Assembly (NCBI RefSeq): GCF_024347435.1
Contig: NZ_AP025482.1
Span: forward strand, 1-64,000
Direction: 5' to 3'
Length of the DNA stretch: 64,000 nt
DNA from: Vibrio cyclitrophicus
Lineage (GTDB): Bacteria; Pseudomonadota; Gammaproteobacteria; Enterobacterales; Vibrionaceae
Numbering within the stretch: position 1 is the stretch's first letter; every line of letters begins with the position of its first letter. The notes under the pieces are model-generated. The model had not been told where the DNA came from. It was given only the letters and a program-made list of their open reading frames with translations, and searched no databases. This document shows, one piece after another, positions 1-64,000 of the stretch. Both the position numbers and the translations under genes were made by a program.

Positions 1-502
1 ATACCAAATCTGTTGATTTGCGTAATCGATAAATGGTCACTAGGTTTGTCACGATAATTGTTACTTCAAGTAAGGTGCCACCAATTGAGCCAACCAGTAT
101 GTTATTAATTAGCCAACATGTTGCACCAACCAAAAATCCCATACGCATCGCCACACCGCTAAGAACAAACATTGAGAATGTTCCGATCACCGTGCCAAAA
201 ATTGACCACAGTTGCCCTATGCCATCTGCAATCCAATACCCAAAGCCACCTGCAACAACAATGAAAAACACTGCGACAAGTTTGGATCGTGTATGTATCG
301 ATGCAAACGTTCTGGCTGCTGACAGTCCGGCTGCCGCGGCAGATACGGTCGAACCTAGTAGTAAATAATGGATAAGATGATTGATATTAAAGACAAACAT
401 TAAGATTTTGAGCTGCCTGTCATCTTTTTGGTAAAAGGTGGAGATTCCTAAACCAAAACTCAAAAAACCTAAAGCCTGTCCGACAAATACTAGATCAATC
501 AT
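1..502 (-). CDS. YgjV-type inner membrane protein, C-terminus cut by window edge
   Basis: Reading the minus strand from an ATG at 502 gives an open frame of about 167 codons that runs off the window start. It begins MIDLVFVGQALGFLSFGLGI and is a string of hydrophobic helices separated by short polar turns (for example SAARTFASIHTRSKL), with repeated glycine-rich membrane segments. This matches the small YgjV/Imp-type inner membrane family, whose function is not known. It lies 15 bp downstream of kduD on the same strand, so it may be cotranscribed and could handle a uronate metabolite, but that is only an inference from position. The plus-strand reading of the same DNA is a shadow. Confidence 0.6.
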   Translation of the reverse strand, partial: MIDLVFVGQALGFLSFGLGISTFYQKDDRQLKILMFVFNINHLIHYLLLGSTVSAAAAGLSAARTFASIHTRSKLVAVFFIVVAGGFGYWIADGIGQLWSIFGTVIGTFSMFVLSGVAMRMGFLVGATCWLINNILVGSIGGTLLEVTIIVTNLVTIYRLRKSTDLV

Positions 503-517
503 CTTCTCTCGAGCCTG

Positions 518-1279
518 TTAACGAGACAACCAGCCACCATCTACAGCAATAGTGTAGCCATTGATATAGTCAGATGCTTTCGAAGCCAAGAATACACATG
601 GCCCAGCTAAGTCTTCTGGCGTGCCCCAACGATCAGCTGGAATACGCTCTAGAATTTCAGCGTTACGCTGTTCGTCAGCACGAAGAGCTGCTGTGTTGTT
701 CGTGGCCATGTAACCTGGAGCAATCGCATTAACATTGATGCCTTCTTTTGCCCATTCATTAGCCATCAGACGAGTTACGCCCATCACGCCACTCTTTGAA
801 GCAGTGTAAGACGGCACTCGAATACCACCTTGGAATGAAAGCATTGAAGCAACGTTGATGATTTTTCCGCCTTGGCCTTGCGCAATAAACTGTTTTGCTA
901 CCGCTTGTGACATAAAGAACACCGATTTGATGTTGATGTTCATCACGTCATCCCAATCTTGCTCAGAGAAGTCGATTGCATCGTTGCGACGGATGATGCC
1001 AGCATTGTTTACCAAGATATCAATTCGGCCTAACTCGGTAATCGCGCGGTCAACAATGCCTGGAATGTCATCTAACTTCATTAAGTTAGCGCGAATATCA
1101 ATAAACTTACGACCAGTCTCTTCGATCATCGCAATCGTCTCTGACGGTTCAACAATGTTCACGCCAACGATGTCACAACCGGCTTTAGCAAGTCCAAGAG
1201 CCATTCCTTGCCCAAGACCTGTATCACAACCAGTTACCACTGCTACCTTGCCTTCAAGGCTAAACGAATCAAGATTCAT
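518..1279 (-). CDS. kduD: 2-dehydro-3-deoxy-D-gluconate 5-dehydrogenase (KduD)
   Basis: Short-chain dehydrogenase that reduces 2,5-diketo-3-deoxygluconate to KDG with NAD(P)H in the cytoplasm, in the degradation of unsaturated uronates from pectin, alginate or glucuronan. Visible are the Rossmann glycine motif (VVTGCDTGLGQGMALG, near residue 15), the NNAG motif, the catalytic Ser (NVASMLS) and the YTASK catalytic Tyr/Lys, and the C-terminal NGYTIAVDGGWLSR typical of KduD. The start at 1279 is chosen because AGGAAC lies just upstream and it gives 253 aa, the usual family length; the upstream extension in frame has no ribosome site. It is divergent from kdgR, with a KdgR-like palindrome between them. 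No kduI is present in the window. Confidence 0.9.
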   Translation of the reverse strand: MNLDSFSLEGKVAVVTGCDTGLGQGMALGLAKAGCDIVGVNIVEPSETIAMIEETGRKFIDIRANLMKLDDIPGIVDRAITELGRIDILVNNAGIIRRNDAIDFSEQDWDDVMNINIKSVFFMSQAVAKQFIAQGQGGKIINVASMLSFQGGIRVPSYTASKSGVMGVTRLMANEWAKEGINVNAIAPGYMATNNTAALRADEQRNAEILERIPADRWGTPEDLAGPCVFLASKASDYINGYTIAVDGGWLSR

Positions 1280-1378
1280 AGTCTGTTCCTTTATAGTGAA
1301 TGTGTGGTGAACATAAAAGGGGGTGTTCACTCTGTTGAAACTAACATTACACAAAAAATGACATGACTAAAAGTTATT

Positions 1379-1397
1379 TTTGAAATTGCGTTTTATT
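1379..1397. promoter_or_regulatory. Putative KdgR operator between kduD and kdgR
   Basis: The sequence TTTGAAATTGCGTTTTATT fits the KdgR pattern of TGAAA, five bases, TTTCA-like, with one arm degenerate. It sits between the divergent kduD and kdgR genes, about 100 bp upstream of kduD, so it could repress both. Weaker than the site at 11835. Confidence 0.45.
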
Positions 1398-1534
1398 TTT
1401 TTAGATTCATTGCCTCAGGTGTGACTTAAGTCTCATTTATTGGTTTTAAATTAATGAAATGGCTTTTCGAAACTACTGACTCACCCGAACATGTCAGGTA
1501 TAATGTTTCTATCAAAAATGACTTAGAGCGTGAA

Positions 1535-2317
1535 ATGGAAAAATCTACTCAACCGGAAGCTGTATCGTCAGTATTAAAAGTATTTAACATTCTCTCAGCA
1601 CTGGCTGACCAAAAAGAGATTGGTGTATCCGAGCTATCTCAGCGCCTAATGATGTCAAAAGCGACGACCTATCGCTTTCTACAAACTATGAAGACGCTCG
1701 GGTTTGTTGAGCAGGAAGGGGAAGCTGATAAGTACTCACTAACACTAAAGTTGTTTGAGCTAGGTTCAAAAGCTCTAGAGCATGTCGACCTGGTTGACCT
1801 AGCCAATACTGAGATGGCAAAAGTCTCTAAGATCATCAATGAGACTGTTCACTTAGGCTCCATTGACGAAGATTCTATCATCTATCTCCACAAGATCGAT
1901 TCCAGTTATCATTTGCGCATGCACTCGCGTATTGGTCGTCGCAACCCGCTCTACAGCACAGCTATTGGTAAGGTGTTGATGTCTCATATGGATGAACAAG
2001 ACGTGCGAGATCTGTTGGCTAATGTTGAGTTTAAAAAGCACACACAACGTACGCATGAGAACGCAGATCAACTGCTTGAAGAGTTAAACCTCGTTCGTGA
2101 GCAACACTTTGGTGAAGACAATGAAGAGCAAGAGCCAGGACTACGCTGTATTGCGGTGCCGGTTTACGACCGATTTGGCGCTCCTATTGCGGCTATCTCA
2201 GTTTCATTCCCTACTATTCGATTCGAGGAAAGCCGTAAACAAGAGTATATCGCTCTTCTCCATACAGCAGGACGTAACGTCTCTGAGCATTTAGGCTACC
2301 ATAAGTACCCTATTTGA
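1535..2317 (+). CDS. kdgR: IclR-family repressor of uronate catabolism (KdgR)
   Basis: Transcriptional repressor whose inducer is KDG. The N-terminal winged helix (VSSVLKVFNILSAL, then VSELSQRLMMSKATTYRFLQ) is followed by the IclR effector domain with blocks very close to enterobacterial KdgR, such as DEDSIIYLHKIDS, RIGRRNPLYSTAIGKVL and EDNEEQEPGLRCIAVPV. The ATG at 1535 gives 260 aa, the normal family length; the frame is open upstream to 1454, but that extension has no family counterpart. It ends right before a strong terminator. KdgR-like sites upstream of kduD, the lyase-porin pair and both symporters suggest it is the local regulator of the 1-17 kb region. Confidence 0.9.
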   Translation: MEKSTQPEAVSSVLKVFNILSALADQKEIGVSELSQRLMMSKATTYRFLQTMKTLGFVEQEGEADKYSLTLKLFELGSKALEHVDLVDLANTEMAKVSKIINETVHLGSIDEDSIIYLHKIDSSYHLRMHSRIGRRNPLYSTAIGKVLMSHMDEQDVRDLLANVEFKKHTQRTHENADQLLEELNLVREQHFGEDNEEQEPGLRCIAVPVYDRFGAPIAAISVSFPTIRFEESRKQEYIALLHTAGRNVSEHLGYHKYPI

Positions 2318-2328
2318 CATTGATAAAG

Positions 2329-2359
2329 AAAAAAAGCAGCACACGTGCTGCTTTTTTTT
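2329..2359 (+). terminator. Rho-independent terminator after kdgR
   Basis: AGCAGCAC and GTGCTGCT form an 8-bp stem around a 2-base centre, flanked by A-run and T-run, so it can also work on the other strand. It lies upstream of the chosen start of the next gene, which argues against translating that gene from 2314. Confidence 0.85.
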
Positions 2360-2403
2360 ACCACAAATTTATAATTGAAACACCATTTCACTTAAGGGTT
2401 AGC

Positions 2404-4272
2404 ATGGGAACTTCAGCTTCAAACAATATTCTTGATTTCTTGATTCATCTCGACCCTTTCGATCTTCTTCCAAAGCCCGTCGTTGAATCACTGGCTAGTG
2501 CGGTTACCGTCAAATACCTCGCCAAAGGCGAAAATATTGAATTTCATTCCATGTGCGAGAAACGTTACCTCTATGTGATTCGAAAAGGTGCCATTGAGCA
2601 ACGAACCCAGCTCAATAAGTTACGAGCGCGCCTTGGAGAGGAAGATCAATTTGGATTTACTTTTCTAGAGCCTCTTAAAGAAGCTGAAGATGGGTATCGA
2701 GCAGAAGCGATTGAAGACTCGCTGCTTTACCTCATACCGCACGCCAACATCCAAGAAACGTGCGAACAGCATCCCGAGATCAAAGACTACTTTGCGGCTA
2801 CGGTCAAAACACGTTTACACTCTGCGATACGCTCAATCGTCAATAAAGAAGATAAAAGTCTGTTCTTTCGTACTGTTGGTGAAGTAGCTAGCGAAAATAT
2901 CACTGTATCTGACTATAACGACTCGATCATTGATGTCGCCAAAGCCATGTGTGGCAAACGTCGCAGTTCATGTGCAGTGGTTCTAAGAGAGCGTGAAATT
3001 GTTGGCTTAGTCACGGACCGAGATATGACACAACATGTTGTTGCCCAAGGGGTAAATACTCAGCGCCCCATTCATGAAGTCATGACTCGCAATCCCATCT
3101 TGATAAACAGCGAAGATAAAGTGATTCAAGCGATTTCACTTATGCTGCAGTACAACATTCGCTGCCTGCCTGTCATTGCCAACCACGAAGTAAAGGGCTT
3201 ATTGACCACCACTCACTTAGTTCACAACCATAGAACTCAGTCACTATTTTTGATTGAAAAAATCAAGTACGCGAACTCGATAAGTGCCCTTGCGAATCTT
3301 CGAGATGAAAAGGAAACCATTTTCCAAGCCTTAGTCGAAAGTGGCGTGAGTGCCGAGATTCATGGTCAGGTCATGTCGATGATCATGGATGCTTTCAATA
3401 GGCGAATAATCCAACTAACCGAAGAGGTGCTCGGACCACCACCTTGTGACTATGCATGGATGGTTGCGGGATCTCATGCGCGAAATGAGGTACACATGCT
3501 GTCGGATCAAGACAATGCTTTAGTTCTTGCAGAAGATGCAACCGAGAATGACCGACTCTACTTTGCCTACTTTGCCATGCGCGTATGTAATGGACTCGCG
3601 GCCGTTGGCTACCCTTTATGCAGCGGTAAATACATGGCCGCTACTGCCAAATGGAACCAAAATGTAAGTCGCTGGAAAGATTATTACACGAAATGGGTAG
3701 CCAGTCCTGAGTATAACAAACTGCTCAGTATCAGTGTCTTCATGGAGATACGCTGCGTCTACGGGAATGCGGAACTTGTCGATACGCTTCAAAACCACTT
3801 ACACCAGACCATTCATGCAAACCCTCGCTTTATCCCAGCGCTGACACGTGATGCCATCGAAACCTCACCACCACTTGGTATTTTTAACAGCCTAGTTCTT
3901 GAGAAAAGTGGTGATAATACCAAGTCACTCAACATCAAAAAGTTTGCCCTGAACCTTATTATCGATCTCGCTCGCATATACAGCCTTGCCGCTGGAGGCT
4001 CTTTAACAGGAACTGAAGAGCGTTTTCGTTATGCCGTCGAGCAAGGTACATTGTCTCAAGACAGCTGCGATAACATTGTTGGCGCTTACCGTTTTCTGAT
4101 GCAGGTTCGGTTTAGACACCAACTCAACGCCCAAGTGCGCGGCGATACCCCAGACAACAACATCCGCCCTGATGAGTTCAGCAGTTTTGAACGTAAGCAC
4201 CTAAAAGACGCGTTCAAGATCATTAGTGAACTGCAGGATGTCGCTAAACTCAAATTTTTAAGCGGGTTTTAA
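2404..4272 (+). CDS. cNMP-binding / CBS / DUF294 nucleotidyltransferase-like protein
   Basis: A 622-residue signalling-type protein. An N-terminal cyclic-nucleotide-binding-like beta barrel (about residues 15-125) is followed by two CBS domains (about 150-280; for example SSCAVVLREREIVGLVTDRDM and NIRCLPVIANHEVKGLL), a nucleotidyltransferase-like domain with the motif GSHARNEVHMLSDQDNALVL (GS...D.D), and a helical DUF294 C-terminal domain. Such proteins are assumed to sense nucleotides or transfer a nucleotidyl group to a protein, but no substrate is established. The ATG at 2404 is preferred because AAGGG precedes it, while an upstream in-frame start would run through the kdgR terminator. It is followed after one base by an exonuclease gene, a common pairing in gamma-proteobacteria. 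Confidence 0.8.
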   Translation: MGTSASNNILDFLIHLDPFDLLPKPVVESLASAVTVKYLAKGENIEFHSMCEKRYLYVIRKGAIEQRTQLNKLRARLGEEDQFGFTFLEPLKEAEDGYRAEAIEDSLLYLIPHANIQETCEQHPEIKDYFAATVKTRLHSAIRSIVNKEDKSLFFRTVGEVASENITVSDYNDSIIDVAKAMCGKRRSSCAVVLREREIVGLVTDRDMTQHVVAQGVNTQRPIHEVMTRNPILINSEDKVIQAISLMLQYNIRCLPVIANHEVKGLLTTTHLVHNHRTQSLFLIEKIKYANSISALANLRDEKETIFQALVESGVSAEIHGQVMSMIMDAFNRRIIQLTEEVLGPPPCDYAWMVAGSHARNEVHMLSDQDNALVLAEDATENDRLYFAYFAMRVCNGLAAVGYPLCSGKYMAATAKWNQNVSRWKDYYTKWVASPEYNKLLSISVFMEIRCVYGNAELVDTLQNHLHQTIHANPRFIPALTRDAIETSPPLGIFNSLVLEKSGDNTKSLNIKKFALNLIIDLARIYSLAAGGSLTGTEERFRYAVEQGTLSQDSCDNIVGAYRFLMQVRFRHQLNAQVRGDTPDNNIRPDEFSSFERKHLKDAFKIISELQDVAKLKFLSGF

Positions 4273-4273
4273 T

Positions 4274-4993
4274 ATGTTGGCCAAAACCCTACAAAAGCTC
4301 TTCTCTAAAGGCGATAGCATCGAAGCTCTGCACCAATCCATGCAGGCTAAACACTGGCCTTGTCATGCACTTGGGCATTACTTTGCCCACCCTCTCCCTA
4401 ATGCAGAGCGCCCTGTGTCTGAGCAAAAATTTGTCGCCCTCGATTTTGAAACGACGGGGTTAGAACCAGACTCTGATAGGATCCTATCTATTGGAACGGT
4501 GGAGTTAAACTACGAAGAGATTGATTTAACCAGTGTTAGTGAAGTGATTTTGCGACAAGATGTGACTATTCGCCCGGAAAGCGCCGTCATTCATGAAATT
4601 ATGCCAACGCAAGTTCGAGAGCAAGGCGTTGAAGCTGAGCATGCGTTCGATCAATTGATCGAGCACCTTAGGGGTAAAACCATCATTGCTCACAGCGCAG
4701 GTATTGAGTATGGCTTTTTGTCATCGTACCTAAAAAGGCGCTACCAAATAGAAAAGTTACCTTGTTACATGATAGACACCTTGATGCTTGAGAAACGATT
4801 TAGCTACTTAGGGAAAAATCGTGGACATTCCAGCTTTCAACTCGATGATCTGCGGCAACATTATAATTTGCCTAATTATTACGCCCATTCAGCGGCCAGT
4901 GATGCACTAGGATGTGCAGAGCTATTTTTAGCACAAATCAAAAGGCTAAAGCTCTGCCATCGTCCGCTCTGTGAGGTAATTTGTCGACCTTAA
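4274..4993 (+). CDS. DnaQ-like DEDDh 3'-5' exonuclease
   Basis: A 239-aa exonuclease-domain protein. Motif I is FVALDFETTGLEP (Asp57 and Glu59), motif II lies around IIAHSAGIEYGFLSS, and motif III is YYAHSAASDALGCAELF, giving the His and Asp of the DEDDh set. Proteins of this size are related to the DNA polymerase III epsilon subunit but lack its beta-clamp-binding C-terminus, so this is likely an accessory nuclease and not the replicative proofreader. It starts one base after the stop of the DUF294 gene and is surely cotranscribed with it; the joint function is unknown. Confidence 0.8.
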   Translation: MLAKTLQKLFSKGDSIEALHQSMQAKHWPCHALGHYFAHPLPNAERPVSEQKFVALDFETTGLEPDSDRILSIGTVELNYEEIDLTSVSEVILRQDVTIRPESAVIHEIMPTQVREQGVEAEHAFDQLIEHLRGKTIIAHSAGIEYGFLSSYLKRRYQIEKLPCYMIDTLMLEKRFSYLGKNRGHSSFQLDDLRQHYNLPNYYAHSAASDALGCAELFLAQIKRLKLCHRPLCEVICRP

Positions 4994-5011
4994 AGTACAA
5001 CGTAATTCTAC

Positions 5012-6601
5012 TTAACATGTCGCTAAGCGCTTCTTTTCAAATCCATAGCTGTTAGATTGTAGATCGTCAGATAACCGCTTGAGTTCTAGGAAGCTCAATG
5101 AAAACTGCTCAATTCGATTCAAGTTTACTTCTTGAACTTTGAGCAGTTGCTCGATGGACAGATAAACCTGCTCAGAAATGGCCAACTCATTTTTCGTCGA
5201 CTGTTTTAAATCAGCTACAATACTCTGAACATCACTCGCACCTTGCTTAACTTGACTGAAAATCACACCAACCTGTTCAGATTTGGCCTCGCTCTGCGAA
5301 ATTTTTTCAAGTAACCCCCTCAAGTCACTAGATACATGTTCAGACTCCAACAAGATATGCTCACTCATTTTTGAGATTTCCACCGTTGCATCGGACGTCC
5401 TAGCCGCTAGACTTCGAACCTCATCAGCAACCACAGCAAAACCACACCCTTGATCACCCGCTCTCGCTGCTTCAATAGCTGCGTTTAGGGCTAACAGGTT
5501 CGTCTGTTCAGCGATACCTTGAATCACCTCTACAACCCCTGTTATCTGCTCGTATTTTGCTGCTAACAGATCAAAACTGTGCAGTGAACCGTCTAGGCTA
5601 GCACGAATGTCCTCCACCGAGCTCTCCATAGATTGAATTGCCTCTACTCCCTCCTCAGACAGTGATTGAGACTGCAAGCTATTCGATTGTGCCTTATCAA
5701 TACCTATATTGATTTCCTCGATACTGAGCTCAAGAGCCTTCATAGAGTTGAGAGTGTCATCTGAAATCGAACGGATTTGACCTAAGCTTTCCGTCGTTGT
5801 CGCGACATTACGATCTAGACTATCGGTAGACTGATTGATCATCATCGAAACCGAACTGATTTTATCGACAAATAGCTTCAAGGAAGCCTGCATCTGGCGA
5901 ACCGACTCCAGAATGCTGCCTCGTGGAACCGACTGAGCAAGAAATTGAGATAAGTGCCCCTCTACTATGCGCTTTGTTAACGAAACAACGACACTCGGCT
6001 CACCACCTACAGAACGATAAATACTGCGCGCAATGAGACCGATTATCAGCAATATCACCGTTAAGATACCGCCGCTGTAGATCAAAAGGCGTGTCACAAG
6101 CTGCTGATAACTTTCTTCAACATCGTCCATGTATATACCAAGCCCCATCACCCATTTCAGCTCTGGGATCATAGTAATCGCGCTCACCTTGGTCATCTTT
6201 TCCGACGAGTTTGGTTTGCTCACCTCGCCGACAACATAGTTGAACTCCTTGTCCTTCAGCAAGTTTACATGACGAGCATAAGAGCTTTGGAAGATCCCCA
6301 GCTTTTCGCTGCGCACATGCACACGAGAGATAGCATTGTGGTCATTCGCCCAAATGTAAGCATTACCCAAACGATAAGTAGACAGCGCTGCAATGACGCG
6401 TTGCTCAGCTTCTTCCGGGGAGCGACTTTGCATAATGGCACCCGATGCTTGTTTCTTTGCAAACGAAAGTAGCGATGCCACCTCATGCTTTTTGGTTTCG
6501 ACCAAAGATGTTTTTATTGAATCCAAGCTTACAAACACAATCAACGCGATACCCAACATCGCTGTAATCAGCAGCAATGCGCCCTTTTTTATCAATGTCA
6601 T
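5012..6601 (-). CDS. Methyl-accepting chemotaxis protein with periplasmic Cache domain
   Basis: Membrane chemoreceptor of 529 aa. The first helix (residues about 5-25) and a second helix near 172-192 ([20 protein letters not shown]) enclose a periplasmic single-Cache domain with ...[15 protein letters not shown]... and [13 protein letters not shown], which in this family binds small carboxylates or similar ligands. A HAMP-like linker and a long coiled coil follow, with the invariant hairpin-tip signature around [25 protein letters not shown] precedes the ATG. It lies between an exonuclease gene and the KdgM porin; whether it senses uronates is open. The gene is intact. Confidence 0.85.
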
Positions 6602-6676
6602 AATCCCTCACAATAAAAAATGACCACACTAACAATCTAGCGTGGCCATATCCGGTCAATCAGTTACAACAAACGC

Positions 6677-7351
6677 TTAGAAGCTATAGGTAATACCGAT
6701 ACGGCTTCGAAGCTGACGATCGCTTGAAGTGCTCGATACCGAAACATTGGCAAATTCCACATAAGGTCGCCAACTCCAGTCCTCTCCTTTGTAGCCTAGT
6801 TTGAACAACGCATCCCAGTTGGTGTCATCATTATCGAAGAACACTTGGTCATCCAAACCTTTCTCATAGTTCGCCTCTAACCCAAACTGAAAACCATTGT
6901 ATTTGTAATCAAGGTTAGCCGTGACTTTACTCTTCTGCTCGGCAGAGCGATCATCAGAGAAGTTACGGAACTCATGGCGATAGCGGAGCTTAGTGACAAG
7001 CCCCGAATCAAAGGAGTACTGAGCACGGAGTTGAGGCTTGTAGGTTACGTGACCAGGAAAGAAGGTTACCGGCATACCAGGAATAAGCATCCAGTTATCA
7101 TCAATTTTATATTTGTAGCCGAAGTCAAATTCGTTGCCTTTCGATTGCCATTCCGAAAACGGCTTACCTTTTTGCATTGCTTCGACACCAAAGTACATAT
7201 TTCCAACGCCAGCACCAAGCTTTACGCGGCTAGCGTAAGTTTCACTTTCGTGTTTATATTCTTGACGAAAATCGAGAGATGCCGCAGAAACAGAGGCACT
7301 AGCAACCAATGCCACAACCGCAGTTGAAGCTAATTTATAGATTCTAGACAC
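6677..7351 (-). CDS. kdgM: KdgM-family oligouronate-specific outer membrane porin
   Basis: A 224-aa precursor with a signal peptide ending near residue 23 (VALVASASVSA). The mature part starts LDFRQEYKHESETYASRVKL and consists of alternating amphipathic strands with a final aromatic residue (GITYSF), as in 12-stranded KdgM/KdgN porins that pass acidic oligosaccharides such as oligogalacturonate or oligoalginate. It begins 13 bp after the stop of the secreted lyase gene on the same strand, so the two are an operon: the lyase makes oligomers and this porin takes them into the periplasm. The substrate itself cannot be told from the sequence. Confidence 0.85.
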   Translation of the reverse strand: MSRIYKLASTAVVALVASASVSAASLDFRQEYKHESETYASRVKLGAGVGNMYFGVEAMQKGKPFSEWQSKGNEFDFGYKYKIDDNWMLIPGMPVTFFPGHVTYKPQLRAQYSFDSGLVTKLRYRHEFRNFSDDRSAEQKSKVTANLDYKYNGFQFGLEANYEKGLDDQVFFDNDDTNWDALFKLGYKGEDWSWRPYVEFANVSVSSTSSDRQLRSRIGITYSF

Positions 7352-7364
7352 TGTATAATTCCTT

Positions 7365-8546
7365 TTATTTAAATAATAGATTTTCTACTTTTTTACTATT
7401 TGATTTTTCTTTACTTAGCTCAGAAACCGCATCAGTAAATAACGGCTCACCATACGTTTTTTGCGCATAAAGTAAATTTACAAAAGCTTTAGAACTATCA
7501 AATCCTTTTAATTCTTTGTATTGCCATTTATCAGGATGATTGGCATGTTTAGCAATATATTGATAGCCCTTTGCTAAAGAATGCTTGTCAACTTCATAAT
7601 TCCAAACATCCACGCCAAGCTTATTTCCGAAGTGCCCTAGGTGATTATAGGCTTCTAGATTGAAGTTTGAATAATGCCAAGGACGAGTGCGTTCTAGCTC
7701 TCCATGCTGACGACCATTCATATCAAACTGACTACCAATTCGGCGCATTTGAGTGATTCTCAGGCGTTGCTTAGCAATATCGTCTTTGCCCACAAATATG
7801 GCAAAAGCGGCTACTTGCGCGTCATACCATGTGCCATGATTGTTATGCCAATTGTCTTCTTCAAAGCCATGATTACTGGTTAGAAGCCATTGGTTAAAGT
7901 CACTAAACCACGCAATCATGGTCTGATAGTCTTGTGGATCAAGCTGTTGCTTTAAAATGTTAATGCTGTCCAAAACTGGTATCAGCAAGCGGCTATCAAT
8001 AATACCAATACCACGTCCATCAACAATTCCAGGAATCGCTTGAGCATGATTTAGGTTTGGGTTCATTCGTGTGTTTGGATCGACAAACCAAGCATTAAGT
8101 TGAGCTTTCGCTTTATCTGCATAGGCTTGATTGTCGGTGAAGCAATAAGCAAGGCTTAAATCTGTCACGTCTTTAGCAAAACGGATAAAGCGCTGTTTGT
8201 CGGTTGCCGCACTTTTGGTAGCCATATTATATTCACCGTCACGGCGCACATAAGGTAAGCCGTCTTTAGTGTCAGGGTTCGGCCACCAATAAGGCCCAAA
8301 GCTGAAATAATCATGCTTGTCACCACTAGCTGGTAATAACGTTTTATTGGTCACTGGGTCTATGGATACTTCCAGTGCTTTTTCAGCCTTTTCCACTAAC
8401 TCGTCAATAGAATCTTGTTTCACCGTTAGGTGTTGCTTGTTATATTCAAGAGCAGCCTCATCATATGAAATGAAATTGATATTTCCCGCTATTGAACCCC
8501 AAGAAACAACAAGAGAAATAGCTATCAAACCTTTCTTAAAAACCAT
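7365..8546 (-). CDS. Secreted alginate-lyase-family enzyme (Pfam Alginate_lyase type)
   Basis: A 393-aa protein with an N-terminal signal peptide (KKGLIAISLVVSWGSIAG). The stretch DYFSFGPYWWPNPDTKDG near residue 80 and NNHGTWYDAQVAAFA near 240 are characteristic of the alginate_lyase (alpha/alpha)-barrel family, which includes polymannuronate lyases and glucuronan-acting members; NNHGTWYD should carry the catalytic Asn/His and a Tyr. It is predicted to cleave a polyuronate in the periplasm or outside by beta-elimination. It is the first gene of an operon with kdgM and has a KdgR-like box just upstream. Choosing between mannuronan and glucuronan as substrate is not possible here, although the neighbouring uxaC leans toward glucuronate. 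Confidence 0.8.
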   Translation of the reverse strand: MVFKKGLIAISLVVSWGSIAGNINFISYDEAALEYNKQHLTVKQDSIDELVEKAEKALEVSIDPVTNKTLLPASGDKHDYFSFGPYWWPNPDTKDGLPYVRRDGEYNMATKSAATDKQRFIRFAKDVTDLSLAYCFTDNQAYADKAKAQLNAWFVDPNTRMNPNLNHAQAIPGIVDGRGIGIIDSRLLIPVLDSINILKQQLDPQDYQTMIAWFSDFNQWLLTSNHGFEEDNWHNNHGTWYDAQVAAFAIFVGKDDIAKQRLRITQMRRIGSQFDMNGRQHGELERTRPWHYSNFNLEAYNHLGHFGNKLGVDVWNYEVDKHSLAKGYQYIAKHANHPDKWQYKELKGFDSSKAFVNLLYAQKTYGEPLFTDAVSELSKEKSNSKKVENLLFK

Positions 8547-8578
8547 AAAACCTCCTTAATGAAATTAAATTTAATATT

Positions 8579-8598
8579 AATTGAAACATTGGTTCAAA
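8579..8598. promoter_or_regulatory. Putative KdgR operator upstream of the lyase-kdgM operon
   Basis: TTGAAACATTGGTTCAA (8581-8597) is a 5-bp-arm palindrome that fits the KdgR pattern TGAAA, five bases, TTTCA with one mismatch. It lies about 35 bp upstream of the lyase start codon. Confidence 0.55.
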
Positions 8599-8703
8599 AG
8601 TAAGATCTAGATCATTTAATTACATAAACACTATATCGACATTAGTAATTGTGAGTTTGATCAAAAATGACAAAGTTAGAGATTTTGGTATTTAATCAAA
8701 TAT

Positions 8704-8733
8704 AAAAAGGAGCTCATAAAGAGCTCCTTTTTA
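8704..8733 (-). terminator. Terminator downstream of the broken lyase gene
   Basis: AAAAAGGAGCTC, a five-base loop ATAAA and GAGCTCCTTTTT make a stem with A and T runs on both sides. It stands 21 bp after the end of the minus-strand pseudogene at 8755. Confidence 0.85.
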
Positions 8734-8754
8734 TATTGTTTAATAATTTGCAAC

Positions 8755-9598
8755 TTAGTACGACCTAAAACTAACGTACTGACAATTGTTGTTTGCTTTT
8801 ATTTGAACCAGTTTTCCTGTTAGAGTATTACTGCTCACATAGTTTGATGTCACGCTAATTGAGCTACTGCCATCAACACTGGATAACGTTCCCCCTGAAA
8901 TCACAGCTACCATTTGCATCACTATCCCATACTTGTACTGTCTGCCTGCTAGATCTCTATCAGTCACTATGCAAGATGCTTGGGACAGATCTACTTCCAT
9001 TTTCTGACCCCAAATATATTGGGTCATGGTATCACATCCCTCAAAAACTGGTGGATCAACAGGCTCTTCAGGCCCAGCACCTTCCGGTGGCCAAGAGCCT
9101 CCAGCAACAGTAACGCCAGATTCAGGAATATGCTGATGAACACCTTCTGCCAATGTTTGATCCCAAGTCACTAGCGGCACCGACATAAATAAGGTCGCCT
9201 TGGCTAAACTCGCCAGCTTTTCCGGATTCTAAGAAAATAGTGGTATCACCCATTTTTACTGGTTGTGCAAACTCAATGCTGTGTTTCCAGTGAAAGTTGA
9301 CGCTCCCTTCGTAAGCAGGTTCTTTAACATGCTTCTCTCGCATCTCGACACGAAATACGCCAAAACCAGGGCAGTATTACCATCGTATTGTTACTCGTTG
9401 AGACATTAACCTCGTTGTCGATGATCGCTTGCAACGCAGTCGAGTCATCAATGCCATCATCAGCGATAACACCGTGGTCTACTGCATAGATAGTATTTTG
9501 AAATGTCGTAGGTAACACTGCACCTTGTTATAACCTGGAGCAGAAAGACCAGAGGCGTTATATAAGGTTAGAGGTATAAGTATGGCAATTATGTTCAC
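8755..9598 (-). pseudogene. Broken pectate-lyase-superfamily (beta-helix) polysaccharide lyase
   Basis: Three overlapping frames on the minus strand make the remains of one secreted protein. A GTG at 9598 with a strong ribosome site (AAGGGAG) starts a signal peptide (NIIAILIPLTLYNASGLSA). A frame change follows, then GVIADDGIDDSTALQAIIDN, the usual opening of the pectate_lyase_3 beta-helix family (GDG.TDDT.ALQ.AI), then EFSQGDLIYVGAA in another frame, and finally a C-terminal domain that ends NNNCQYVSFRSY. At about 280 codons it is far shorter than family members, so the central helix was probably deleted as well as frameshifted. Its place between the lyase-porin operon and the symporter suggests a second extracellular lyase that has been lost. 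Confidence 0.7.
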
Positions 9599-9640
9599 GT
9601 TTGAATCTCCCTTCCGTGTTTAATCCTTGGTTCCTAGTTA

Positions 9641-9671
9641 AAAAGGAGCTACTGTGAATTGCGTAGCTCCT
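9641..9671 (-). terminator. Terminator of the minus-strand symporter gene
   Basis: AGGAGCTAC and GTAGCTCCT pair around a 10-base loop; on the minus strand the stem is followed by a T run. It lies just downstream of the symporter that ends at 9690. Confidence 0.75.
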
Positions 9672-9689
9672 AAATGGGGTTAATAAATA

Positions 9690-11456
9690 TTATGTGGAGG
9701 TGCTAGTCGTTAACTTACCCGCCTGCTTTGCACTTCTAAGAAGTAAGCTACCAACTGTAACAATAACTACACCACAAAAGACAAAAGCCATGCGACCCCA
9801 GAATGGATTCGGGATCAGCACCATTGCTGTCACCAATAAACCGAAGACTAAGATGAGCTTTCCAAGCATGTCACGTTGTTGACGGTCCATTTCATCTTGA
9901 CCCTCTTCTTCAATAACTGGCGTATCAACATCATTCCAGAACTCTTTCAGTTCCGTATTACGAGCCCCAACAGGCTCTTTGTAGAATCGAGTTGTTAGGC
10001 AGAAGAAACCACCAGTAATGACTAAGTGACCGACAATACCTAACAGTACTTTAAGGTCTTTGGCTTCTCGACCTGTGAAAGGGGTCTCTAAGTTCAGTAA
10101 ATCCGCCACCACATCCGCAGTAATAACAAAACTCACTAAATACGAAACGACCATACCGACCGCAAGCGTTGCCCAAGCGGCCCAATCAGGGGTTTTCTTA
10201 ATGAACATACCAAAGAACAATGGTACGAGGATTGGCATTTGCAGCAGCGTACTGACGTACATCATCGCATCAAACAAGCTCAAACCGCGCAGTGAGTTAA
10301 TAAATAAGGCGACCATAATAATCAATGCACCAAAGACCATCGTCACTATTTGACTCACGCGCATCAATTTTTTGTCATCCGCATTTTTGTCGATAATCGG
10401 TGCATAAAAGTTACGAACGAAGACACCAGAATTGCGATTAAGTCCCGAATCCATCGAAGACATTGTTGCGGCAAATACCGCCGACATGAGTAGACCAACC
10501 ATACCAACTGGCATGACATTTTCTACGAATACCAAATACACCGCATCGGCTGCTTTACTGCCCAGCTCCGCAGCATGCGCTGTTGCTGCATCTGGGTAGA
10601 TAACAGCTGTTACCCAAGGTGGCAAAAACCAAATAGCAGGACCAATCAGCATCAATACAAACGCAAGCAGCGCCGCCTTCCGAGCATTGATTGAATCTTT
10701 CGCTGTCAGGAAGCGATAAGAGTCCTGCATATTGTTGATATTTTGAAGTTGTTTAACAAACATGAAGATGAACCACGACACGAATAGGAGTGGATAATTC
10801 ATGCCAGATCCCATGATGCTATCAGCAGGGAATTGCTCAATAAGGTTAGATGGACCGCCAATTTTCACTAGGGCGGCTACTGCACACACCACAGTTACGG
10901 CCATAATAACCACCATCTGAACAAAGTCAGACGCTACAACGCCCCAGGCACCGCCAATAACGGAGATGAATAGAACAATTAGGCCGGTAACAACAATTGT
11001 CGTCTCTATATCTATTTTAAATACCGCGCTGACAAACAGCGCCAGACCATTTAACCAAATACCCGTGTAAACCACACTTGTTGGCATGGTTGCCCATGTA
11101 AATACCTGTTCGTTTGTCGTGCCAAAGCGACGACGAACACCTTCAATTGGTGTGACAACACGCATTTGACGAAAACGGTATGAAAAGAATAGCCAAGAAA
11201 GTAAAAAGCCAAATGCGTTGGCCATAAATACGACCATGATGGGAAAGCCATCGGTAAATGCTTTACCTGCTGCCCCAGTGAACGTCCACGCACTGAACTG
11301 GGTCATGAAGGCCGTAGAGCCCACCATCCACCACAGCATTTTACCGCCCCCGCGAAAGTAATCACTGGTAGAACTACCTGCGAAGCGTTTAAAGATGACG
11401 CCTATCGCTATCATAAAGATAAAGTAAACGCCCACTACGAGCATATCGACATTCAT
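9690..11456 (-). CDS. Sodium:solute symporter (SSS family), likely oligouronate uptake, copy 1
   Basis: A 588-residue inner membrane transporter with about 13-14 hydrophobic segments. FAGSSTSDYFRGGGKMLWWM near residue 25 and SAFMTQFSAWTFTGAAG-like text just after are typical of SSS transporters; AATMSSMDSGLNRNSGV near residue 345 is the conserved region of helix 8 and contributes to the Na+ site. In marine vibrios such symporters import unsaturated alginate oligomers or monomers. It is nearly identical along its whole length to the plus-strand copy at 11954. A KdgR-like site lies 36 bp upstream of the start. The product would bring lyase products across the inner membrane. Confidence 0.85.
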   Translation of the reverse strand: MNVDMLVVGVYFIFMIAIGVIFKRFAGSSTSDYFRGGGKMLWWMVGSTAFMTQFSAWTFTGAAGKAFTDGFPIMVVFMANAFGFLLSWLFFSYRFRQMRVVTPIEGVRRRFGTTNEQVFTWATMPTSVVYTGIWLNGLALFVSAVFKIDIETTIVVTGLIVLFISVIGGAWGVVASDFVQMVVIMAVTVVCAVAALVKIGGPSNLIEQFPADSIMGSGMNYPLLFVSWFIFMFVKQLQNINNMQDSYRFLTAKDSINARKAALLAFVLMLIGPAIWFLPPWVTAVIYPDAATAHAAELGSKAADAVYLVFVENVMPVGMVGLLMSAVFAATMSSMDSGLNRNSGVFVRNFYAPIIDKNADDKKLMRVSQIVTMVFGALIIMVALFINSLRGLSLFDAMMYVSTLLQMPILVPLFFGMFIKKTPDWAAWATLAVGMVVSYLVSFVITADVVADLLNLETPFTGREAKDLKVLLGIVGHLVITGGFFCLTTRFYKEPVGARNTELKEFWNDVDTPVIEEEGQDEMDRQQRDMLGKLILVFGLLVTAMVLIPNPFWGRMAFVFCGVVIVTVGSLLLRSAKQAGKLTTSTST

Positions 11457-11491
11457 TCTGAACTCCTTTTACATTTTATTTTCACGTAATT

Positions 11492-11510
11492 TTTAAAACC
11501 GTGTTTTATT
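11492..11510. promoter_or_regulatory. Putative KdgR operator for symporter copy 1
   Basis: TTTAAAACCGTGTTTTATT matches the spacing of KdgR boxes (TRAAA, five bases, TTTYA) with A-type half-sites. It lies 36 bp upstream of the minus-strand symporter start at 11456. Confidence 0.5.
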
Positions 11511-11834
11511 ATTTACCAAATAACGTTTTCATAAAGTTCATTTAGGTCATTATGTGAGCTATGTAACTAATTATTTCTAACGGTGTGATTTTGTGTTGTT
11601 GAGGTCAAAGAATGCGTAAAAGGCACAAGCAACGTTGCTGATATGGTTGTAGAAGGCTCAAATAGATGCCCACGAAGCACTCCTTACTATAAGAGCCACT
11701 CAGCGGCGTAAAGGAGGCAGCTGCGCTTACTGCTATTTGATTGGTGAGATCACTCAAGCATCATTAGTACAGAAGCAAAAAGCACTATAAGTTCTAAAGA
11801 AACCAAAGAAGAAATATCACATCCAATATAAAAA
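11511..11834. other. Divergent intergenic region between symporter copies
   Basis: About 320 bp without a recognisable gene on either strand. Several short frames are closed by stops and none looks like a known protein. It must hold the promoters of both symporter genes; the KdgR-like boxes lie at its edges. Confidence 0.5.
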
Positions 11835-11853
11835 AATGAAAAACCGTTTCATT
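11835..11853. promoter_or_regulatory. KdgR operator for symporter copy 2
   Basis: AATGAAAAACCGTTTCATT is a perfect 7-bp-arm palindrome with a five-base centre and agrees with the KdgR consensus AATGAAA-N5-TTTCATT. It is the best KdgR site in the window, 100 bp upstream of the symporter at 11954. Confidence 0.75.
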
Positions 11854-11953
11854 CATCACAAAAGCGCAGAGTTTGTTGGTAATCACCACGTACTTAAAGC
11901 AATATTGAACCATTGTTTTATTTTTAAAAATCTTTATTTTAGAGGTAAGTGTT

Positions 11954-13720
11954 ATGAATATTGACATTGTTGTTGTCGGTGTCTATTTCGTCTTCATGAT
12001 CGCTGTAGGCGTCATCTTTAAACGCTTCGCAGGTAGTTCTACCAGTGATTACTTTCGCGGGGGCGGTAAAATGCTGTGGTGGATGGTGGGCTCTACGGCC
12101 TTCATGACCCAGTTCAGTGCGTGGACGTTCACTGGGGCAGCAGGTAAAGCATTTACCGATGGCTTCCCTATCATGGTTATTTTCATGGCCAATGCGTTCG
12201 GTTTTTTGCTGTCTTGGCTGTTTTTCTCCTACCGCTTCCGTCAAATGCGTGTTGTCACTCCAGTAGAAGGGGTGCGTCGCCGCTTTGGCACGACAAACGA
12301 ACAGGTATTTACATGGGCAACCATGCCAACCAGCATCGTTTATACCGGTATTTGGCTAAACGGTCTGGCGCTATTTGTTAGTGCCGTATTCAATATCGAC
12401 ATCGAAACGACCATCGTCATTACCGGCTTGATTGTTCTATTTATTTCCGTGATCGGCGGTTCGTGGGGTGTGGTTGCATCCGACTTTGTGCAAATGGTCG
12501 TCATCATGGCGGTAACTGTTGTATGTGCGGTTGCAGCTCTCATTAAAATTGGTGGCCCAAGCAACTTAATTGAGCAGTTCCCCGCAGATTCTGTTATGGG
12601 TCCGAACATGAATTACCCACTACTGTTCGTAGCATGGTTCATCTTCATGTTTGTTAAGCAACTTCAAAACATCAACAACATGCAAGATTCTTACAGATTC
12701 TTGACTGCAAAAGACTCAACCAATGCGCGTAAAGCAGCGCTGCTAGCGTTTGCTCTCATGCTGATTGGTCCTGCTATTTGGTTTATGCCGCCATGGGTAA
12801 CTGCAGTCCTTTACCCTGATGCTGCGCTAGCCCACGCTGACGCTCTTGGCGGCAAAGCCGCTGATGCAGTTTATCTGGTGTTCGTTGAGCGCGTCATGCC
12901 AGTGGGTATGGTTGGCTTACTTATGTCTGCTGTATTTGCCGCAACAATGTCTTCAATGGACTCAGGTCTAAACCGCAACGCAGGGGTATTTGTTCGTAAC
13001 TTCTACAGCCCTATTATTAATAAGAATGCATCTGAGAAGAAACTGATGCGTGTCAGCCAAGGTGTCACTGTGGTGTTTGGTGCACTGATTATTGCAGTTG
13101 CTCTATTCATCAACTCACTCCGCGGATTGAGCCTATTTGATGCCATGATGTACGTTAGTACATTGCTACAAATGCCTATCCTAGTTCCTCTGTTCTTCGG
13201 CATGTTTATTAAGAAGACGCCTGATTGGGCAGCTTGGGCTACGCTAGCTGTCGGTATGGTGGTTTCTTACATGGTGAGTTTTGTCATCACACCAGATGTC
13301 ATCGCCAACCTTCTAGGTATCGAGGGCGGCTTCACAAGTCGTGAGGCATCAGACTTGACGGTAATGAATGGCATCATCGGTCACCTTGTGTTCACCGGCG
13401 GTTTCTTCTGCCTAACCACTAAGTTCTACAAAGAGCCACAAGGCGAACGTAAAACAGAACTTAACGAGTTTTGGACTGATGTGGCAACACCTGTTATCGA
13501 GGAAGAAGGACAAGATGCGGTTGACCGCCAGCAGCGCAGCATGCTTGGTAAGCTCATCTTAATCTTCGGCGTGCTGGTAACTGCTATGATACTGATACCA
13601 AATCCATTCTGGGGTCGCATGGCATTCTTGTTCTGTGGCGGTGTGGTACTGACCGTTGGTGCTCTGCTGCTAAAAAGCGCCAGAGAGACCAAAGTACTTA
13701 ACCAGCAAACTCAGAGTTAA
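11954..13720 (+). CDS. Sodium:solute symporter (SSS family), likely oligouronate uptake, copy 2
   Basis: 588 aa, the same length as the minus-strand copy and differing from it by scattered, mostly conservative changes (for example MNIDIVVVGVYFVFMIAVG against MNVDMLVVGVYFIFMIAIG). All SSS features are present, including GGGKMLWWMVGSTAFMTQFS and the SSMDSGLNRNAG segment. AGAGGTAAGTG precedes the ATG. It heads a run of plus-strand genes with uxaC and the cytoplasmic lyase, separated from them by a terminator. The most divergent part is the cytoplasmic C-terminal third (for example VIANLLGIEGGFTSREASDL), so the copies may differ in regulation or slightly in substrate range. Confidence 0.85.
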   Translation: MNIDIVVVGVYFVFMIAVGVIFKRFAGSSTSDYFRGGGKMLWWMVGSTAFMTQFSAWTFTGAAGKAFTDGFPIMVIFMANAFGFLLSWLFFSYRFRQMRVVTPVEGVRRRFGTTNEQVFTWATMPTSIVYTGIWLNGLALFVSAVFNIDIETTIVITGLIVLFISVIGGSWGVVASDFVQMVVIMAVTVVCAVAALIKIGGPSNLIEQFPADSVMGPNMNYPLLFVAWFIFMFVKQLQNINNMQDSYRFLTAKDSTNARKAALLAFALMLIGPAIWFMPPWVTAVLYPDAALAHADALGGKAADAVYLVFVERVMPVGMVGLLMSAVFAATMSSMDSGLNRNAGVFVRNFYSPIINKNASEKKLMRVSQGVTVVFGALIIAVALFINSLRGLSLFDAMMYVSTLLQMPILVPLFFGMFIKKTPDWAAWATLAVGMVVSYMVSFVITPDVIANLLGIEGGFTSREASDLTVMNGIIGHLVFTGGFFCLTTKFYKEPQGERKTELNEFWTDVATPVIEEEGQDAVDRQQRSMLGKLILIFGVLVTAMILIPNPFWGRMAFLFCGGVVLTVGALLLKSARETKVLNQQTQS

Positions 13721-13730
13721 CGTAGTGACA

Positions 13731-13757
13731 AGGGGCTGTCCACCAGCCCCTATTTTG
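13731..13757 (+). terminator. Terminator after symporter copy 2
   Basis: AGGGGCTG and CAGCCCCT form a stem with loop TCCAC, followed by ATTTT. It may be leaky, because uxaC follows 49 bp later with no clear promoter visible. Confidence 0.75.
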
Positions 13758-13805
13758 CGTTTAGCAATCCACTAATCACCACTACGTTTTAAAAAGTATT
13801 TCGAG

Positions 13806-15248
13806 ATGAAACCCATGAACCAATACATCCATGACGATTTTCTTTTAACCTCGGATTTGGCTCGCCGCTTGTTCCATGACTACGCCAAAGCCATTCCGAT
13901 TATTGATTATCACAATCACCTAGATGCAAAACAGATTTGGGAAAACCATCGTGCGAGTAACATCGCTGAATGCTGGCTGCATAGTGATCACTATTTATGG
14001 CGAGCTATGCGTAGCAATGGAGTTGAAGAGCACTACATAACCGGCGATGCTCCAGACAAGGAAAAGTTCGAAAAGTGGTGTCAAACCGCCCCGTACCTGC
14101 TCGGCAACCCGCTTTATCAGTGGTCTCACTTGGAGCTAGAGCGATTCTTTAACTGCTCACTACTATTGAATCCAGACAACGACGATGCTATCTGGTCACA
14201 CTGTGAAGCCGAACTTGCTACATCAAGACTCACAACTCAGAATGTATTAAAACAGTGTAATGTCAACACGCTCTGCACTACAGACTCTCCGCTCTCCGAT
14301 CTTCGCTACCATAAACTGATTGCAGAGTCCGACTTTGACGTCGAGGTGCTGCCTACATTCAGAGCAGACGATCTCTTTGCGTTTGGGTCGCCGAGTGCTT
14401 TTCGCAATATGATTGATACATTAAGCACAATCACTTCTCTCCATATAGCATCGGTCAATGACTTTCTCAACGCTATTTCAAAGCGAATCGAAGCATTTCA
14501 TGACGCAGGCTGCCGATTATCCGATCTTGGACTTACTCAGGTGAATTTTGCGCCTTGCTCACATAAAACGGCTCAACTACTATTTAAGAAGCTTTTAACA
14601 GAGCAAGCTCTTAAAGATATCGAAACCACACAACTTAGCTCTTATTTGTTCAACCAACTGGGTCAACACTACCATAGCCGTGACTGGGCAATGCAACTTC
14701 ATATTGGTGTGCTGGTTAACGTCAACGAACGTCGAAAACAGCAGCTTGGTGGCGGTACCGGATTTAGCGTGATGAACGATCGTCTAATTGCTGAAAACCT
14801 CACCCAGTTTCTCAGTCAACTAGATTTAACCAACCAACTACCAAAGACCGTGCTTTACAGCATCAATCCGAGCCACAATGCACTACTCAGTTGTATTGCT
14901 GGCGCTTTTCAAGACAGTGACTCGGCCGCTGGGAAAATCCAATTTGGCGCAGCATGGTGGTTTAACGACCACAAAGACGGTATGGAAGCACAGCTAACCA
15001 CATTAAAAAACGTGGGAGCGCTAGGTCGATTCATAGGTATGTTGACCGACTCCCGAAATGTGTTCTCAATGAGTCGCCATGAGTATTTTCGCCGTGTACT
15101 CTGTAATCAACTGGCCGTTTGGGTTGAAAATGGAGAGCTCCCAAATCACGATGTCCTACTTAAAGAGACGATCGAAAACATCTGCTATTACAACGCATTG
15201 CATTACTTTAACTTTCCTCAATCCACACTCACAGGGAATGCTCAATGA
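13806..15248 (+). CDS. uxaC: Glucuronate isomerase (UxaC family)
   Basis: 480 aa, cytoplasmic, of the amidohydrolase-like UxaC family that converts D-glucuronate to D-fructuronate and D-galacturonate to D-tagaturonate. The metal-binding HxH is in IPIIDYHNHLDAKQIW near residue 35; LHIGVLVNVN, INPSHNALL and GAAWWFNDHKDGMEAQL further on are diagnostic family blocks. A second ATG three codons on is an alternative start. The stop overlaps the start of the next lyase gene by 4 bp, so the two are translated together. The usual downstream partners uxuA and uxuB are not in the window, so the enzyme may instead isomerise an unsaturated-uronate product ahead of KduD. Confidence 0.88.
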   Translation: MKPMNQYIHDDFLLTSDLARRLFHDYAKAIPIIDYHNHLDAKQIWENHRASNIAECWLHSDHYLWRAMRSNGVEEHYITGDAPDKEKFEKWCQTAPYLLGNPLYQWSHLELERFFNCSLLLNPDNDDAIWSHCEAELATSRLTTQNVLKQCNVNTLCTTDSPLSDLRYHKLIAESDFDVEVLPTFRADDLFAFGSPSAFRNMIDTLSTITSLHIASVNDFLNAISKRIEAFHDAGCRLSDLGLTQVNFAPCSHKTAQLLFKKLLTEQALKDIETTQLSSYLFNQLGQHYHSRDWAMQLHIGVLVNVNERRKQQLGGGTGFSVMNDRLIAENLTQFLSQLDLTNQLPKTVLYSINPSHNALLSCIAGAFQDSDSAAGKIQFGAAWWFNDHKDGMEAQLTTLKNVGALGRFIGMLTDSRNVFSMSRHEYFRRVLCNQLAVWVENGELPNHDVLLKETIENICYYNALHYFNFPQSTLTGNAQ

Positions 15249-17284
15249 TCCAGTTCAGCGAACAACAAATTCAAACCATTAAACAACGCGCTTCTGAGCA
15301 AACCATCGTCCAACTCATCGCTGACAATCATGTTGTCCTCAATAGCGAAACATTAGTACCACCCGATGGTCGCGCAACCTGGAACCTGTACTACTTTTGT
15401 CCAGAGCATGGCGTTCGCCTTACGTGGGATCGTGAAAAGCCACTTTCACACTGTTGCCCTGTTGACGGTAAAGAGTTCACGGGTGAACCATACGACGGCG
15501 CTTGGTGGCGATGGCTAAATGGCTTGAATGCAAAAGCGTGCTACGATCTTGGATTGCTTTGGAATCTAACCGGTGAGCAACGTTTCTTCGATAAGGTAAA
15601 AGACATTCTACTTCAATCCGCTAAATACTATCCGGATTACGAGGTTCATGGCGGGATCCCTTACAACGGCCCTGGTAAAGCCAATGCACAAACTCTATGC
15701 GAGGCAAACTGTCACTTAGACCTTGCTCGCGGCTATGACTTTATTCGTGAACAACTGACACCAGACGAGCAGTCGTACATCGAGCAGCGCCTACTTCGTG
15801 AAGGGGCTGAGTTCTTGATAGAGTACCGAACTGACCAACTCCACAACCATGAGATGAAAATCAACGCCACTATTGGCGTGATTGGGCTTATCTTGGAAGA
15901 GAGCCGCTACATCGATTTCGCTCTGAATACTAACTACGGAATCCACTATCAACTTAACCACGGCTGTTCAGAAGAAGGGATGTGGTTTGAAGGTTCGATC
16001 CACTATCACTACTACGCCTTACAAGCGCTGTTGAACTTTGAAAAGATCGCCTACTCGACACCTCATTCAGTAAGCTCTAACCCTAACTTTGTTAAGATGC
16101 TCAAGTTCCCTCTCAACTTGGTGCTGAATACCGGTGACTTCCCCCGTCTCAATGACTGCATAGCCGGCCAAGAACGCATTACTCATTCACATCTGTTTGA
16201 GTTTGCCTACGCTCAGTACCCTTGCAATGAGTTTGCGAGTGTTTTAACCAGCATCTATCAAAATATCTCAAGAGATAACATCGACGCATTACTTTACGGT
16301 GTCGATGAACTTCCAAAAGCTGCTCCACTGCAATGTCAATCTGTCCACACCATTCAAGCGGGCGTGACGATTCATTATGACCAAAGCAATGATCATTCAC
16401 TGCTTGTTAAACACAGTCCATATGGAGGTGAACACGATCACTACGATCGATTAGGATTGATCATTGTTCGCAATGGCAAAGAGATCCTACCAGATCTCGG
16501 CACAACCGGATATGGCGCGGAGCTTCACTACGGCTATTACAAGAATACCGCCACGCATAACACCCTCGTTGTGAATCAACAAAACCAATCGCCAATCGAC
16601 TCTACATTGCTTCACTTCTCTGACTCACCTATTTGTAAAGTCATTGATACGCTTGCTGATTGGAACCAGCCACCTGCGGAAGTTGATAGTCACACCATCG
16701 AGCAGTGGGATAGTCAGGCATATCAGAATGTTATGTTCAGACGTATCTTATTCTGTGTTGGCGAAGCGTATGTAGAAGCAAACTTGATTGCCAACCCGCA
16801 TCAGCAACAGTTGGATTTGACCTACCACATTCGCGGTGAGCATACCGAAACAAATGACTTTGAGATCTGCTCCAACCCGCTGCCGGGCGCACTGAGCCGG
16901 ATGACAAATACACGTCAGTTAAGTTCGGTTTCTGCACACTCCCATCGCTACGCCATTGAAGGACAAACGCCATTTAGCCAGAAGATGGTATTCAGTTCGC
17001 CGTGTGGCGTCTTGATTGGTGAAGCGCCAGATAACCCAGCAACATCAAACCTTGCGTACATCTTGATTCGCTCCAATGCAACCGCGTTAAATACCATGGT
17101 GCTACACGACCTGTCACGCGATGCCAATCTTCTGCTTGAAGATGTATCTTGGAGCGACACTGAAATCACATTCAGTATCAACCAAGATTGCAACAAAACC
17201 ACCATCAAATACAACTTGTATTCGCATTCTTTGCGGACTCAAAATAGGCAGCCTGAAAGCGACAATCTGGCACTCAACGAATAA
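15245..17284 (+). CDS. Heparinase II/III-type oligouronate lyase, cytoplasmic
   Basis: 679 aa without a signal peptide. The N-terminus has a Cys/His pair of clusters (YYFCPEHGVRL and LSHCCPVDGKEF), as in the zinc-ribbon-like start of several heparinase-II/III relatives. The alpha/alpha toroid follows, with NHEMKINATIGVIGL near residue 200 and WFEGSIHYHYYALQAL near 247 (candidate catalytic Asn/His and Tyr), then a beta-sheet domain with GGEHDHYDRLGLIIVRNGK near 400 and the tail YYKNTATHNTLVVN. The fold is shared by PL12, PL15, PL17 and PL21 enzymes, and exo-acting PL15 or PL17 types finish alginate oligomers. Coupling to uxaC suggests release of unsaturated monomers from an imported oligouronide. 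The exact PL family is not decided by eye. Confidence 0.75.
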   Translation: MIQFSEQQIQTIKQRASEQTIVQLIADNHVVLNSETLVPPDGRATWNLYYFCPEHGVRLTWDREKPLSHCCPVDGKEFTGEPYDGAWWRWLNGLNAKACYDLGLLWNLTGEQRFFDKVKDILLQSAKYYPDYEVHGGIPYNGPGKANAQTLCEANCHLDLARGYDFIREQLTPDEQSYIEQRLLREGAEFLIEYRTDQLHNHEMKINATIGVIGLILEESRYIDFALNTNYGIHYQLNHGCSEEGMWFEGSIHYHYYALQALLNFEKIAYSTPHSVSSNPNFVKMLKFPLNLVLNTGDFPRLNDCIAGQERITHSHLFEFAYAQYPCNEFASVLTSIYQNISRDNIDALLYGVDELPKAAPLQCQSVHTIQAGVTIHYDQSNDHSLLVKHSPYGGEHDHYDRLGLIIVRNGKEILPDLGTTGYGAELHYGYYKNTATHNTLVVNQQNQSPIDSTLLHFSDSPICKVIDTLADWNQPPAEVDSHTIEQWDSQAYQNVMFRRILFCVGEAYVEANLIANPHQQQLDLTYHIRGEHTETNDFEICSNPLPGALSRMTNTRQLSSVSAHSHRYAIEGQTPFSQKMVFSSPCGVLIGEAPDNPATSNLAYILIRSNATALNTMVLHDLSRDANLLLEDVSWSDTEITFSINQDCNKTTIKYNLYSHSLRTQNRQPESDNLALNE

Positions 17285-17291
17285 CGGTAAG

Positions 17292-17326
17292 GCCAGCTCT
17301 TTCACCAAGAGCTGGCTGTATTTTTC
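17292..17326 (+). terminator. Terminator after the cytoplasmic lyase
   Basis: GCCAGCTCT and AGAGCTGGC form a 9-bp stem around TTCACCA, followed by TGTATTTTTC. Confidence 0.85.
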
Positions 17327-17662
17327 TCAGTATCCTCAGTTAACCATCTGTCACCAATACACAAAATCTCTACTCCCATAATAATACAAACCGTACACTC
17401 CAGCGCTTTATACAACTTCAGGCCCCACGAACAAAACTTTGTCAACGATTTACTAAATCAACAATCCCAAAAGAAACACATGCATATGAGCCTAACTAAA
17501 CTCCATCAATCTCAATAAAGCTCTTGCGCACACGGTGTAAGTTTAAATGAAGACTCCCTAGCAATAAGTTAAAAATCCCCCAAATACAAAATCCATCACT
17601 TTTAACTACCAACATCAAAAGTTGAGGTATATACTATTTATTATCCCTATACGGAGGCATAA
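17327..17662. other. Intergenic region upstream of parA
   Basis: About 335 bp with no recognisable gene. It must contain the parAB promoter and probably the ParA operator. I see no clear array of direct repeats or a strong palindrome that I would call a centromere. Confidence 0.4.
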
Positions 17663-18862
17663 ATGGATAACCAACATACTACTACTACTTTTCAAGCGCT
17701 TAAAGTTGGTGCTGATGCCTATATTCAGCGCCGAAACCAGCGTTTACTCGCCAATCACCGTAAAGAACTACGAAACTTTACCCGGGCTGAAGCATCAACT
17801 TATCTAGGAATTGATGCGAAAACACTAGATCGCTACGTCACTGCTGCAGAAATAGACCCACGTCGCCATGAAGACTCTCAATGGTCCATCGATATTGCAG
17901 AAATGTATAAAGTCCGTGATTTACTGCCTGAAAGCCTGCGTAAAGACCCTAAATTTCTGCGTAATGAAAATCAAAAGACGCAAGTTATGGTGATCCAGAA
18001 CCAAAAAGGTGGTGTTGGAAAAACAGTTTCTGCCGCAACTATCGCATCAGGTTTAGCGACCGAATTTCACCAAGAGTACCGTGTAGGCTTAATTGATATG
18101 GACGGTCAAGCGACATTATCAATGTACTACGCTCCTGAAGCCGAACAAGAAGGCTACTTGTCTGTCGGTGATCTAATGATGAAAACATTTGATCTCGATG
18201 AAGGTGAAACTGTTAAACAAGTTATTTCTGAAGCCTTTCTTGAGACTACTATTCCTAATTTACGAATTTTACCTGCTGCACAAAGTGACCGAGCAATGGA
18301 AGGGTGGTTCCATGAACAAGTGTTTAGTCAAACTTTAGCTTCTCCTTATTCATTACTTGACGACATCATTGATAGCGTAAAAGACGAGTTCGATATAATC
18401 ATCATCGACACCCCACCCTCTTTAGGCTATGCGACTTTCAACGCCTATTTTGCGGCAACAAATGTCGTGTTCCCGTTATCGATTACCGAAAACGACATTG
18501 ATGCTACATGCTCTTACTTTAGCTATATCCCACAAGTGTGGGCATTGTTAGAAAACGCTAACCATGAGGGCTATGACTTCATGAAAATATTACTAACTAA
18601 TCATCGTGACAGCTCAACGACTACCGAGTTGATGAACAACTTATACGATCACTTCTCTCCTTATTTATACTCAAAAGAATTTAAGCACAGTGAAGCTGTT
18701 CGTCAGTCTTCTTCCCTACTCTCGACGGTATTTGACATGTCAAAAAGTGAATACCCGAAAAGCAAAGCAACCTTCCAAAGTGCGCAACAAAATAGCTATG
18801 AAGTCACGAGCCAGATCTTGCGCGATATTCTGAACGTTTGGCGTGAACAGGAGAACAAGTAA
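17663..18862 (+). CDS. parA: ParA-type plasmid partition ATPase with N-terminal DNA-binding domain
   Basis: 399 aa, of the longer type Ia ParA class found on plasmids (P1 ParA-like) and not the short chromosomal class. Residues about 40-62 (TRAEASTYLGIDAKTLDRYV) form a MerR-like helix-turn-helix for autorepression. The deviant Walker A box QNQKGGVGKT spans about 112-121, Walker A' is IDMDGQATLS and Walker B lies at DIIIIDTPPSLGYATF. The ATG follows a GGAGG site. It overlaps parB by one base. It should position the replicon along the nucleoid with ParB. The sequence differs clearly from Vibrio chromosome II ParA2 as I remember it, which supports an extra replicon. Confidence 0.9.
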   Translation: MDNQHTTTTFQALKVGADAYIQRRNQRLLANHRKELRNFTRAEASTYLGIDAKTLDRYVTAAEIDPRRHEDSQWSIDIAEMYKVRDLLPESLRKDPKFLRNENQKTQVMVIQNQKGGVGKTVSAATIASGLATEFHQEYRVGLIDMDGQATLSMYYAPEAEQEGYLSVGDLMMKTFDLDEGETVKQVISEAFLETTIPNLRILPAAQSDRAMEGWFHEQVFSQTLASPYSLLDDIIDSVKDEFDIIIIDTPPSLGYATFNAYFAATNVVFPLSITENDIDATCSYFSYIPQVWALLENANHEGYDFMKILLTNHRDSSTTTELMNNLYDHFSPYLYSKEFKHSEAVRQSSSLLSTVFDMSKSEYPKSKATFQSAQQNSYEVTSQILRDILNVWREQENK

Positions 18863-19941
18863 TGGCAAAGAAACGTGGCGGTAGCCCTCTAGGTAATGCA
18901 CCAGGTTCAGCGCAAGCACAACAATCAGCGGCCAAAGCAAACTTAGATACTCTAACATCGCAACTCAACACTGAATTAGAGAAAAGTGGCCAGAATGCCG
19001 CCGAGTATCTACAGCATAAATTCGGCCTAGAATCGGTAGGTAAAAAGATGGTGTGGCAACTGGCATCTGGTACGACTGCGACTTTTAACGAAGTTACCTT
19101 GTCATACGAACAGGTAAAGCAAAACACTGTAGTTACGTTTGATGTTAATGGCCGAGACCAGTCTTTGTTAACCAAAGAGTCCTTAGTAGATTTAGACTCG
19201 TTAGAGTTCCAACAGTTTTACCCAGCCGTAGGCCGCGAAATAGATGGCCACATTGATGTTCTTGATGGGTCTCGCCGCCGTGCTTGGTTTTTACTTCAAG
19301 AAGGTCGTGTAAAAACATTCCGAATTCTCGTCACCCAAGACGAACTTTCGACAGCTGATGCAAAAGCGCTTGCCAAGCAGTTACAAACAGCTAAAGAACA
19401 CAATCAACGTGAGATTGGCTTGCAGTGCCAAATACTGATGAAGAGTGGCGAGCTTACTCAAGAAGATACGGCAAAAATATTGAACATTAGCCGTCAAGCG
19501 GTGGGCCGTGCGCTGAAAGCTGCCAGTATTGATAGTAAGCTGATCGCCCTATTCCCTGTTGTTAATGACTTGTCTCACACAGATTACTCTATCCTGGCTA
19601 AAGTGATGAAAGCGTTTACTGATGACAAGAAAGCTCTGAGTAGCTTCATCAAAAAAATAGCGAGTAAAGCTGTCAATGCTCAGCCTGAGCAGAGCCAAGA
19701 AGATGTCAAAGATGATCTAATTTCTTTCATCAAAACCGAGTTAAAGATCGTCGAAACCAAACAAGAATCAGACAAAGCGCTGGTAACTCCTTTAGCTGAA
19801 TTTGATAGTAAAGGCATGTTCGCTCGCAAAAAAGTGAAAGGTCGCAATTTTTCGTATGAGTTTGGGCGATTGTCAAAAGAAGTTCAGTCCCAATTGGATT
19901 CCGCTATTCAAGATGTATTGAAAAACAATAGCAAGAACTAG
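18862..19941 (+). CDS. parB: ParB-type centromere-binding partition protein
   Basis: 359 aa; its ATG overlaps the parA stop (TAATG). The N-terminal part carries a low-complexity linker (GNAPGSAQAQQSAAKAN), a ParB/Srx-like CTPase region (GREIDGHIDVLDGSRRRAW near residue 130) and then a helix-turn-helix (LTQEDTAKILNISRQAVGRA near 205) that would read parS. The C-terminal third (KKVKGRNFSYEFGRLSKE) is the dimerisation end typical of large plasmid ParB proteins. It loads at parS and stimulates ParA. The parS sequence is not known; the repeated palindromes at 30524 and 32506 are one candidate to test. Confidence 0.88.
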   Translation: MAKKRGGSPLGNAPGSAQAQQSAAKANLDTLTSQLNTELEKSGQNAAEYLQHKFGLESVGKKMVWQLASGTTATFNEVTLSYEQVKQNTVVTFDVNGRDQSLLTKESLVDLDSLEFQQFYPAVGREIDGHIDVLDGSRRRAWFLLQEGRVKTFRILVTQDELSTADAKALAKQLQTAKEHNQREIGLQCQILMKSGELTQEDTAKILNISRQAVGRALKAASIDSKLIALFPVVNDLSHTDYSILAKVMKAFTDDKKALSSFIKKIASKAVNAQPEQSQEDVKDDLISFIKTELKIVETKQESDKALVTPLAEFDSKGMFARKKVKGRNFSYEFGRLSKEVQSQLDSAIQDVLKNNSKN

Positions 19942-20006
19942 CGCCCCACTCTTCAGAAATTAGTGACGAAACTTATTAACTTATATTGTAAGTGTCAGAC
20001 AAATTA

Positions 20007-20033
20007 CAGAGGTCTAGCTTTCAGCTAGATCTC
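20007..20033 (+). terminator. Hairpin downstream of parB, possible terminator
   Basis: AGAGGTCTAGCT and AGCTAGATCTCT pair with one G-T type mismatch around a short TTC loop. No strong T run follows, so the role as parAB terminator is tentative. Confidence 0.45.
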
Positions 20034-20160
20034 TTATCTAATAAGAGTATCGAAATATAGAGACTTCAAAAAAAACTCTCCCCATCCATACGAATGAAAC
20101 ATGCTGCCATAGAACAGGTTGTTCCTAAAGATTGACTGGTTCGGAAAGTTGATAGCCCTA

Positions 20161-20757
20161 TCAACTCGTGCCGTAAGCACCATCACCAAACACATCAAAG
20201 ATACTTCGGCGTGTTTGATTCAGTAAGTTCGAGAGTACTTCTCCATCTGTAACCGTTGATAAACTACACAGCAACAATGATCTCATGGGTGCTTGTATCG
20301 ACGGCAATATGCAACTTTCGCAAGACTCTACGCTTACCATCCGTCCCGTGTTTTTTGACTTTCCATTCTCCTTCGCCATAAATATTAAGACCAGTAACAT
20401 CAATGGCTAGGGGCTGTATCGCCCCTCTCGTTTTAGCCGTAAGTGAGACCTCAACGTTCTTGGTTCTACGACTGATGCAGGGGTAATGCGGACAACTTAA
20501 CGGTACATGAGCTAGCCTAAATATCGAGTCGATAAATCCTTGCAGCACTCTCAGTGGTATAGAAAAACTCGTTGCACCATAAGTGCTGTAGTGATAGCTA
20601 AATCACTGAACTGACGCGGCCTCCCGCGCTTATTCTGTTTGCTTTCCGCCCACCCGTTTATTGCCTCTTCATCAATCCAAAAGGTCAGAGGACTACGGTT
20701 AATGAGTGATTGGTAGTATTGCTTCCAATTGGTTGTTTTGTTATGAGGTTTAGGCAT
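20161..20757 (-). pseudogene. Degenerate IS5-family (IS903-like) transposase
   Basis: Minus-strand fragments in different frames join into one transposase. The start MPKPHNKTTNWKQYYQSLIN with LTFWIDEEAINGW, and the DDE-region text TGLNIYGEGEWKVKKHG with LRKLHIAVDTSTHEI, are typical of IS5/IS903-type elements. There is a frameshift near 20550 and another near 20270, after which the frame closes early. No terminal inverted repeats are recognised, so only the gene remnant is called. Confidence 0.75.
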
Positions 20758-20800
20758 GAGGATAGGACGTAGCTGATCAGACCGTGGGTTGATGATTTAG

Positions 20801-20930
20801 TGATACACACCAGAAGTTTTGGACATTGAGTTAAGTGGGTACAATCACTAATGGAGTGAACCATGACAACTAAGAAAAAACGTATTAGCCATTATCCTGA
20901 ATTTAAAGCAGAAAACCTGATGCTGGAATA
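20801..20930 (+). mobile_element. Left-end fragment of an IS3-family element
   Basis: The left terminal sequence and first codons of orfA match the copies at 40663 and 49512: a CCAGNAGTTTTGGACA-like end, AGTTAAGTGNGTACAATCAC, then ATGACAACTAAGAAAAAACG. The frame reads TTKKKRISHYPEFKAENLML and then meets a stop. The rest of the element is missing and an IS4-type remnant follows directly. Confidence 0.75.
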
Positions 20931-21517
20931 GAAAGTGCTCGAAATACCGCCAAAAGGCGGTCGTAAAGCTCGCAAGGCTCATTTAGATATCAAATATTCC
21001 CCCGTGACACTCAAGTCTCCTGCAAACAAGAAAGAGTTCGATAACATTCTGCTTTACTACGTGGGGTGTATCGAACAAGGAGAGAATAGCGATAAACTCG
21101 CATGGTACTGACTGACTTCAGAGCCGTTAAGGAGCAAGGAAGAGGCCCTCAAAATTGTCAGTGATTATGAGCGGCGCTGGCTAATAGAAGATTTTCATAA
21201 AGTCTGGAAAAGTGAAGGGACTGAAGTAGAGCAACTGAAAATGCAGAGTAAAGATAACTTAGAAAGGCTCAGCGTCATTTTAGCTTTTATCGCGACTCGC
21301 TTACTCCAGTTGAGGTTTATGCATGTGTCAGATGAGTTATCTAAGACCAGTTGTGAGCAAGTGTTAAAGGCAAAACATGGAAGTTAATGTAGCTAAAACT
21401 GGAGAAAAAAACTACCGAAGGAAGCGCCCAATATATCATGGTATTGCCCGGTTAGGTGGTTGGAAGAATACCAAGCGAACGAGTCGCGCTTCCATAAAGA
21501 CGTTATGGCAAGGATAG
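20931..21517 (+). pseudogene. Remnant of an IS4-family (IS50/Tn5-like) transposase
   Basis: The plus strand reads RKARKAHLDIKYSPVTLKSP, then YYVGCIEQGENSDKLAWY, a stop, LTSEPLRSKEEALKIVSDYE and RRWLIEDFHKVWKSEGTEVE. The last segments contain the Y-(2)-R-(3)-E-(6)-K signature of IS4 transposases. After a frame change, YHGIARLGGWKNTKRTSRAS with a TAG at 21515 gives the usual Tn5-like C-terminus. Only the second half of the gene survives. Confidence 0.8.
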
Positions 21518-21642
21518 TTTAGGTTACAAACCATCCTTGAAGTATATGAACTCGCTAAGTATCTTGATTAACCAGGTTTGTGATCAAGAGACAGAGTATC
21601 GGCTGGCCCTTTCATTTTCTAGTTATGTCGCTCTCTATCGAA

Positions 21643-22260
21643 CTATCTGGAACCGATCGCTCGAACTAATTCTGCGATTCCGTCCCAATCACCCTTATCC
21701 ATTGTGTCGGTAGGAACCATCCAAGTTCCACCGCAGGCAACGACTGATTTTAGCGCTAAGTAAGAATCTACGTTAGCTGGGCTCACGCCACCTGTCGGCA
21801 TAAAGTTAACTGGATAAACCGCCGTAAGTGCTTTCAACATGGCGATACCACCAGATGGCTCTGCTGGGAAGAACTTTAGTGTCTTAAGCCCCATTTCCAT
21901 TGCTTGTTCAACCAAGCTTGGGCTATTCACTCCAGGAACGATCGTAACCCCTCTTTGCTGACAGTATTTGACTGTGGTTGGGTTCAAACCTGGGCTGACA
22001 ATGAAATCAACACCCGCATCAATGGCAGTATCTACCTGCTCTGTGGTCAGCACAGTACCTGCACCAATCAGTAACTGAGGATAGGCTTCACGCATCAAAC
22101 GAATCGACTCTGCTGCCGCTTCTGTACGAAATGTCACTTCAGCACAAGGCAAACCATTCTCAACTAATACTTTCGCAAGAGGTACAGCCTGAGCAACGTC
22201 ATTAATGGCGATCACCGGAACGATGCGAATATCTCTGAGTCGTAGTTCAATTGTTTTCAT
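21643..22260 (-). CDS. eda: KDPG/KHG aldolase
   Basis: 205-aa class I aldolase that splits 2-keto-3-deoxy-6-phosphogluconate into pyruvate and glyceraldehyde-3-phosphate, the last step of the Entner-Doudoroff pathway and also of KDG catabolism from uronates. The Schiff-base lysine is Lys129 in TLKFFPAEPSGG and the catalytic Glu41 is in CAEVTFRTEAA; GAGTVLT and MPTGGVSPANV are further family blocks. It is the last gene of the minus-strand PTS-GH1-eda unit. It can therefore serve both the gluconate route next door and the uronate region to the left. Confidence 0.92.
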   Translation of the reverse strand: MKTIELRLRDIRIVPVIAINDVAQAVPLAKVLVENGLPCAEVTFRTEAAAESIRLMREAYPQLLIGAGTVLTTEQVDTAIDAGVDFIVSPGLNPTTVKYCQQRGVTIVPGVNSPSLVEQAMEMGLKTLKFFPAEPSGGIAMLKALTAVYPVNFMPTGGVSPANVDSYLALKSVVACGGTWMVPTDTMDKGDWDGIAELVRAIGSR

Positions 22261-22291
22261 TATTCATTTCTCTCATTATCAAACAGACAAA

Positions 22292-23772
<1,481 letters not shown>

Positions 23773-23789
23773 GAATAAATTAATACTAA

Positions 23790-25268
23790 TTAGGAAGCAG
23801 ACGCCACGGTGACCTTCTCTTCTGCCTTACTAGCTTCTTTCTTTACTGGCTCTGAATTTGCGTTTTCATCGGTATCATCTTCTGGAATATCTTCAAAGCC
23901 TAAAACTAGGGTTAGAATAAATGACAGCACAATGGACAATGCGATCAGACCGAACACCCAAACGATACTCATAGGATCATTCACATCAAAGAACTGTACG
24001 CTCGTAAACAGGCTTGGTGCCGCCATCGAGTGACTCGCAAGGCCACCCATGCCCGCTAATGCACCTACGATAAAACCAGTAATCATTGTTGCTATAAGTG
24101 GACGTTTCAGACGAACAAGCACGCCGTACAATGCAGGCTCAGAGATACCGGCGAAGATAGCTGAAGCACCCGCGGCTAATGATGTCTGCTTTAGTGCGCT
24201 GTTTTTGGTTTTGTAAGCAACAGCTAGACACGCACCACCCATACCAAGATTGGCACCGATTTCTGAAGGCATAACCATACCTTCACGACCCGTCTCAGCA
24301 ATGGTTTGAATAATCGTTGGAGTAAATACACGGTGCATACCAGTAAGAACAAGTAGAGGCCACAACGCACCCATGATAGCGACGGACAACCAACCTAACG
24401 TGTCATGAATTGTGTAAACAAGCGCTGAAAGCGCAGTACCTACCCAAATACCAAATGGACCGATAAGTACGATAGCAACCGGAGCTGCAATCAATACAAT
24501 CAACATAGGTTTCAGGAAGTTTTTAGTTACAGCAGGGGTAATGCTATCTACCCAACGCTCTATGTAAGAAAGCGCCCAAGTCATTACAAGTACAGGAATA
24601 ACCGTGTAGGTGTATTTTACTGACGTGATTGGGATACCGAAGAAATCAACGTACTTGCCTTCTGCAGCTTGCGCCATCAATTCCATAAAATTGGGGTGGA
24701 TTAAGACGCCTGCAATCGCAATAGATAGCGACATGTTGGTCTTAAATTTGATTGATGCAGAAGCTGCAACCATAACGGGTAGGAAGAAGAATGCTCCATC
24801 ACCAATCGCTTTCAGGATAAGCAACGTTGGCGCATTAGGTTCAACCCAACCCAGCATCTCAAGTACCATGGCTAGCAACTTGACCATTGAAGCGCCAATG
24901 ATTGCGGGGATAAGAGGAGACATGGTACCAACCAGTGCGTCCAACATTTTCGCACCAATTGACTTAGCCGTTAGTTTCTCTTTTTTACTTGGAACCTCTG
25001 TTGCCGATTCAGTAGATAGCTCACAAATAGCCATCACTTCCTTGTATGCATACGATACCTCGTTGCCAATTATAACCTGTACTTTGTCTCCATTATCAAC
25101 AACACCCATAACACCTTTCAGTGTTTTCAGCTTGCTGATGTCGACGCCATCTTGGCTGTTTAAAACGAATCGTAGTCGAGTCATGCAATGTGTTAGAGCT
25201 GCGACATTTTTCTTGCCCCCAAGATGCTCAACAACAGATTTCGCAATTGCGCGGTAATCGTTGGCCAT
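23790..25268 (-). CDS. PTS beta-glucoside-type EIIBC transporter
   Basis: 492 aa. The EIIB domain comes first, with phosphorylated Cys28 in ALTHCMTRLRFVLNS; a linker (SKKEKLTAKSIGAKMLDALV) leads into an EIIC domain of about ten membrane segments with GANLGMGGACLAVAYKTKN and ISEPALYGVLVRLKRPL, typical of the glucose/beta-glucoside superfamily. There is no EIIA domain; the C-terminus is an acidic, Ser/Lys-rich tail. It must borrow EIIA, for example the glucose-type protein. The ATG at 25268 is preferred, with GGGGGA upstream; a TTG four codons earlier is less likely. It is divergent from gntK across GntR operators. Confidence 0.88.
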   Translation of the reverse strand: MANDYRAIAKSVVEHLGGKKNVAALTHCMTRLRFVLNSQDGVDISKLKTLKGVMGVVDNGDKVQVIIGNEVSYAYKEVMAICELSTESATEVPSKKEKLTAKSIGAKMLDALVGTMSPLIPAIIGASMVKLLAMVLEMLGWVEPNAPTLLILKAIGDGAFFFLPVMVAASASIKFKTNMSLSIAIAGVLIHPNFMELMAQAAEGKYVDFFGIPITSVKYTYTVIPVLVMTWALSYIERWVDSITPAVTKNFLKPMLIVLIAAPVAIVLIGPFGIWVGTALSALVYTIHDTLGWLSVAIMGALWPLLVLTGMHRVFTPTIIQTIAETGREGMVMPSEIGANLGMGGACLAVAYKTKNSALKQTSLAAGASAIFAGISEPALYGVLVRLKRPLIATMITGFIVGALAGMGGLASHSMAAPSLFTSVQFFDVNDPMSIVWVFGLIALSIVLSFILTLVLGFEDIPEDDTDENANSEPVKKEASKAEEKVTVASAS

Positions 25269-25406
25269 GTTATCCCCCAAAGCTCTTTCTAGTGATATTT
25301 AAACGCGAAATATAGTGAGATGTGACCATGTTTGAGTCAATTCGTCGCAAAAAACAATCTCAATAGTTGTGAATTGTTGTTTTGTGTTCTTCATCACACT
25401 TTCTTA

Positions 25407-25434
25407 AGTTACCGGTAACATGTTACCGATAACA
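25407..25434. promoter_or_regulatory. Tandem GntR operators between PTS and gntK
   Basis: GTTACCGGTAAC (25408-25419, a perfect palindrome) and GTTACCGATAAC (25422-25433) stand side by side and match the GntR operator pattern ATGTTACC-GTAACAT. They lie about 80-100 bp upstream of gntK and 140-160 bp upstream of the PTS gene, so one repressor can control both directions. A third, related site precedes gntR. Confidence 0.85.
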
Positions 25435-25510
25435 CTTATAAGATAAAGCCATATTTACAAGCGATGTTCAAAATTGAGATCACGCGCAAATTTGTTAAGA
25501 GGATTGAGTT

Positions 25511-26032
25511 ATGGCTGGTAGTAGTGTCATCGTCATGGGAGTCAGTGCTTGCGGGAAAAGCACAGTAGGCGAGCATTTAGCAAAAAGACTTGGACGTAAG
25601 TTTATTGATGGTGACGACTTGCATCCTCGAGCAAACATTCAAAAAATGGCATCAGGCCAACCTCTTAACGATGATGATCGTATTCCATGGCTGGAACGCG
25701 TCAGCGATGCGGCTTATAGCTTAGAAAGTAAAAACGAACACGGTATTATTGTGTGTTCTGCGTTGAAGAAAAAATACCGGGACCAAATTCGTAAAGGTAA
25801 TAACAACATCACTTTTCTCTTCCTCGATGGGGATATCGACCTAATTTTACAGCGTATGCGTCAGCGCCAAGGTCACTTCATGAAAGAAAACATGATTAAA
25901 AGCCAGTTCGAAACGTTAGAAAGACCTGACAGTGAACCCGACACTGTGGTGATTAGCATTAACGGCGATATTAATAGTGTCGTTGATTGCGCTGCAATTG
26001 TCCTTTCTATGACCGACGAGGCAATCGCATGA
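25511..26032 (+). CDS. gntK: Gluconokinase
   Basis: 173-aa P-loop kinase that makes 6-phosphogluconate from gluconate and ATP. The Walker A box is GVSACGKSTVGEHLA near residue 14; FIDGDDLHPRANIQKMASGQ and ALKKKYRDQIR are family-specific. AGAGGATT precedes the ATG. The stop overlaps the edd start (ATGA), so kinase and dehydratase are coupled. No gluconate permease gene lies beside it, which is unusual for a gnt operon and supports gluconate being produced inside the cell from the PTS sugar. Confidence 0.92.
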   Translation: MAGSSVIVMGVSACGKSTVGEHLAKRLGRKFIDGDDLHPRANIQKMASGQPLNDDDRIPWLERVSDAAYSLESKNEHGIIVCSALKKKYRDQIRKGNNNITFLFLDGDIDLILQRMRQRQGHFMKENMIKSQFETLERPDSEPDTVVISINGDINSVVDCAAIVLSMTDEAIA

Positions 26033-27825
26033 CCCATCCTATAATCCAAGCTGTTACCCAAAGGCTGCTAGCTCGAAGCCAAATGGCTCGCCAAGAGTTT
26101 CTACACAGAACTCAACAGCAAGCCAATGCTGGCAAAGGGGGAACAGGGCTCTCCTGTGGCAACTTGGCTCACGCAGTCGCGGCATCTTGTTCAGATGAAA
26201 AGCGCTCTATTCTGGATCTCACTAAGTCTAACGTCGCGTTAGTTAGTTCTTATAACGATATGTTAAGTGCGCACAAGCCTTACCAACACTACCCCGACCA
26301 AATCAAAAAGGCGTTAGCTAAACTCGGCCATACAGCACAGGTGGCAGGATGCGTACCCGCGATGTGTGATGGTGTGACTCAAGGACAACCAGGAATGGAT
26401 ATGTCTCTGTTCTCAAGAGACTTGATCGCTCAATCTACTGCTTTATCACTTAGCCACAACGTGTTTGATTCAACACTGTTACTTGGAATTTGCGACAAAA
26501 TCGCCCCAGGGCAGCTAATGGGGGCACTCTCCTTTGCGCACCTACCTACCGCATTTGTTCCCGCAGGATTAATGGCAACGGGCATCAGCAATGATGAGAA
26601 AGTACACATCCGCCAAGAATACGCAGCAGGTAAAGTGGGGAAAAGCGCTCTATTGGATATGGAGTGTAACGCTTATCACTCTGCTGGAACCTGTACTTTT
26701 TACGGCACAGCCAATACCAATCAGCTGGTATTTGAAGCGATGGGGCTAATGCTACCAGGCTCAGCATTTATTCATCCTGACTCTGCACTTCGAGCGTCAC
26801 TGACTCAATATGCCGCCATTGAAATCGCTTCAATGACACCGCAAGCTTCAAACTTCCGACCGCTATCTGACGTTTTTACAGAAAAAAGTCTCATCAACGG
26901 TATCATAGCCTTACTCGCATCGGGAGGAAGCACAAACCACAGCATTCACATGGTCGCAGTCGCGCGCGCAGCAGGGTTTATTCTGACTTGGCAAGACATC
27001 AGCGATCTATCCGATGTGGTCCCTTTACTTGCTAGAGTCTATCCAAACGGACCTGCCGACATGAACGCGTTCCAAGCTGCAGGAGGGGTTCCAGCACTGC
27101 TACGTCGATTAGACCAAGCGAATTTACTGCACCGTAATGTCACGCCTACCTTTGGGTCGTTTGAAGATCAAATGAGCATTCCAAAACTTGAAGGTGAACA
27201 ACTAACTTGGAAGGTGTGCGAACAATCCATAGACACTGACGTTATCGCAGGACCAGAACAAGTCTTTCAGACGACAGGTGGAACGCGAGTACTTTCGGGG
27301 AATCTAGGCAACGCGGTGATTAAAGTGTCAGCTGTCGCAGAAGAACAACGTGTGATAGAAGCGCCAGCGGTCGTGTTCGACTGCCAACACAAAGTGGAAG
27401 TCGCTTATCAAAGAGGTGAACTCAACAAAGATTGTATCGTTGTCGTGGTTAACAATGGCCCTGCAGCGAACGGTATGCCTGAATTGCACAAGCTCATGCC
27501 TATTCTAGGCAACATACAAAAGCAAGGTTTTAAAGTGGCTCTCGTTACTGATGGTCGCCTATCTGGTGCATCAGGAAAGATCCCATCCGCAATTCATGTC
27601 TCACCAGAGGCTATTCGAGGCGGATCCATTGGGCTTATTCGCGAAGGCGATATCCTGCGCTTAGATTGTGCGAGTGGCGAACTCAATAACCTCAACGACA
27701 TGCAGTCTCGTCAAGCGAGAGTGTTTGAGGCAGATGCCAACCAACAAACCATGGGACGCAGCCTATTTACCGTTATGCGCCAAAGCGTTTCGAGTGCAGA
27801 ACAAGGGGCGAGTTTTATCGTTTAA
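26029..27825 (+). CDS. edd: Phosphogluconate dehydratase (Edd)
   Basis: 598-aa [4Fe-4S] dehydratase of the IlvD/Edd family that turns 6-phosphogluconate into KDPG. Family blocks include KSNVALVSSYNDMLSAHKPY near the N-terminus, VAGCVPAMCDGVTQGQPGMD and ECNAYHSAGTCTFYGTANTN with cluster cysteines, and VTDGRLSGASGKIPSAIHVS near the C-terminus. The start at 26029 gives the ATGA overlap with gntK and fits the family start (THPIIQAVTQR). A terminator follows. Its product goes to the aldolase encoded across the operator. Confidence 0.93.
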   Translation: MTHPIIQAVTQRLLARSQMARQEFLHRTQQQANAGKGGTGLSCGNLAHAVAASCSDEKRSILDLTKSNVALVSSYNDMLSAHKPYQHYPDQIKKALAKLGHTAQVAGCVPAMCDGVTQGQPGMDMSLFSRDLIAQSTALSLSHNVFDSTLLLGICDKIAPGQLMGALSFAHLPTAFVPAGLMATGISNDEKVHIRQEYAAGKVGKSALLDMECNAYHSAGTCTFYGTANTNQLVFEAMGLMLPGSAFIHPDSALRASLTQYAAIEIASMTPQASNFRPLSDVFTEKSLINGIIALLASGGSTNHSIHMVAVARAAGFILTWQDISDLSDVVPLLARVYPNGPADMNAFQAAGGVPALLRRLDQANLLHRNVTPTFGSFEDQMSIPKLEGEQLTWKVCEQSIDTDVIAGPEQVFQTTGGTRVLSGNLGNAVIKVSAVAEEQRVIEAPAVVFDCQHKVEVAYQRGELNKDCIVVVVNNGPAANGMPELHKLMPILGNIQKQGFKVALVTDGRLSGASGKIPSAIHVSPEAIRGGSIGLIREGDILRLDCASGELNNLNDMQSRQARVFEADANQQTMGRSLFTVMRQSVSSAEQGASFIV

Positions 27826-27852
27826 CTGTGTTATCACTTAAATGTAAAAGCA

Positions 27853-27879
27853 AAAGAGGCATCATTTCGATGCCCCTTT
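27853..27879. terminator. Terminator between edd and gntR
   Basis: AAAGAGGCATC and GATGCCCCTTT pair with one mismatch around ATTTC, with A and T runs at both sides. It can serve both convergent genes. Confidence 0.7.
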
Positions 27880-27898
27880 CAGTTTCCACCATACGTGA

Positions 27899-28906
27899 CT
27901 AAACGCTTTCGCCATCAGTGATGCGATAGCCCATATCCACTATCATTTCCGTGACTGGCTCGCCTTTCAAGCAAGCAAGCAGTAGCTCGGCACTTTTCTT
28001 CCCCATCTCATAACGTGGAGTATCTACACTGGTCAGTTTTGGGCGTATGGTTTGGCCAATATCCAAAGCGTTGTAGCCCACCACAGATAGCTGTTGCGGC
28101 ACTTGGATTCCACGTTGCTGGGCAATGAGCAAGGTACCTATCGCGATGTCATCATTGGTGCAGAACACGCCATCTAGATCTGGGTAATCCGCAAGAGCGC
28201 GATCAAGCAGATCTTCAGCCAAAGAGAAGTTAGAGTGCTGTTCAGTCAACACATGCTTAGGCTCTAATCCAGCCTCATGCATCGCTTTGTCATAACCTTG
28301 CAAACGCAGCTTAGTTCGCGCATCCAGTCGAGCGCCAAAGTAAGCAATAGAGCGTTTACCCGCTTCAATCATTCGCTTCACGACATGGTAAGAAGCATCA
28401 ATATGGTCCAAACCAACAACCATATCGATCGGATTGGTTGGTAGTTCCATCGTTTCAACAACAGAAACACCTGAATTCTTGATCATCTGTAACGTGCGGG
28501 GGGTGTGGTGGCTTTCCGTTAATATCAACCCATCAACCTGATACGAAAGCAGCGAAGCAATTTTTTCCTCTTCTTCAACAGCATCATAGCTAAAGTGAGC
28601 GAGCAACGTCTCGTAGCCATTCTCTTTAGTAACCGTTTCGATACCTTGAACAAACGCGGCAAAGATTTGGTTTGATAAAGAAGGGAGCAAGATACCGATC
28701 GCTTTACTTGACGACTTAGAGAGCATGGCTGGCGCTTTGTTTTCGATGTATCCCATCTCTTCAATAACCGCAGCAATTTTCACGCGAGTTTTGGCTGCAA
28801 CTGAATCGGGATTACGCATGTAACGAGAGACGGTCATCTTGGTGACGCCTACTTTGTCTGCCACATCTTGAAGTGTGGTTCGAGTTTTCTTGTGCTGCTC
28901 TGTCAT
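27899..28906 (-). CDS. gntR: LacI-family gluconate repressor (GntR type)
   Basis: 335 aa. The LacI helix-turn-helix is TTLQDVADKVGVTKMTVSRY near residue 11, with the hinge helix around PAMLSKSSSKAIGILL, then a periplasmic-binding-protein-like effector domain (GVFCTNDDIAIGTLLIAQQ, LSVVGYNALDIGQ, LTSVDTPRYEMGKKSAELLL). The recognition helix VTKMTVSRYMRNPDSV is that of GntR-type gluconate repressors, whose inducer is gluconate. Its own operator lies 21 bp upstream of the start. It is likely to control gntK-edd and the divergent PTS-GH1-eda operon. Confidence 0.9.
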   Translation of the reverse strand: MTEQHKKTRTTLQDVADKVGVTKMTVSRYMRNPDSVAAKTRVKIAAVIEEMGYIENKAPAMLSKSSSKAIGILLPSLSNQIFAAFVQGIETVTKENGYETLLAHFSYDAVEEEEKIASLLSYQVDGLILTESHHTPRTLQMIKNSGVSVVETMELPTNPIDMVVGLDHIDASYHVVKRMIEAGKRSIAYFGARLDARTKLRLQGYDKAMHEAGLEPKHVLTEQHSNFSLAEDLLDRALADYPDLDGVFCTNDDIAIGTLLIAQQRGIQVPQQLSVVGYNALDIGQTIRPKLTSVDTPRYEMGKKSAELLLACLKGEPVTEMIVDMGYRITDGESV

Positions 28907-28926
28907 AACTACTTGAACTCTTTATT

Positions 28927-28942
28927 ATGTTACAAGTAACAT
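28927..28942. promoter_or_regulatory. GntR autoregulatory operator
   Basis: ATGTTACAAGTAACAT is a perfect palindrome apart from its central two bases and has the same half-sites as the pair at 25407. It lies just upstream of gntR. Confidence 0.75.
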
Positions 28943-29049
28943 TATAAAGTTCTCACCCCCTCAAGTTCAACCCATTCGTTCTCATAGCCACACAAAATTG
29001 AAATGCTTCACTCCTTAACTGGTTGGTAAGACGTTAGCAAAAGAGAGCC

Positions 29050-29460
29050 TCACGCGTGCTTGATAAAAGCTTGGCTTAACCGTTGAAAAAGTGAATCTAC
29101 GTTGGGTAGGGTCGTGAGATGTTCGGACAATGGCGTATGAACCTGCGCATCGACCACGGTTGGATTCCCGCACACTTGATTATAAAAATTCACCGGCGCA
29201 ACGATGTTCTCTAAGTCGAAATCTAACAAGATACAGGCTTGCGAAAGTACAATTTGACCGCCCCCTTGTTTAAGCAAAACACGCTGAGCCGTGCCCACTA
29301 TTTTTTGTTTATTGATATTGAGGCTATAGTCGCCATCACAATAAGAACCGGGGGTTTGCGTGTACATCCACATCGATGCCCAATTCTTTGAAAAACAGGG
29401 TTAAGACATCGCATAAATGTCGATACGCTTTTGGGATGTTGTAGGCTTCATCACGAGGCT
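29050..29460 (-). pseudogene. Truncated, frameshifted lipoate-protein-ligase-like gene
   Basis: The minus strand reads DEAYNIPKAYRHLCDVLTLF with FKELGIDVDVHANP, then after a frame change near 29350 continues PGSYCDGDYSLNINKQKIVG with TAQRVLLKQGGGQIVLSQA. These blocks match the biotin/lipoate A/B ligase fold (a YR.L...L..LGI helix, then the G.YDL.I..KKI.G.AQR strands). The N-terminal half is missing. It might have been a lipoate ligase or an octanoyltransferase relative. An IS66 remnant lies directly upstream. Confidence 0.6.
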
Positions 29461-29486
29461 AGTGGTAAATGTGCGATAGGTTAATG

Positions 29487-29630
29487 TGCGAGCGCCATGC
29501 TTTACAACATGTCGAGAGCGCGAAAGCCAACGCTCTTATCCCCTATGACTACCCGGTCAAGTGCATGAGAGTGTTGGCGAAAACAAAGCCTGATATTGAC
29601 GCACTCCTACCTTGGAACTTCAAACATTAG
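29487..29630 (+). pseudogene. C-terminal remnant of an IS66-family transposase
   Basis: The plus strand gives 47 codons that end HVESAKANALIPYDYPVK, then CMRVLAKTKPDIDALLPWNF and KH before the stop. The pattern ETAKANG.EPYDYL...L....DI.ALLPWN is the standard end of IS66 TnpC transposases. Nothing upstream of it survives. Confidence 0.75.
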
Positions 29631-29762
29631 CAATATCGCCCCAGTTGCGTTTACTATGACGCAGATCACCTCTTCTGCAAAAAATAACGAGCCCCCCGCT
29701 CCCTTCTACTTAGTTATATTTTTGGTTTAAAAATCAAGAACTAACTAACGGAAGAAGTCGGG

Positions 29763-30330
29763 GTGAATATCGCATACCGTTGGTTCCTTAGAGTTTCTCT
29801 GGCTTAAAAAATTGCCCATACCTCAATACTCAATCAAGACCGCATTCGTCGCATCAATAGTATTGATATCTTCGAATACATTTTAACTATCATCGAGATC
29901 CAAGTAATAGAGAAACGATTATCTAAATATGCTTGATATAGATATTGGTGTAGAGTGAGATGAAAAAGCAAAACGGCCACTAAAGTGAAGAACATCAAAG
30001 TCAATATAACAGTTCCAGAAAGCAACTTCATGACACAAGGATTCATCGTTCTCTACAATAATGCCGTTTATGGCCAGTATGCTATCACCCTACACACGTA
30101 TGCAATAGAAGGCATTATCAACGACTCTCTCCCTTATACCTAACGCTTGAAGCATCGAGGCACCTTGATTGTGTTCTGTGACCGCCTTCCACCAATAACA
30201 AAAACACCTATAAGAACAAACACTTTAAGTACCAGAAAGAGACAATCACATATTTATGTCGAGCAGAGCAAGAGCTTAACTACAAGGCAACAAAGAGATA
30301 CGGATATCGGAGATAATCATACAGGCATAA
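29763..30330 (+). pseudogene. Degraded IS1182-family transposase
   Basis: Broken plus-strand frames carry two typical pieces. The first is VNIAYRWFLRVSLA, stop, KIAHTSILNQDRIRRIN, which corresponds to the VAYRWFLG..L.DKVPD.STLSQNRRRRF block. The second, after about 400 bp, is TYKNKHFKYQKETITYLCRA followed by EQELNYKATKRYGYRR, the Cys-rich middle part of the same family. Several stops and frame changes separate them. Confidence 0.65.
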
Positions 30331-30682
30331 AGGAATTACTCGATCCATAAAACCGGCTATTCACTCTATAATGTGGGTTGTATTTTTACCTTTATCCCAA
30401 ACAACCAAAGCATATGATCAACCATCAATTTTAGTGCACAAACATTTATTCAAAGAAATCCGGAAACAAAATAAAATACCAAAAATTAATTCTCATTTAT
30501 TTAACATAAATCTTCTACAATTAGTCAATGCTCAGGCTGAGCATTGACAAAAAATGAAAATCACGAGTTATCTTTATTTCAATTTTCAGCTGAAATGAAC
30601 ACTAACGCGGGTATAACGATAGTACTTCTGTTGTTAACTCACATAAAGTGAATAATAGGAGTAGCAGCTTAAAATTAAGACT
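30331..30682. other. AT-rich gap carrying a palindrome
   Basis: About 350 bp with no recognisable gene. It is AT-rich and contains the first copy of the 25-bp palindrome at 30524, so it probably holds the promoter of the phage-type gene that follows. Confidence 0.4.
30524..30548. repeat. 25-bp palindrome, copy 1
   Basis: Arms GTCAATGCTCAG and CTGAGCATTGAC with a single central G. The same 25 bases occur at 32510-32534. No T run follows here, which argues against a simple terminator. Confidence 0.85.
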
Positions 30683-30880
30683 ATGTTTGATAACTCAGCC
30701 AAACATTTACGGTACCATCCAAAAAGTCATAAAGCTCATAAGTCCCTATGTGACTGGTGGCATTTATTATCTGGACAGTGCGCACTTTGTCTGATTATGT
30801 TTGATGGTGCATATCTCTTTAATTCAGTGCAACCTCTTGTATTTAGAGGTTTTATCATTGAAGTATCGCGAAATGAGTAA
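30683..30880 (+). CDS. Hypothetical 65-aa protein upstream of the phage regulator
   Basis: Small frame that ends inside the start of the next gene. It contains a hydrophobic stretch with cysteines (LCDWWHLLSGQCALCLIMFD), so it could be a short membrane protein. The ribosome site is weak (GGAG lies too far upstream). I do not recognise it; the coupling to the DUF3653 gene is its only support. Confidence 0.3.
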   Translation: MFDNSAKHLRYHPKSHKAHKSLCDWWHLLSGQCALCLIMFDGAYLFNSVQPLVFRGFIIEVSRNE

Positions 30881-31232
30881 GAATTACATTTTTCGAGAGT
30901 TAGAGTGCCAAATGACGAAGGAAGAGGTCGCTGAATTGTGTTTTAAAACTGTGAGAACAGTCACAGGTTGGGATGAGGGAAAACCAATACCTCCCGAATG
31001 CAAACGGCTTATGCGAATGGCTAAAGGTAGAGAACTTAGCATTAGTGAAGATTGGGTGCAGTTCAAAATGCTGTACGACAGTATGGAGCTGCCTACAGGG
31101 CAAGTCGTCAGGCCACAGCAAATATTGGCAGGGATTGCGTTGTTGGGGATTCAGTCAGAATTGGAGATCAAGACTTCAACACATTTGTTAGGGCTTGCCA
31201 GAGCGATAGCAGATATTAAGAGTAAGGTGTGA
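30858..31232 (+). CDS. Vibrio filamentous-phage type protein (DUF3653)
   Basis: About 124 aa; the conserved part starts SKNYIFRELECQMTKEEVAE and goes on with VRTVTGWDEGKPIPPECKRLMRM, a helix-turn-helix-like segment, and ends TSTHLLGLARAIADIKS. This pattern is well known in vibrio filamentous phages (Vf and VGJ types), where the gene belongs to the replication or control region; its role is thought to be regulatory. The TTG at 30858 has AGAGG at good spacing; the ATG at 30873 is the alternative. No other phage structural genes are seen, so this is an isolated remnant or a cargo gene. Confidence 0.7.
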   Translation: MKYREMSKNYIFRELECQMTKEEVAELCFKTVRTVTGWDEGKPIPPECKRLMRMAKGRELSISEDWVQFKMLYDSMELPTGQVVRPQQILAGIALLGIQSELEIKTSTHLLGLARAIADIKSKV

Positions 31233-31264
31233 TAAAAAACACATTGTTCCATAAACACGAAACC

Positions 31265-31300
31265 AAACCTTTAGCCGAAATGCTAAGGGTTAGGTTTTTG
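31265..31300. terminator. Terminator after the DUF3653 gene
   Basis: AACCTTTAGC and GCTAAGGGTT pair with one mismatch around CGAAATG-type loop bases, followed by AGGTTTTT. It lies between two convergent genes. Confidence 0.75.
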
Positions 31301-31322
31301 TCAAAATGTGGCGTTGTGTTTA

Positions 31323-31808
31323 CTACATAGATTCACGCATTAAGGTATGTTCACTCGCTACAACCTTAATAAAACCTTCAATGAGTTTTCGCATAAGTTT
31401 TAACTCATGTTTTTCAAATGCTCGATGTGGGTTCATTCCCATGAAGATTGACTGTTTGCCTGTCAATTGATAATCGCGAGCAATTGCATCTGAGTGTGCA
31501 ACTGAAATATTTCTTCTATTGATAATTGATTCATGAAATTGTTTCATTTCATCAGGTAATGTCTCAACCCAGTATTCTCTTAACTCATTGTACTTACGAT
31601 TTAACTCTTTTGATTCGCTCGTATCTAAGGGAGGATAAGAGCGCGCAGTAGTGAAATTTCTAGCGTAAGTGACAATAAGTGAAGTAGTAAGAGCCTTACA
31701 TAAGATCTGTTTTGAGTCCTCAATTATTTCGAGCTCATTACAAAAATCTATACATTCCCAAAGATCATCAAAAGACGAGTTAAGCCTCTGATAATAGTGT
31801 TCATTCAT
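31323..31808 (-). CDS. Hypothetical protein with HEPN-like R-x(5)-H motif
   Basis: 161 aa, all-helical in appearance. The motif SIINRRNISVAHSDAIARD near residue 115 has the Arg-polar-...-His arrangement of HEPN-domain ribonucleases and of many host-defence proteins, but sequence alone does not prove activity. The ATG at 31808 has AGAGG upstream. It follows the next gene on the same strand after 46 bp, so the two form an operon. Its place beside a phage gene and between two palindromes makes a defence or toxin role possible; I do not recognise the exact family. Confidence 0.55.
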   Translation of the reverse strand: MNEHYYQRLNSSFDDLWECIDFCNELEIIEDSKQILCKALTTSLIVTYARNFTTARSYPPLDTSESKELNRKYNELREYWVETLPDEMKQFHESIINRRNISVAHSDAIARDYQLTGKQSIFMGMNPHRAFEKHELKLMRKLIEGFIKVVASEHTLMRESM

Positions 31809-31854
31809 TTCTATGTTACCTCTCACATCTTTAGAGTCAGTCTTGAAGTCTTTG

Positions 31855-32229
31855 TTATACGACTATGCTAAAACCTACGCCATCACTACCTATGGAGTGA
31901 AACTCGACGTTAAAGGTATGAGTAACTGAACTCGAAAATTTCACTTTAAGTTGTTTTTTTACAAATTTTCCTTTGTGAGCTTTACAATAATTAAGCAAGT
32001 TATTTCTAATTTGTGATTCGTGAACAACAACCTCAGTTACAGATACAATATGACGAAGAACCATATTCATATCGTCACGTTGATCGCTACTAATGGGCTT
32101 TAATTCAGTAGAGACTACTAGGCATGCGTTTATCAATTCGGCACTAGTCAAAATGCCATTAATATGCTCACAACCGAATTCATATTGAAATGCAAAACCT
32201 GCACTACCTTTTCTTAATGATGATTCCAT
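31855..32229 (-). CDS. Hypothetical protein, first gene of a two-gene operon
   Basis: 124 aa, preceded by GGAG. The N-terminal half is helical (YEFGCEHINGILTSAELINA) and the C-terminal half strand-like and basic (KGKFVKKQLKVKFSSSVTHT). No known motif is recognised. It lies 46 bp upstream of the HEPN-like gene and is transcribed with it, so it may be its partner or antidote, but that is inference. Confidence 0.5.
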   Translation of the reverse strand: MESSLRKGSAGFAFQYEFGCEHINGILTSAELINACLVVSTELKPISSDQRDDMNMVLRHIVSVTEVVVHESQIRNNLLNYCKAHKGKFVKKQLKVKFSSSVTHTFNVEFHSIGSDGVGFSIVV

Positions 32230-32505
32230 ACAACTCCATTTACAGACTTACTGTTGTGATATGACGGCTATCAGATAGAAGGTCTCTATCTAATTCTTTG
32301 TACAATTTTACTGGGAATTGTAAAACAAACAGTGACCTATTGTCATAAACCAGATAATTGAGACAAAGTCTCGAATGATTATGTTGGGATCAAGCAAGGA
32401 ACTAGCGCGCAAGCTTGCAACTAGAGCAGGGTTGTGTGAGTGCTGATAGATAGGCCGAATTTACCCCCGTGATACATGTCGGACTAATCAAAAAAACGAA
32501 CTTGA

Positions 32506-32540
32506 AGTTGTCAATGCTCAGGCTGAGCATTGACAACTTT
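32506..32540. repeat. 35-bp palindrome containing the 25-bp repeat, copy 2
   Basis: Perfect 17-base arms AAGTTGTCAATGCTCAG and CTGAGCATTGACAACTT around one G. The inner 25 bases are identical to 30524-30548. A short T run (TTTTT) follows, so one function could be termination, but the exact repetition 1,986 bp apart needs another explanation. Confidence 0.85.
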
Positions 32541-32884
32541 TTACTACCGAAGACCATAATGCTCAGTTCAACAGCAATACAAAATAGCGATACTGAAGTA
32601 CAGGAGATCCAAACAATTAGTGTCTAATGAGCCCACTTCATTGGTTAAATATATGAAGTAGAGTGGGGCAGGGGATTACTTCTTTTGGTTTCGATAGTTT
32701 TAATAATCAATAGGCCGATTTGAAAGACTATTCATATACTTACACTTTATATAGCTTTACCTAAAATTGTCCTTTCCTGATCGTCTAAGGCTGAAAGCTC
32801 ATAAGAACTTTAACTACACATCCAAGCGTTCGTTAAGTAACAGCATAGGTAAACGAATGCTGTAGAGAGTAAACTGCTCCCTCT
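32541..32884. other. Gap without recognisable gene
   Basis: About 340 bp with many stops on both strands; a partial half of the palindrome (AATGCTCAGTT) occurs near 32560. Nothing else is recognised. Confidence 0.35.
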
Positions 32885-33776
32885 TTAAGTACACATATGT
32901 GTCTGTTTAATAAGCCATTGAATGCTGTCTTGGTTATCATACAATTGATGGGTAAACATACTTAACGACAAGTTAGGAGCATCTTTCGGTAACTCGACAA
33001 TACGTAAAGGAAGCATTTCTTTTAGTTCTAGCGCCACACTCAAAGGTACACACATTAAATTATTGGCTTTCGCTGTCACCATGCCACCGACCGCATAGCT
33101 TTGTACAATCATTGATATATGACGCTAGTGGTGATTTTGATGTAGCCATCGGTCAATGGGATCGGCCCCTGAATTAATCAGTGGGAGGTGTATTTGTGGC
33201 ACTTGAACAAATTCGTTTAAATTGAGCTTACTTTTAACACTTGAAGCCTTTGCAACAATACCAACGTAAGAGTCCGTCAACCAATGGTATCGATTGTAAT
33301 AGCGAGGTATGGCCTGTAAGTCGTCAACCCCCAGAATCAAATCTAATCTCCCCCTGCTCAATACGCTCCATCTGCATGTTTTCAGACAAAATATCAATCG
33401 CAACGCGCACGTTCGGCGCGCTTTTTTCAAAGGTCTTACCGAGTTTTGGTAGCGCATAAAACTCAAAGTAGTCAATAGCTCCAATGTAGAACGTTTTCGC
33501 ATCAAGCATCGGTTCAAAAGGCTTCATGCGATCAAACGCCATATCAATCGAGCTAAGACCTTTTTGCATATCAGGCAACAAGCTTTCTAGTAAAGGCGTA
33601 AGTTCCATCCCTATGCGTGTTTTTATAAATAAAGGGTTATCGAAACGACTCCGCAGCTTCGCTAACACATGACTCGCCGCCGATTGACTCATAAACAGTT
33701 TTTGAGCGGCTTTTGACAAATTCCTTTCACGCTCTAGCACGACTAAAAGATGCAACTGATTGATATCGACATCCAT
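32885..33776 (-). pseudogene. Frameshifted LysR-family regulator of the agmatine cluster
   Basis: The start is a normal LysR DNA-binding domain (DINQLHLLVVLERERNLSKA, QKLFMSQSAASHVLAKLRSR). The frame is lost near 33330 and continues in a second frame with LDLILGVDDLQAIPRYYNRY and VPQIHLPLINSGADPIDRWL. A further change near 33115 leads to the C-terminal end (SYAVGGMVTAKANNLMCVPL ... LIKQTHMCT). The reassembled length is about 295 codons, normal for LysR. It is divergent from aguB, the usual position of the regulator of that cluster. Confidence 0.8.
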
Positions 33777-33880
33777 AGGTTATCGAAATCCTTCATATCC
33801 AAATAAAATTTGTGCACTTCCATAATAACCTAAATGGTATTAAAAATATTTGTAACAGTAAGAAATACATAAGGATTATG

Positions 33881-34763
33881 ATGAGAAACGTCACTGTAGC
33901 AGCCACTCAGATGGCTTGTAGTTGGGATACCCAAACAAATATTGAACATGCAGAAAGGTTAGTTCGCGAGGCGGCAGCCAAAGGTGCTCAGATCATCTTG
34001 TTGCAAGAGTATTCGAAACACCTTACTTCTGCATGGTATGATTCATGAATCATACCATGCGCTCGCCACACGGCTTGAAGAAAATGAAGCTTTTCAACGC
34101 CTTTCTAAACTTGCTAAAGAGCTTGAAGTGGTGCTGCCTTTCAGTTGGTTCGAAAAATCAGGCAACGTTAAGTTTAACTCTTTAGCCATGATTGATGCCG
34201 ATGGATCATTACTCGGAACTTACCGTAAAACGCATATTCCTGATAGTGATGGGTATTTAGAAAAATACTACTTCAGCCCTGGCGATACAGGTTTCAAAGT
34301 TTGGAATACCCGCTATGCGAAAGTTGGAGTCGGTATTTGTTGGGATCAGTGGTTTCCTGAAACTGCGCGCAGCATGGCTCTGCAAGGTGCAGAACTTCTT
34401 TTCTTTCCCACGGCAATTGGCAGCGAGCCGAATCAACCTGATATGGACTCTCAACCTCATTGGCAATGTGTGATGCAAGGTCATGCAGCCGCAAACCAAA
34501 TCCCTGTGATTGCATCAAATAGAATAGGGACTGAGCAAGCGCAATATCGTGACCTTAAGCTCACCTTCTTTGGCTCGTCATTTATCACTGACTACACAGG
34601 GAAAATTGTAGAGAAAGCTGACCGCGAAACTTCAGGCGTGATTATTCATGAATTTGACCTCGATAATATCCAGTTCCAACGCGAAGCTTGGGGGCTGTTT
34701 AGAGACCGTCGTCCAGAGCACTACAAACCATTACTCACACTCGATGGACAAGTGAAGGGATAA
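33881..34763 (+). pseudogene. aguB: Frameshifted N-carbamoylputrescine amidase
   Basis: Carbon-nitrogen hydrolase that would convert N-carbamoylputrescine to putrescine, CO2 and NH3. The start is RNVTVAATQMACSWDTQTNI with AAGGA upstream. Near the catalytic Glu (IILLQE) the frame breaks at a perfect palindrome (34031-34060) and continues one frame off as HESYHALATRLEENEAFQRL. Further on, GICWDQWFPETARSMALQGA holds the catalytic Cys, and the C-terminus is complete (GLFRDRRPEHYKPLLTLDG). Everything except the break is well preserved, so inactivation looks recent. It stands upstream of a permease and agmatine deiminase, both broken too. Confidence 0.85.
34031..34060. repeat. 30-bp perfect palindrome at the aguB frameshift
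   Basis: Fifteen-base arms GCATGGTATGATTCA and TGAATCATACCATGC join without a spacer. The palindrome sits exactly where aguB changes frame, in a place where the family has FETPYFCM-like coding sequence. Confidence 0.9.
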
Positions 34764-34766
34764 ATC

Positions 34767-36155
34767 ATGGAAGATAAAAAAATGGGTATCACTCCTCTCG
34801 CATGATTTAGCCTTTGTGCTGTATTAGTCGTGGATACTTTAACTGCATCTGCGTCTATTGGTGTTAGTTCTATTGGTTGGTGGCTATTAATTCTCGTTGT
34901 CTTTGTGCTGCCATACGGTCTGATCACATCAGAGTTGAGCTCTGCTTATCCAGGAAAGGGCGGTATCTACGATTGGGTCAAAAAAGCATTTGGTTCAAAC
35001 TGGGCAATCCGAACGACTTGGTTCTATTGGATCAACGTAGGGCTATGGATGCCTGCTGTTTATATTCTCTTTGCTGGAATGTTTACCGAACTGTTCGCGC
35101 CCGACCTTACTTTATCCACTCAAATCTTGATTTGTATTGCTCTTACTTGGAGTACTGTCTGGGTATGTAATATCTCTACCGACATTGGTGTGATGATCAC
35201 CAACTTCTGCGCGATTTTGAAAGTCATCATCATCTCTGTACTTGGGGTAGGTGGTTTTATTTATGCCGCTAATAATGGCGTAGCGAATGAATTCAGCTTT
35301 CAAGCGATACTGCCATCTTTCGATACTAGCGCCGCCTTTCTACCTGCTTTAGTTTTCAACCTGATGGGGTTTGAGCTAGTCGCTACAATGACTAAGCAGA
35401 TGAAAGACGTGAAGCAAATGCCAAAGGTCGTGTTCCTTGCCATCGCTATTACTTCTTTTCTCTACATCGCGGGCACTATAGGCATCTTAATGGCTCTTCC
35501 TGTCGATGAGATTGGATTAGTTGCAGGTATTGTCGACACACTTAAAGTTCTGTTTGGTGAAGGTCCTTTAGGGCAATTTATTATTTACGCATTGGGTGTT
35601 GTCACGCTTATCACTTTTATCTGTAATATGGTTAGCTGGACGATGGGTTCTAGCCGAGCTGGCGCAGAAGCGGGTAAAGAAGGAGAACTACCTCAAATAG
35701 CCGCAAAAACGTCTGATAAACACGAGACACCCGTCGGGGCCAATCTAATAACAGGTCTCGTTTCTACCTCCGTTATCATTATTTACGCCTTCTTTACTAA
35801 CACAAATGATGAACTATTTTGGTCAATATTTGCTTTCTCTAGTTGTGTTTTCTTGATGCCATACCTGTTTATGTTCCCAGCCTATCTTAAGCTTCGAACT
35901 ACCGATGCAAATCGAACACGTCCATTTAGAGTACCGGATAACTTGATGGTACAAAAAATCATTACAGCAACCTGTTTTTTGATTGTTTTTTAAGCAGTTG
36001 TATTATTTATCTTCCCTGACATTATTTTTGGCAATATCGATTGGACCTATTCTCCACCAATTCTTACTGGTGTTCTCATTGCCATTGTTGTCGGAGAAAT
36101 CCTGCTCATGCATACCAACAAACGCAATAATATCAAGACCACAGGGGAGATCTAA
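34767..36155 (+). pseudogene. APC-family amino acid/polyamine permease with two in-frame stops
   Basis: A permease of about 462 codons with some twelve membrane segments (GITPLA, stop, FSLCAVLVVDTLTASASIG; LPYGLITSELSSAYPGKGGI; FNLMGFELVATMTKQMKDVK). A TGA at 34803-34805 interrupts codon 13 and a TAA at 35991-35993 removes the last 54 codons, which continue in frame to 36155. No frameshift is needed. Reinitiation downstream cannot be excluded but would lose the first helix. It lies between aguB and aguA, so it would have carried agmatine, putrescine or a related substrate. Confidence 0.8.
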
Positions 36156-37245
36156 TGAGTAAAATGATTTTATCATTACCAAAAGACCATAAGTTTCGTA
36201 TGCCAGGGGAACACGAGCTACAAAGTGAAGTATGGATGGCTTGGCCAATTCGTAGTGATAATTGGCGCTACAGTGGCAAGCTTGCGCAGAAGGCTTTCAT
36301 TGATGTCGCAACGACTATTGCGCAAAATACTCCAGTCGTCATGTTGGTTAATCATGAGCAATTTGATAATGCTCGCTCGCAACTTCCCGCACATATTCGC
36401 GTTACTGAAATGTCGTATAACGACTGTTGGATGCGTGATATTGGCGCAACCTATATCATCAATGATGAAGGCCATCGGCACGGCATAAGTTGGCAATTTA
36501 ACTCTTGGGGAGGATTAGTTGATGCCTTATATTTCCCATGGGATCTCGATAACGCGGTCGCAGGGAAAATGCTGAACATAACCCAATATAACGGCTATCA
36601 GGCACCATTTGTGCTTGAAGGAGGTTCCATACATACCGATGGTGAAGGGACCTTATACACGACTGAAGAGTGCTTACTTCACCTTAGTCGAAACCTCGAC
36701 TTATACAAAGAACAACTAGAGCAATACTTGATTGATTATCTAGGTATTGAAAAAGTAATATGGCTTCCTCGCGGTTTATACAACGATGAAACTAACGGAC
36801 ATGTTGACAATATCATGCACGTCGTAAACCTGGAGAAGTTGCTCTAACTTAGTGTGAAGATCCAAGTGACCCGCAGTATCAGATCAGTCGTGAAGCCATT
36901 GATGCTTTGTGCAGTCAATGCGATGCAAAAGGGCGTTCTATCAAGGTACACAAGGTGTCTATGCCAGGACCTTTATTTATGAACAAAAAAGAAGCAGCCG
37001 GTATAAATCCAAGTAACGGGATGGAACGTAAAGCTGGAGAACGATTGGCAGCATCCTATGCCAACTTTCTCATCAGTAATGAACAAATTATCTTCCCATT
37101 GCTTGATAAACAAAAAGACCATAAAGCAAAAACTATACTGGAACACGCCTTCCCTGATTATAACGTTATCGGAGTTGAAGCTCGTGAAATTTTACTTGGG
37201 GGAGGGAACATCCACTGTACCACCCAACAAATACCAACAATCTAG
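36155..37245 (+). pseudogene. aguA: Broken agmatine deiminase
   Basis: Converts agmatine to N-carbamoylputrescine. The start is ATG overlapping the permease stop (TAATG). Family blocks are RMPGEHELQSEVWMAWPIRS, MSYNDCWMRDIGATYIINDE and FVLEGGSIHTDGEGTLYTTE, with LYNDETNGHVDN. A frame change near 36815 is followed by an in-frame TAG where the family has Trp (VALT, stop, CEDPSDPQYQIS). The end is intact, with the catalytic Cys in EILLGGGNIHCTTQQIP. Two lesions make function unlikely. Confidence 0.85.
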
Positions 37246-37286
37246 TTTAAACTAGACCATTCAATACAAAGACCTTCATAATACAT

Positions 37287-37331
37287 ACAATCGATAGTTG
37301 ATAACCAGAAAGGTTATCAACTATCGATTGT
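37287..37331. repeat. Large perfect hairpin upstream of the iterons
   Basis: Twenty-base arms beginning ACAATCGATAGTTGAT at 37287 and ending ATCAACTATCGATTGT at 37331, with loop AGAAA. No T run follows. It lies in AT-rich DNA between aguA and the origin. Confidence 0.85.
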
Positions 37332-37454
37332 CCATCATACCTAAATAACAACTAACACAGATTTATGCCTTCAATCAGATTTATATACATCTAATAATGT
37401 TGCATCTTAAAAAATAGATAGATCATTGATAAAGTATTGATATGTTTTATTCCT

Positions 37455-37506
37455 ACTTAAGGAGCAACACCAAAGCTCTCTAGAGATTTGGTGTTACTCC
37501 TTAAGT
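37455..37506. repeat. Second large hairpin upstream of the iterons
   Basis: Left arm ACTTAAGGAGCAACACCAAA (37455-37474) and right arm TTTGGTGTTACTCCTTAAGT (37487-37506) pair with one mismatch; the middle TCTCTAGAGA is itself a palindrome, so the structure extends nearly to its tip. A third near-palindrome, AAACTAGATCC with its mirror, lies at 37541-37566. Confidence 0.8.
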
Positions 37507-37589
37507 CACCGGCTGAACCTCAGTGAAGTTGGTATTTTTTAAAACTAGATCCTTAAGGTTCTAGTTTCTTAGGGATGCATCTTAAATAA

Positions 37590-37946
37590 CGACATTTACC
37601 GAATACGTATTGATATTGGCCGATGTTATATAGATATTTACCGATCTAATACTAATATCTAACGATCCTCCATATCAACATTTACCGAAATTAGCCTTAT
37701 ACATATAAACATTCACCGATCTAAATGGTAAAAAGATCAAAATTGACCAAGTTCACAGATAAACCATTAATAACAATCGTTTATCTGATCTAAAATGAAG
37801 TTCATACTAACATTTGAAATGAAGAAAAGATCTATATCACAGAACTAAACATTTACCGAAGCTAGTAAACATTTACCGATGAACATGGCCTTTCCAACTA
37901 ACTATTTATAGATATTTACCGATCTGATATAGATATTTACCGAAGT
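37590..37946 (+). repeat. Iteron array of the replication origin
   Basis: The core ATTTACCGA or a one-base variant recurs in the same orientation at about 37593, 37636, 37680, 37711 (ATTCACCGA), 37851, 37871, 37914 and 37934; two weaker forms are at 37612 (GATATTGGCCGAT) and 37654. Two flavours alternate: AACATTTACCGA and AGATATTTACCGA, often followed by TCT or AGTT. Spacing is irregular, in two clusters (37.59-37.72 and 37.85-37.95 kb). The array ends 54 bp before the initiator gene, as expected for an iteron-regulated plasmid origin. Confidence 0.9.
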
Positions 37947-37999
37947 TAGTGAGTTAATGATAGCTCTCTGTTAGGATTACACTATCGACATATTAGGTA

Positions 38000-39031
38000 A
38001 TGATCATGGCTTTGACATCCAATTCTAGTTTGACAGTTATTAATGAAGAAGATCGTAAGAATCGGTTCATCTCATCCATTTTGTTTTCGAGAGCCACCAT
38101 CTTTCATCCAGCTTCACGTTTAACTTCAACGATGCAATCCAAACTCATTGAGATTGCACAAAGCGGTGGTACAGATCCTAACTATCCACTAGAAAGTGTG
38201 AACATCAATAGCTACGGAAAGAACTTCAGAGTCGATTTACATGTTGATTATTTACTTCAACCACATCGAGATATTCTAGAAACAATGCTCGCGTATGCTC
38301 AAACTATTCAATTAGACGATACATCTTATGATGCTGGTGCTCGTTTAACTTGGTCTCAGGTATATAAAACGATAAGTGATGGTGATATATCAGACACTCA
38401 ACAAGATGGTTTTGATTCATTTATTGATCGAGATGCAACAGTTCTATCAATGAGTATGTACGAACTAGCAACACGTATGGGTATGGCGACGACTCGTGCA
38501 AATTATGACCAAATAGAACGCCGTATTACTCAGTTAGCTACGGCACACTTGGTGATAAATGAGCTCGATGAAGATAAAAATGTTGTGGGAAAAAAACCGT
38601 TGGAGTTTGTTCAAGACTACCGTTTTTACTGTGATCGGAGTAAATTCAAAACAACTCGTAGAAACAGTAAGAATCTAACTAACCATGTATTTTTAGTTCC
38701 AGATATGCGTTTACTGCAAGCAATACGGGATCATGGGTACTACTATCGACTAGAACAACATAAGATGACGAACTACAGTAAACCATCAGTTCGTTCATTC
38801 TTGAAATACATCACTACGCATAAAGCTGAATTTTTACACAACAAGAAATTTGAGTGGGCACTCGATAGCTATATTCAATCAATTGCTTCGAAAGTCAGTC
38901 ATAGTTTCCGCAGTGATCTCAGAAAAGATTTGTTGGCCAATGCTGTCCAAATCGAAAAAGACTTCAGTCTTCAATTTCGAGATGTAGGCAATGGTATACA
39001 GATTTTCTATATCGGGGAGGGAGAATCATGA
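38000..39031 (+). CDS. Plasmid replication initiator protein (iteron-binding, putative)
   Basis: 343 aa (or 341 from the ATG two codons on). It has the look of a winged-helix Rep protein: a basic, helical N-terminal domain (DRKNRFISSILFSRATIFHP), a central part with YELATRMGMATTRANYDQIE as a helix-turn-helix, and a C-terminal domain (YYYRLEQHKMTNYSKPSVRS). It is directly downstream of the iterons and overlaps the helicase gene by 4 bp. I do not recognise the exact Rep family; the order initiator-helicase recalls IncQ-type replicons. The role is inferred mainly from iterons and neighbours. Confidence 0.75.
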   Translation: MIMALTSNSSLTVINEEDRKNRFISSILFSRATIFHPASRLTSTMQSKLIEIAQSGGTDPNYPLESVNINSYGKNFRVDLHVDYLLQPHRDILETMLAYAQTIQLDDTSYDAGARLTWSQVYKTISDGDISDTQQDGFDSFIDRDATVLSMSMYELATRMGMATTRANYDQIERRITQLATAHLVINELDEDKNVVGKKPLEFVQDYRFYCDRSKFKTTRRNSKNLTNHVFLVPDMRLLQAIRDHGYYYRLEQHKMTNYSKPSVRSFLKYITTHKAEFLHNKKFEWALDSYIQSIASKVSHSFRSDLRKDLLANAVQIEKDFSLQFRDVGNGIQIFYIGEGES

Positions 39032-39942
39032 TAACTCAATCTCTTGATAGTCTGATGTCTTCGACAGCGAGTCAAAACCTGAGTTTTAGTTTAAAAGGTT
39101 TGCTCAAAGGGCATGTAGGCATGTTGATTGCTGCGCCTAACGTAGGTAAGTCTCACCTAGCATTGTGTATTGCAATGGAGCACGCTTCTTCAATGTCATT
39201 ATTAGGGATGAGTGCAACAGAAAAACCAGCAAAAACCTTAGTAATCAGTTCAGAAGATAGTGCGGGAGTCATTCAATCTAGGATGAAAGAAAAGTTAGCT
39301 AACTGTACAACAAGCATTAAGTCAGAGTTAAAAAATAATTTACACTTTCTGACAGACATTGAACCGATAGTGATACCACCCGATAGCTCATTACAAGAAC
39401 AGGCAGAACAAAAACAGTATTTAGAACAGCTCAAGCAAACTTTCTCTGAGTTTAATTTAGTGATAGTTGATACGGTGACGGAATCAATAGGCCGTTGTGA
39501 AGAGGTGAAACATGATCGCTTAATTAAGAATGTTTTTCAGAGCCTTGCCAGTGAATCGGGTGCCAGTTTGTTGCTTGTTCATCATGTGAATAAAGATGAG
39601 ATCCGTGGTAACCAAGAAATTACTATGGCATCAGGTGCTGGCTTAACGTCGATAATGCGCTTAACAAAGTGTTTGTTTACGCTAAAGAAAAGCAGAGAGT
39701 CTTTGTCTATTAAGTATCTTAAGAGTAACTATTTACCTGAAAATGAGAATCAAGAGTTCAGCGTTGAAGTGAGACAAGGCCTCACGATTAACCCATACGT
39801 ATTTAGTTTGAAATCCAAAACGTCTAAGTCAGCTAGATCAACACCATGCATTAAGAAAACTCCTAAAAAAATTACGTTGCCCGGCACAATTCCAGAGCAG
39901 GAAGAAATTGAAGAGCGTAAAAATCTCAGGGACGTTTTATAA
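39028..39942 (+). CDS. RepA-type replicative helicase / KaiC-like ATPase
   Basis: 304 aa. The Walker A box IAAPNVGKSHLAL (Lys41, Ser42) and Walker B FNLVIVDTVTESI near residue 148 are followed by LLLVHHVNKDEIRGNQEITM with ASGAGLTSIMRL, as in hexameric RepA helicases of broad-host-range plasmids and the AAA_25 group. GGAGGGAG precedes the ATG, which overlaps the initiator stop (ATGA). It would unwind the origin opened by the initiator. No separate primase gene is found nearby, unlike in RSF1010. Confidence 0.75.
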   Translation: MITQSLDSLMSSTASQNLSFSLKGLLKGHVGMLIAAPNVGKSHLALCIAMEHASSMSLLGMSATEKPAKTLVISSEDSAGVIQSRMKEKLANCTTSIKSELKNNLHFLTDIEPIVIPPDSSLQEQAEQKQYLEQLKQTFSEFNLVIVDTVTESIGRCEEVKHDRLIKNVFQSLASESGASLLLVHHVNKDEIRGNQEITMASGAGLTSIMRLTKCLFTLKKSRESLSIKYLKSNYLPENENQEFSVEVRQGLTINPYVFSLKSKTSKSARSTPCIKKTPKKITLPGTIPEQEEIEERKNLRDVL

Positions 39943-39995
39943 ATGGCCTTTTATACTTTCAATCAGCACCGAGATTATTTTAAAGGTTAAGATAA

Positions 39996-40289
39996 TTATG
40001 AAAAGTGCTTGGCCGGAGACATGTGCTTACCAAGCACGGCAGCAATAACAATGTGATCTCGCTTTTGGATGTAATAAATCACATGATGCTTTAAAGGAAA
40101 CCGGAAATAGTTTTGGCCTAGCTCAAAAAAAGCTATGCCGAGTAGCTGGTTGTTAGCCAGTAATTCCATAGATTGCTTTAGCTCTGAGAAGTAAGTTGTC
40201 CATTGTGTTTTCCCCCATCGCTCTAAAGTATAGCGACGAATCTCAATGAGATCCGATTGCGCTGCAGAAGAAAGCTTATATTGCTTCAT
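39996..40289 (-). CDS. ParE/RelE-family toxin
   Basis: 97-aa toxin: KLSSAAQSDLIEIRRYTLER at the N-terminus, then QNYFRFPLKHHVIYYIQKRD and IVIAAVLGKHMSPAKH, the strand-rich end of the ParE/RelE fold. ParE-type members poison gyrase and RelE-type members cleave mRNA; here the ParE type is more likely from the YTxxxWG pattern. It overlaps the antitoxin gene by 4 bp and lies next to the replication genes, where it would stabilise the replicon after division. Confidence 0.85.
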   Translation of the reverse strand: MKQYKLSSAAQSDLIEIRRYTLERWGKTQWTTYFSELKQSMELLANNQLLGIAFFELGQNYFRFPLKHHVIYYIQKRDHIVIAAVLGKHMSPAKHFS

Positions 40290-40549
40290 TTATCAAATTT
40301 ACCTTGGCCAAGTACGTTCATGAAATCATTACCGTCGACTAGGTTATCTGATAGAGCGTCAGCTTCAGCTTGTTCGAAGCGTGATTTTATCACCATCAAT
40401 TTCAATGCTTCAAGTTGTTCGTATTCCTCACAAGACATCATCACCGCAACGGGTGAACCATTTTTATTAATTTGTATAGGTTCACGTTGAACCTTCATTA
40501 ATAAGCCACCAAATTTGGTTTTAGCTGTATTAGCAGTAAGTGATTGCAT
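40286..40549 (-). CDS. Phd/YefM-family antitoxin
   Basis: 87 aa, first gene of the toxin-antitoxin operon. LTANTAKTKFGGLLMKVQRE and IQINKNGSPVAVMMSCEEYE are typical of the Phd/YefM DNA-binding domain; the C-terminal tail (FEQAEADALSDNLVDGNDFM) would wrap around the toxin. It should bind its own promoter, where a palindrome lies 14 bp upstream of the start. Confidence 0.88.
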   Translation of the reverse strand: MQSLTANTAKTKFGGLLMKVQREPIQINKNGSPVAVMMSCEEYEQLEALKLMVIKSRFEQAEADALSDNLVDGNDFMNVLGQGKFDK

Positions 40550-40562
40550 AATAATCTCCTTT

Positions 40563-40581
40563 TTCGTTCATTATAAACGAA
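40563..40581. promoter_or_regulatory. Putative antitoxin operator
   Basis: TTCGTTCATTATAAACGAA is a near-palindrome (TTCGTT and AACGAA arms) directly upstream of the antitoxin start, the usual place for autoregulation. Confidence 0.55.
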
Positions 40582-40662
40582 TCGAACGATTTAACCAATT
40601 TGTATGATTGTGATGTTAGATCGAGTTTTATTACATGTCCGTAAAGTTGTATCTTTATGGAT

Positions 40663-41279
40663 TGATCCGCACCAGCAGTTTTGGACACTGAGTTAAGTGA
40701 GTACAATTACTAATAAGGTGAACCATGACAAGTAAAAAGAAACGTATTATCCATTCTCCTAAATTTAAAGTAGAAACCCTGAAGCTGGCAGATAAAGTGC
40801 GAGTCGCTGCAGCCGCAAGACAGCTCTCGTTACATGAATCTCAGATCTACGGTTGACGAAAAGCCACAAAGAAGAATTCTAGTATTAGCCAACGAGAACA
40901 AGAATTGGCCATTGAAGTTGCTAAGTTCAAGAGGCTGTTGGCAGAGCAAACAGAAGAGCTAGAAGTCGTAAAAAAGGCCGCCACCCACTTCGCGAAAAAT
41001 CTAAAGTAAATTGCTATGAATTTATGCTCGAACACCTGCTGAGTTTTAGTATTTCCCGTATGGCAAAGGTGTTCAGAGTTTCTCGAAATGGGTTTTATTA
41101 TTGGGTTGAGAATCGCCACAAGGCGATTAAACGTGAGGTATAACGCCAAAAGCTTGATACCAAAATAAAAGAAGCCTTTGACGTTAGCAAAGAACAAGAT
41201 GGCTCAAGACGTATTCAGAAAGAGCTGGCAGAGAGCGCTGATAACCATAATGTTAAGACTATTGCCGCCAGTATTTAGT
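40663..41279 (+). mobile_element. IS3-family element, 5' half (defective)
   Basis: The left end TGATCCGCACCAGCAGTTTT is the same as that of the copy at 49512. orfA (40725-41009, 95 codons) is the close relative TSKKKRIIHSPKFKVETLKL but has TGA instead of Trp at about codon 44 (SQIYG, stop, RKATKK). Only the first part of orfB follows and the sequence is cut near 41279, where minus-strand IS3 fragments begin. Confidence 0.8.
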
Positions 41280-41329
41280 AGCGAAAGCCGCGGTGTTTTT
41301 CAAGGTGGTTGTCATCATTTGCTTGCTTA

Positions 41330-41975
41330 TTAAGCAGATTCTCTTTCTGGATTCAAATGAACGTCACCAACAGGCGCACAGTTCCTGATATCACCAGACC
41401 ACCGCTCAGGCTTTCGCTGTTTTGCAGCGAACAATACCTCTACACGACACTTCAAGATCTCTTTATCTTTTCCATTATGACGCTCTGAAGGCGTGACGTA
41501 ATTTAACTTACTGTGCTTGTGCTCGGTGTTGTACCAGCGTACGAAGGCTTCAACCTAACTTCGGCTACTATCGAGAGTTTCAAAGCCTTTGTTGGCCAGT
41601 TTGGCATGTACTTTACTGTACGGAACAATGACTCGACATAAGGGTTATCATCACTGACTCTTGGGCGACTATATGACGAGGTAATACCTAACTCTGCCAT
41701 TTTAACTTTGAACGTCAACGACTTCATTGGCGCACCGTAATCCGAGTGAAGAACCAACGCTTGATTAAAGCACTGCTCTCGCATCAACGTCCGTTGAAGA
41801 AGTTGTGACGCCAGCTCACCGCATTCATGCTCATACACTTCATAACCAACAATTTTTCGACTATCGATGTCCTCAATGACATACAGATAATAATGTTGGC
41901 CTCGATGCATATTTCGGAGCATTCCGATCACCCATTTCCGTTGTTTTTCAAGCAAGTTGTCGTGTTTTTTACAAT
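41330..41975 (-). pseudogene. IS3-family orfB transposase fragment, copy A
   Basis: Minus-strand DDE integrase region: HYYLYVIEDIDSRKIVGYEV, NQALVLHSDYGAPMKSLTFK, SYSRPRVSDDNPYVESLFRT, then after a frame change near 41555 the end with NTEHKHSKLNYVTPSERH-like text to a stop at 41330. The second Asp (HSDYG) and the Glu (ESLFRT) of the DDE triad are visible. The N-terminal half is missing. It differs from the plus-strand IS3 copies. Confidence 0.75.
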
Positions 41976-42590
41976 TTAGTAACCTGAATGATTACACTGC
42001 ACACATCGGTAAACTTGCATATGCTGTCGGAGAATTTCATTATCCTCGCCGCAATGCCTCTGCTGAGGTGTTACATACTTTAGGCCACTGTGTTTATGTT
42101 CATTGTTATACCAATCAACAAAATTACTAACCCAATACCGAGCGTCTTCAATGGAAGAAAACCCATCCATTGGCCTGAAGGACAATACTTTATTGTTTTG
42201 AAAACGACTCAGAGTATGGGTTGTCGTTGCTTACTCTTAGCCTAGAGTAAGAGCTTACGACCCCAAGGTCATGTATCTTTGCAAGCATGGTGTAACTTCT
42301 CATAGGAGCACCGTTGTCAGAGTGCAAAGTAATGTTGCCTTGCACACACTTTTCCCGTCATGTTGGTTCTTTGGAGTAACTCCGCTGCATATTCGCCTAG
42401 CTCCTGATCATACACTTCTGCACCTACTACTTTTCTATTGAAGATATCCATTATCAAATAGAGGTAATAGTGCTTCCCTCGTATTTTCGATGGAAGATAA
42501 CTGATATCCCAGCTCCATACCTGATTTGGTTTGCAGGCTTTTTGAACCTTTGGTCTAGAAATCATCAGATTATAATGATTATACCCTCAC
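41976..42590 (-). pseudogene. IS3-family orfB transposase fragment, copy B
   Basis: A second, related transposase remnant directly upstream of copy A on the same strand: VWSWDISYLPSKIRGKHYYL with YLIMDIFNRKVVGAEVYDQE (first Asp region), and after frame changes FVDWYNNEHKHSGLKYVTPQ near the end. It is interrupted between about 42185 and 42317. Two relatives in tandem suggest successive insertions of similar elements. Confidence 0.7.
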
Positions 42591-42759
42591 ACTTTTTTAT
42601 GTTGGTTTTTATATAAAGTAATTTAATATCAACTGTTTAATTGGAAATTTTTTGTAAGTCCCTTCACATTTATTACCATTTAATCTCATGTTTTTTTTAT
42701 TTTAGGCTTCCATTAATGTACAGTATTTGCACATTAATAGTTTGGATGAGGTGAACGAA

Positions 42760-43353
42760 ATGGCAAAGATACTGGGATCTAAGCAGAAAAAGTACTTAGA
42801 ATTTTCTATCCATCCGTATGCACTTCCAGCATTTGAATTTTTTAATCAGAGTTCGCTTTTGGTCAATAAGACGAAAATGGAACGTCAGGCTCTAATTGAT
42901 TTAAACGTAGGGTTACCACTGCAGGGGGTATTTGAGTCTAATCATCTTCAAATCGTTTCTGGGTTCGAGTTCATTAGTTTTTCTCTTGCAGAACTCGACC
43001 TATCTGTATGTGAAGTCATTATTCATAGTAATCTGGCAAATAACGATATTGCTCAAAAAGCATGGTCCGCCGTCATTCGTTCACTACTAACGTCACTAGA
43101 TCCACACCAGTTAGAACTCACTCGCAGAGCACTGAATGAGTCTGCTCCAAAATCAGTCCTCAATTCTGTTTTTGGTAAAAACAAGCTATCTCAATCTTGT
43201 CTTGCAGAAATTACGCACCTGTCACGCAGCACACTTGCCCAGCAGTACTCAAAAGCCGAAGGTGATAAGCTATTAGTTCAAGAAGAAGTTCCTACAATTT
43301 TCTCACTACTACAACAGAAGGCTAAAAGTGATCTCTCTGGCATTAAAAACTGA
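42760..43353 (+). CDS. Putative DNA-binding accessory protein of the recombinase trio
   Basis: 197 aa. The C-terminal half carries a helix-turn-helix-like segment, KLSQSCLAEITHLSRSTLAQ, near residue 150, after a long helix (SLDPHQLELTRRALNESAPK). The N-terminal half (SIHPYALPAFEFFNQSSLLV) is strand-like with no known motif. The ATG at 42760 has GAGGTG seven bases upstream; the frame is open a little further 5'. The gene stands 119 bp upstream of the 743-aa recombinase gene on the same strand, so it probably acts as an excision, repression or targeting factor. The family is unknown to me. Confidence 0.65.
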   Translation: MAKILGSKQKKYLEFSIHPYALPAFEFFNQSSLLVNKTKMERQALIDLNVGLPLQGVFESNHLQIVSGFEFISFSLAELDLSVCEVIIHSNLANNDIAQKAWSAVIRSLLTSLDPHQLELTRRALNESAPKSVLNSVFGKNKLSQSCLAEITHLSRSTLAQQYSKAEGDKLLVQEEVPTIFSLLQQKAKSDLSGIKN

Positions 43354-43472
43354 ACATTTCTGATTGGTCTCTCTTATGATATTCAACTAGCCGGTTCATG
43401 ACTTTGATGCCCGCTTTAGTACTTTTAAAGCGATTACTCTGTTACCGATTCATAACCAAAACGGCGGTGTAA

Positions 43473-45704
43473 ATGATTGACGACTTTTTCGAACGGTATA
43501 AAGAGAAGAATATCGAGCGATTTTTTAAACAATTACTCCCTTTTGGCAATGCTGACAATATTGCAATAGCGAAGGAAGTCCAACGATTATGCAACCTCGT
43601 TTCTCCAAAATATAAACAAGAGTTTGAAGAGGTTGAGCTCTTGGTTCAGCGCACCAATACGCTGGCAAATCAAAAGTTGAATAGAACCCTCAACGATGTC
43701 TTCAAAAGCATTAATCGAAACCAGGCCGTTGGGGTACACCATCTTCCAATATTTCTTGCCTCGAACCTTCTTTTGACCTCCTATGACCACACTAGGTTTG
43801 AGCAATATAAAGCATTAACACTGTTGTGCGTTACTCGTCTAGCTTTCATTGGTTCGCATCAATCTAAGATCAAAGCAATTTGTGATGATGTACGTCTGTT
43901 TTCTCAAGGTAAAAGAGAAAATATGGCGGCTTATTTACCGGATATTCATGACCTCGACTTTCCATCGCTTGTTGATGAATTTCAGCTACTTGTCGATGAA
44001 GAAAATACCAACCCTCCACCATCAACCGTGGTTAATCAGCTAAACCACTATCGCCGTCCCTATGAAGCCAGCTTGGATCACAGTGAAGGTTTCACACGGA
44101 AAACCACATCCACAGAGTTCACAAAGAACGGTCAGCTACAAACCAGTGACGTGAAAACTCTGGATGACGATGAAGCGAGTTCATTGTTGGAAATTCAGCA
44201 GATCCAACCATCAACAAAGTTTCATCATCAATGGCAAAGAGAAGATGAATCTGGCGATGCAACGCGCACTCTCAACATCGTCACCTCCAAATCATCGAAC
44301 CCAAAATCTTATGCTGCCGAGGCAATGCTCGCACAAGCCGTCAAAAATAAAATCGCAAAGAAAGAGATGGCTATGGCTTGCGATACCTCTGTTAGCACTA
44401 ATTATGAAATTGGAGCGGTAGTAAATTTTTGCCTTACCCAAATAGAAGAAGATACAAGTACCAAACCTGCACAGTTGCTGCTCATTATGCTAATTACGGG
44501 TAATACTTCAGCACAAGTAAAAAAACTGAAGACAAAGAGACTAAAGCCCTCAGGTTTAATTGGTTTTCAGCGCACACATACCCTACCTTCCCAAAATCAA
44601 CGTCCAGAACTCTGTGCCTTGCTAAATGTTACGGATAAGAAGTACTGGTCTCCTCTGCCCAAGATCGTCACACAGGGACTACAGAGTTTAACCTTTACTG
44701 ATGTAACCGATGACGATCTCAACGACTTACTCAAGAGCCTAAATAAAAATTATGGTACTCACATTACGCTAACTAGAGTTTCAGCCTATTTAAACCAGAA
44801 ACTGACTCACGAGAATATTGACCCAACAATTATCGCTTTACTAACCGGCGCAGCTGCTCAAACTGTTCCTTCGAATTATTATCTAGGCTTATATAGTCTT
44901 AAACTCTATGAGACGTATCGACGATATCTTACGTTTCTTTCTAAATTTCACGGTGATGATGCGTTAATTATTTTTGCCTCTGAGCCGGAAAATATTAAGT
45001 TAGGCTCGCCTTTACATATTGAACTCCGGATCCTTCAATGGCTATTTAAGTCGCTCATTACCAAAATAAAGGATCAAAGGAACAATCTGAGCACTGAGCA
45101 GTGCCACAATGACGTCACACTCTATACTCAGTTAGTCCTTGCTTTATCCTCGGGCTATCGACCAGTGACAGGCTGGTTTGGCAAACTTAGTCACATGCAT
45201 CTCGCTACGGGGGATTACTGGATTTCAGATAAAGAGTCCGGCATTGGTGACAACAGTCGAGTGGTGATCTTGAGCCCAACGGCAATTCAAGTTGTGCGCT
45301 ATTACCTCGAATATTGTGAACAAATGATTGTAGAGCATGGGAATAGCAATGTAGAACTTAGCCGTCGCTACAAGCAGATTGTCGATGGCGATGAGTATCT
45401 GTTTTTTTATCAAAAAGAGGGAGAGTTGTTGCCTTGTACGCCGTCGAATTATACCACGATGATAGATGATATTTGGCCTCTACAACCTAACTGGGCACGA
45501 CATCATATACGATCAACACTGAGTCAAACTGGGGTCGATTCAACCTTAATCAATGCATGGATGGGCCATGCTACAAATGGAAAGCGCTGTTACCACTCCT
45601 ATAGCACCTTATCGAGGACGCAATTAGAAAAAGTAACAGATACTATTGAAGAGCATTTATTACAAATAGGAGTCGAGACTATACAATGGACCAAATTGGC
45701 TTAG
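43473..45704 (+). CDS. Large tyrosine recombinase, 743 aa
   Basis: The catalytic domain is at the C-terminus: Arg563 in LSSGYRPVTGWF, a Lys in ISDKESGIGDNSRVVIL, His677 and Arg680 in ARHHIRSTLSQ, His699 in WMGHATNGKRCYHSYS and Tyr707 or Tyr710 as nucleophile. Ahead of it lies a region of more than 500 residues, with a core-binding-like helical section around 330-480 (ITLTRVSAYLNQKLTHENID) and an N-terminal part without known motif. That is about twice the length of a usual integrase. The stop overlaps the start of the next recombinase by 19 bp, so translation is coupled. No frame break is seen. Confidence 0.75.
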   Translation: MIDDFFERYKEKNIERFFKQLLPFGNADNIAIAKEVQRLCNLVSPKYKQEFEEVELLVQRTNTLANQKLNRTLNDVFKSINRNQAVGVHHLPIFLASNLLLTSYDHTRFEQYKALTLLCVTRLAFIGSHQSKIKAICDDVRLFSQGKRENMAAYLPDIHDLDFPSLVDEFQLLVDEENTNPPPSTVVNQLNHYRRPYEASLDHSEGFTRKTTSTEFTKNGQLQTSDVKTLDDDEASSLLEIQQIQPSTKFHHQWQREDESGDATRTLNIVTSKSSNPKSYAAEAMLAQAVKNKIAKKEMAMACDTSVSTNYEIGAVVNFCLTQIEEDTSTKPAQLLLIMLITGNTSAQVKKLKTKRLKPSGLIGFQRTHTLPSQNQRPELCALLNVTDKKYWSPLPKIVTQGLQSLTFTDVTDDDLNDLLKSLNKNYGTHITLTRVSAYLNQKLTHENIDPTIIALLTGAAAQTVPSNYYLGLYSLKLYETYRRYLTFLSKFHGDDALIIFASEPENIKLGSPLHIELRILQWLFKSLITKIKDQRNNLSTEQCHNDVTLYTQLVLALSSGYRPVTGWFGKLSHMHLATGDYWISDKESGIGDNSRVVILSPTAIQVVRYYLEYCEQMIVEHGNSNVELSRRYKQIVDGDEYLFFYQKEGELLPCTPSNYTTMIDDIWPLQPNWARHHIRSTLSQTGVDSTLINAWMGHATNGKRCYHSYSTLSRTQLEKVTDTIEEHLLQIGVETIQWTKLA

Positions 45705-48673
45705 AAGCTCGCTCGAAAAATCGATTGAAGCAGATAGAGCGTGTTAAAAACAAAGCTAGGCAGTTGTTTGAAAAGCAGTTTCCGAACCCGTCTCACATAC
45801 CAACTCAAGATAACTTTCATGACAAATGGATGCTTTATCTGAGTGATATTACTGAGACATTTGGAGCTCATAAAGACTATCGACGTGCGTTTAACTGGGC
45901 AGTTAAGCAGGTGCTATCATATCAAGAGCAATATAATTGGAAAGTCACTCCACCCTCATATATTGTCACCAATAAACCGCCAAAGCAGCTTAGAACGTTA
46001 GAATGGATGCAGCGCGCATGGCGCGTCCATAACTTCTATCAACATTGGTACCAACAGCTTTTATCAAAACCTGTCGATGACCAGGCGCAGTCGTTTTGCA
46101 ATGTTGTACTTTCGTTTATCTTTCATAGCGGCCATTGTACACCTTGCGTGGTGAAGGCGTTCATTGAATATATTAGTGGTAAATCACTTGCTCTCAAACA
46201 ATGGGATGAAACCCCCTTTGTTTCATTGCTAACAAAAGGGGGGTCATTCAATACCAACATAAAAGTTGACGAGCAGCCACTCACCCAGTTTCAGTGCTAC
46301 TTACATCCTGTTACGCTCGGTTTACTCAGAACATGGCGTCGTTGGAAAGATGAAAACTGGTGCTCTCCTAATGATGAATCCTCTTTGATGAAAATACTCA
46401 CTGGCAACAATCTATCATTGACCTTCGACCAGCTTTGCTGCTCTGGGGTATATGTCTGTGAGCAGCATCAAGGCGTTTCTATTAATCAGGCGTTGGTTGA
46501 GTATCAAGTTGGTTCAACCAAATCTTATAGTTTACCGACTTGCGATCTTGCTCGTATCCTCCATCCTGAGGTTGCCATCGCTAAATATTTTGCACCACAA
46601 TCCACGAAACACGCTTCCAATAAGTCGACATCACATAAAATAGAACGAAACTTCGACACAAGTATAGATACTTATCAGGAACTAAAAGTCAGTCTGTACC
46701 CTAAAAATGGCGCGAAAGAGCTTAGTAAAAAAAAACTATTGGTGGACTTAAATGCTCTGGTTGAACGGATAAAGTCATCCCCTGAACAAGTGAATGAGCG
46801 ACTTATTGTTGACTGGTACCGCCATAAATTGAGTACGACTTGTGGCATTCCCACGATTAAAAGATATCACGCTAATTTGACTCGGAAGTGGATATACCTC
46901 TGCAACCAAAATCAGCTAGATAAACTTGAATCTGACGATCTTGAATCCATTTATCAAAACGCAATAGAGACCCAACCAACAATTAAGTCGCAGAAGTATT
47001 TTACAGCGAGGCTCAAGGACCTGCATGGTTTTGCAGTAGAGCACTATAACTTTGCACAAATTTCTGAGCAGTATCTCTATTCTGACCCCACACAGACTCA
47101 TACTCGATCGGGTTTTATTGATGAAGCCCTATTCCTTGCTTTAATTAATACAATAGAAGCCAGCAATGATTTCGATGACGCGGATAAATTATGCTTACAA
47201 TCCATTAGTATCATTGCTTATCGCTGTGGCTTACGTATTTCTGAAATAAGAAAGCTTCGGATGAAAGATATCGAGCAATCCAATATTGGCTGGTTATCCA
47301 TTCGCTCTAGCTATTTGGGTGAAAATAAAACTGCCAGCAGTTTAAGGAAGGTGCCATTGCACCCTTTGCTGTTAGAGCACGAAGAAGACATAATTAACAA
47401 ATACTTCCATCTGAAATTTGAACAACAAACGTCGAAAACAAAGCCCTTTTTCTCTTTAGGTCATGCCAATTTACCATTTAGTACATTCGAGGTATCACAT
47501 CTCATCGGTTGCCTTCTAAAAGCGTTATCGTTAAATAATCATTTAGTGTTCCATCACCTCAGACACGCGTGCCTCAGCAAACTTCAACTCCTTTTGGAGC
47601 TACCTGACAATCACCCTATACCAAATCAACTCATTCCATATGATGAACAACAGAGGCAGAAAATTAAGGCTACGGTATTTGGCCGTTCGCTGATGACTGG
47701 CTACGATGCTATTGCTGCATTTGCAGGACATGAATCTCCAGCTATGACCTTTAGGCACTATTTTCACTTCTCAGACTGGATCGTGGCACACAAATTGAGC
47801 CTGGCTGACTATTCAACAATAACCAAAAAAGAAGCGCATCATTTAGGTTTACTACCCAAAAATACAGTAAGCGATACAAATAATAATCAGATCTTGAAAG
47901 AATCTAGCGCTTACCTAATTCGCAAACTTCGAGTTAAATATCTAGAAACCCAAGTAGAGGAAGGGAAAGTTCCGGCACTCTCACTAATGATGTCCGACCA
48001 TGAAGTCATCTCGATCCCAATTTGCTATCAAGCATTGACTACTTATAACAAAGGGTTCCAAGTGGGCGATATATGCGCTAAATACAGACTGAAACAGAGG
48101 ACTGTCGATAAGTGGATTAAGAATGCTATGGAAATTAAAAGCTATGCTACAGAATCGAAAGGCACAGAGTACCGACGACACTTTACAAGTGCTCGTATCG
48201 ACAAGTTGTTACCGGCTCAACTCAAAACAGAAGCAGAGCAACTGCGCTTAAATCAATATGCTTCTAAGTTAAACGAGGCCTTGAAAGACGACTTCAAACG
48301 GCATGCAATTCAGGATGCTATAAAATATGCGCTTCAACATACCAGCCCTTCTCGATCTGGGATCTACTTTAACTCACCCGACCGATTAGAGAAGTTTGTT
48401 GAGGCCTGTCACTCGTTTATACCAAAAACGCACTGGAGAGCCGCCACTCAGTTTGTTGAGAAAAGTATTCAGCTTGAAGAGTGGCGTTTAGCTACAAAAG
48501 GAATATCAAGCTACTCGGAGCGGAAACCTTCAGGGCGCAGTAAAAAAAGTCGAGGGGCAATCAGGCTAGAGTTAATTCATCCTCACACACAGCAAGGTAA
48601 GAAGCTCAAAGTCAAACGTTCGTCGTCAACATTGATGTATTTATTCCACATGATGGGGATAATGATGCTTTAA
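45686..48673 (+). CDS. Very large tyrosine recombinase, 995 aa
   Basis: A full set of catalytic residues lies in the middle: Arg517 in AYRCGLRISEIRKL, a Lys in SSLRKVPLHPLL, His623 and Arg626 in VFHHLRHACLSK, His682 in AAFAGHESPAMTFRHYFHF and Tyr692. About 400 residues precede the core-binding domain (SAM-like helices at about 385-470, CGIPTIKRYHANLTRKWIYL). About 290 residues follow the catalytic Tyr, including a possible helix-turn-helix (FQVGDICAKYRLKQRTVDKW) and a basic tail (KPSGRSKKSRG). Such a C-terminal extension is unusual. It is the last gene of the coupled trio. Confidence 0.78.
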   Translation: MDQIGLEARSKNRLKQIERVKNKARQLFEKQFPNPSHIPTQDNFHDKWMLYLSDITETFGAHKDYRRAFNWAVKQVLSYQEQYNWKVTPPSYIVTNKPPKQLRTLEWMQRAWRVHNFYQHWYQQLLSKPVDDQAQSFCNVVLSFIFHSGHCTPCVVKAFIEYISGKSLALKQWDETPFVSLLTKGGSFNTNIKVDEQPLTQFQCYLHPVTLGLLRTWRRWKDENWCSPNDESSLMKILTGNNLSLTFDQLCCSGVYVCEQHQGVSINQALVEYQVGSTKSYSLPTCDLARILHPEVAIAKYFAPQSTKHASNKSTSHKIERNFDTSIDTYQELKVSLYPKNGAKELSKKKLLVDLNALVERIKSSPEQVNERLIVDWYRHKLSTTCGIPTIKRYHANLTRKWIYLCNQNQLDKLESDDLESIYQNAIETQPTIKSQKYFTARLKDLHGFAVEHYNFAQISEQYLYSDPTQTHTRSGFIDEALFLALINTIEASNDFDDADKLCLQSISIIAYRCGLRISEIRKLRMKDIEQSNIGWLSIRSSYLGENKTASSLRKVPLHPLLLEHEEDIINKYFHLKFEQQTSKTKPFFSLGHANLPFSTFEVSHLIGCLLKALSLNNHLVFHHLRHACLSKLQLLLELPDNHPIPNQLIPYDEQQRQKIKATVFGRSLMTGYDAIAAFAGHESPAMTFRHYFHFSDWIVAHKLSLADYSTITKKEAHHLGLLPKNTVSDTNNNQILKESSAYLIRKLRVKYLETQVEEGKVPALSLMMSDHEVISIPICYQALTTYNKGFQVGDICAKYRLKQRTVDKWIKNAMEIKSYATESKGTEYRRHFTSARIDKLLPAQLKTEAEQLRLNQYASKLNEALKDDFKRHAIQDAIKYALQHTSPSRSGIYFNSPDRLEKFVEACHSFIPKTHWRAATQFVEKSIQLEEWRLATKGISSYSERKPSGRSKKSRGAIRLELIHPHTQQGKKLKVKRSSSTLMYLFHMMGIMML

Positions 48674-49511
48674 CCGGAAACCACAAGACGATATGCCTCG
48701 CAGCACAATGAAGATAAATACCTCATGATTTGTAAGGCTTTGTCTCCTGAGTCTTCTGAACAATTACCCAGTCTTCTAAGAGTGATAGCGTTATTTTCTT
48801 AAAATTGTTTCAGATATATCAAGCTCGGTTGTCTTGTTCACGCTTAACCATTACGTATGTTTTTCCTGTTCTGGCGTTGTAACTTCTTAAGCTCAAAGTG
48901 TTACCCAACATTTTTTAATCGATGTATTACTGTCCTAACAGCGAACGTTTGTGGTAGCCATATTTCGACTTCCAGTATTTGTTGCACCCATACAGTGGTA
49001 TAGATTTTCAGGTAAACCAATCACGGTATCTAGCAGTTTTTCTTTGATGTAGCTGAATCTGACATTACCGGCGGTGACTAACTTAAAACGTTAATTACTT
49101 GGGTTGAAGCATACGAAGATGCGATGGACAAAGAAATAATCAGGCAAAGAGAAAGCTTTCCTGAAATCGATGCAAACCTTAATGAACTGTGATCTCTGGC
49201 TCTCTCGACGTCTATGGGTTGGCACGCAGATGCTTTCCCGAGCTTGATTGACGCTATCGAGAATCGCGTCAATTAAATCTGCTTTAGCAAAGGAATTCCC
49301 ATTGTCTAATATCGCTGGAGCTTAAGGAACCACAGAGTCGCAAGCATGTTGGTAAGTTGGTTCTTATTCCCGATCACGAAGAATAAACTAAATAGCCCTA
49401 TATTTAGTTCTCATGTTTAAAAACATGTGCAGATATATTCTTAAGCTATACCTCTATCTCAATTGGATTTAATGGTTTAGCGAATAAAAAAACCTTGTGC
49501 AACGTGGTAAC
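48674..49511. other. Gene-free stretch with fragments of older genes
   Basis: No intact gene. The minus strand near 48960-49080 reads FSYIKEKLLDTVIGLPENLY, similar to the HsdM region KEKLLDAVIGLPENLF of type I DNA methylases, and soon stops. The plus strand at 49312-49386 reads LKEPQSRKHVGKLVLIPDHE before a stop, like the end of a zinc-type quinone oxidoreductase. Both calls rest on short stretches. The right boundary of the recombinase element probably lies here, but I cannot place it. Confidence 0.35.
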
Positions 49512-50710
49512 TGATCCGCACCAGCAGTTTTGACATTGAGTTAAGTGAGTACAATCACTAATGAGGTGAACCATGACAAGTAAGAAGAAACCTATTATCC
49601 ATTCTCCTGAATTTAAAGCAGAAATCCTGAAGCTGGCAGAGAAAGTGAGAGTCGCTGCAGCTGCAAGGCAGCTTTCGTTAAATGAACCTCAGATCTACGG
49701 TTGGCGAAAAGCCACAAAGAAGAATTCTAATATTAGCCAACGAGAACAAGAATTGGCTGTTGAAGTCGCTAAGTTAAAAAGGCTGTTGGCAGAGCAAACA
49801 GAAGAGCTAGAAATCGTAAAAAAGGCCGCCACCTACTTCGCGAAAAATCTAAAGTAAATTGCTATGAATTTATGCTCGAACACCTGCTGAGTTTAAGTAT
49901 TTCCTGTATGGCTAAGGTGTTCAGAGTTTCTCGAAGTGGGTTGTATTATTGGGTTGAGAATCGGCACAAGGCGATTCAACGTGAAGACAGAACGCCAAAA
50001 GGTTGATACCTAAGCAAAAGAAGCTTTTGACGTTAGCAAAGAACGAGATGGATCGAGACGTATTCAGAAAGAACTAGCAGATAAGACCATTGCCGCCAGT
50101 ATTAAACGTCAGGACTTAATAGAGAACGCAGCACGCAAGTTTAAGTGTACAACGGACAGTAAGCGTAAAATGTCCGTTGCTCCGAACTTGTTCGCTCAAG
50201 ATTTTAACGCAACGGCTCCGAATCAAAAATGGGCAGGAGATATCACCTATGTTTCCACAAGCGAAGGCTGGCTGTACTTAGCTGTCATTATTGTGGTTGG
50301 TCTATGAATACGAGAATGACGGCCTCACTGGTCTACGATGCTTTATCAATAGCTTTATTTCGCCGAGGTTTCTCTGATCAGGTTATTACTCATAGCGATC
50401 TAGGTCGTCAGTAATGTTAGAAAGATTATCGAGACCTCCTAAGTCATTTTAATCTAAGGCAAAGTATGAGTAGGAAAGGAAATTGCTGGGATAATACTTG
50501 TGTTGAGAGCTTCTTTCATTCTATGAAAATTGAAGCAATCTAATATAAACCGATCATGACGAGAGAGCAGATGCGTTAAACGATCTTCGAGTACATCGAG
50601 GTTGATTATAATCAAACGAGAAGGCACAGTGCGCTTGGGTACCTAGGCCAATGAACTTTGAAAAACAAAATGTCGCTAAGTTAAGTGTCCAGTCTGACTG
50701 GAGCAGATCA
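49512..50710 (+). mobile_element. IS3-family insertion sequence, full length but with broken orfB
   Basis: Both ends are visible: TGATCCGCACCAGCAGTTTT at the left and the complement TGATCTGCTCCAGTCAGACT at the right, giving 1,199 bp. orfA is intact. orfB begins NCYEFMLEHLLSLSISCMAK and is interrupted by a stop after REDRTPKG and again later; NQKWAGDITYVSTSEGWLYL-like text and the final Glu region are found in different frames. No clear target duplication flanks the ends. Fragments of the same element lie at 20801 and 40663. Confidence 0.85.
49573..49857 (+). CDS. IS3-family OrfA
   Basis: 94 aa with the helix-turn-helix VRVAAAARQLSLNEPQIYGW and a leucine-zipper-like helix (LAVEVAKLKRLLAEQTEELE) that ends FAKNLK. 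GGTG precedes the ATG. AAAAAAGG near 49818 is the sort of slippery run used by IS3 elements for -1 frameshifting into orfB, but orfB is broken here, so only OrfA (a DNA-binding, often inhibitory protein) would be made. Confidence 0.85.
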   Translation: MTSKKKPIIHSPEFKAEILKLAEKVRVAAAARQLSLNEPQIYGWRKATKKNSNISQREQELAVEVAKLKRLLAEQTEELEIVKKAATYFAKNLK

Positions 50711-50938
50711 GTCACTTCAAATTAGAGAATAAAGCTACCTCCCAATATTCGAGGGTTGGATACACTTAGCGGTAATTATTGAGCTTTCTGGTGCTGCTTT
50801 ATGATCAGTCCTTTTTTTGGACATATTATAGAAAGTGTGATCAAAATTAGCTTTGAGATTTAACGTTAGAGTAGATCAAAATTTCATAATGGATGACACC
50901 ATATTTATTTCTGATAATGGATAAAAACAGGAGTGAAT

Positions 50939-51979
50939 ATGAGTGTGAGCGAGCACAGTGTAGAGCGTAAACATTGGGGTGATTACAACATTTTTGTTCT
51001 CACCAATAACAACGGTGTGACGGTCGAAATCAGCGATTTAGGCGCAACGATTGTTAGCTTCTGGGTCACTGATAAGTCGAGTATACCGCGTAATATTGTG
51101 CTGGGTTATGACACCGCGAACGAGTACCTGAGCGGCGGTGCATTTATTGGTGCAGTTGTTGGCCCTTGGGGAAATCGAATCGACAACGGGAAATATGAGC
51201 TAAACGGACAAACGGTTCAGCTAGACAAAAATGAAGGGGAAAATCATCTTCACGGTGGTTCATGTACGCTTCATAAACGCCGTTGGGAAGTTATGGCGAG
51301 TGCGAAACAAGGCATTTCATTACAAACGCGGGTAGCAAGTGGCGAAGGTGGTTATCCGGCTAACTTAACATTGTTAGTGACGTATCGCTTGAGTGATGAC
51401 AATGAGTTGTCTATTGATTATCACGTCACGGCAGATAAAGAATGCCCAGTGAACCCCACGCATCACGCTTATTTTAATCTGTCGGGCCAACACAAGAGTA
51501 TTGGCGATCATGTCGTGAGCATTGATGCCGACCGCTATTGGCAGGTAGACAAAAACTCCATCCCGACAATTCAGGCTTCGGTCGGCACAAGCGCAATGAG
51601 CTTTATGACGCCGAAAAAGGTAGGACTTGGTTTAAGTAGTGCGGATACAAATCTTGTGGAAACCAAAGGGTATGACCATTGCTACATCGTAAACGGCGAA
51701 GGGTTAAGACATTTCGCTTGGGTATTTGAGGCCACAACCGGTATTGAGTTGGATGTATTTTCAGATAGGCCAGCGATACAATTTTATACAGGCAATCATT
51801 TAGCGGGCGAAAGCAGAAAGACAAACGAACTGTTTGTTCAATATGCTGGGTTATGTTTGGAGACCCAAGCCTTTCCTAATCAAGTTAATATGCCAGAGTA
51901 TCAAGATGGCGGTTTAGTACACCCTAACAACCCATTTTTCTCGACCACTATATACAAAGTCAGTGTCGACAACCTTTAG
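50939..51979 (+). CDS. galM: Aldose 1-epimerase
   Basis: 346-aa mutarotase that interconverts alpha and beta anomers of aldoses such as glucose, galactose and xylose. The catalytic His is in NPTHHAYFNLSGQ near residue 179 and the catalytic Glu in GLCLETQAFPNQVNMP near 307; the first block is VEISDLGATIVSFWV. GGAG precedes the ATG at 50939; a GTG two codons before it is less likely. It stands 400 bp upstream of the GH3 gene and near xylA, so a role with xylose released by the glycosidases fits. Confidence 0.9.
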   Translation: MSVSEHSVERKHWGDYNIFVLTNNNGVTVEISDLGATIVSFWVTDKSSIPRNIVLGYDTANEYLSGGAFIGAVVGPWGNRIDNGKYELNGQTVQLDKNEGENHLHGGSCTLHKRRWEVMASAKQGISLQTRVASGEGGYPANLTLLVTYRLSDDNELSIDYHVTADKECPVNPTHHAYFNLSGQHKSIGDHVVSIDADRYWQVDKNSIPTIQASVGTSAMSFMTPKKVGLGLSSADTNLVETKGYDHCYIVNGEGLRHFAWVFEATTGIELDVFSDRPAIQFYTGNHLAGESRKTNELFVQYAGLCLETQAFPNQVNMPEYQDGGLVHPNNPFFSTTIYKVSVDNL

Positions 51980-52382
51980 CATTTAAAACGGTTCAATCTT
52001 TAATCAAATCATCTCTACGTACACCGGTTTCTTAATCATTATCTCTAAATACACCACCTTCATGCCAGTGCTGATTTAAGCGCTGGTGTGTTATTTTTCT
52101 TCGATTTACCGCATGAAACTTCTTTGAAACAAGTCATGGCGACTCAATTCTTATGAGTAAACTCACAATTACAAGAAGTTAGAAAAAAAACGTAATTGAA
52201 TAATGAATTAACTAAATGATTGTGTTAGCAACGCGATAGATACTGACGTGTATTATTTGTGTATTTTGAAGTCGTGCCATGATTGACCTAAATGAATAGA
52301 ATTCATTCGCTGAAATCTATAGAGATTTAGTCAGTCTGGAGCGGCCAATATTGTTGAGAGAGCCTCACATTGGAGCATTCAC
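51980..52382. other. Intergenic region upstream of the GH3 gene
   Basis: About 400 bp without a gene. The first part holds the galM terminator at 52063; the rest is AT-rich and probably carries the promoter of the GH3 gene. No operator is recognised with confidence. Confidence 0.4.
52063..52100 (+). terminator. Terminator after galM
   Basis: GCCAGTGCT and AGCGCTGGT form a stem with a GT pair around GATTTA-type loop bases, followed by GTGTTATTTTTC. Confidence 0.6.
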
Positions 52383-54599
52383 GTGGAACCTATTTATAAA
52401 AATCAGCAGTACTCAACAGAGCAACGCGTTGATAATCTAATTCAACTCATGACGCTTGAAGAAAAAGTGGGCCAACTACTTCAGTTGCCTGCCAACGTTG
52501 AAGGAAATGCAGACAAGCTCGAGGAATGGCATGTTGGTAGTTATCTGCATTGTACTGGAACGATGAATACAGCACTTCAAGAGAGGGCGCTTGATTCCCG
52601 TCTCGGCATTCCGCTGATCTTTGGAATTGACGCTATTCATGGTCACTGTTTTGACAACGATTCAACCGTTTTCCCGAGTCAGTTGGCCGCGTCGTGCAGT
52701 TGGGACTTAGGTCTTATGCACAAAATGGCTCAAGTTACTGCTAAAGAGACAAGAGCGTCAGGGCTGCATTGGACATTTTCACCAGTATTATGTGTAGGGC
52801 GCGACGCCCGTTGGGGAAGAATTGATGAAACCTACGGTGAAGATGCATGGTTAATTGGAGAAATGGCCGCTGCCACAATTAAAGGGTATCAAGGTGACGA
52901 CGTGAGCTCGCCAGATTCTATTTTAGCGTGCGCAAAACACTACGTGGCTTATGGTGAAACCATTGGCGGTCGTGACTCGTATGAAGCCAATGTAACTAGA
53001 CGCCAGTTGCTATCGACGTTTTTACCGCCATTTGAAAAAGCTGTGAAGGAAGCCAATGTTGCCTCGTTGATGACGGGGTATCACAGCAACGACGGCATAC
53101 CGTGTACGATTGACGATTGGTTGTTAACCGATGTAGCTAAAACCGATTGGAATCTGGGTGGCTTTATCGTGACAGATTGGGAAAACGTACGTTCACTGCA
53201 TACGAAACAAACGGTATGCGAGAACGAGAAAGAAGCGTGTTATCAGTCATTAATTGCAGGCAACGACATGATGATGTCTACGCCAGAGTTCTACCCTCTG
53301 ACGGTGGAACTTGTTCAAGAAGGGCGTATTTCAGTTGCGACATTAGATTCGTCTGTAAAGCGCATTCTAACTAAGAAGTTTGAATTGGGTTTGTTTGATT
53401 CGATGGTCAATTACGCTCCAGAACGAAGCTCAATTATGGGCATCGAAGCGCACCATGCGGTTTCATTAGAAGCCAGTCGTAAAGGCCTAGTGTTATTGAA
53501 AAACGATGGAGTGCTACCTATTAAGCCTAACTCGCTAAAGAAAGTGCTTCTGGTTGGTCCTAACGCAGACGACGTGATCGCACAGCTTGGTGATTGGTCG
53601 TTTGGTTCGATCCAAGCAAGCATGACAAACGATACATTTCACCGGGAACAAACAGTCACACTGTTAGACGCCCTAACTCATGAAGCGGATGTGCAAGGGT
53701 TCGAGCTAGAATTTATTAAAGGTGCAGACTGCGTTGATACCTCGGTTGATGAAATCGAGGCAATCAATTTGGCGCTGCCGACGGCGGATCTTGTTGTGGC
53801 ATGTGTGGGAGATACTTTATCCCAAAACGGCGAGTTTCATGACAGAGCGAATCTGGATTTGAGTGGACAACAGCAAGCTATGCTTGAAACTATTCGCCGT
53901 CAAGATAAGCCTCTTGTGGTGTGTTTAGTGGCGTCGAAACCATTAACGATCCCTTGGGTAAAAGAGCACGCAAATGCCATATTGTGTGGTTTTAATTCTG
54001 GTCCTAAAGGTGGACAAGCGCTCTCTGAGGCATTGTTTGGTCAACTTAACCCAACTGGTAAACTAACTATTTCATTTCCCGTCCATGTTGGGCAAATTCC
54101 GGTGTACTACAACAAATATCAAGGTTGGCACGCGCACAATAGTGGCCAAACAAACGGTGAAGAACGTTACATTGATATGCCTTTAGATCCGTTATTTAGC
54201 TTTGGTGAAGGGATGTCATACAGCCGTTTTAGTTACAGTAATGTTCATATTCAGAACACGCACCTTAACCCTGGTCAAAATGTCGAAATATCGTTAGAAC
54301 TTGAAAACCTATCTGATATAGATGGGGTCGAAATTGTGCAGGTGTACCTTCGTGACCTTTATTCCTCGGTCACTACTCCTATCAAAAAACTGTGTGGTTT
54401 TGCCCGAGTTGAGCTTGCGGCGGGTGAGAAAAAAGAGGTGAATATTGTCGTACCGTTTGATGAACTGGCGCTCATCAATGCGAAACTACAAAAGGTTGTG
54501 GAAGCGGGTGAGTTTGAATTTATGATTGGTGCATCATCTAAAGACCAAGACTTACAGCGTGTTCGAGTCAACGTAGGGCAATCTGTTGTATTGACCTAG
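52383..54599 (+). CDS. GH3 beta-glycosidase (probable beta-xylosidase or beta-glucosidase)
   Basis: 738 aa with no signal peptide, so cytoplasmic. The N-terminal TIM barrel holds FGIDAIHGHCFDNDSTVFPS, CVGRDARWGRIDETYGED and ACAKHYVAYGETIGGRDSY; the nucleophile is Asp265 in GFIVTDWENV. The alpha/beta sandwich follows (LVLLKNDGVLPI, GFNSGPKGGQALSEALFGQ), then a fibronectin-III-like end (VEIVQVYLRDLYSSVTTP). The start is GTG with GGAG at good spacing. Beside xylA and a xylanase it most likely splits imported xylo-oligosaccharides, though GH3 beta-glucosidases look the same at this level. Confidence 0.85.
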   Translation: MEPIYKNQQYSTEQRVDNLIQLMTLEEKVGQLLQLPANVEGNADKLEEWHVGSYLHCTGTMNTALQERALDSRLGIPLIFGIDAIHGHCFDNDSTVFPSQLAASCSWDLGLMHKMAQVTAKETRASGLHWTFSPVLCVGRDARWGRIDETYGEDAWLIGEMAAATIKGYQGDDVSSPDSILACAKHYVAYGETIGGRDSYEANVTRRQLLSTFLPPFEKAVKEANVASLMTGYHSNDGIPCTIDDWLLTDVAKTDWNLGGFIVTDWENVRSLHTKQTVCENEKEACYQSLIAGNDMMMSTPEFYPLTVELVQEGRISVATLDSSVKRILTKKFELGLFDSMVNYAPERSSIMGIEAHHAVSLEASRKGLVLLKNDGVLPIKPNSLKKVLLVGPNADDVIAQLGDWSFGSIQASMTNDTFHREQTVTLLDALTHEADVQGFELEFIKGADCVDTSVDEIEAINLALPTADLVVACVGDTLSQNGEFHDRANLDLSGQQQAMLETIRRQDKPLVVCLVASKPLTIPWVKEHANAILCGFNSGPKGGQALSEALFGQLNPTGKLTISFPVHVGQIPVYYNKYQGWHAHNSGQTNGEERYIDMPLDPLFSFGEGMSYSRFSYSNVHIQNTHLNPGQNVEISLELENLSDIDGVEIVQVYLRDLYSSVTTPIKKLCGFARVELAAGEKKEVNIVVPFDELALINAKLQKVVEAGEFEFMIGASSKDQDLQRVRVNVGQSVVLT

Positions 54600-54647
54600 C
54601 AAATAAGTAATAAGAAGTATGAAATAAGAAATAAATGAATGGCTAAA

Positions 54648-54687
54648 AAAAGCCCAAGTGCATAAAGTGAAAATGCGCTTGGGCTTT
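54648..54687. terminator. Bidirectional terminator between GH3 gene and xylA
   Basis: AAAGCCCAAGTGCAT and ATGCGCTTGGGCTTT pair with a single GT mismatch. A run on the left and T-rich DNA on the right let it serve both convergent genes. Confidence 0.85.
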
Positions 54688-54709
54688 AATTTGCAGTGGA
54701 ATTAATCGG

Positions 54710-56029
54710 TTATTTAAAGATGAAACCGTTCACTATGTTTTCTAGGTGCTCTTGTTGACCAGATGACTTAACAGGGGCGATGTTGTTTGTTACCGCAAAA
54801 TCAGCCACTTGTTGAAGGTTGATGTCACCAGCAAGGATCTTCTTACCTAGGTCTTCATTCCAACCCGCATAACGTTGAGCAATTTTCTTAGACAACACAT
54901 CGTTTTCAATCATGTCGGCAGCGCGCTCTAAAGACAGTGCCATGGTGTCCATGCCGCCAATGTGGCCGTGGAACAAGTCTTCGCCATCAATAGAAGGGCG
55001 ACGAACGCGAGCATCAAAGTTGAAGCCACCTGTGGTGAAACCACCTGCTTTAAGAATTTCGTACATCACTAACGTGTTTTCTTCCACGCTGTTCGGGAAT
55101 TGGTCGGTATCCCAACCCAGTTGAGGGTCGCCACGGTTGGCATCAATAGAACCAAACAAGCCTAAAGACGTTGCGGTCGCAACTTCATGATGGAAACTGT
55201 GACCCGCAAGCGTGGCATGGTTCGCTTCAATGTTCACCTTGATTTCGTTCTCTAGGCCGAACTGTTTCAAGAAACCGTAAACCGTTGCGGTATCGTAATC
55301 GTATTGATGTTTGGTTGGCTCTTGTGGTTTAGGTTCAATTAAAATCGCACCCTTAAAGCCAATCTTATGTTTATGCTCAACCACCATCTGCATTAGGCGG
55401 CCTAACTGCTCGCGTTCTTGGCGTAAGTCCGTGTTTAGTAGAGTTTCGTAGCCTTCACGACCACCCCATAAAACGTAGTTTTCGCCACCCAGGCGCTGAG
55501 TTGCGCCCATCGCGTTGAAAATTTGTGTTGCCGCGTAAGCGAATACTTTCGGATCAGGGTTAGTTCCCGCACCCGACATATAACGTGGGTTGGAGAAAGC
55601 GTTCGCCGTACCCCAAAGCAGTTTAAGGCCGGTTTCCGATTGCTTTTGTTCAAGCACATCGACCATTGCTTGGAAGTTGTTCACGTATTCCTTGATGGAG
55701 TTGCCTTCTGGTGCCACATCGGTGTCGTGGAAGCAGTAATAAGGAACATCGAGTTTAGAGAAGAAGTCGAACGCGGCATCGGCTTTCATTTTGGCCATTT
55801 CCATGGCGTCGCCATTTTTGTGCCAAGGGCGGTCGAACGTGCCAGCACCGAAAACATCAGAGCCCGGCCAGCAGAAGTTGTGCCAGTAGCAAGCTGCAAA
55901 ACGAAGGTGGTCTTTCATGCTTTTGCCAAGGATCATTTTGTCGGCATCGTAATGACGGAAAGCAAGTGGATTTGAAGATTCAGTGCCTTCAAATTGTATT
56001 TTATTAATGTGTTCAAAATATTTAGTCAT
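54710..56029 (-). CDS. xylA: Xylose isomerase
   Basis: 439-aa class II enzyme that converts D-xylose to D-xylulose. Blocks seen are [20 protein letters not shown] near residue 47, [13 protein letters not shown] with the catalytic His, [32 protein letters not shown] and [20 protein letters not shown] with metal ligands. The length matches the family. It converges on the GH3 gene and is divergent from the MsmX-type ATPase gene. Xylulokinase is not in the window, so a copy must be elsewhere. Confidence 0.95.
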
Positions 56030-56454
56030 GATTATTGTTCCATAATATTAGTGTTATGTTTCATCAATAATTATTCCTTTTCACCACATCAGCAATTACG
56101 AAATTTTATACACACATTAATCTATTTGTTTAATGTGCATCACGTCTCAAATAATCACTCATTATTGATTGGTTTATAGTTGTTTTTCATTCACTGACTA
56201 CTCACTGTAGTTTTGATGTTTTTTTAAAGTGTTGTTTTTGTTGTGTATTTTGGGGTTTTAGTGAGGTGTGTATGCTGGTTCGTTAACTATCTATGCTTAA
56301 TTGCGCATGACTCGCACTATCTTTGTGATCCAATGCTCAGTCGTAAAATCTACCAATAGCAGAAACAAAAAACATAATTGAGAGAAAGTCATTTGCCTAT
56401 AAAGATAAGATAAATTAACTATCCATAACAAATTACGGAACAATAGGTGAATAA
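56030..56454. other. Divergent promoter region between xylA and the first ABC ATPase gene
   Basis: About 425 bp, strongly AT-rich, no gene seen. CAAAAAACATAATTG at 56366-56380 recurs with one change (CAAAAAATATAATTG) at 62071-62085, 70 bp upstream of the second ATPase gene. It is a candidate site for the XylR-type regulator. Confidence 0.45.
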
Positions 56455-57534
56455 ATGGCGACGGTTCAATTCAAAAATGTAGATAAGATCTACTCTGAAG
56501 ATGCGCACATTGTTAAAGACTTCAATCTCGAGATTGGCGATGGGGAGTTTGTGGTGTTTCTAGGGCCTTCGGGGTGCGGGAAGTCAACCACGCTAAGAAT
56601 GCTATCGGGTCTCGAAGAGGTGTCTCATGGCGAAATCTTAATTAATGGTGAAGTCGTCAACCACCTTAATCCTAAAGACCGAAATATTGCGATGGTGTTC
56701 CAAAGTTATGCCTTGTACCCACACATGACGGTGTATGAAAATATTGGTTTCTCGTTAAAGATGGCAGGCGTCAACAAAGACGAAATTAAAAAGCAAGTTC
56801 GACACGTAGCAGATATGCTGCAGTTGACACCGTTGCTTGAGCGTAAGCCTCGTGCATTGTCTGGCGGGCAACGCCAACGTGTAGCAATGGGGCGAGCGAT
56901 GGTTAGAACGCCGGAAGTATTTTTGTTTGATGAACCTCTATCGAACCTAGACGCTAAACTTCGTAATGTGATGCGTACTGAAATCAAAGACCTCCATAAG
57001 AAGCATCAAAAAACCACGGTGTATGTGACTCATGACCAAGTGGAAGCAATGACACTTGCCGATAAAGTGGTGATCTTACGCGATGGCATCATCGAACAAG
57101 TGGGCACGCCAAAAGAGATCTACCACAAACCTGCCAACCTGTTTGTCGCTGGTTTCATCGGCAGCCCATCAATGAACATGTTACCTGTTGCAATGAAATC
57201 TGCTCAAGATGGTTGGGGCATCGAATTAAATAGAAAAACCATTGATGTGGTGTCGTTAAATGACTCAAGCACAGTGACTAATGAAGCCACGTTGGGAGTA
57301 AGACCAAGCGATATTAGCAACCAAAGTTCAAGCAAATCGGTTGCGGTTGAAGTGTTTGTTGAATCCACTGAATTACTTGGCACAACAATACAAGTCCATG
57401 GGCAGCTTGGTGACACAGCTGTGACCATCGAACTGGATTCTGAGCAGCAAGTCGAAGCGGGCACGAGTTGTACTTTCTATATCGATATTCAAAGATCGCA
57501 CCTGTTTAATCAAAATGGCTTGGCTATCCTCTAG
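56455..57534 (+). CDS. ABC sugar transporter ATPase (MsmX/UgpC type), copy 1
   Basis: 359-aa cytoplasmic ATPase of CUT1 carbohydrate importers. The Walker A box is [15 protein letters not shown] near residue 38, the Q-loop is [12 protein letters not shown], the signature [16 protein letters not shown] near 137 and Walker [17 protein letters not shown]. The C-terminal 120 residues are the regulatory TOBE/OB part ([17 protein letters not shown]). It is followed after 28 bp by the XylR-type regulator, so the two are probably cotranscribed. No permease genes adjoin it; it may energise the transporter that begins at 63214 or one elsewhere. Confidence 0.9.
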
Positions 57535-57562
57535 CATTGCAATGTAAGAGGAAAGAACCAGT

Positions 57563-58660
57563 ATGAAAAAGATACTCGTGCTATTGGATGTGATGGTGTT
57601 TTACGACCGCGAAATATTCCGAGGAATTAAAGCGGGTGTGCATTGTCGTTCAGAAGACGTATCTATTTATATTAGTTCTGAAGAGCACATTGATAAGTTG
57701 AAAGAAGATTGCTGGGATTACATCATTGCTGATGGGGATAAGTTGGTTGATACCCCTTCAGTGATGAGAGTGGCGCGCAAAGGGTTAATTTATTCGAGCT
57801 ACCAACTCGATTCCATACCTGCCGGCATTTCTACGTTAGTGGTTGATAATCAGCAAATTGCGATTACCGCACTAGGTAAGTTCACCGAGCTTGGCATTCA
57901 ACGTGTTGGCTTTTACAGCAACGAATTTGACCGTCAATACAAGTGGAGTAAAGAAAGGGAACAAGGCTTTAAAGCGACCGCAGACAAGATCGGCCTAGAA
58001 ATGTGCCTTGTCGACCCACCTCATTTGGTGGTTAGTAATGAAAAAGTAGGGGTGTTGTGCAGCACAGATCGCTCGGCGAGAACATTAATACAAGCGCTTA
58101 CTGACGAAAAAATCATGGTGCCAAAGCAAGTTAACGTGATTGGTGTCGATTGTGATCCTATTGAAAGTGAAATTTCTCCTGTCGCAATTACTTCTGTCGA
58201 TATCAGCCCTTTTGATATTGGTAAGCAAGCTGTATCACTGGTGCTTAAAGAAGAGAAAGCTCAGGCGTATTTTTACACACCAAGCCAATTAGTGGAAAAG
58301 GCATCTTGTAGCAGTGAAGACTTATCTGACGGAATAGTGAGTCGTGCCAGTTTTTATATTTACAATAATTACCACAATAGTATTAAGGTTTCTGATGTGG
58401 CTAACTATTGTCGTGTTTCAAGGAAAACGCTAGACAGTCGATTTTTTAATGCAAAGAATATAACCGTCCATCAATATATTCATGAAAGACGCTTAGAAAA
58501 ATGTATGCGATTATTATCTGAAACCGATGAAAGTATTGAAGATATAGCATTGCAATGTGGTTACCCGCACCAAAGTTATTTGTATCAAGTTTTTAAGAAA
58601 CACTTGTCTTGTACCCCGCTAGATTTTCGGAAGAAGGAGAATTCGCGTTATCATATTTAA
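57563..58660 (+). CDS. xylR: XylR-type AraC-family regulator
   Basis: 365 aa. The N-terminal two thirds is a LacI-like ligand-binding domain (LVLLDVMVFYDREIFRGIKA, VNVIGVDCDPIESEISPVAI, TSVDISPFDIGKQAVSLVL) and the C-terminus is an AraC helix-turn-helix pair (IKVSDVANYCRVSRKTLDSR and SIEDIALQCGYPHQSYLYQV). This is the design of E. coli XylR, a xylose-dependent activator. GAGGAAAG precedes the ATG. Its place in the middle of the xylA-xylanase region supports control of that set. Confidence 0.85.
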   Translation: MKKILVLLDVMVFYDREIFRGIKAGVHCRSEDVSIYISSEEHIDKLKEDCWDYIIADGDKLVDTPSVMRVARKGLIYSSYQLDSIPAGISTLVVDNQQIAITALGKFTELGIQRVGFYSNEFDRQYKWSKEREQGFKATADKIGLEMCLVDPPHLVVSNEKVGVLCSTDRSARTLIQALTDEKIMVPKQVNVIGVDCDPIESEISPVAITSVDISPFDIGKQAVSLVLKEEKAQAYFYTPSQLVEKASCSSEDLSDGIVSRASFYIYNNYHNSIKVSDVANYCRVSRKTLDSRFFNAKNITVHQYIHERRLEKCMRLLSETDESIEDIALQCGYPHQSYLYQVFKKHLSCTPLDFRKKENSRYHI

Positions 58661-58865
58661 TATACGCATTCCAATATCTGATTTTATGTGAGCTCGATAA
58701 TATTATTGAGTTTTTTTGTGTCTAATGAATAGTTTGCTTTATATCACAATTAATAATTCCATGGAAAATACCTAACTCTATTTACAACATTTGGTAAAGA
58801 ACTCCAAGCTGGTTTATCTCATAGTGTTGCTGTACTCATACAACACTAATAAAAGGTTAAAACCA

Positions 58866-60476
58866 ATGAAATGGAATTCATTTTTGCTAATAGCGGGCGT
58901 CGCTATCGCTTTACCCGGCTGCTTGTCTGAATCTGGGTCTGAAGTTGAGACAGGCTCTCCAGAATTACCTTCAACAGAAGTTGCCAGTTTGTTCCAACTG
59001 TCTGAAGGGTATCCAATTGGCGTAGCGCTTCCAGCTGGTGACGCTCAAAACTCAGTGTTCATTAGAAGCGACTTACAAAGTGTTGTAGGTCAGCATTTTA
59101 ACCAAATAACCGCTGAAAACATTATGAAACCCAGTTACTTGCAACCAGAGCAAGGAACGTTCTTTTTTGATGATGCGGACCTATTGGTTGCATTTGGCCA
59201 AGAAATTGGAGCAGGGATCCACGGCCACACGTTAGTCTGGCATCAGCAGTTACCTGAGTGGATGAAAAGCTGTACAACCAATTGCGCCTCGGTGATGGCC
59301 GATCATATTACTCAAGTTACCAGTCATTTTGCGGGAAAAGTAGACAGTTGGGACGTAGTCAACGAAGCATTTCATGAAGATGGAACGTATCGAAATGCCG
59401 GCGATCAAGGAAGTGTTTGGTTTGCGAATATTGGTAAAGATTATATCGCACAGGCATTTACCGCTGCTGACCTAGCAGATAGCAGTGCCGATTTGTACTA
59501 CAACGATTACAACATAGAACGTAATGACGCTAAGTTAACCGCGGTGCTTACAATGGTTACCGAGCTGGAAAACGCTAATGTACCCATTGACGGTATTGGG
59601 TTTCAGATGCACGTTGGGCTCGATGACCCAAGTATCGAAACGATCTCTGCGTCTTTAACTAAAGCTGCACAAACAGGCCTAAAAGTAAAAATAACGGAAC
59701 TCGACGTGCGCTTGAACCGGAACGGTGATTTCTCGCATTTATCGCTTGAACTCGCAGATAAACAAAAGAATCGTTTCGAAAATATCGTCACTCAATACTT
59801 AGCTATTGTTCCGAAAGAGCAACGTGGTGGGATCTCCGTTTGGGGCGCCTCTGATGCCGACAGTTGGATTATTGATTTATATGGTAATGCCGATTGGCCG
59901 TTACTTTTTGACTCGAAACTCGTGGCAAAACCTGCCCTACAAGGCTTTGCTAATGGCTTGATATCCGCAGCCGAACCCGAAGTGCCATCATTGTTTAAAG
60001 ACAGTTTTGAAGATGGCGTGTACTGGTATGAAGACGGTTCGACAACCGTTGTTGGTGCATACACTCATAATGCCGCCGATAAAACGATGAATGTTGATGT
60101 GGACTGGTTAGCCGATGGCGATGAGTATGTTATTGCCACTACGTTCACTGACAACGAAACAATTGATTTCTCCACTGCTAAAACTCTGTCTTTTGATGTT
60201 TACGTACCAAGTGAATATGGAACTGATGGGCACTTAGCGATTCAGCCTTTCATCATGGATGGCGCTTATACGCCTGCGTATATTGGATGGCAGTTCGACT
60301 ATCAATTGGATGAATGGTCGACGATTACTATTCCCAATATTTCACCAGACTTTGCTTTTGGTTACAGCGGAAATCCTGACTTCACCAATATAGACCGTAT
60401 CGGGCTGCAGTTCATTGCTAACGGTGCTGTTCTCCCTCAAAAAACGATTCAAATCGATAATGTGATTATCCGATAA
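58866..60476 (+). CDS. GH10 endo-1,4-beta-xylanase lipoprotein with C-terminal binding-like domain
   Basis: 536 aa. The start at 58866 has AAGG upstream and gives a lipoprotein signal (LLIAGVAIALPGC; lipobox LPGC), so the enzyme is likely anchored to a membrane. The GH10 barrel contains HTLVWHQQLPEWM, the acid/base Glu167 in WDVVNEAFHED and the nucleophile Glu278 in KITELDVRLNRNG. After a linker near residue 365 comes a domain of about 160 aa (SLFKDSFEDGVYWYEDGSTT ... IQIDNVIIR) that looks like a CIA30/CBM-type beta-sandwich. It should cut xylan into oligomers that enter by the porin encoded downstream. Confidence 0.88.
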   Translation: MKWNSFLLIAGVAIALPGCLSESGSEVETGSPELPSTEVASLFQLSEGYPIGVALPAGDAQNSVFIRSDLQSVVGQHFNQITAENIMKPSYLQPEQGTFFFDDADLLVAFGQEIGAGIHGHTLVWHQQLPEWMKSCTTNCASVMADHITQVTSHFAGKVDSWDVVNEAFHEDGTYRNAGDQGSVWFANIGKDYIAQAFTAADLADSSADLYYNDYNIERNDAKLTAVLTMVTELENANVPIDGIGFQMHVGLDDPSIETISASLTKAAQTGLKVKITELDVRLNRNGDFSHLSLELADKQKNRFENIVTQYLAIVPKEQRGGISVWGASDADSWIIDLYGNADWPLLFDSKLVAKPALQGFANGLISAAEPEVPSLFKDSFEDGVYWYEDGSTTVVGAYTHNAADKTMNVDVDWLADGDEYVIATTFTDNETIDFSTAKTLSFDVYVPSEYGTDGHLAIQPFIMDGAYTPAYIGWQFDYQLDEWSTITIPNISPDFAFGYSGNPDFTNIDRIGLQFIANGAVLPQKTIQIDNVIIR

Positions 60477-60636
60477 CAGCTGAATATCGCAGCTATTACC
60501 TGAAACCGGGAATATGTAAAGCCTAAATATACAGAGCCTGCGGCGTGAAGTCTCAGGTTCCAATATCGCTAACTTTAAATTTGAGTGGGTATCCACTCGG
60601 AATAACTATACCAACAATAAATAAAGGACCAATAAT

Positions 60637-61923
60637 ATGGAACAGTTGAAACTCTTACCTCTTGCTGCTGCAGTGGCTACCACAATGATGGCGCTACCCG
60701 CTATGGCTAACGATGCAGACATTGAAGCGTTAACAAAACGCATTCAAGAACTTGAAGCAAAAGTGGTAAAAATTGACTACGTGGATGACCAACAACCTTC
60801 GGTGTTAACGCCAGAAACGAAAGCTCCTGTCGGTGTGGTTTTTTCTGGTTACGCTCGTTACGGCGCGCATTATACCGATGGCGACCGACGTTATGTTGAG
60901 GTCGGCACCACTGGCCGTTCATTGGGTCGTTTAGGTAACGAAGGGAATGGCGGAGAATTTCAGTTAGGACGCATCTTTGAAACGAATAATGGCCCAATTT
61001 GGAATGTGGGAGTCATGGTTGATCACTGGGCAAATGATCAGTGGGGATCGCCTGGTGGTGTTGATTTGAAGAAAGCTTTTGCTGGTGTGACAAATGTATT
61101 TGAAAGTCAGCCTGAAATGTATTTTTGGGGTGGTCGAGATTTCCACCAAAGACCACAACAGGGCATCAATGATTACTTCTGGATGTCGCACGATGGTCAA
61201 GGTGGTGGTTTCAAAAACTATAACTTTGGTGGCGCAAAACTCGACTTTGCAGTGATCACAAAAGTTGATTTCGGTGACGGTGGTTCGTTAGGCAATGATT
61301 CAGGGCGCTACGCGTTTACCAGTAAATTGCACAGCATTGATGCAGGTGTGGGTACTCTCGATTTTTATGCTAACTACGGTTTTGCCTCTGATGAAGCCGG
61401 AAATGAATTAAAAAATGAAACATCGTGGCAAGTTGGCGCGCAATTAGGGCTCGGCGAATCAAACCAAGTGATCGTTCGTTACTCTGATGGTGCTGATGAT
61501 TCTTCCTTTGATCTTGCGGGTGATGTACAGGCGCTCTACATGAGCTTTGAAGGCAGCTACAACTATGGCAACCCATGGTCTGTTGATTATCTTATCTCAT
61601 ATAAAGACGTAGTGGGTAAGGATGCCGCGGCGTTAAATGGCAAAGGTGAGCGCAGTGAATATGCCGCAATTGTTCGACCAATGTATAGCTGGAACGAAGT
61701 TCACTCAACATGGTTTGAAGCGGGTTATGCAATGGAAGACCGTGAAAATGATGACGAAGTGAAAGGTTGGAAAGTCACAGCGTCGCAAAACATTTCCATG
61801 GGTGGCATGCCGTGGAGCCGTCCAATGCTTCGATTGTACGCGACCGTTGGCGATGTAGAAGACACAGACAATATTAAATACGACACACTGAGCCTAGGCG
61901 CAATGTTTGAAGCGTGGTGGTAA
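60637..61923 (+). CDS. LamB-type maltoporin-like carbohydrate porin
   Basis: 428-aa precursor with signal peptide ending at PAMA (residue 24). A coiled-coil-like segment (DIEALTKRIQELEAKVVKID) follows, as in ScrY-type porins, then the 18-strand barrel with GVVFSGYARYGAHYTDGDRR, GRLGNEGNGGEFQLGRIFET and YFWGGRDFHQRPQQGINDYF and the final SLGAMFEAWW. The aromatic slide typical of LamB is expected. Placed between the xylanase and the sugar ABC genes, it probably passes xylo-oligosaccharides. GAAAGGACC-like ribosome site precedes the ATG. Confidence 0.88.
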   Translation: MEQLKLLPLAAAVATTMMALPAMANDADIEALTKRIQELEAKVVKIDYVDDQQPSVLTPETKAPVGVVFSGYARYGAHYTDGDRRYVEVGTTGRSLGRLGNEGNGGEFQLGRIFETNNGPIWNVGVMVDHWANDQWGSPGGVDLKKAFAGVTNVFESQPEMYFWGGRDFHQRPQQGINDYFWMSHDGQGGGFKNYNFGGAKLDFAVITKVDFGDGGSLGNDSGRYAFTSKLHSIDAGVGTLDFYANYGFASDEAGNELKNETSWQVGAQLGLGESNQVIVRYSDGADDSSFDLAGDVQALYMSFEGSYNYGNPWSVDYLISYKDVVGKDAAALNGKGERSEYAAIVRPMYSWNEVHSTWFEAGYAMEDRENDDEVKGWKVTASQNISMGGMPWSRPMLRLYATVGDVEDTDNIKYDTLSLGAMFEAWW

Positions 61924-62153
61924 ATAATAGTAAAAATTCAACAAATTAATAAATTTCAAGCTGTTCAATTCAAAATTTAATAAAAGAAATTGGCCATTTT
62001 TCATATATGTGAGCAATGGCTAGTTCTTATCTTAAAGTCCACGAAACAAGAAATAGAGTAAATTAGAAAACAAAAAATATAATTGTTCCAACTGGTGTTT
62101 TTACACACTATTTAAACAAGCGGTTTAACTAGATAAATAATTAGGTGATGTAA

Positions 62154-63200
62154 ATGGCATCAGTAACTTTTAAGAATTTGATTAAGAACTATGGAGAAAC
62201 TCAAGTCGTTAAAGATATTGACTTAGAGGTTAATCATGGGGAATTTATCGTATTACTTGGGCCTTCTGGCTGTGGTAAATCTACAACGTTAAGAATGCTC
62301 GCAGGGCTAGAAGAAATATCAGGCGGCGAGATTTATATTGACGATCTTATGGTGAATGAGCTTCACCCTATAGAACGAAATATAGCCATGGTATTTCAAA
62401 GCTACGCATTATACCCACACATGACGGTTGGCGAAAATATCGGTTTCAGTTTAGAAAACATGAAAATTGATAGAGCCACACGTAAAGAAATGGTGGCTGA
62501 TGTTGCTAAGGTTCTTGAACTAACTCCGCTTCTAGATCGTAAGCCGAAAGAACTTTCTGGTGGCCAAAGACAACGTGTCGCAATGGGGCGAGCCATGGTT
62601 CGCACACCAGAAGTGTTTTTGTTTGATGAGCCTTTATCAAACCTAGACGCAAAACTTCGTGGCCAAATGCGCAAAGAGATTCGCGCGCTGCATGAAAAAG
62701 TTAAAACCACCGTCATTTACGTTACGCATGACCAAGTTGAAGCCATGACTCTGGCTGACCGAATTGTGATTTTGAACAATGGCATTATCGAACAAGTTGG
62801 TACGCCGAAGGAAATCTTCGAGCAGCCTAAATCCCAATTTGTTGCACGTTTCATTGGTAGCCCGGAAATCAACGTATTTGATACCAATACCACCGAAATC
62901 AACTTGAGCTTACCTGATGTCGACCTTTCTGCAGATATCGAGTCCATTGGTATTCGACCACAAGATTTTTCTCTTTATCAAGATGAGATCGAACCTGAGT
63001 TTTGTCGTTCATTAAACGTTACGGTGATTGGCTCTGAAGTTCTGGGTTCAGTTATTCACCTTGATTGTTTGTTTAACGGCAAAAAAGTGGTGGTTGAAAC
63101 TCATTACGTAGAAGAACTCATTGAAGGCGACATGACGATCTACTTCGATAAACGTAAAGCACATTATTTCGATAACAACAAAATTACCACTCTACAATAA
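62154..63200 (+). CDS. ABC sugar transporter ATPase (MsmX/UgpC type), copy 2
   Basis: 348 aa, paralogous to the copy at 56455. Walker [16 protein letters not shown], signature [16 protein letters not shown] and Walker [17 protein letters not shown] are all intact; the C-terminal regulatory part is different ([20 protein letters not shown]). AGGTGA precedes the ATG. The substrate-binding protein gene follows after 13 bp, so this copy is the ATPase of that transporter. Its last 100 residues are the place where the two copies differ most. Confidence 0.9.
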
Positions 63201-63213
63201 CAAAGGACTGAAC

Positions 63214-64000
63214 ATGAAGAAGTCGAACATCAACTTTTTATCATTATCTATTGCGACATTGCTTGCGTCCAATGCCTATGCAGCACCGACCGAAATTACG
63301 GTAGCTTCGTTCCCTAATTTTAATCAAGTCGCTGAAGTGGCGATTCCAAAATTTGAAGCGAAATATCCAGACATTAAAATAAACCTAGTCACATTGGCGT
63401 ATGGCGATCACCACAACGCAATGACAACGGCTTTGGCAACGGGTGCAAACTTACCAGATGTCATGGGTATCGAATATGCTTACATCGGTCGTTTTGTAGA
63501 ATCTGGTGGCCTAGAAGATTTAAATGCGCCGCAGTACAACGCCGCTAAATTTACAGAGCAGCTTGTGCCTTATTCTGTGTCGCAAGCGACGAGTTCAAAA
63601 GGCATGTTGTCGGGCATTCCTGCCGACATCGGCCCAGGTGCGACTTTCTATCGTGCTGACATTTTGGAAGCCGCAGGTGTAACAGAAGAAGAACTGTTAA
63701 AAGATTGGGACTCGTTTATTCAAGCGGGTGTCAAAATCAAAGAGAAAACGGGCAACTACATGCTCGCTAACGCTGTCGATATCACGGATATCTATATTCG
63801 TTCAAATCTAAAGGATGGCGATGGTATCTACTTTGATAAAGACCATAACGTACTCGTGAATTCTCCTCGTTTTAAAGAAGCGTTCCGTTTAGCGAAAAAA
63901 GCCCGCGATGCTGGGATTGACGCTGAAATTGGTGCTTGGTCTAACGAATGGACAGAAGGTCTGCGTCGCGGAACTATTTCCGTTCAATTGATGGGTGCAT
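63214..64000 (+). CDS. ABC sugar-binding protein, cut by window end
   Basis: 262 codons are visible. The signal peptide (NFLSLSIATLLASNAYA) ends near residue 23, and the mature part starts APTEITVASFPNFNQVAEVA. ATALATGANLPDVMGIEYAY and GMLSGIPADIGPGATFYRAD are typical of cluster-B (CUT1) solute-binding proteins. It would bind a xylo-oligosaccharide or similar sugar in the periplasm and deliver it to permeases that must lie past the window end. Confidence 0.88.
   Translation, partial: MKKSNINFLSLSIATLLASNAYAAPTEITVASFPNFNQVAEVAIPKFEAKYPDIKINLVTLAYGDHHNAMTTALATGANLPDVMGIEYAYIGRFVESGGLEDLNAPQYNAAKFTEQLVPYSVSQATSSKGMLSGIPADIGPGATFYRADILEAAGVTEEELLKDWDSFIQAGVKIKEKTGNYMLANAVDITDIYIRSNLKDGDGIYFDKDHNVLVNSPRFKEAFRLAKKARDAGIDAEIGAWSNEWTEGLRRGTISVQLMGA

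What the first reader, a model, noticed from the sequence alone, without database searches (positions are those of the whole stretch)
42760..48673. Coupled trio: a small putative DNA-binding protein and two giant tyrosine recombinases
Seen directly: three intact plus-strand genes, 197, 743 and 995 aa; the last two overlap by 19 bp. Both large proteins keep the catalytic Arg, Lys, His-x-x-Arg, His and Tyr set, but have N-terminal regions of about 400-500 aa, and the 995-aa protein has about 290 aa after its nucleophile with a possible extra helix-turn-helix. They sit in DNA where nearly every other mobile gene is broken, yet all three are open. Known multi-recombinase units are RIT elements (three short recombinases), Tn554 TnpABC and the strand-biased circularizing vibrio elements with intA-tfp-intB-srap; lengths and order here do not obviously match any of these. 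This could be a distinct integrative element or a site-specific inversion or decatenation system.
Basis: partly seen in the sequence, partly recalled or inferred. Interest (0 to 1): 0.85.

Follow-up and report, generated by a model that had tools for sequence, protein, structure and literature searches.

The report
Giant recombinase trio of tRNA islands
Three neighbouring genes on a Vibrio plasmid are probably a stranded copy of a gene set that, in related bacteria, marks one end of large DNA islands inserted in transfer-RNA genes; the set pairs a giant DNA-joining enzyme with a relative that usually lacks the cutting residue.

Summary
The three genes are real, intact and conserved as a unit, small-mid-big. 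They match none of the named multi-recombinase families tested. In relatives they lie just inside the left end of genomic islands: of 29 regions examined, 18 have a tRNA 3' half, cut at the anticodon loop, left of the genes (16 tRNA-Gly, 2 tRNA-Asp), usually about 200 bp before the small gene. In 11 Vibrio genomes an intact tRNA-Gly lies 37-130 kb downstream.

An ordinary integrase with excisionase-like and regulator genes is found in 27 of these 29 genomes, and 0.1-4.4 kb after mid and big in 4 of 5 distant loci.

The 995-aa protein keeps its catalytic residues. The 743-aa protein keeps Arg-Lys-His-Arg-His in 37 of 37 relatives, but Tyr is replaced in 36 (Phe in 26); its model holds two recombinase catalytic folds in tandem.

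The window copy keeps the left end at the usual spacing, but sits on a plasmid beside a broken IS3, without partner integrase or recognised right end: probably stranded. My reading: a four-recombinase island machine, SE/GInt-like in composition but not, where compared, in sequence or order. The trio's activity is inferred; integrase-only tRNA-Gly loci exist.

The parts
42561..42586 (.). Left end of the element: ATCATCAG, 9-nt centre (ATTATAATG), ATTATACCC; begins 199 bp before the ATG of the 197-aa gene
   Evidence: in relatives ATCATCAG-CTTGGAAGG/C-(element) begins 198-202 bp before the small gene in 14 of the 15 rows with an assigned start, the window included (G084: 1075 bp); the 9-nt centre differs in the window; the IS3 match on the left stops at 42560.
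42760..43353 (+). Small protein, 197 aa, possible DNA-binding partner
   Evidence: weak Xre-like HTH below cut-off (PF20432, E 0.0016); same position in 16 of 21 loci
43473..45704 (+). 743-aa tyrosine-recombinase-fold protein: helical N-terminus (1-205), poorly modelled linker, degenerate catalytic fold (about 304-492), second catalytic fold (about 510-735) with R-K-H-R-H but no conserved Tyr
45686..48673 (+). 995-aa tyrosine recombinase: long N-terminus, core-binding plus catalytic domains (about 358-709), C-terminal extension with a possible HTH
42012..42560 (-). Broken IS3-family orfB fragment abutting the element's left end (flank, not part of the element)
   Evidence: tblastn 50-60% to the genome's intact IS3, ending at 42559; 96% DNA match to Vibrio plasmids for 42190-42560
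11954..17284 (+). Uronate/alginate catabolism genes (sodium:solute symporter, UxaC isomerase, heparinase/alginate-lyase-like) on the same plasmid; DNA in this area is similar to the region downstream of the trio in G004 and G018 (context only)

Best explanation
The three genes are the left-end recombination operon of a class of tRNA-integrating genomic islands. Shown in relatives: the left end is at the anticodon loop of a tRNA gene, leaving a 3' half beside the operon, and in the Vibrio tRNA-Gly cases an intact tRNA-Gly stands at the far side. Shown: most genomes with the operon also carry an ordinary integrase (here Int392: arm-binding, core-binding and catalytic domains), an excisionase-like protein of about 70 aa and a divergent Xre-type regulator. 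Inferred: Int392 and the 995-aa recombinase are the strand-cleaving enzymes; the 743-aa protein is a non-cleaving, tandem-fold recombinase that holds a core site or activates a partner (a role like that suggested for Tfp/GinC); the 197-aa protein is a DNA-binding auxiliary (Srap/GinD-like role). Together they would excise and integrate the island at the anticodon loop. The window copy is a stranded trio on a 134.6-kb plasmid: left end kept, partner integrase absent, right end not found.
For: Order small-mid-big in 16 of 21 loci. In DNA comparisons of five close loci, similarity begins 228-235 bp before the small gene, at the 3' end of the shared tRNA half; likewise at 231-232 with the more distant G171, except G089-G171 (313-320). 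tRNA 3' half left of the genes in 18 of 29 regions: Gly 16, Asp 2; also in five more distant cases: Asp in Aeromonas L062, Val(GAC) in L162-L164, Val(CAC)-like, read by eye, in Citrifermentans L020. Intact tRNA-Gly(TCC) in all 12 island genomes fetched of 15 other big-gene genomes in the genus (G070, G129, G215 not fetched), 37.4-130.0 kb away in the 11 with both on one contig. No third tRNA fragment in seven islands read end to end. Int392 relatives at 46% identity or more in 27 of 29 genomes; at 65% or more in 13 of 16 genus genomes with a near full-length big gene against 4 of 211 others, Fisher p 2.6e-15, relatedness not corrected. In 4 of 5 distant gammaproteobacterial loci with 5 kb or more after big, Int-Xis and divergent Xre genes follow; also in Aeromonas L062 and Citrifermentans L020. 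Active sites and models.
Against: No experiment shows that the trio recombines anything. Int392 with its excisionase looks sufficient as a classical island integrase, and four Vibrio genomes (G040, G049, G096, G188) have the Int module near an intact tRNA-Gly without any big-gene match. The window genome and G089 have the trio but no close Int392. 11 of 29 regions show no tRNA 3' half at the left end (window, G005, G129, L007, L009, L014-L019); for G129 and L015 only the tRNA-Gly pattern and ARAGORN were tried. The small gene is not general: not found in G129, G134 and G159 (in the last two the mid match starts within 300 bp of the tRNA core), and no profile hit in the second-tier or class-level loci, although second-tier L162 and L163 have 188- and 214-aa ORFs in its place. 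Left flanks of the islands did not match the trio-free tRNA-Gly site of the window's own genome; the right flank did. Distant L181 has mid and big but no Int in 5 kb. Int sits at the far end in Vibrio islands but near the trio in L008, L011, L014, L017, L018.
Confidence: 0.55

Rival explanations
1. Int392 plus its excisionase move the island alone; the trio is a conserved passenger at the left end with another job (for example attachment-site protection, exclusion of competing islands at the same tRNA, or replication-linked processing).
For: Int module near an intact tRNA-Gly without a big-gene match in four Vibrio genomes; two Int392 relatives have all domains of a classical integrase.
Against: The operon keeps its place at the island end at tRNA-Gly, -Asp and -Val targets; the big protein keeps R, K, R, H and Y in 39 of 39 (HxxR His replaced by Tyr in 11); operon and Int co-occur over wide distances.
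Confidence: 0.3
2. The trio is a self-contained transposing unit (Tn554/SE-like) that does not need Int392 and uses island ends and secondary sites as targets; the window copy is one such insertion into an IS3 gene.
For: The window genome and G089 have the trio without a close Int392; the window left end is precise and abuts an IS3 gene, not a tRNA; in G005 too the flank changes right before ATCATCAG.
Against: No right end, inverted end or second IS3 half was found for the window copy; seven islands show no extra tRNA fragment, which an independent insertion into a restored tRNA should leave.
Confidence: 0.15
3. The window copy is a dead relic; intact frames are recent chance survival. (This concerns the copy and is compatible with the best explanation for the family.)
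For: Best Int392 relative in the genome is only 36% identical, no right end, broken IS flank.
Against: All three frames are open over 5.9 kb and the active-site residues are kept.
Confidence: 0.35

Closest known systems
Strand-biased circularizing integrative elements (SE; SE-6945, SE-6283)
   Same: One ordinary integrase, one large recombinase, one recombinase-fold protein without a conserved nucleophile, one small protein; cargo; Vibrionaceae hosts
   Different: No significant similarity to the eight SE proteins compared; order is small-mid-big with the ordinary integrase elsewhere, not intA-tfp-intB-srap; tRNA 3' half and intact tRNA at the ends rather than 13-19 bp imperfect inverted repeats with a 6-bp footprint (PMC10214605: section 3 part 1, sections 6 and 12 and passages read)
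GInts (ginABCD islands)
   Same: Four-component recombination set (GinC lacks a catalytic residue), conserved operon at one end, variable cargo, direct repeats
   Different: ginABCD is one operon, with ABC-transporter, ssb and reductase genes as targets and 10-17 nt repeats (PMC5385486, passages read); here a trio operon plus a separate Int, tRNA target. Gin sequences were not compared
tRNA genomic islands with a tyrosine integrase
   Same: Displaced 3' tRNA fragment at one end, intact tRNA at the other, integrase and excisionase-like gene (definition seen in the abstract start of PMC4383910)
   Different: An extra operon of giant recombinase-fold proteins at the fragment end
Gamma-mobile-trio (GMT)
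   Same: Three-gene mobile unit with a tyrosine recombinase in gammaproteobacteria (recalled; the paper itself is not held)
   Different: NCBIfam GmtY has 441 positions; the three window proteins and two Int392 relatives give no Gmt hit
RIT elements and Tn554
   Same: Several tyrosine recombinases encoded together
   Different: RIT archetype: three recombinases of 315-410 aa, all with the catalytic Tyr (PMC10214605, passage); Tn554 TnpABC sizes and order differ (recalled, not compared)

Membership tests
tRNA genomic island | Displaced tRNA fragment at one end | tested here: met
   In relatives: 18 of 29 regions. Not by the window copy: an IS3 fragment is at its left end
tRNA genomic island | Intact tRNA at the other end, in the same orientation | tested here: met
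   In relatives: 12 of the 12 Vibrio island genomes fetched, 11 of them on one contig with the operon; G070, G129 and G215 not fetched
tRNA genomic island | Empty site in a relative | tested here: inconclusive
   Right flank shared with the trio-free site of the window's own genome; left flank not
tRNA genomic island | Both ends defined for the window copy itself | tested here: not met
   Left end only; no tRNA-Gly core, Int392, Xis, Xre-type gene or second IS3 half found on the 134.6-kb contig
SE | Homology to IntA, Tfp, IntB or Srap | tested here: not met
   Profile HMM and HH comparisons with the SE-6945 and SE-6283 proteins, nothing significant
SE | Gene order intA-tfp-intB-srap | tested here: not met
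   Order is small-mid-big; Int392 lies apart
SE | Strand-biased circle with no empty donor site | not testable with these tools
   Needs PCR or sequencing of junctions
GInt | ginABCD operon at one end | tested here: not met
   The operon has no ordinary integrase in it; Gin sequences not compared
RIT | Three adjacent recombinases of 315-410 aa, all with catalytic Tyr | tested here: not met
   197, 743 and 995 aa; Tyr not conserved in the 743-aa family
GMT | Match to NCBIfam GmtY (NF040693) or the recombinase-associated model NF040692 | tested here: not met
   hmmscan of the three proteins up to E 1: no such hit; the models exist. That NF040692 belongs to GMT is my assumption from recall
Tn554 | TnpA-TnpB-TnpC order and sequence | not tested
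   Sizes and order recalled only
Tyrosine recombinase superfamily (995 aa) | Catalytic fold with R-K-H-x-x-R-H-Y | tested here: met
   R, K, R, H, Y in 39 of 39; HxxR His in 28, Tyr in 11; fold match
Tyrosine recombinase superfamily (743 aa) | Catalytic fold with a conserved nucleophilic Tyr | tested here: not met
   Fold matches, R-K-H-R-H in 37 of 37, but Tyr at 707 in 1 of 37 and at 710 in 8 of 37

The most novel reading that the evidence does not exclude
A four-recombinase machine of a new kind moves islands at tRNA anticodon loops: two cleaving enzymes (an ordinary Int and a 995-aa giant) work with a protein that fuses two recombinase catalytic folds, one degenerate and one holding every catalytic residue except the nucleophile, plus a small DNA-binding factor. 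It would be a third, independently assembled solution beside SE and GInt.
Probability: 0.35. Interest if true: 0.85.

Novelty: new variant of a known kind. Interest (0 to 1): 0.68.

Why it matters
It ties a family of giant recombinases, mostly labelled integrase, recombinase or hypothetical protein, to a definite place: the end of tRNA islands, 37-130 kb long in Vibrio. It also makes a question testable that the SE and GInt work leaves open: why some mobile elements need several recombinase-fold proteins, one without a nucleophile, when ordinary islands manage with one integrase. A protein that keeps R-K-H-R-H in 37 of 37 relatives but mostly has Phe where a Tyr might be expected looks like a natural cleavage-defective recombinase kept by selection.

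Tried and rejected
GMT: rejected, no NCBIfam match (NF040694 turned out to be an unrelated model). SE by sequence: rejected. Phage origin: no match among 50,697 phage records for the 995-aa protein; in IMG/VR two loci of one contig, a big gene split by phage-like genes. Right end of the window copy: searched for the tRNA-Gly core, the reverse of the left end, Int392, Xis, Xre-type gene and the other IS3 half on all of contig C3; nothing convincing. Three IS3 relatives read past the junction did not recover the window's target. Empty site by left-flank genes: no convincing match. Inverted ends: the reverse of the left-end consensus (up to 2 mismatches) appeared once in the seven islands (G005, 40803) and once on C3 (68561), not at ends. 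Foldseek on the 743-aa model gave no match at E 0.001 or better; the two-fold reading rests on VIA-align 2 and an internal HH comparison with E 1.1e-4 but probability only 57. A degenerate fold that I suspected in the N-terminus of the 995-aa protein got no support from the HH comparison or the rows, neither of which excludes it. Literature: the eight searches that ran listed no paper that, from title and abstract start, describes this trio; lists were capped and the library lacks most subscription papers.
Full report
What is there. Three plus-strand ORFs of 197, 743 and 995 aa lie at 42760-43353, 43473-45704 and 45686-48673; the last two overlap by 19 bp. The window is bases 1-64000 of a 134,644-bp contig of a 3-contig, 5.28-Mb genome. 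The contig has ParA- and ParB-type genes and a ParE/Phd-type pair, so I treat it as a plasmid; its circularity was not shown. The genome has no second match to the 995-aa protein.

Family and order. Searches of 5.8 billion proteins gave 22, 14 and 5 proteins at E 0.001 or better, the window's own entries included; those with a source name are Vibrio or Photobacterium. In GTDB representatives 21 loci were found; 16 of 21 carry all three in the order small-mid-big. The others are L004 (mid broken, small not found), L013, L020 and L022 (no small hit) and L021 (big only). Of 227 genomes of the genus, 25 match and 16 have a near full-length big gene, the window's own included. Mid-big pairs at about 23-26% identity occur on Acinetobacter, Aeromonas and Ketogulonicigenium records. 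From here on I follow 29 regions: 16 genomes of the genus and 13 loci. Small is seen in 26 of them (25 by tblastn; L019 by profile) and not in G129, G134 and G159; in G134 and G159 the mid match starts within 300 bp of the left tRNA core, so no such gene fits there.

Active sites. Over 39 big proteins R517, K548, R626, H682 and Y692 are invariant, and H623 is His in 28 and Tyr in 11. Over 37 mid proteins (open frames of 600 aa or more; broken ones left out) R563, K587, H677, R680 and H699 are invariant. Position 707 is Phe in 26, Leu in 5, Trp in 2, Tyr only in the window, and other in 3; position 710 is Phe in 26, Tyr in 8 and other in 3. Three of 14 other proteins have Tyr at 707. The window Tyr lies 8 residues after the His, against 10 in the 995-aa protein, and the model has pLDDT under 50 there (residues 701-711). 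So the 743-aa protein is best seen as a recombinase-fold protein whose nucleophile is not conserved.

Left end and target. In DNA comparison of G194, G215, G004, G018 and G089, similarity starts 228-235 bp before the small gene, that is at the 3' end of a shared tRNA half; with G171, only about 66% identical, it starts at 231-232, except G089-G171 at 313-320. The half belongs to a tRNA-Gly(UCC) gene on the other strand, cut at the anticodon loop. Of 29 regions, 16 have this tRNA-Gly half (in G084 it is 1,075 bp from the small gene) and L008 and L011 have a tRNA-Asp half, read by eye and later matched by pattern. The other 11 (window, G005, G129, L007, L009, L014-L019) do not; G005 keeps only the 17-bp core and L016 has a tRNA-Gly half 5.8 kb upstream. 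For G129 and L015 I tried only the tRNA-Gly pattern and ARAGORN. Five distant cases also have a tRNA half there: L062 (Asp), L162-L164 (Val GAC) and L020 (read by eye as Val CAC). Other distant loci (L019, L022, L061, L063, L166, L168, L175-L182) showed none at the left end with the searches made; L182 has a tRNA-like T arm 1.7 kb upstream.

Right end. In 11 genomes an intact tRNA-Gly lies on the same contig 37.4-130.0 kb downstream. ARAGORN calls it intact in all 12 island genomes that I fetched, G171 having it on another contig; G070, G129 and G215 were not fetched. In seven islands read end to end there are only the left half and the right tRNA (two tandem tRNAs in G084) and no third fragment. 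The right flank resembles the trio-free site of the window's own chromosome (G056, G171, G194 and G089 best), the left flank does not, so the empty site is only half shown. For L008 and L062 an intact tRNA-Asp lies about 77 and 46 kb away, but these genomes have 11 and 5 matches to the tRNA-Asp pattern, so I do not count them as ends.

The fourth recombinase. Near the intact tRNA-Gly, in 11 of the 12 fetched genomes, is an ordinary integrase of about 392 aa, here Int392 (a fragment in G194, broken in G084; G089 has none). Two relatives that I scanned have Arm-DNA-bind_2, SAM-like and Phage_integrase domains. A 70-aa excisionase-like gene lies upstream and an Xre-type gene is divergent (in those checked). 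In L008, L011, L014, L017 and L018 it lies 0.4-2.8 kb after the trio; L008 and L011 share one 8,177-bp block, from just outside the tRNA half to the Xre-type gene, at 96.8%. Int392 relatives at 46% or more occur in 27 of the 29 genomes, though not always shown on the same contig; the exceptions are the window's genome (36%) and G089 (34%). In the genus, 17 genomes have Int392 at 65% or more: 13 of the 16 with a big gene, 4 of the 211 without (Fisher p 2.6e-15, relatedness not corrected). A second tier (45-48% Int) goes with weak-match big genes: 5 of 7 such genomes against 4 of 220; four of those five show tRNA-Val beside the operon or the Int. Of 369 genomes drawn over the class, 9 match the big profile, the window's own included. 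Of the eight others, L175, L176, L178 and L179 have mid and big followed 0.1-4.4 kb later by Int, Xis and a divergent Xre-type gene; L181 shows no Int in 5 kb; L177, L180 and L182 end at the contig end; none has a small-profile hit. Aeromonas L062 and Citrifermentans L020 have the module too; Acinetobacter L061, Ketogulonicigenium L063, L015, L019 and L022 do not in the DNA held.

The window copy. ATCATCAG, nine other bases, then ATTATACCC start 199 bp before the small gene, against 198-202 bp in 13 of the 14 other rows with an assigned start, so this is the same end. The centre is ATTATAATG instead of CTTGGAAGG or CTTGGAAGC. The IS3 match to other Vibrio plasmids ends at 42560, the base before, and the other IS3 half was not found on the contig. 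No Int392, Xis, Xre-type gene or tRNA-Gly core was found there. Uronate and alginate genes on this plasmid lie in DNA similar to the region downstream of the trio in G004 and G018, so plasmid and islands share cargo. I read the copy as an island end carried to a plasmid and separated from its partner.

How it probably works. The best-supported mechanism is site-specific excision and integration at the anticodon loop, with the tRNA 3' half as the repeated end, by Int392 helped or redirected by the trio. The composition (ordinary integrase, large integrase, nucleophile-poor recombinase fold, small protein) is that of SE and GInt. In SE-6283 knockouts of intA, intB and srap abolished circles and the tfp knockout could not be made (PMC10214605: section 3 part 1, sections 6 and 12, and passages read); in GInt all four genes were essential (PMC5385486, passages read). 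That the trio acts in recombination is inferred from position, conservation and co-occurrence. The main evidence against is that Int modules stand near tRNA-Gly without a big gene in four genomes; the far ends of those were not examined. The small gene is also missing or unrecognised in several members.

Known or new. SE is excluded by sequence and order, GMT by family models, RIT by size and Tyr, GInt by order only; Tn554 was not compared. None of the eight paper searches that ran listed a description (titles and abstract starts seen, plus passages of PMC12715929, PMC12259885 and PMC9345347). I call it a new variant of a known kind: tRNA islands with a multi-recombinase operon.

Noticed in passing
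L160/L161 (IMGVR_UViG_3300008221_001529): A big recombinase gene is split at codons 513/514 by phage-like genes, apparently a Mu-like insertion; an Int392 relative lies about 0.8 kb after the second half.
   Followed up: partly
L182:7230-11066: One 1278-aa ORF matches both the mid and the big profile, a possible fusion of the two.
   Followed up: no
G134:C2, about 402.7-403.7 kb: A second, partial big gene (340 aa, C-terminal part) lies inside the same island as the full-length one, suggesting accretion of islands.
   Followed up: no
G089, L010 and L006, DNA left of the trio: Left flanks resemble the region between Int392 and its tRNA in other genomes, as if an island had entered a tRNA restored by an earlier Int392 island.
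   Followed up: partly
window 9690-11456 and 11954-13720: Two very similar sodium:solute symporter genes of 588 aa in opposite orientation on the plasmid (similarity seen in the first 60 residues).
   Followed up: no
G000:C2, about 919.5-919.7 kb: The window genome has two tandem intact tRNA-Gly genes here, with no Int392-type integrase or trio in the 11 kb read.
   Followed up: partly
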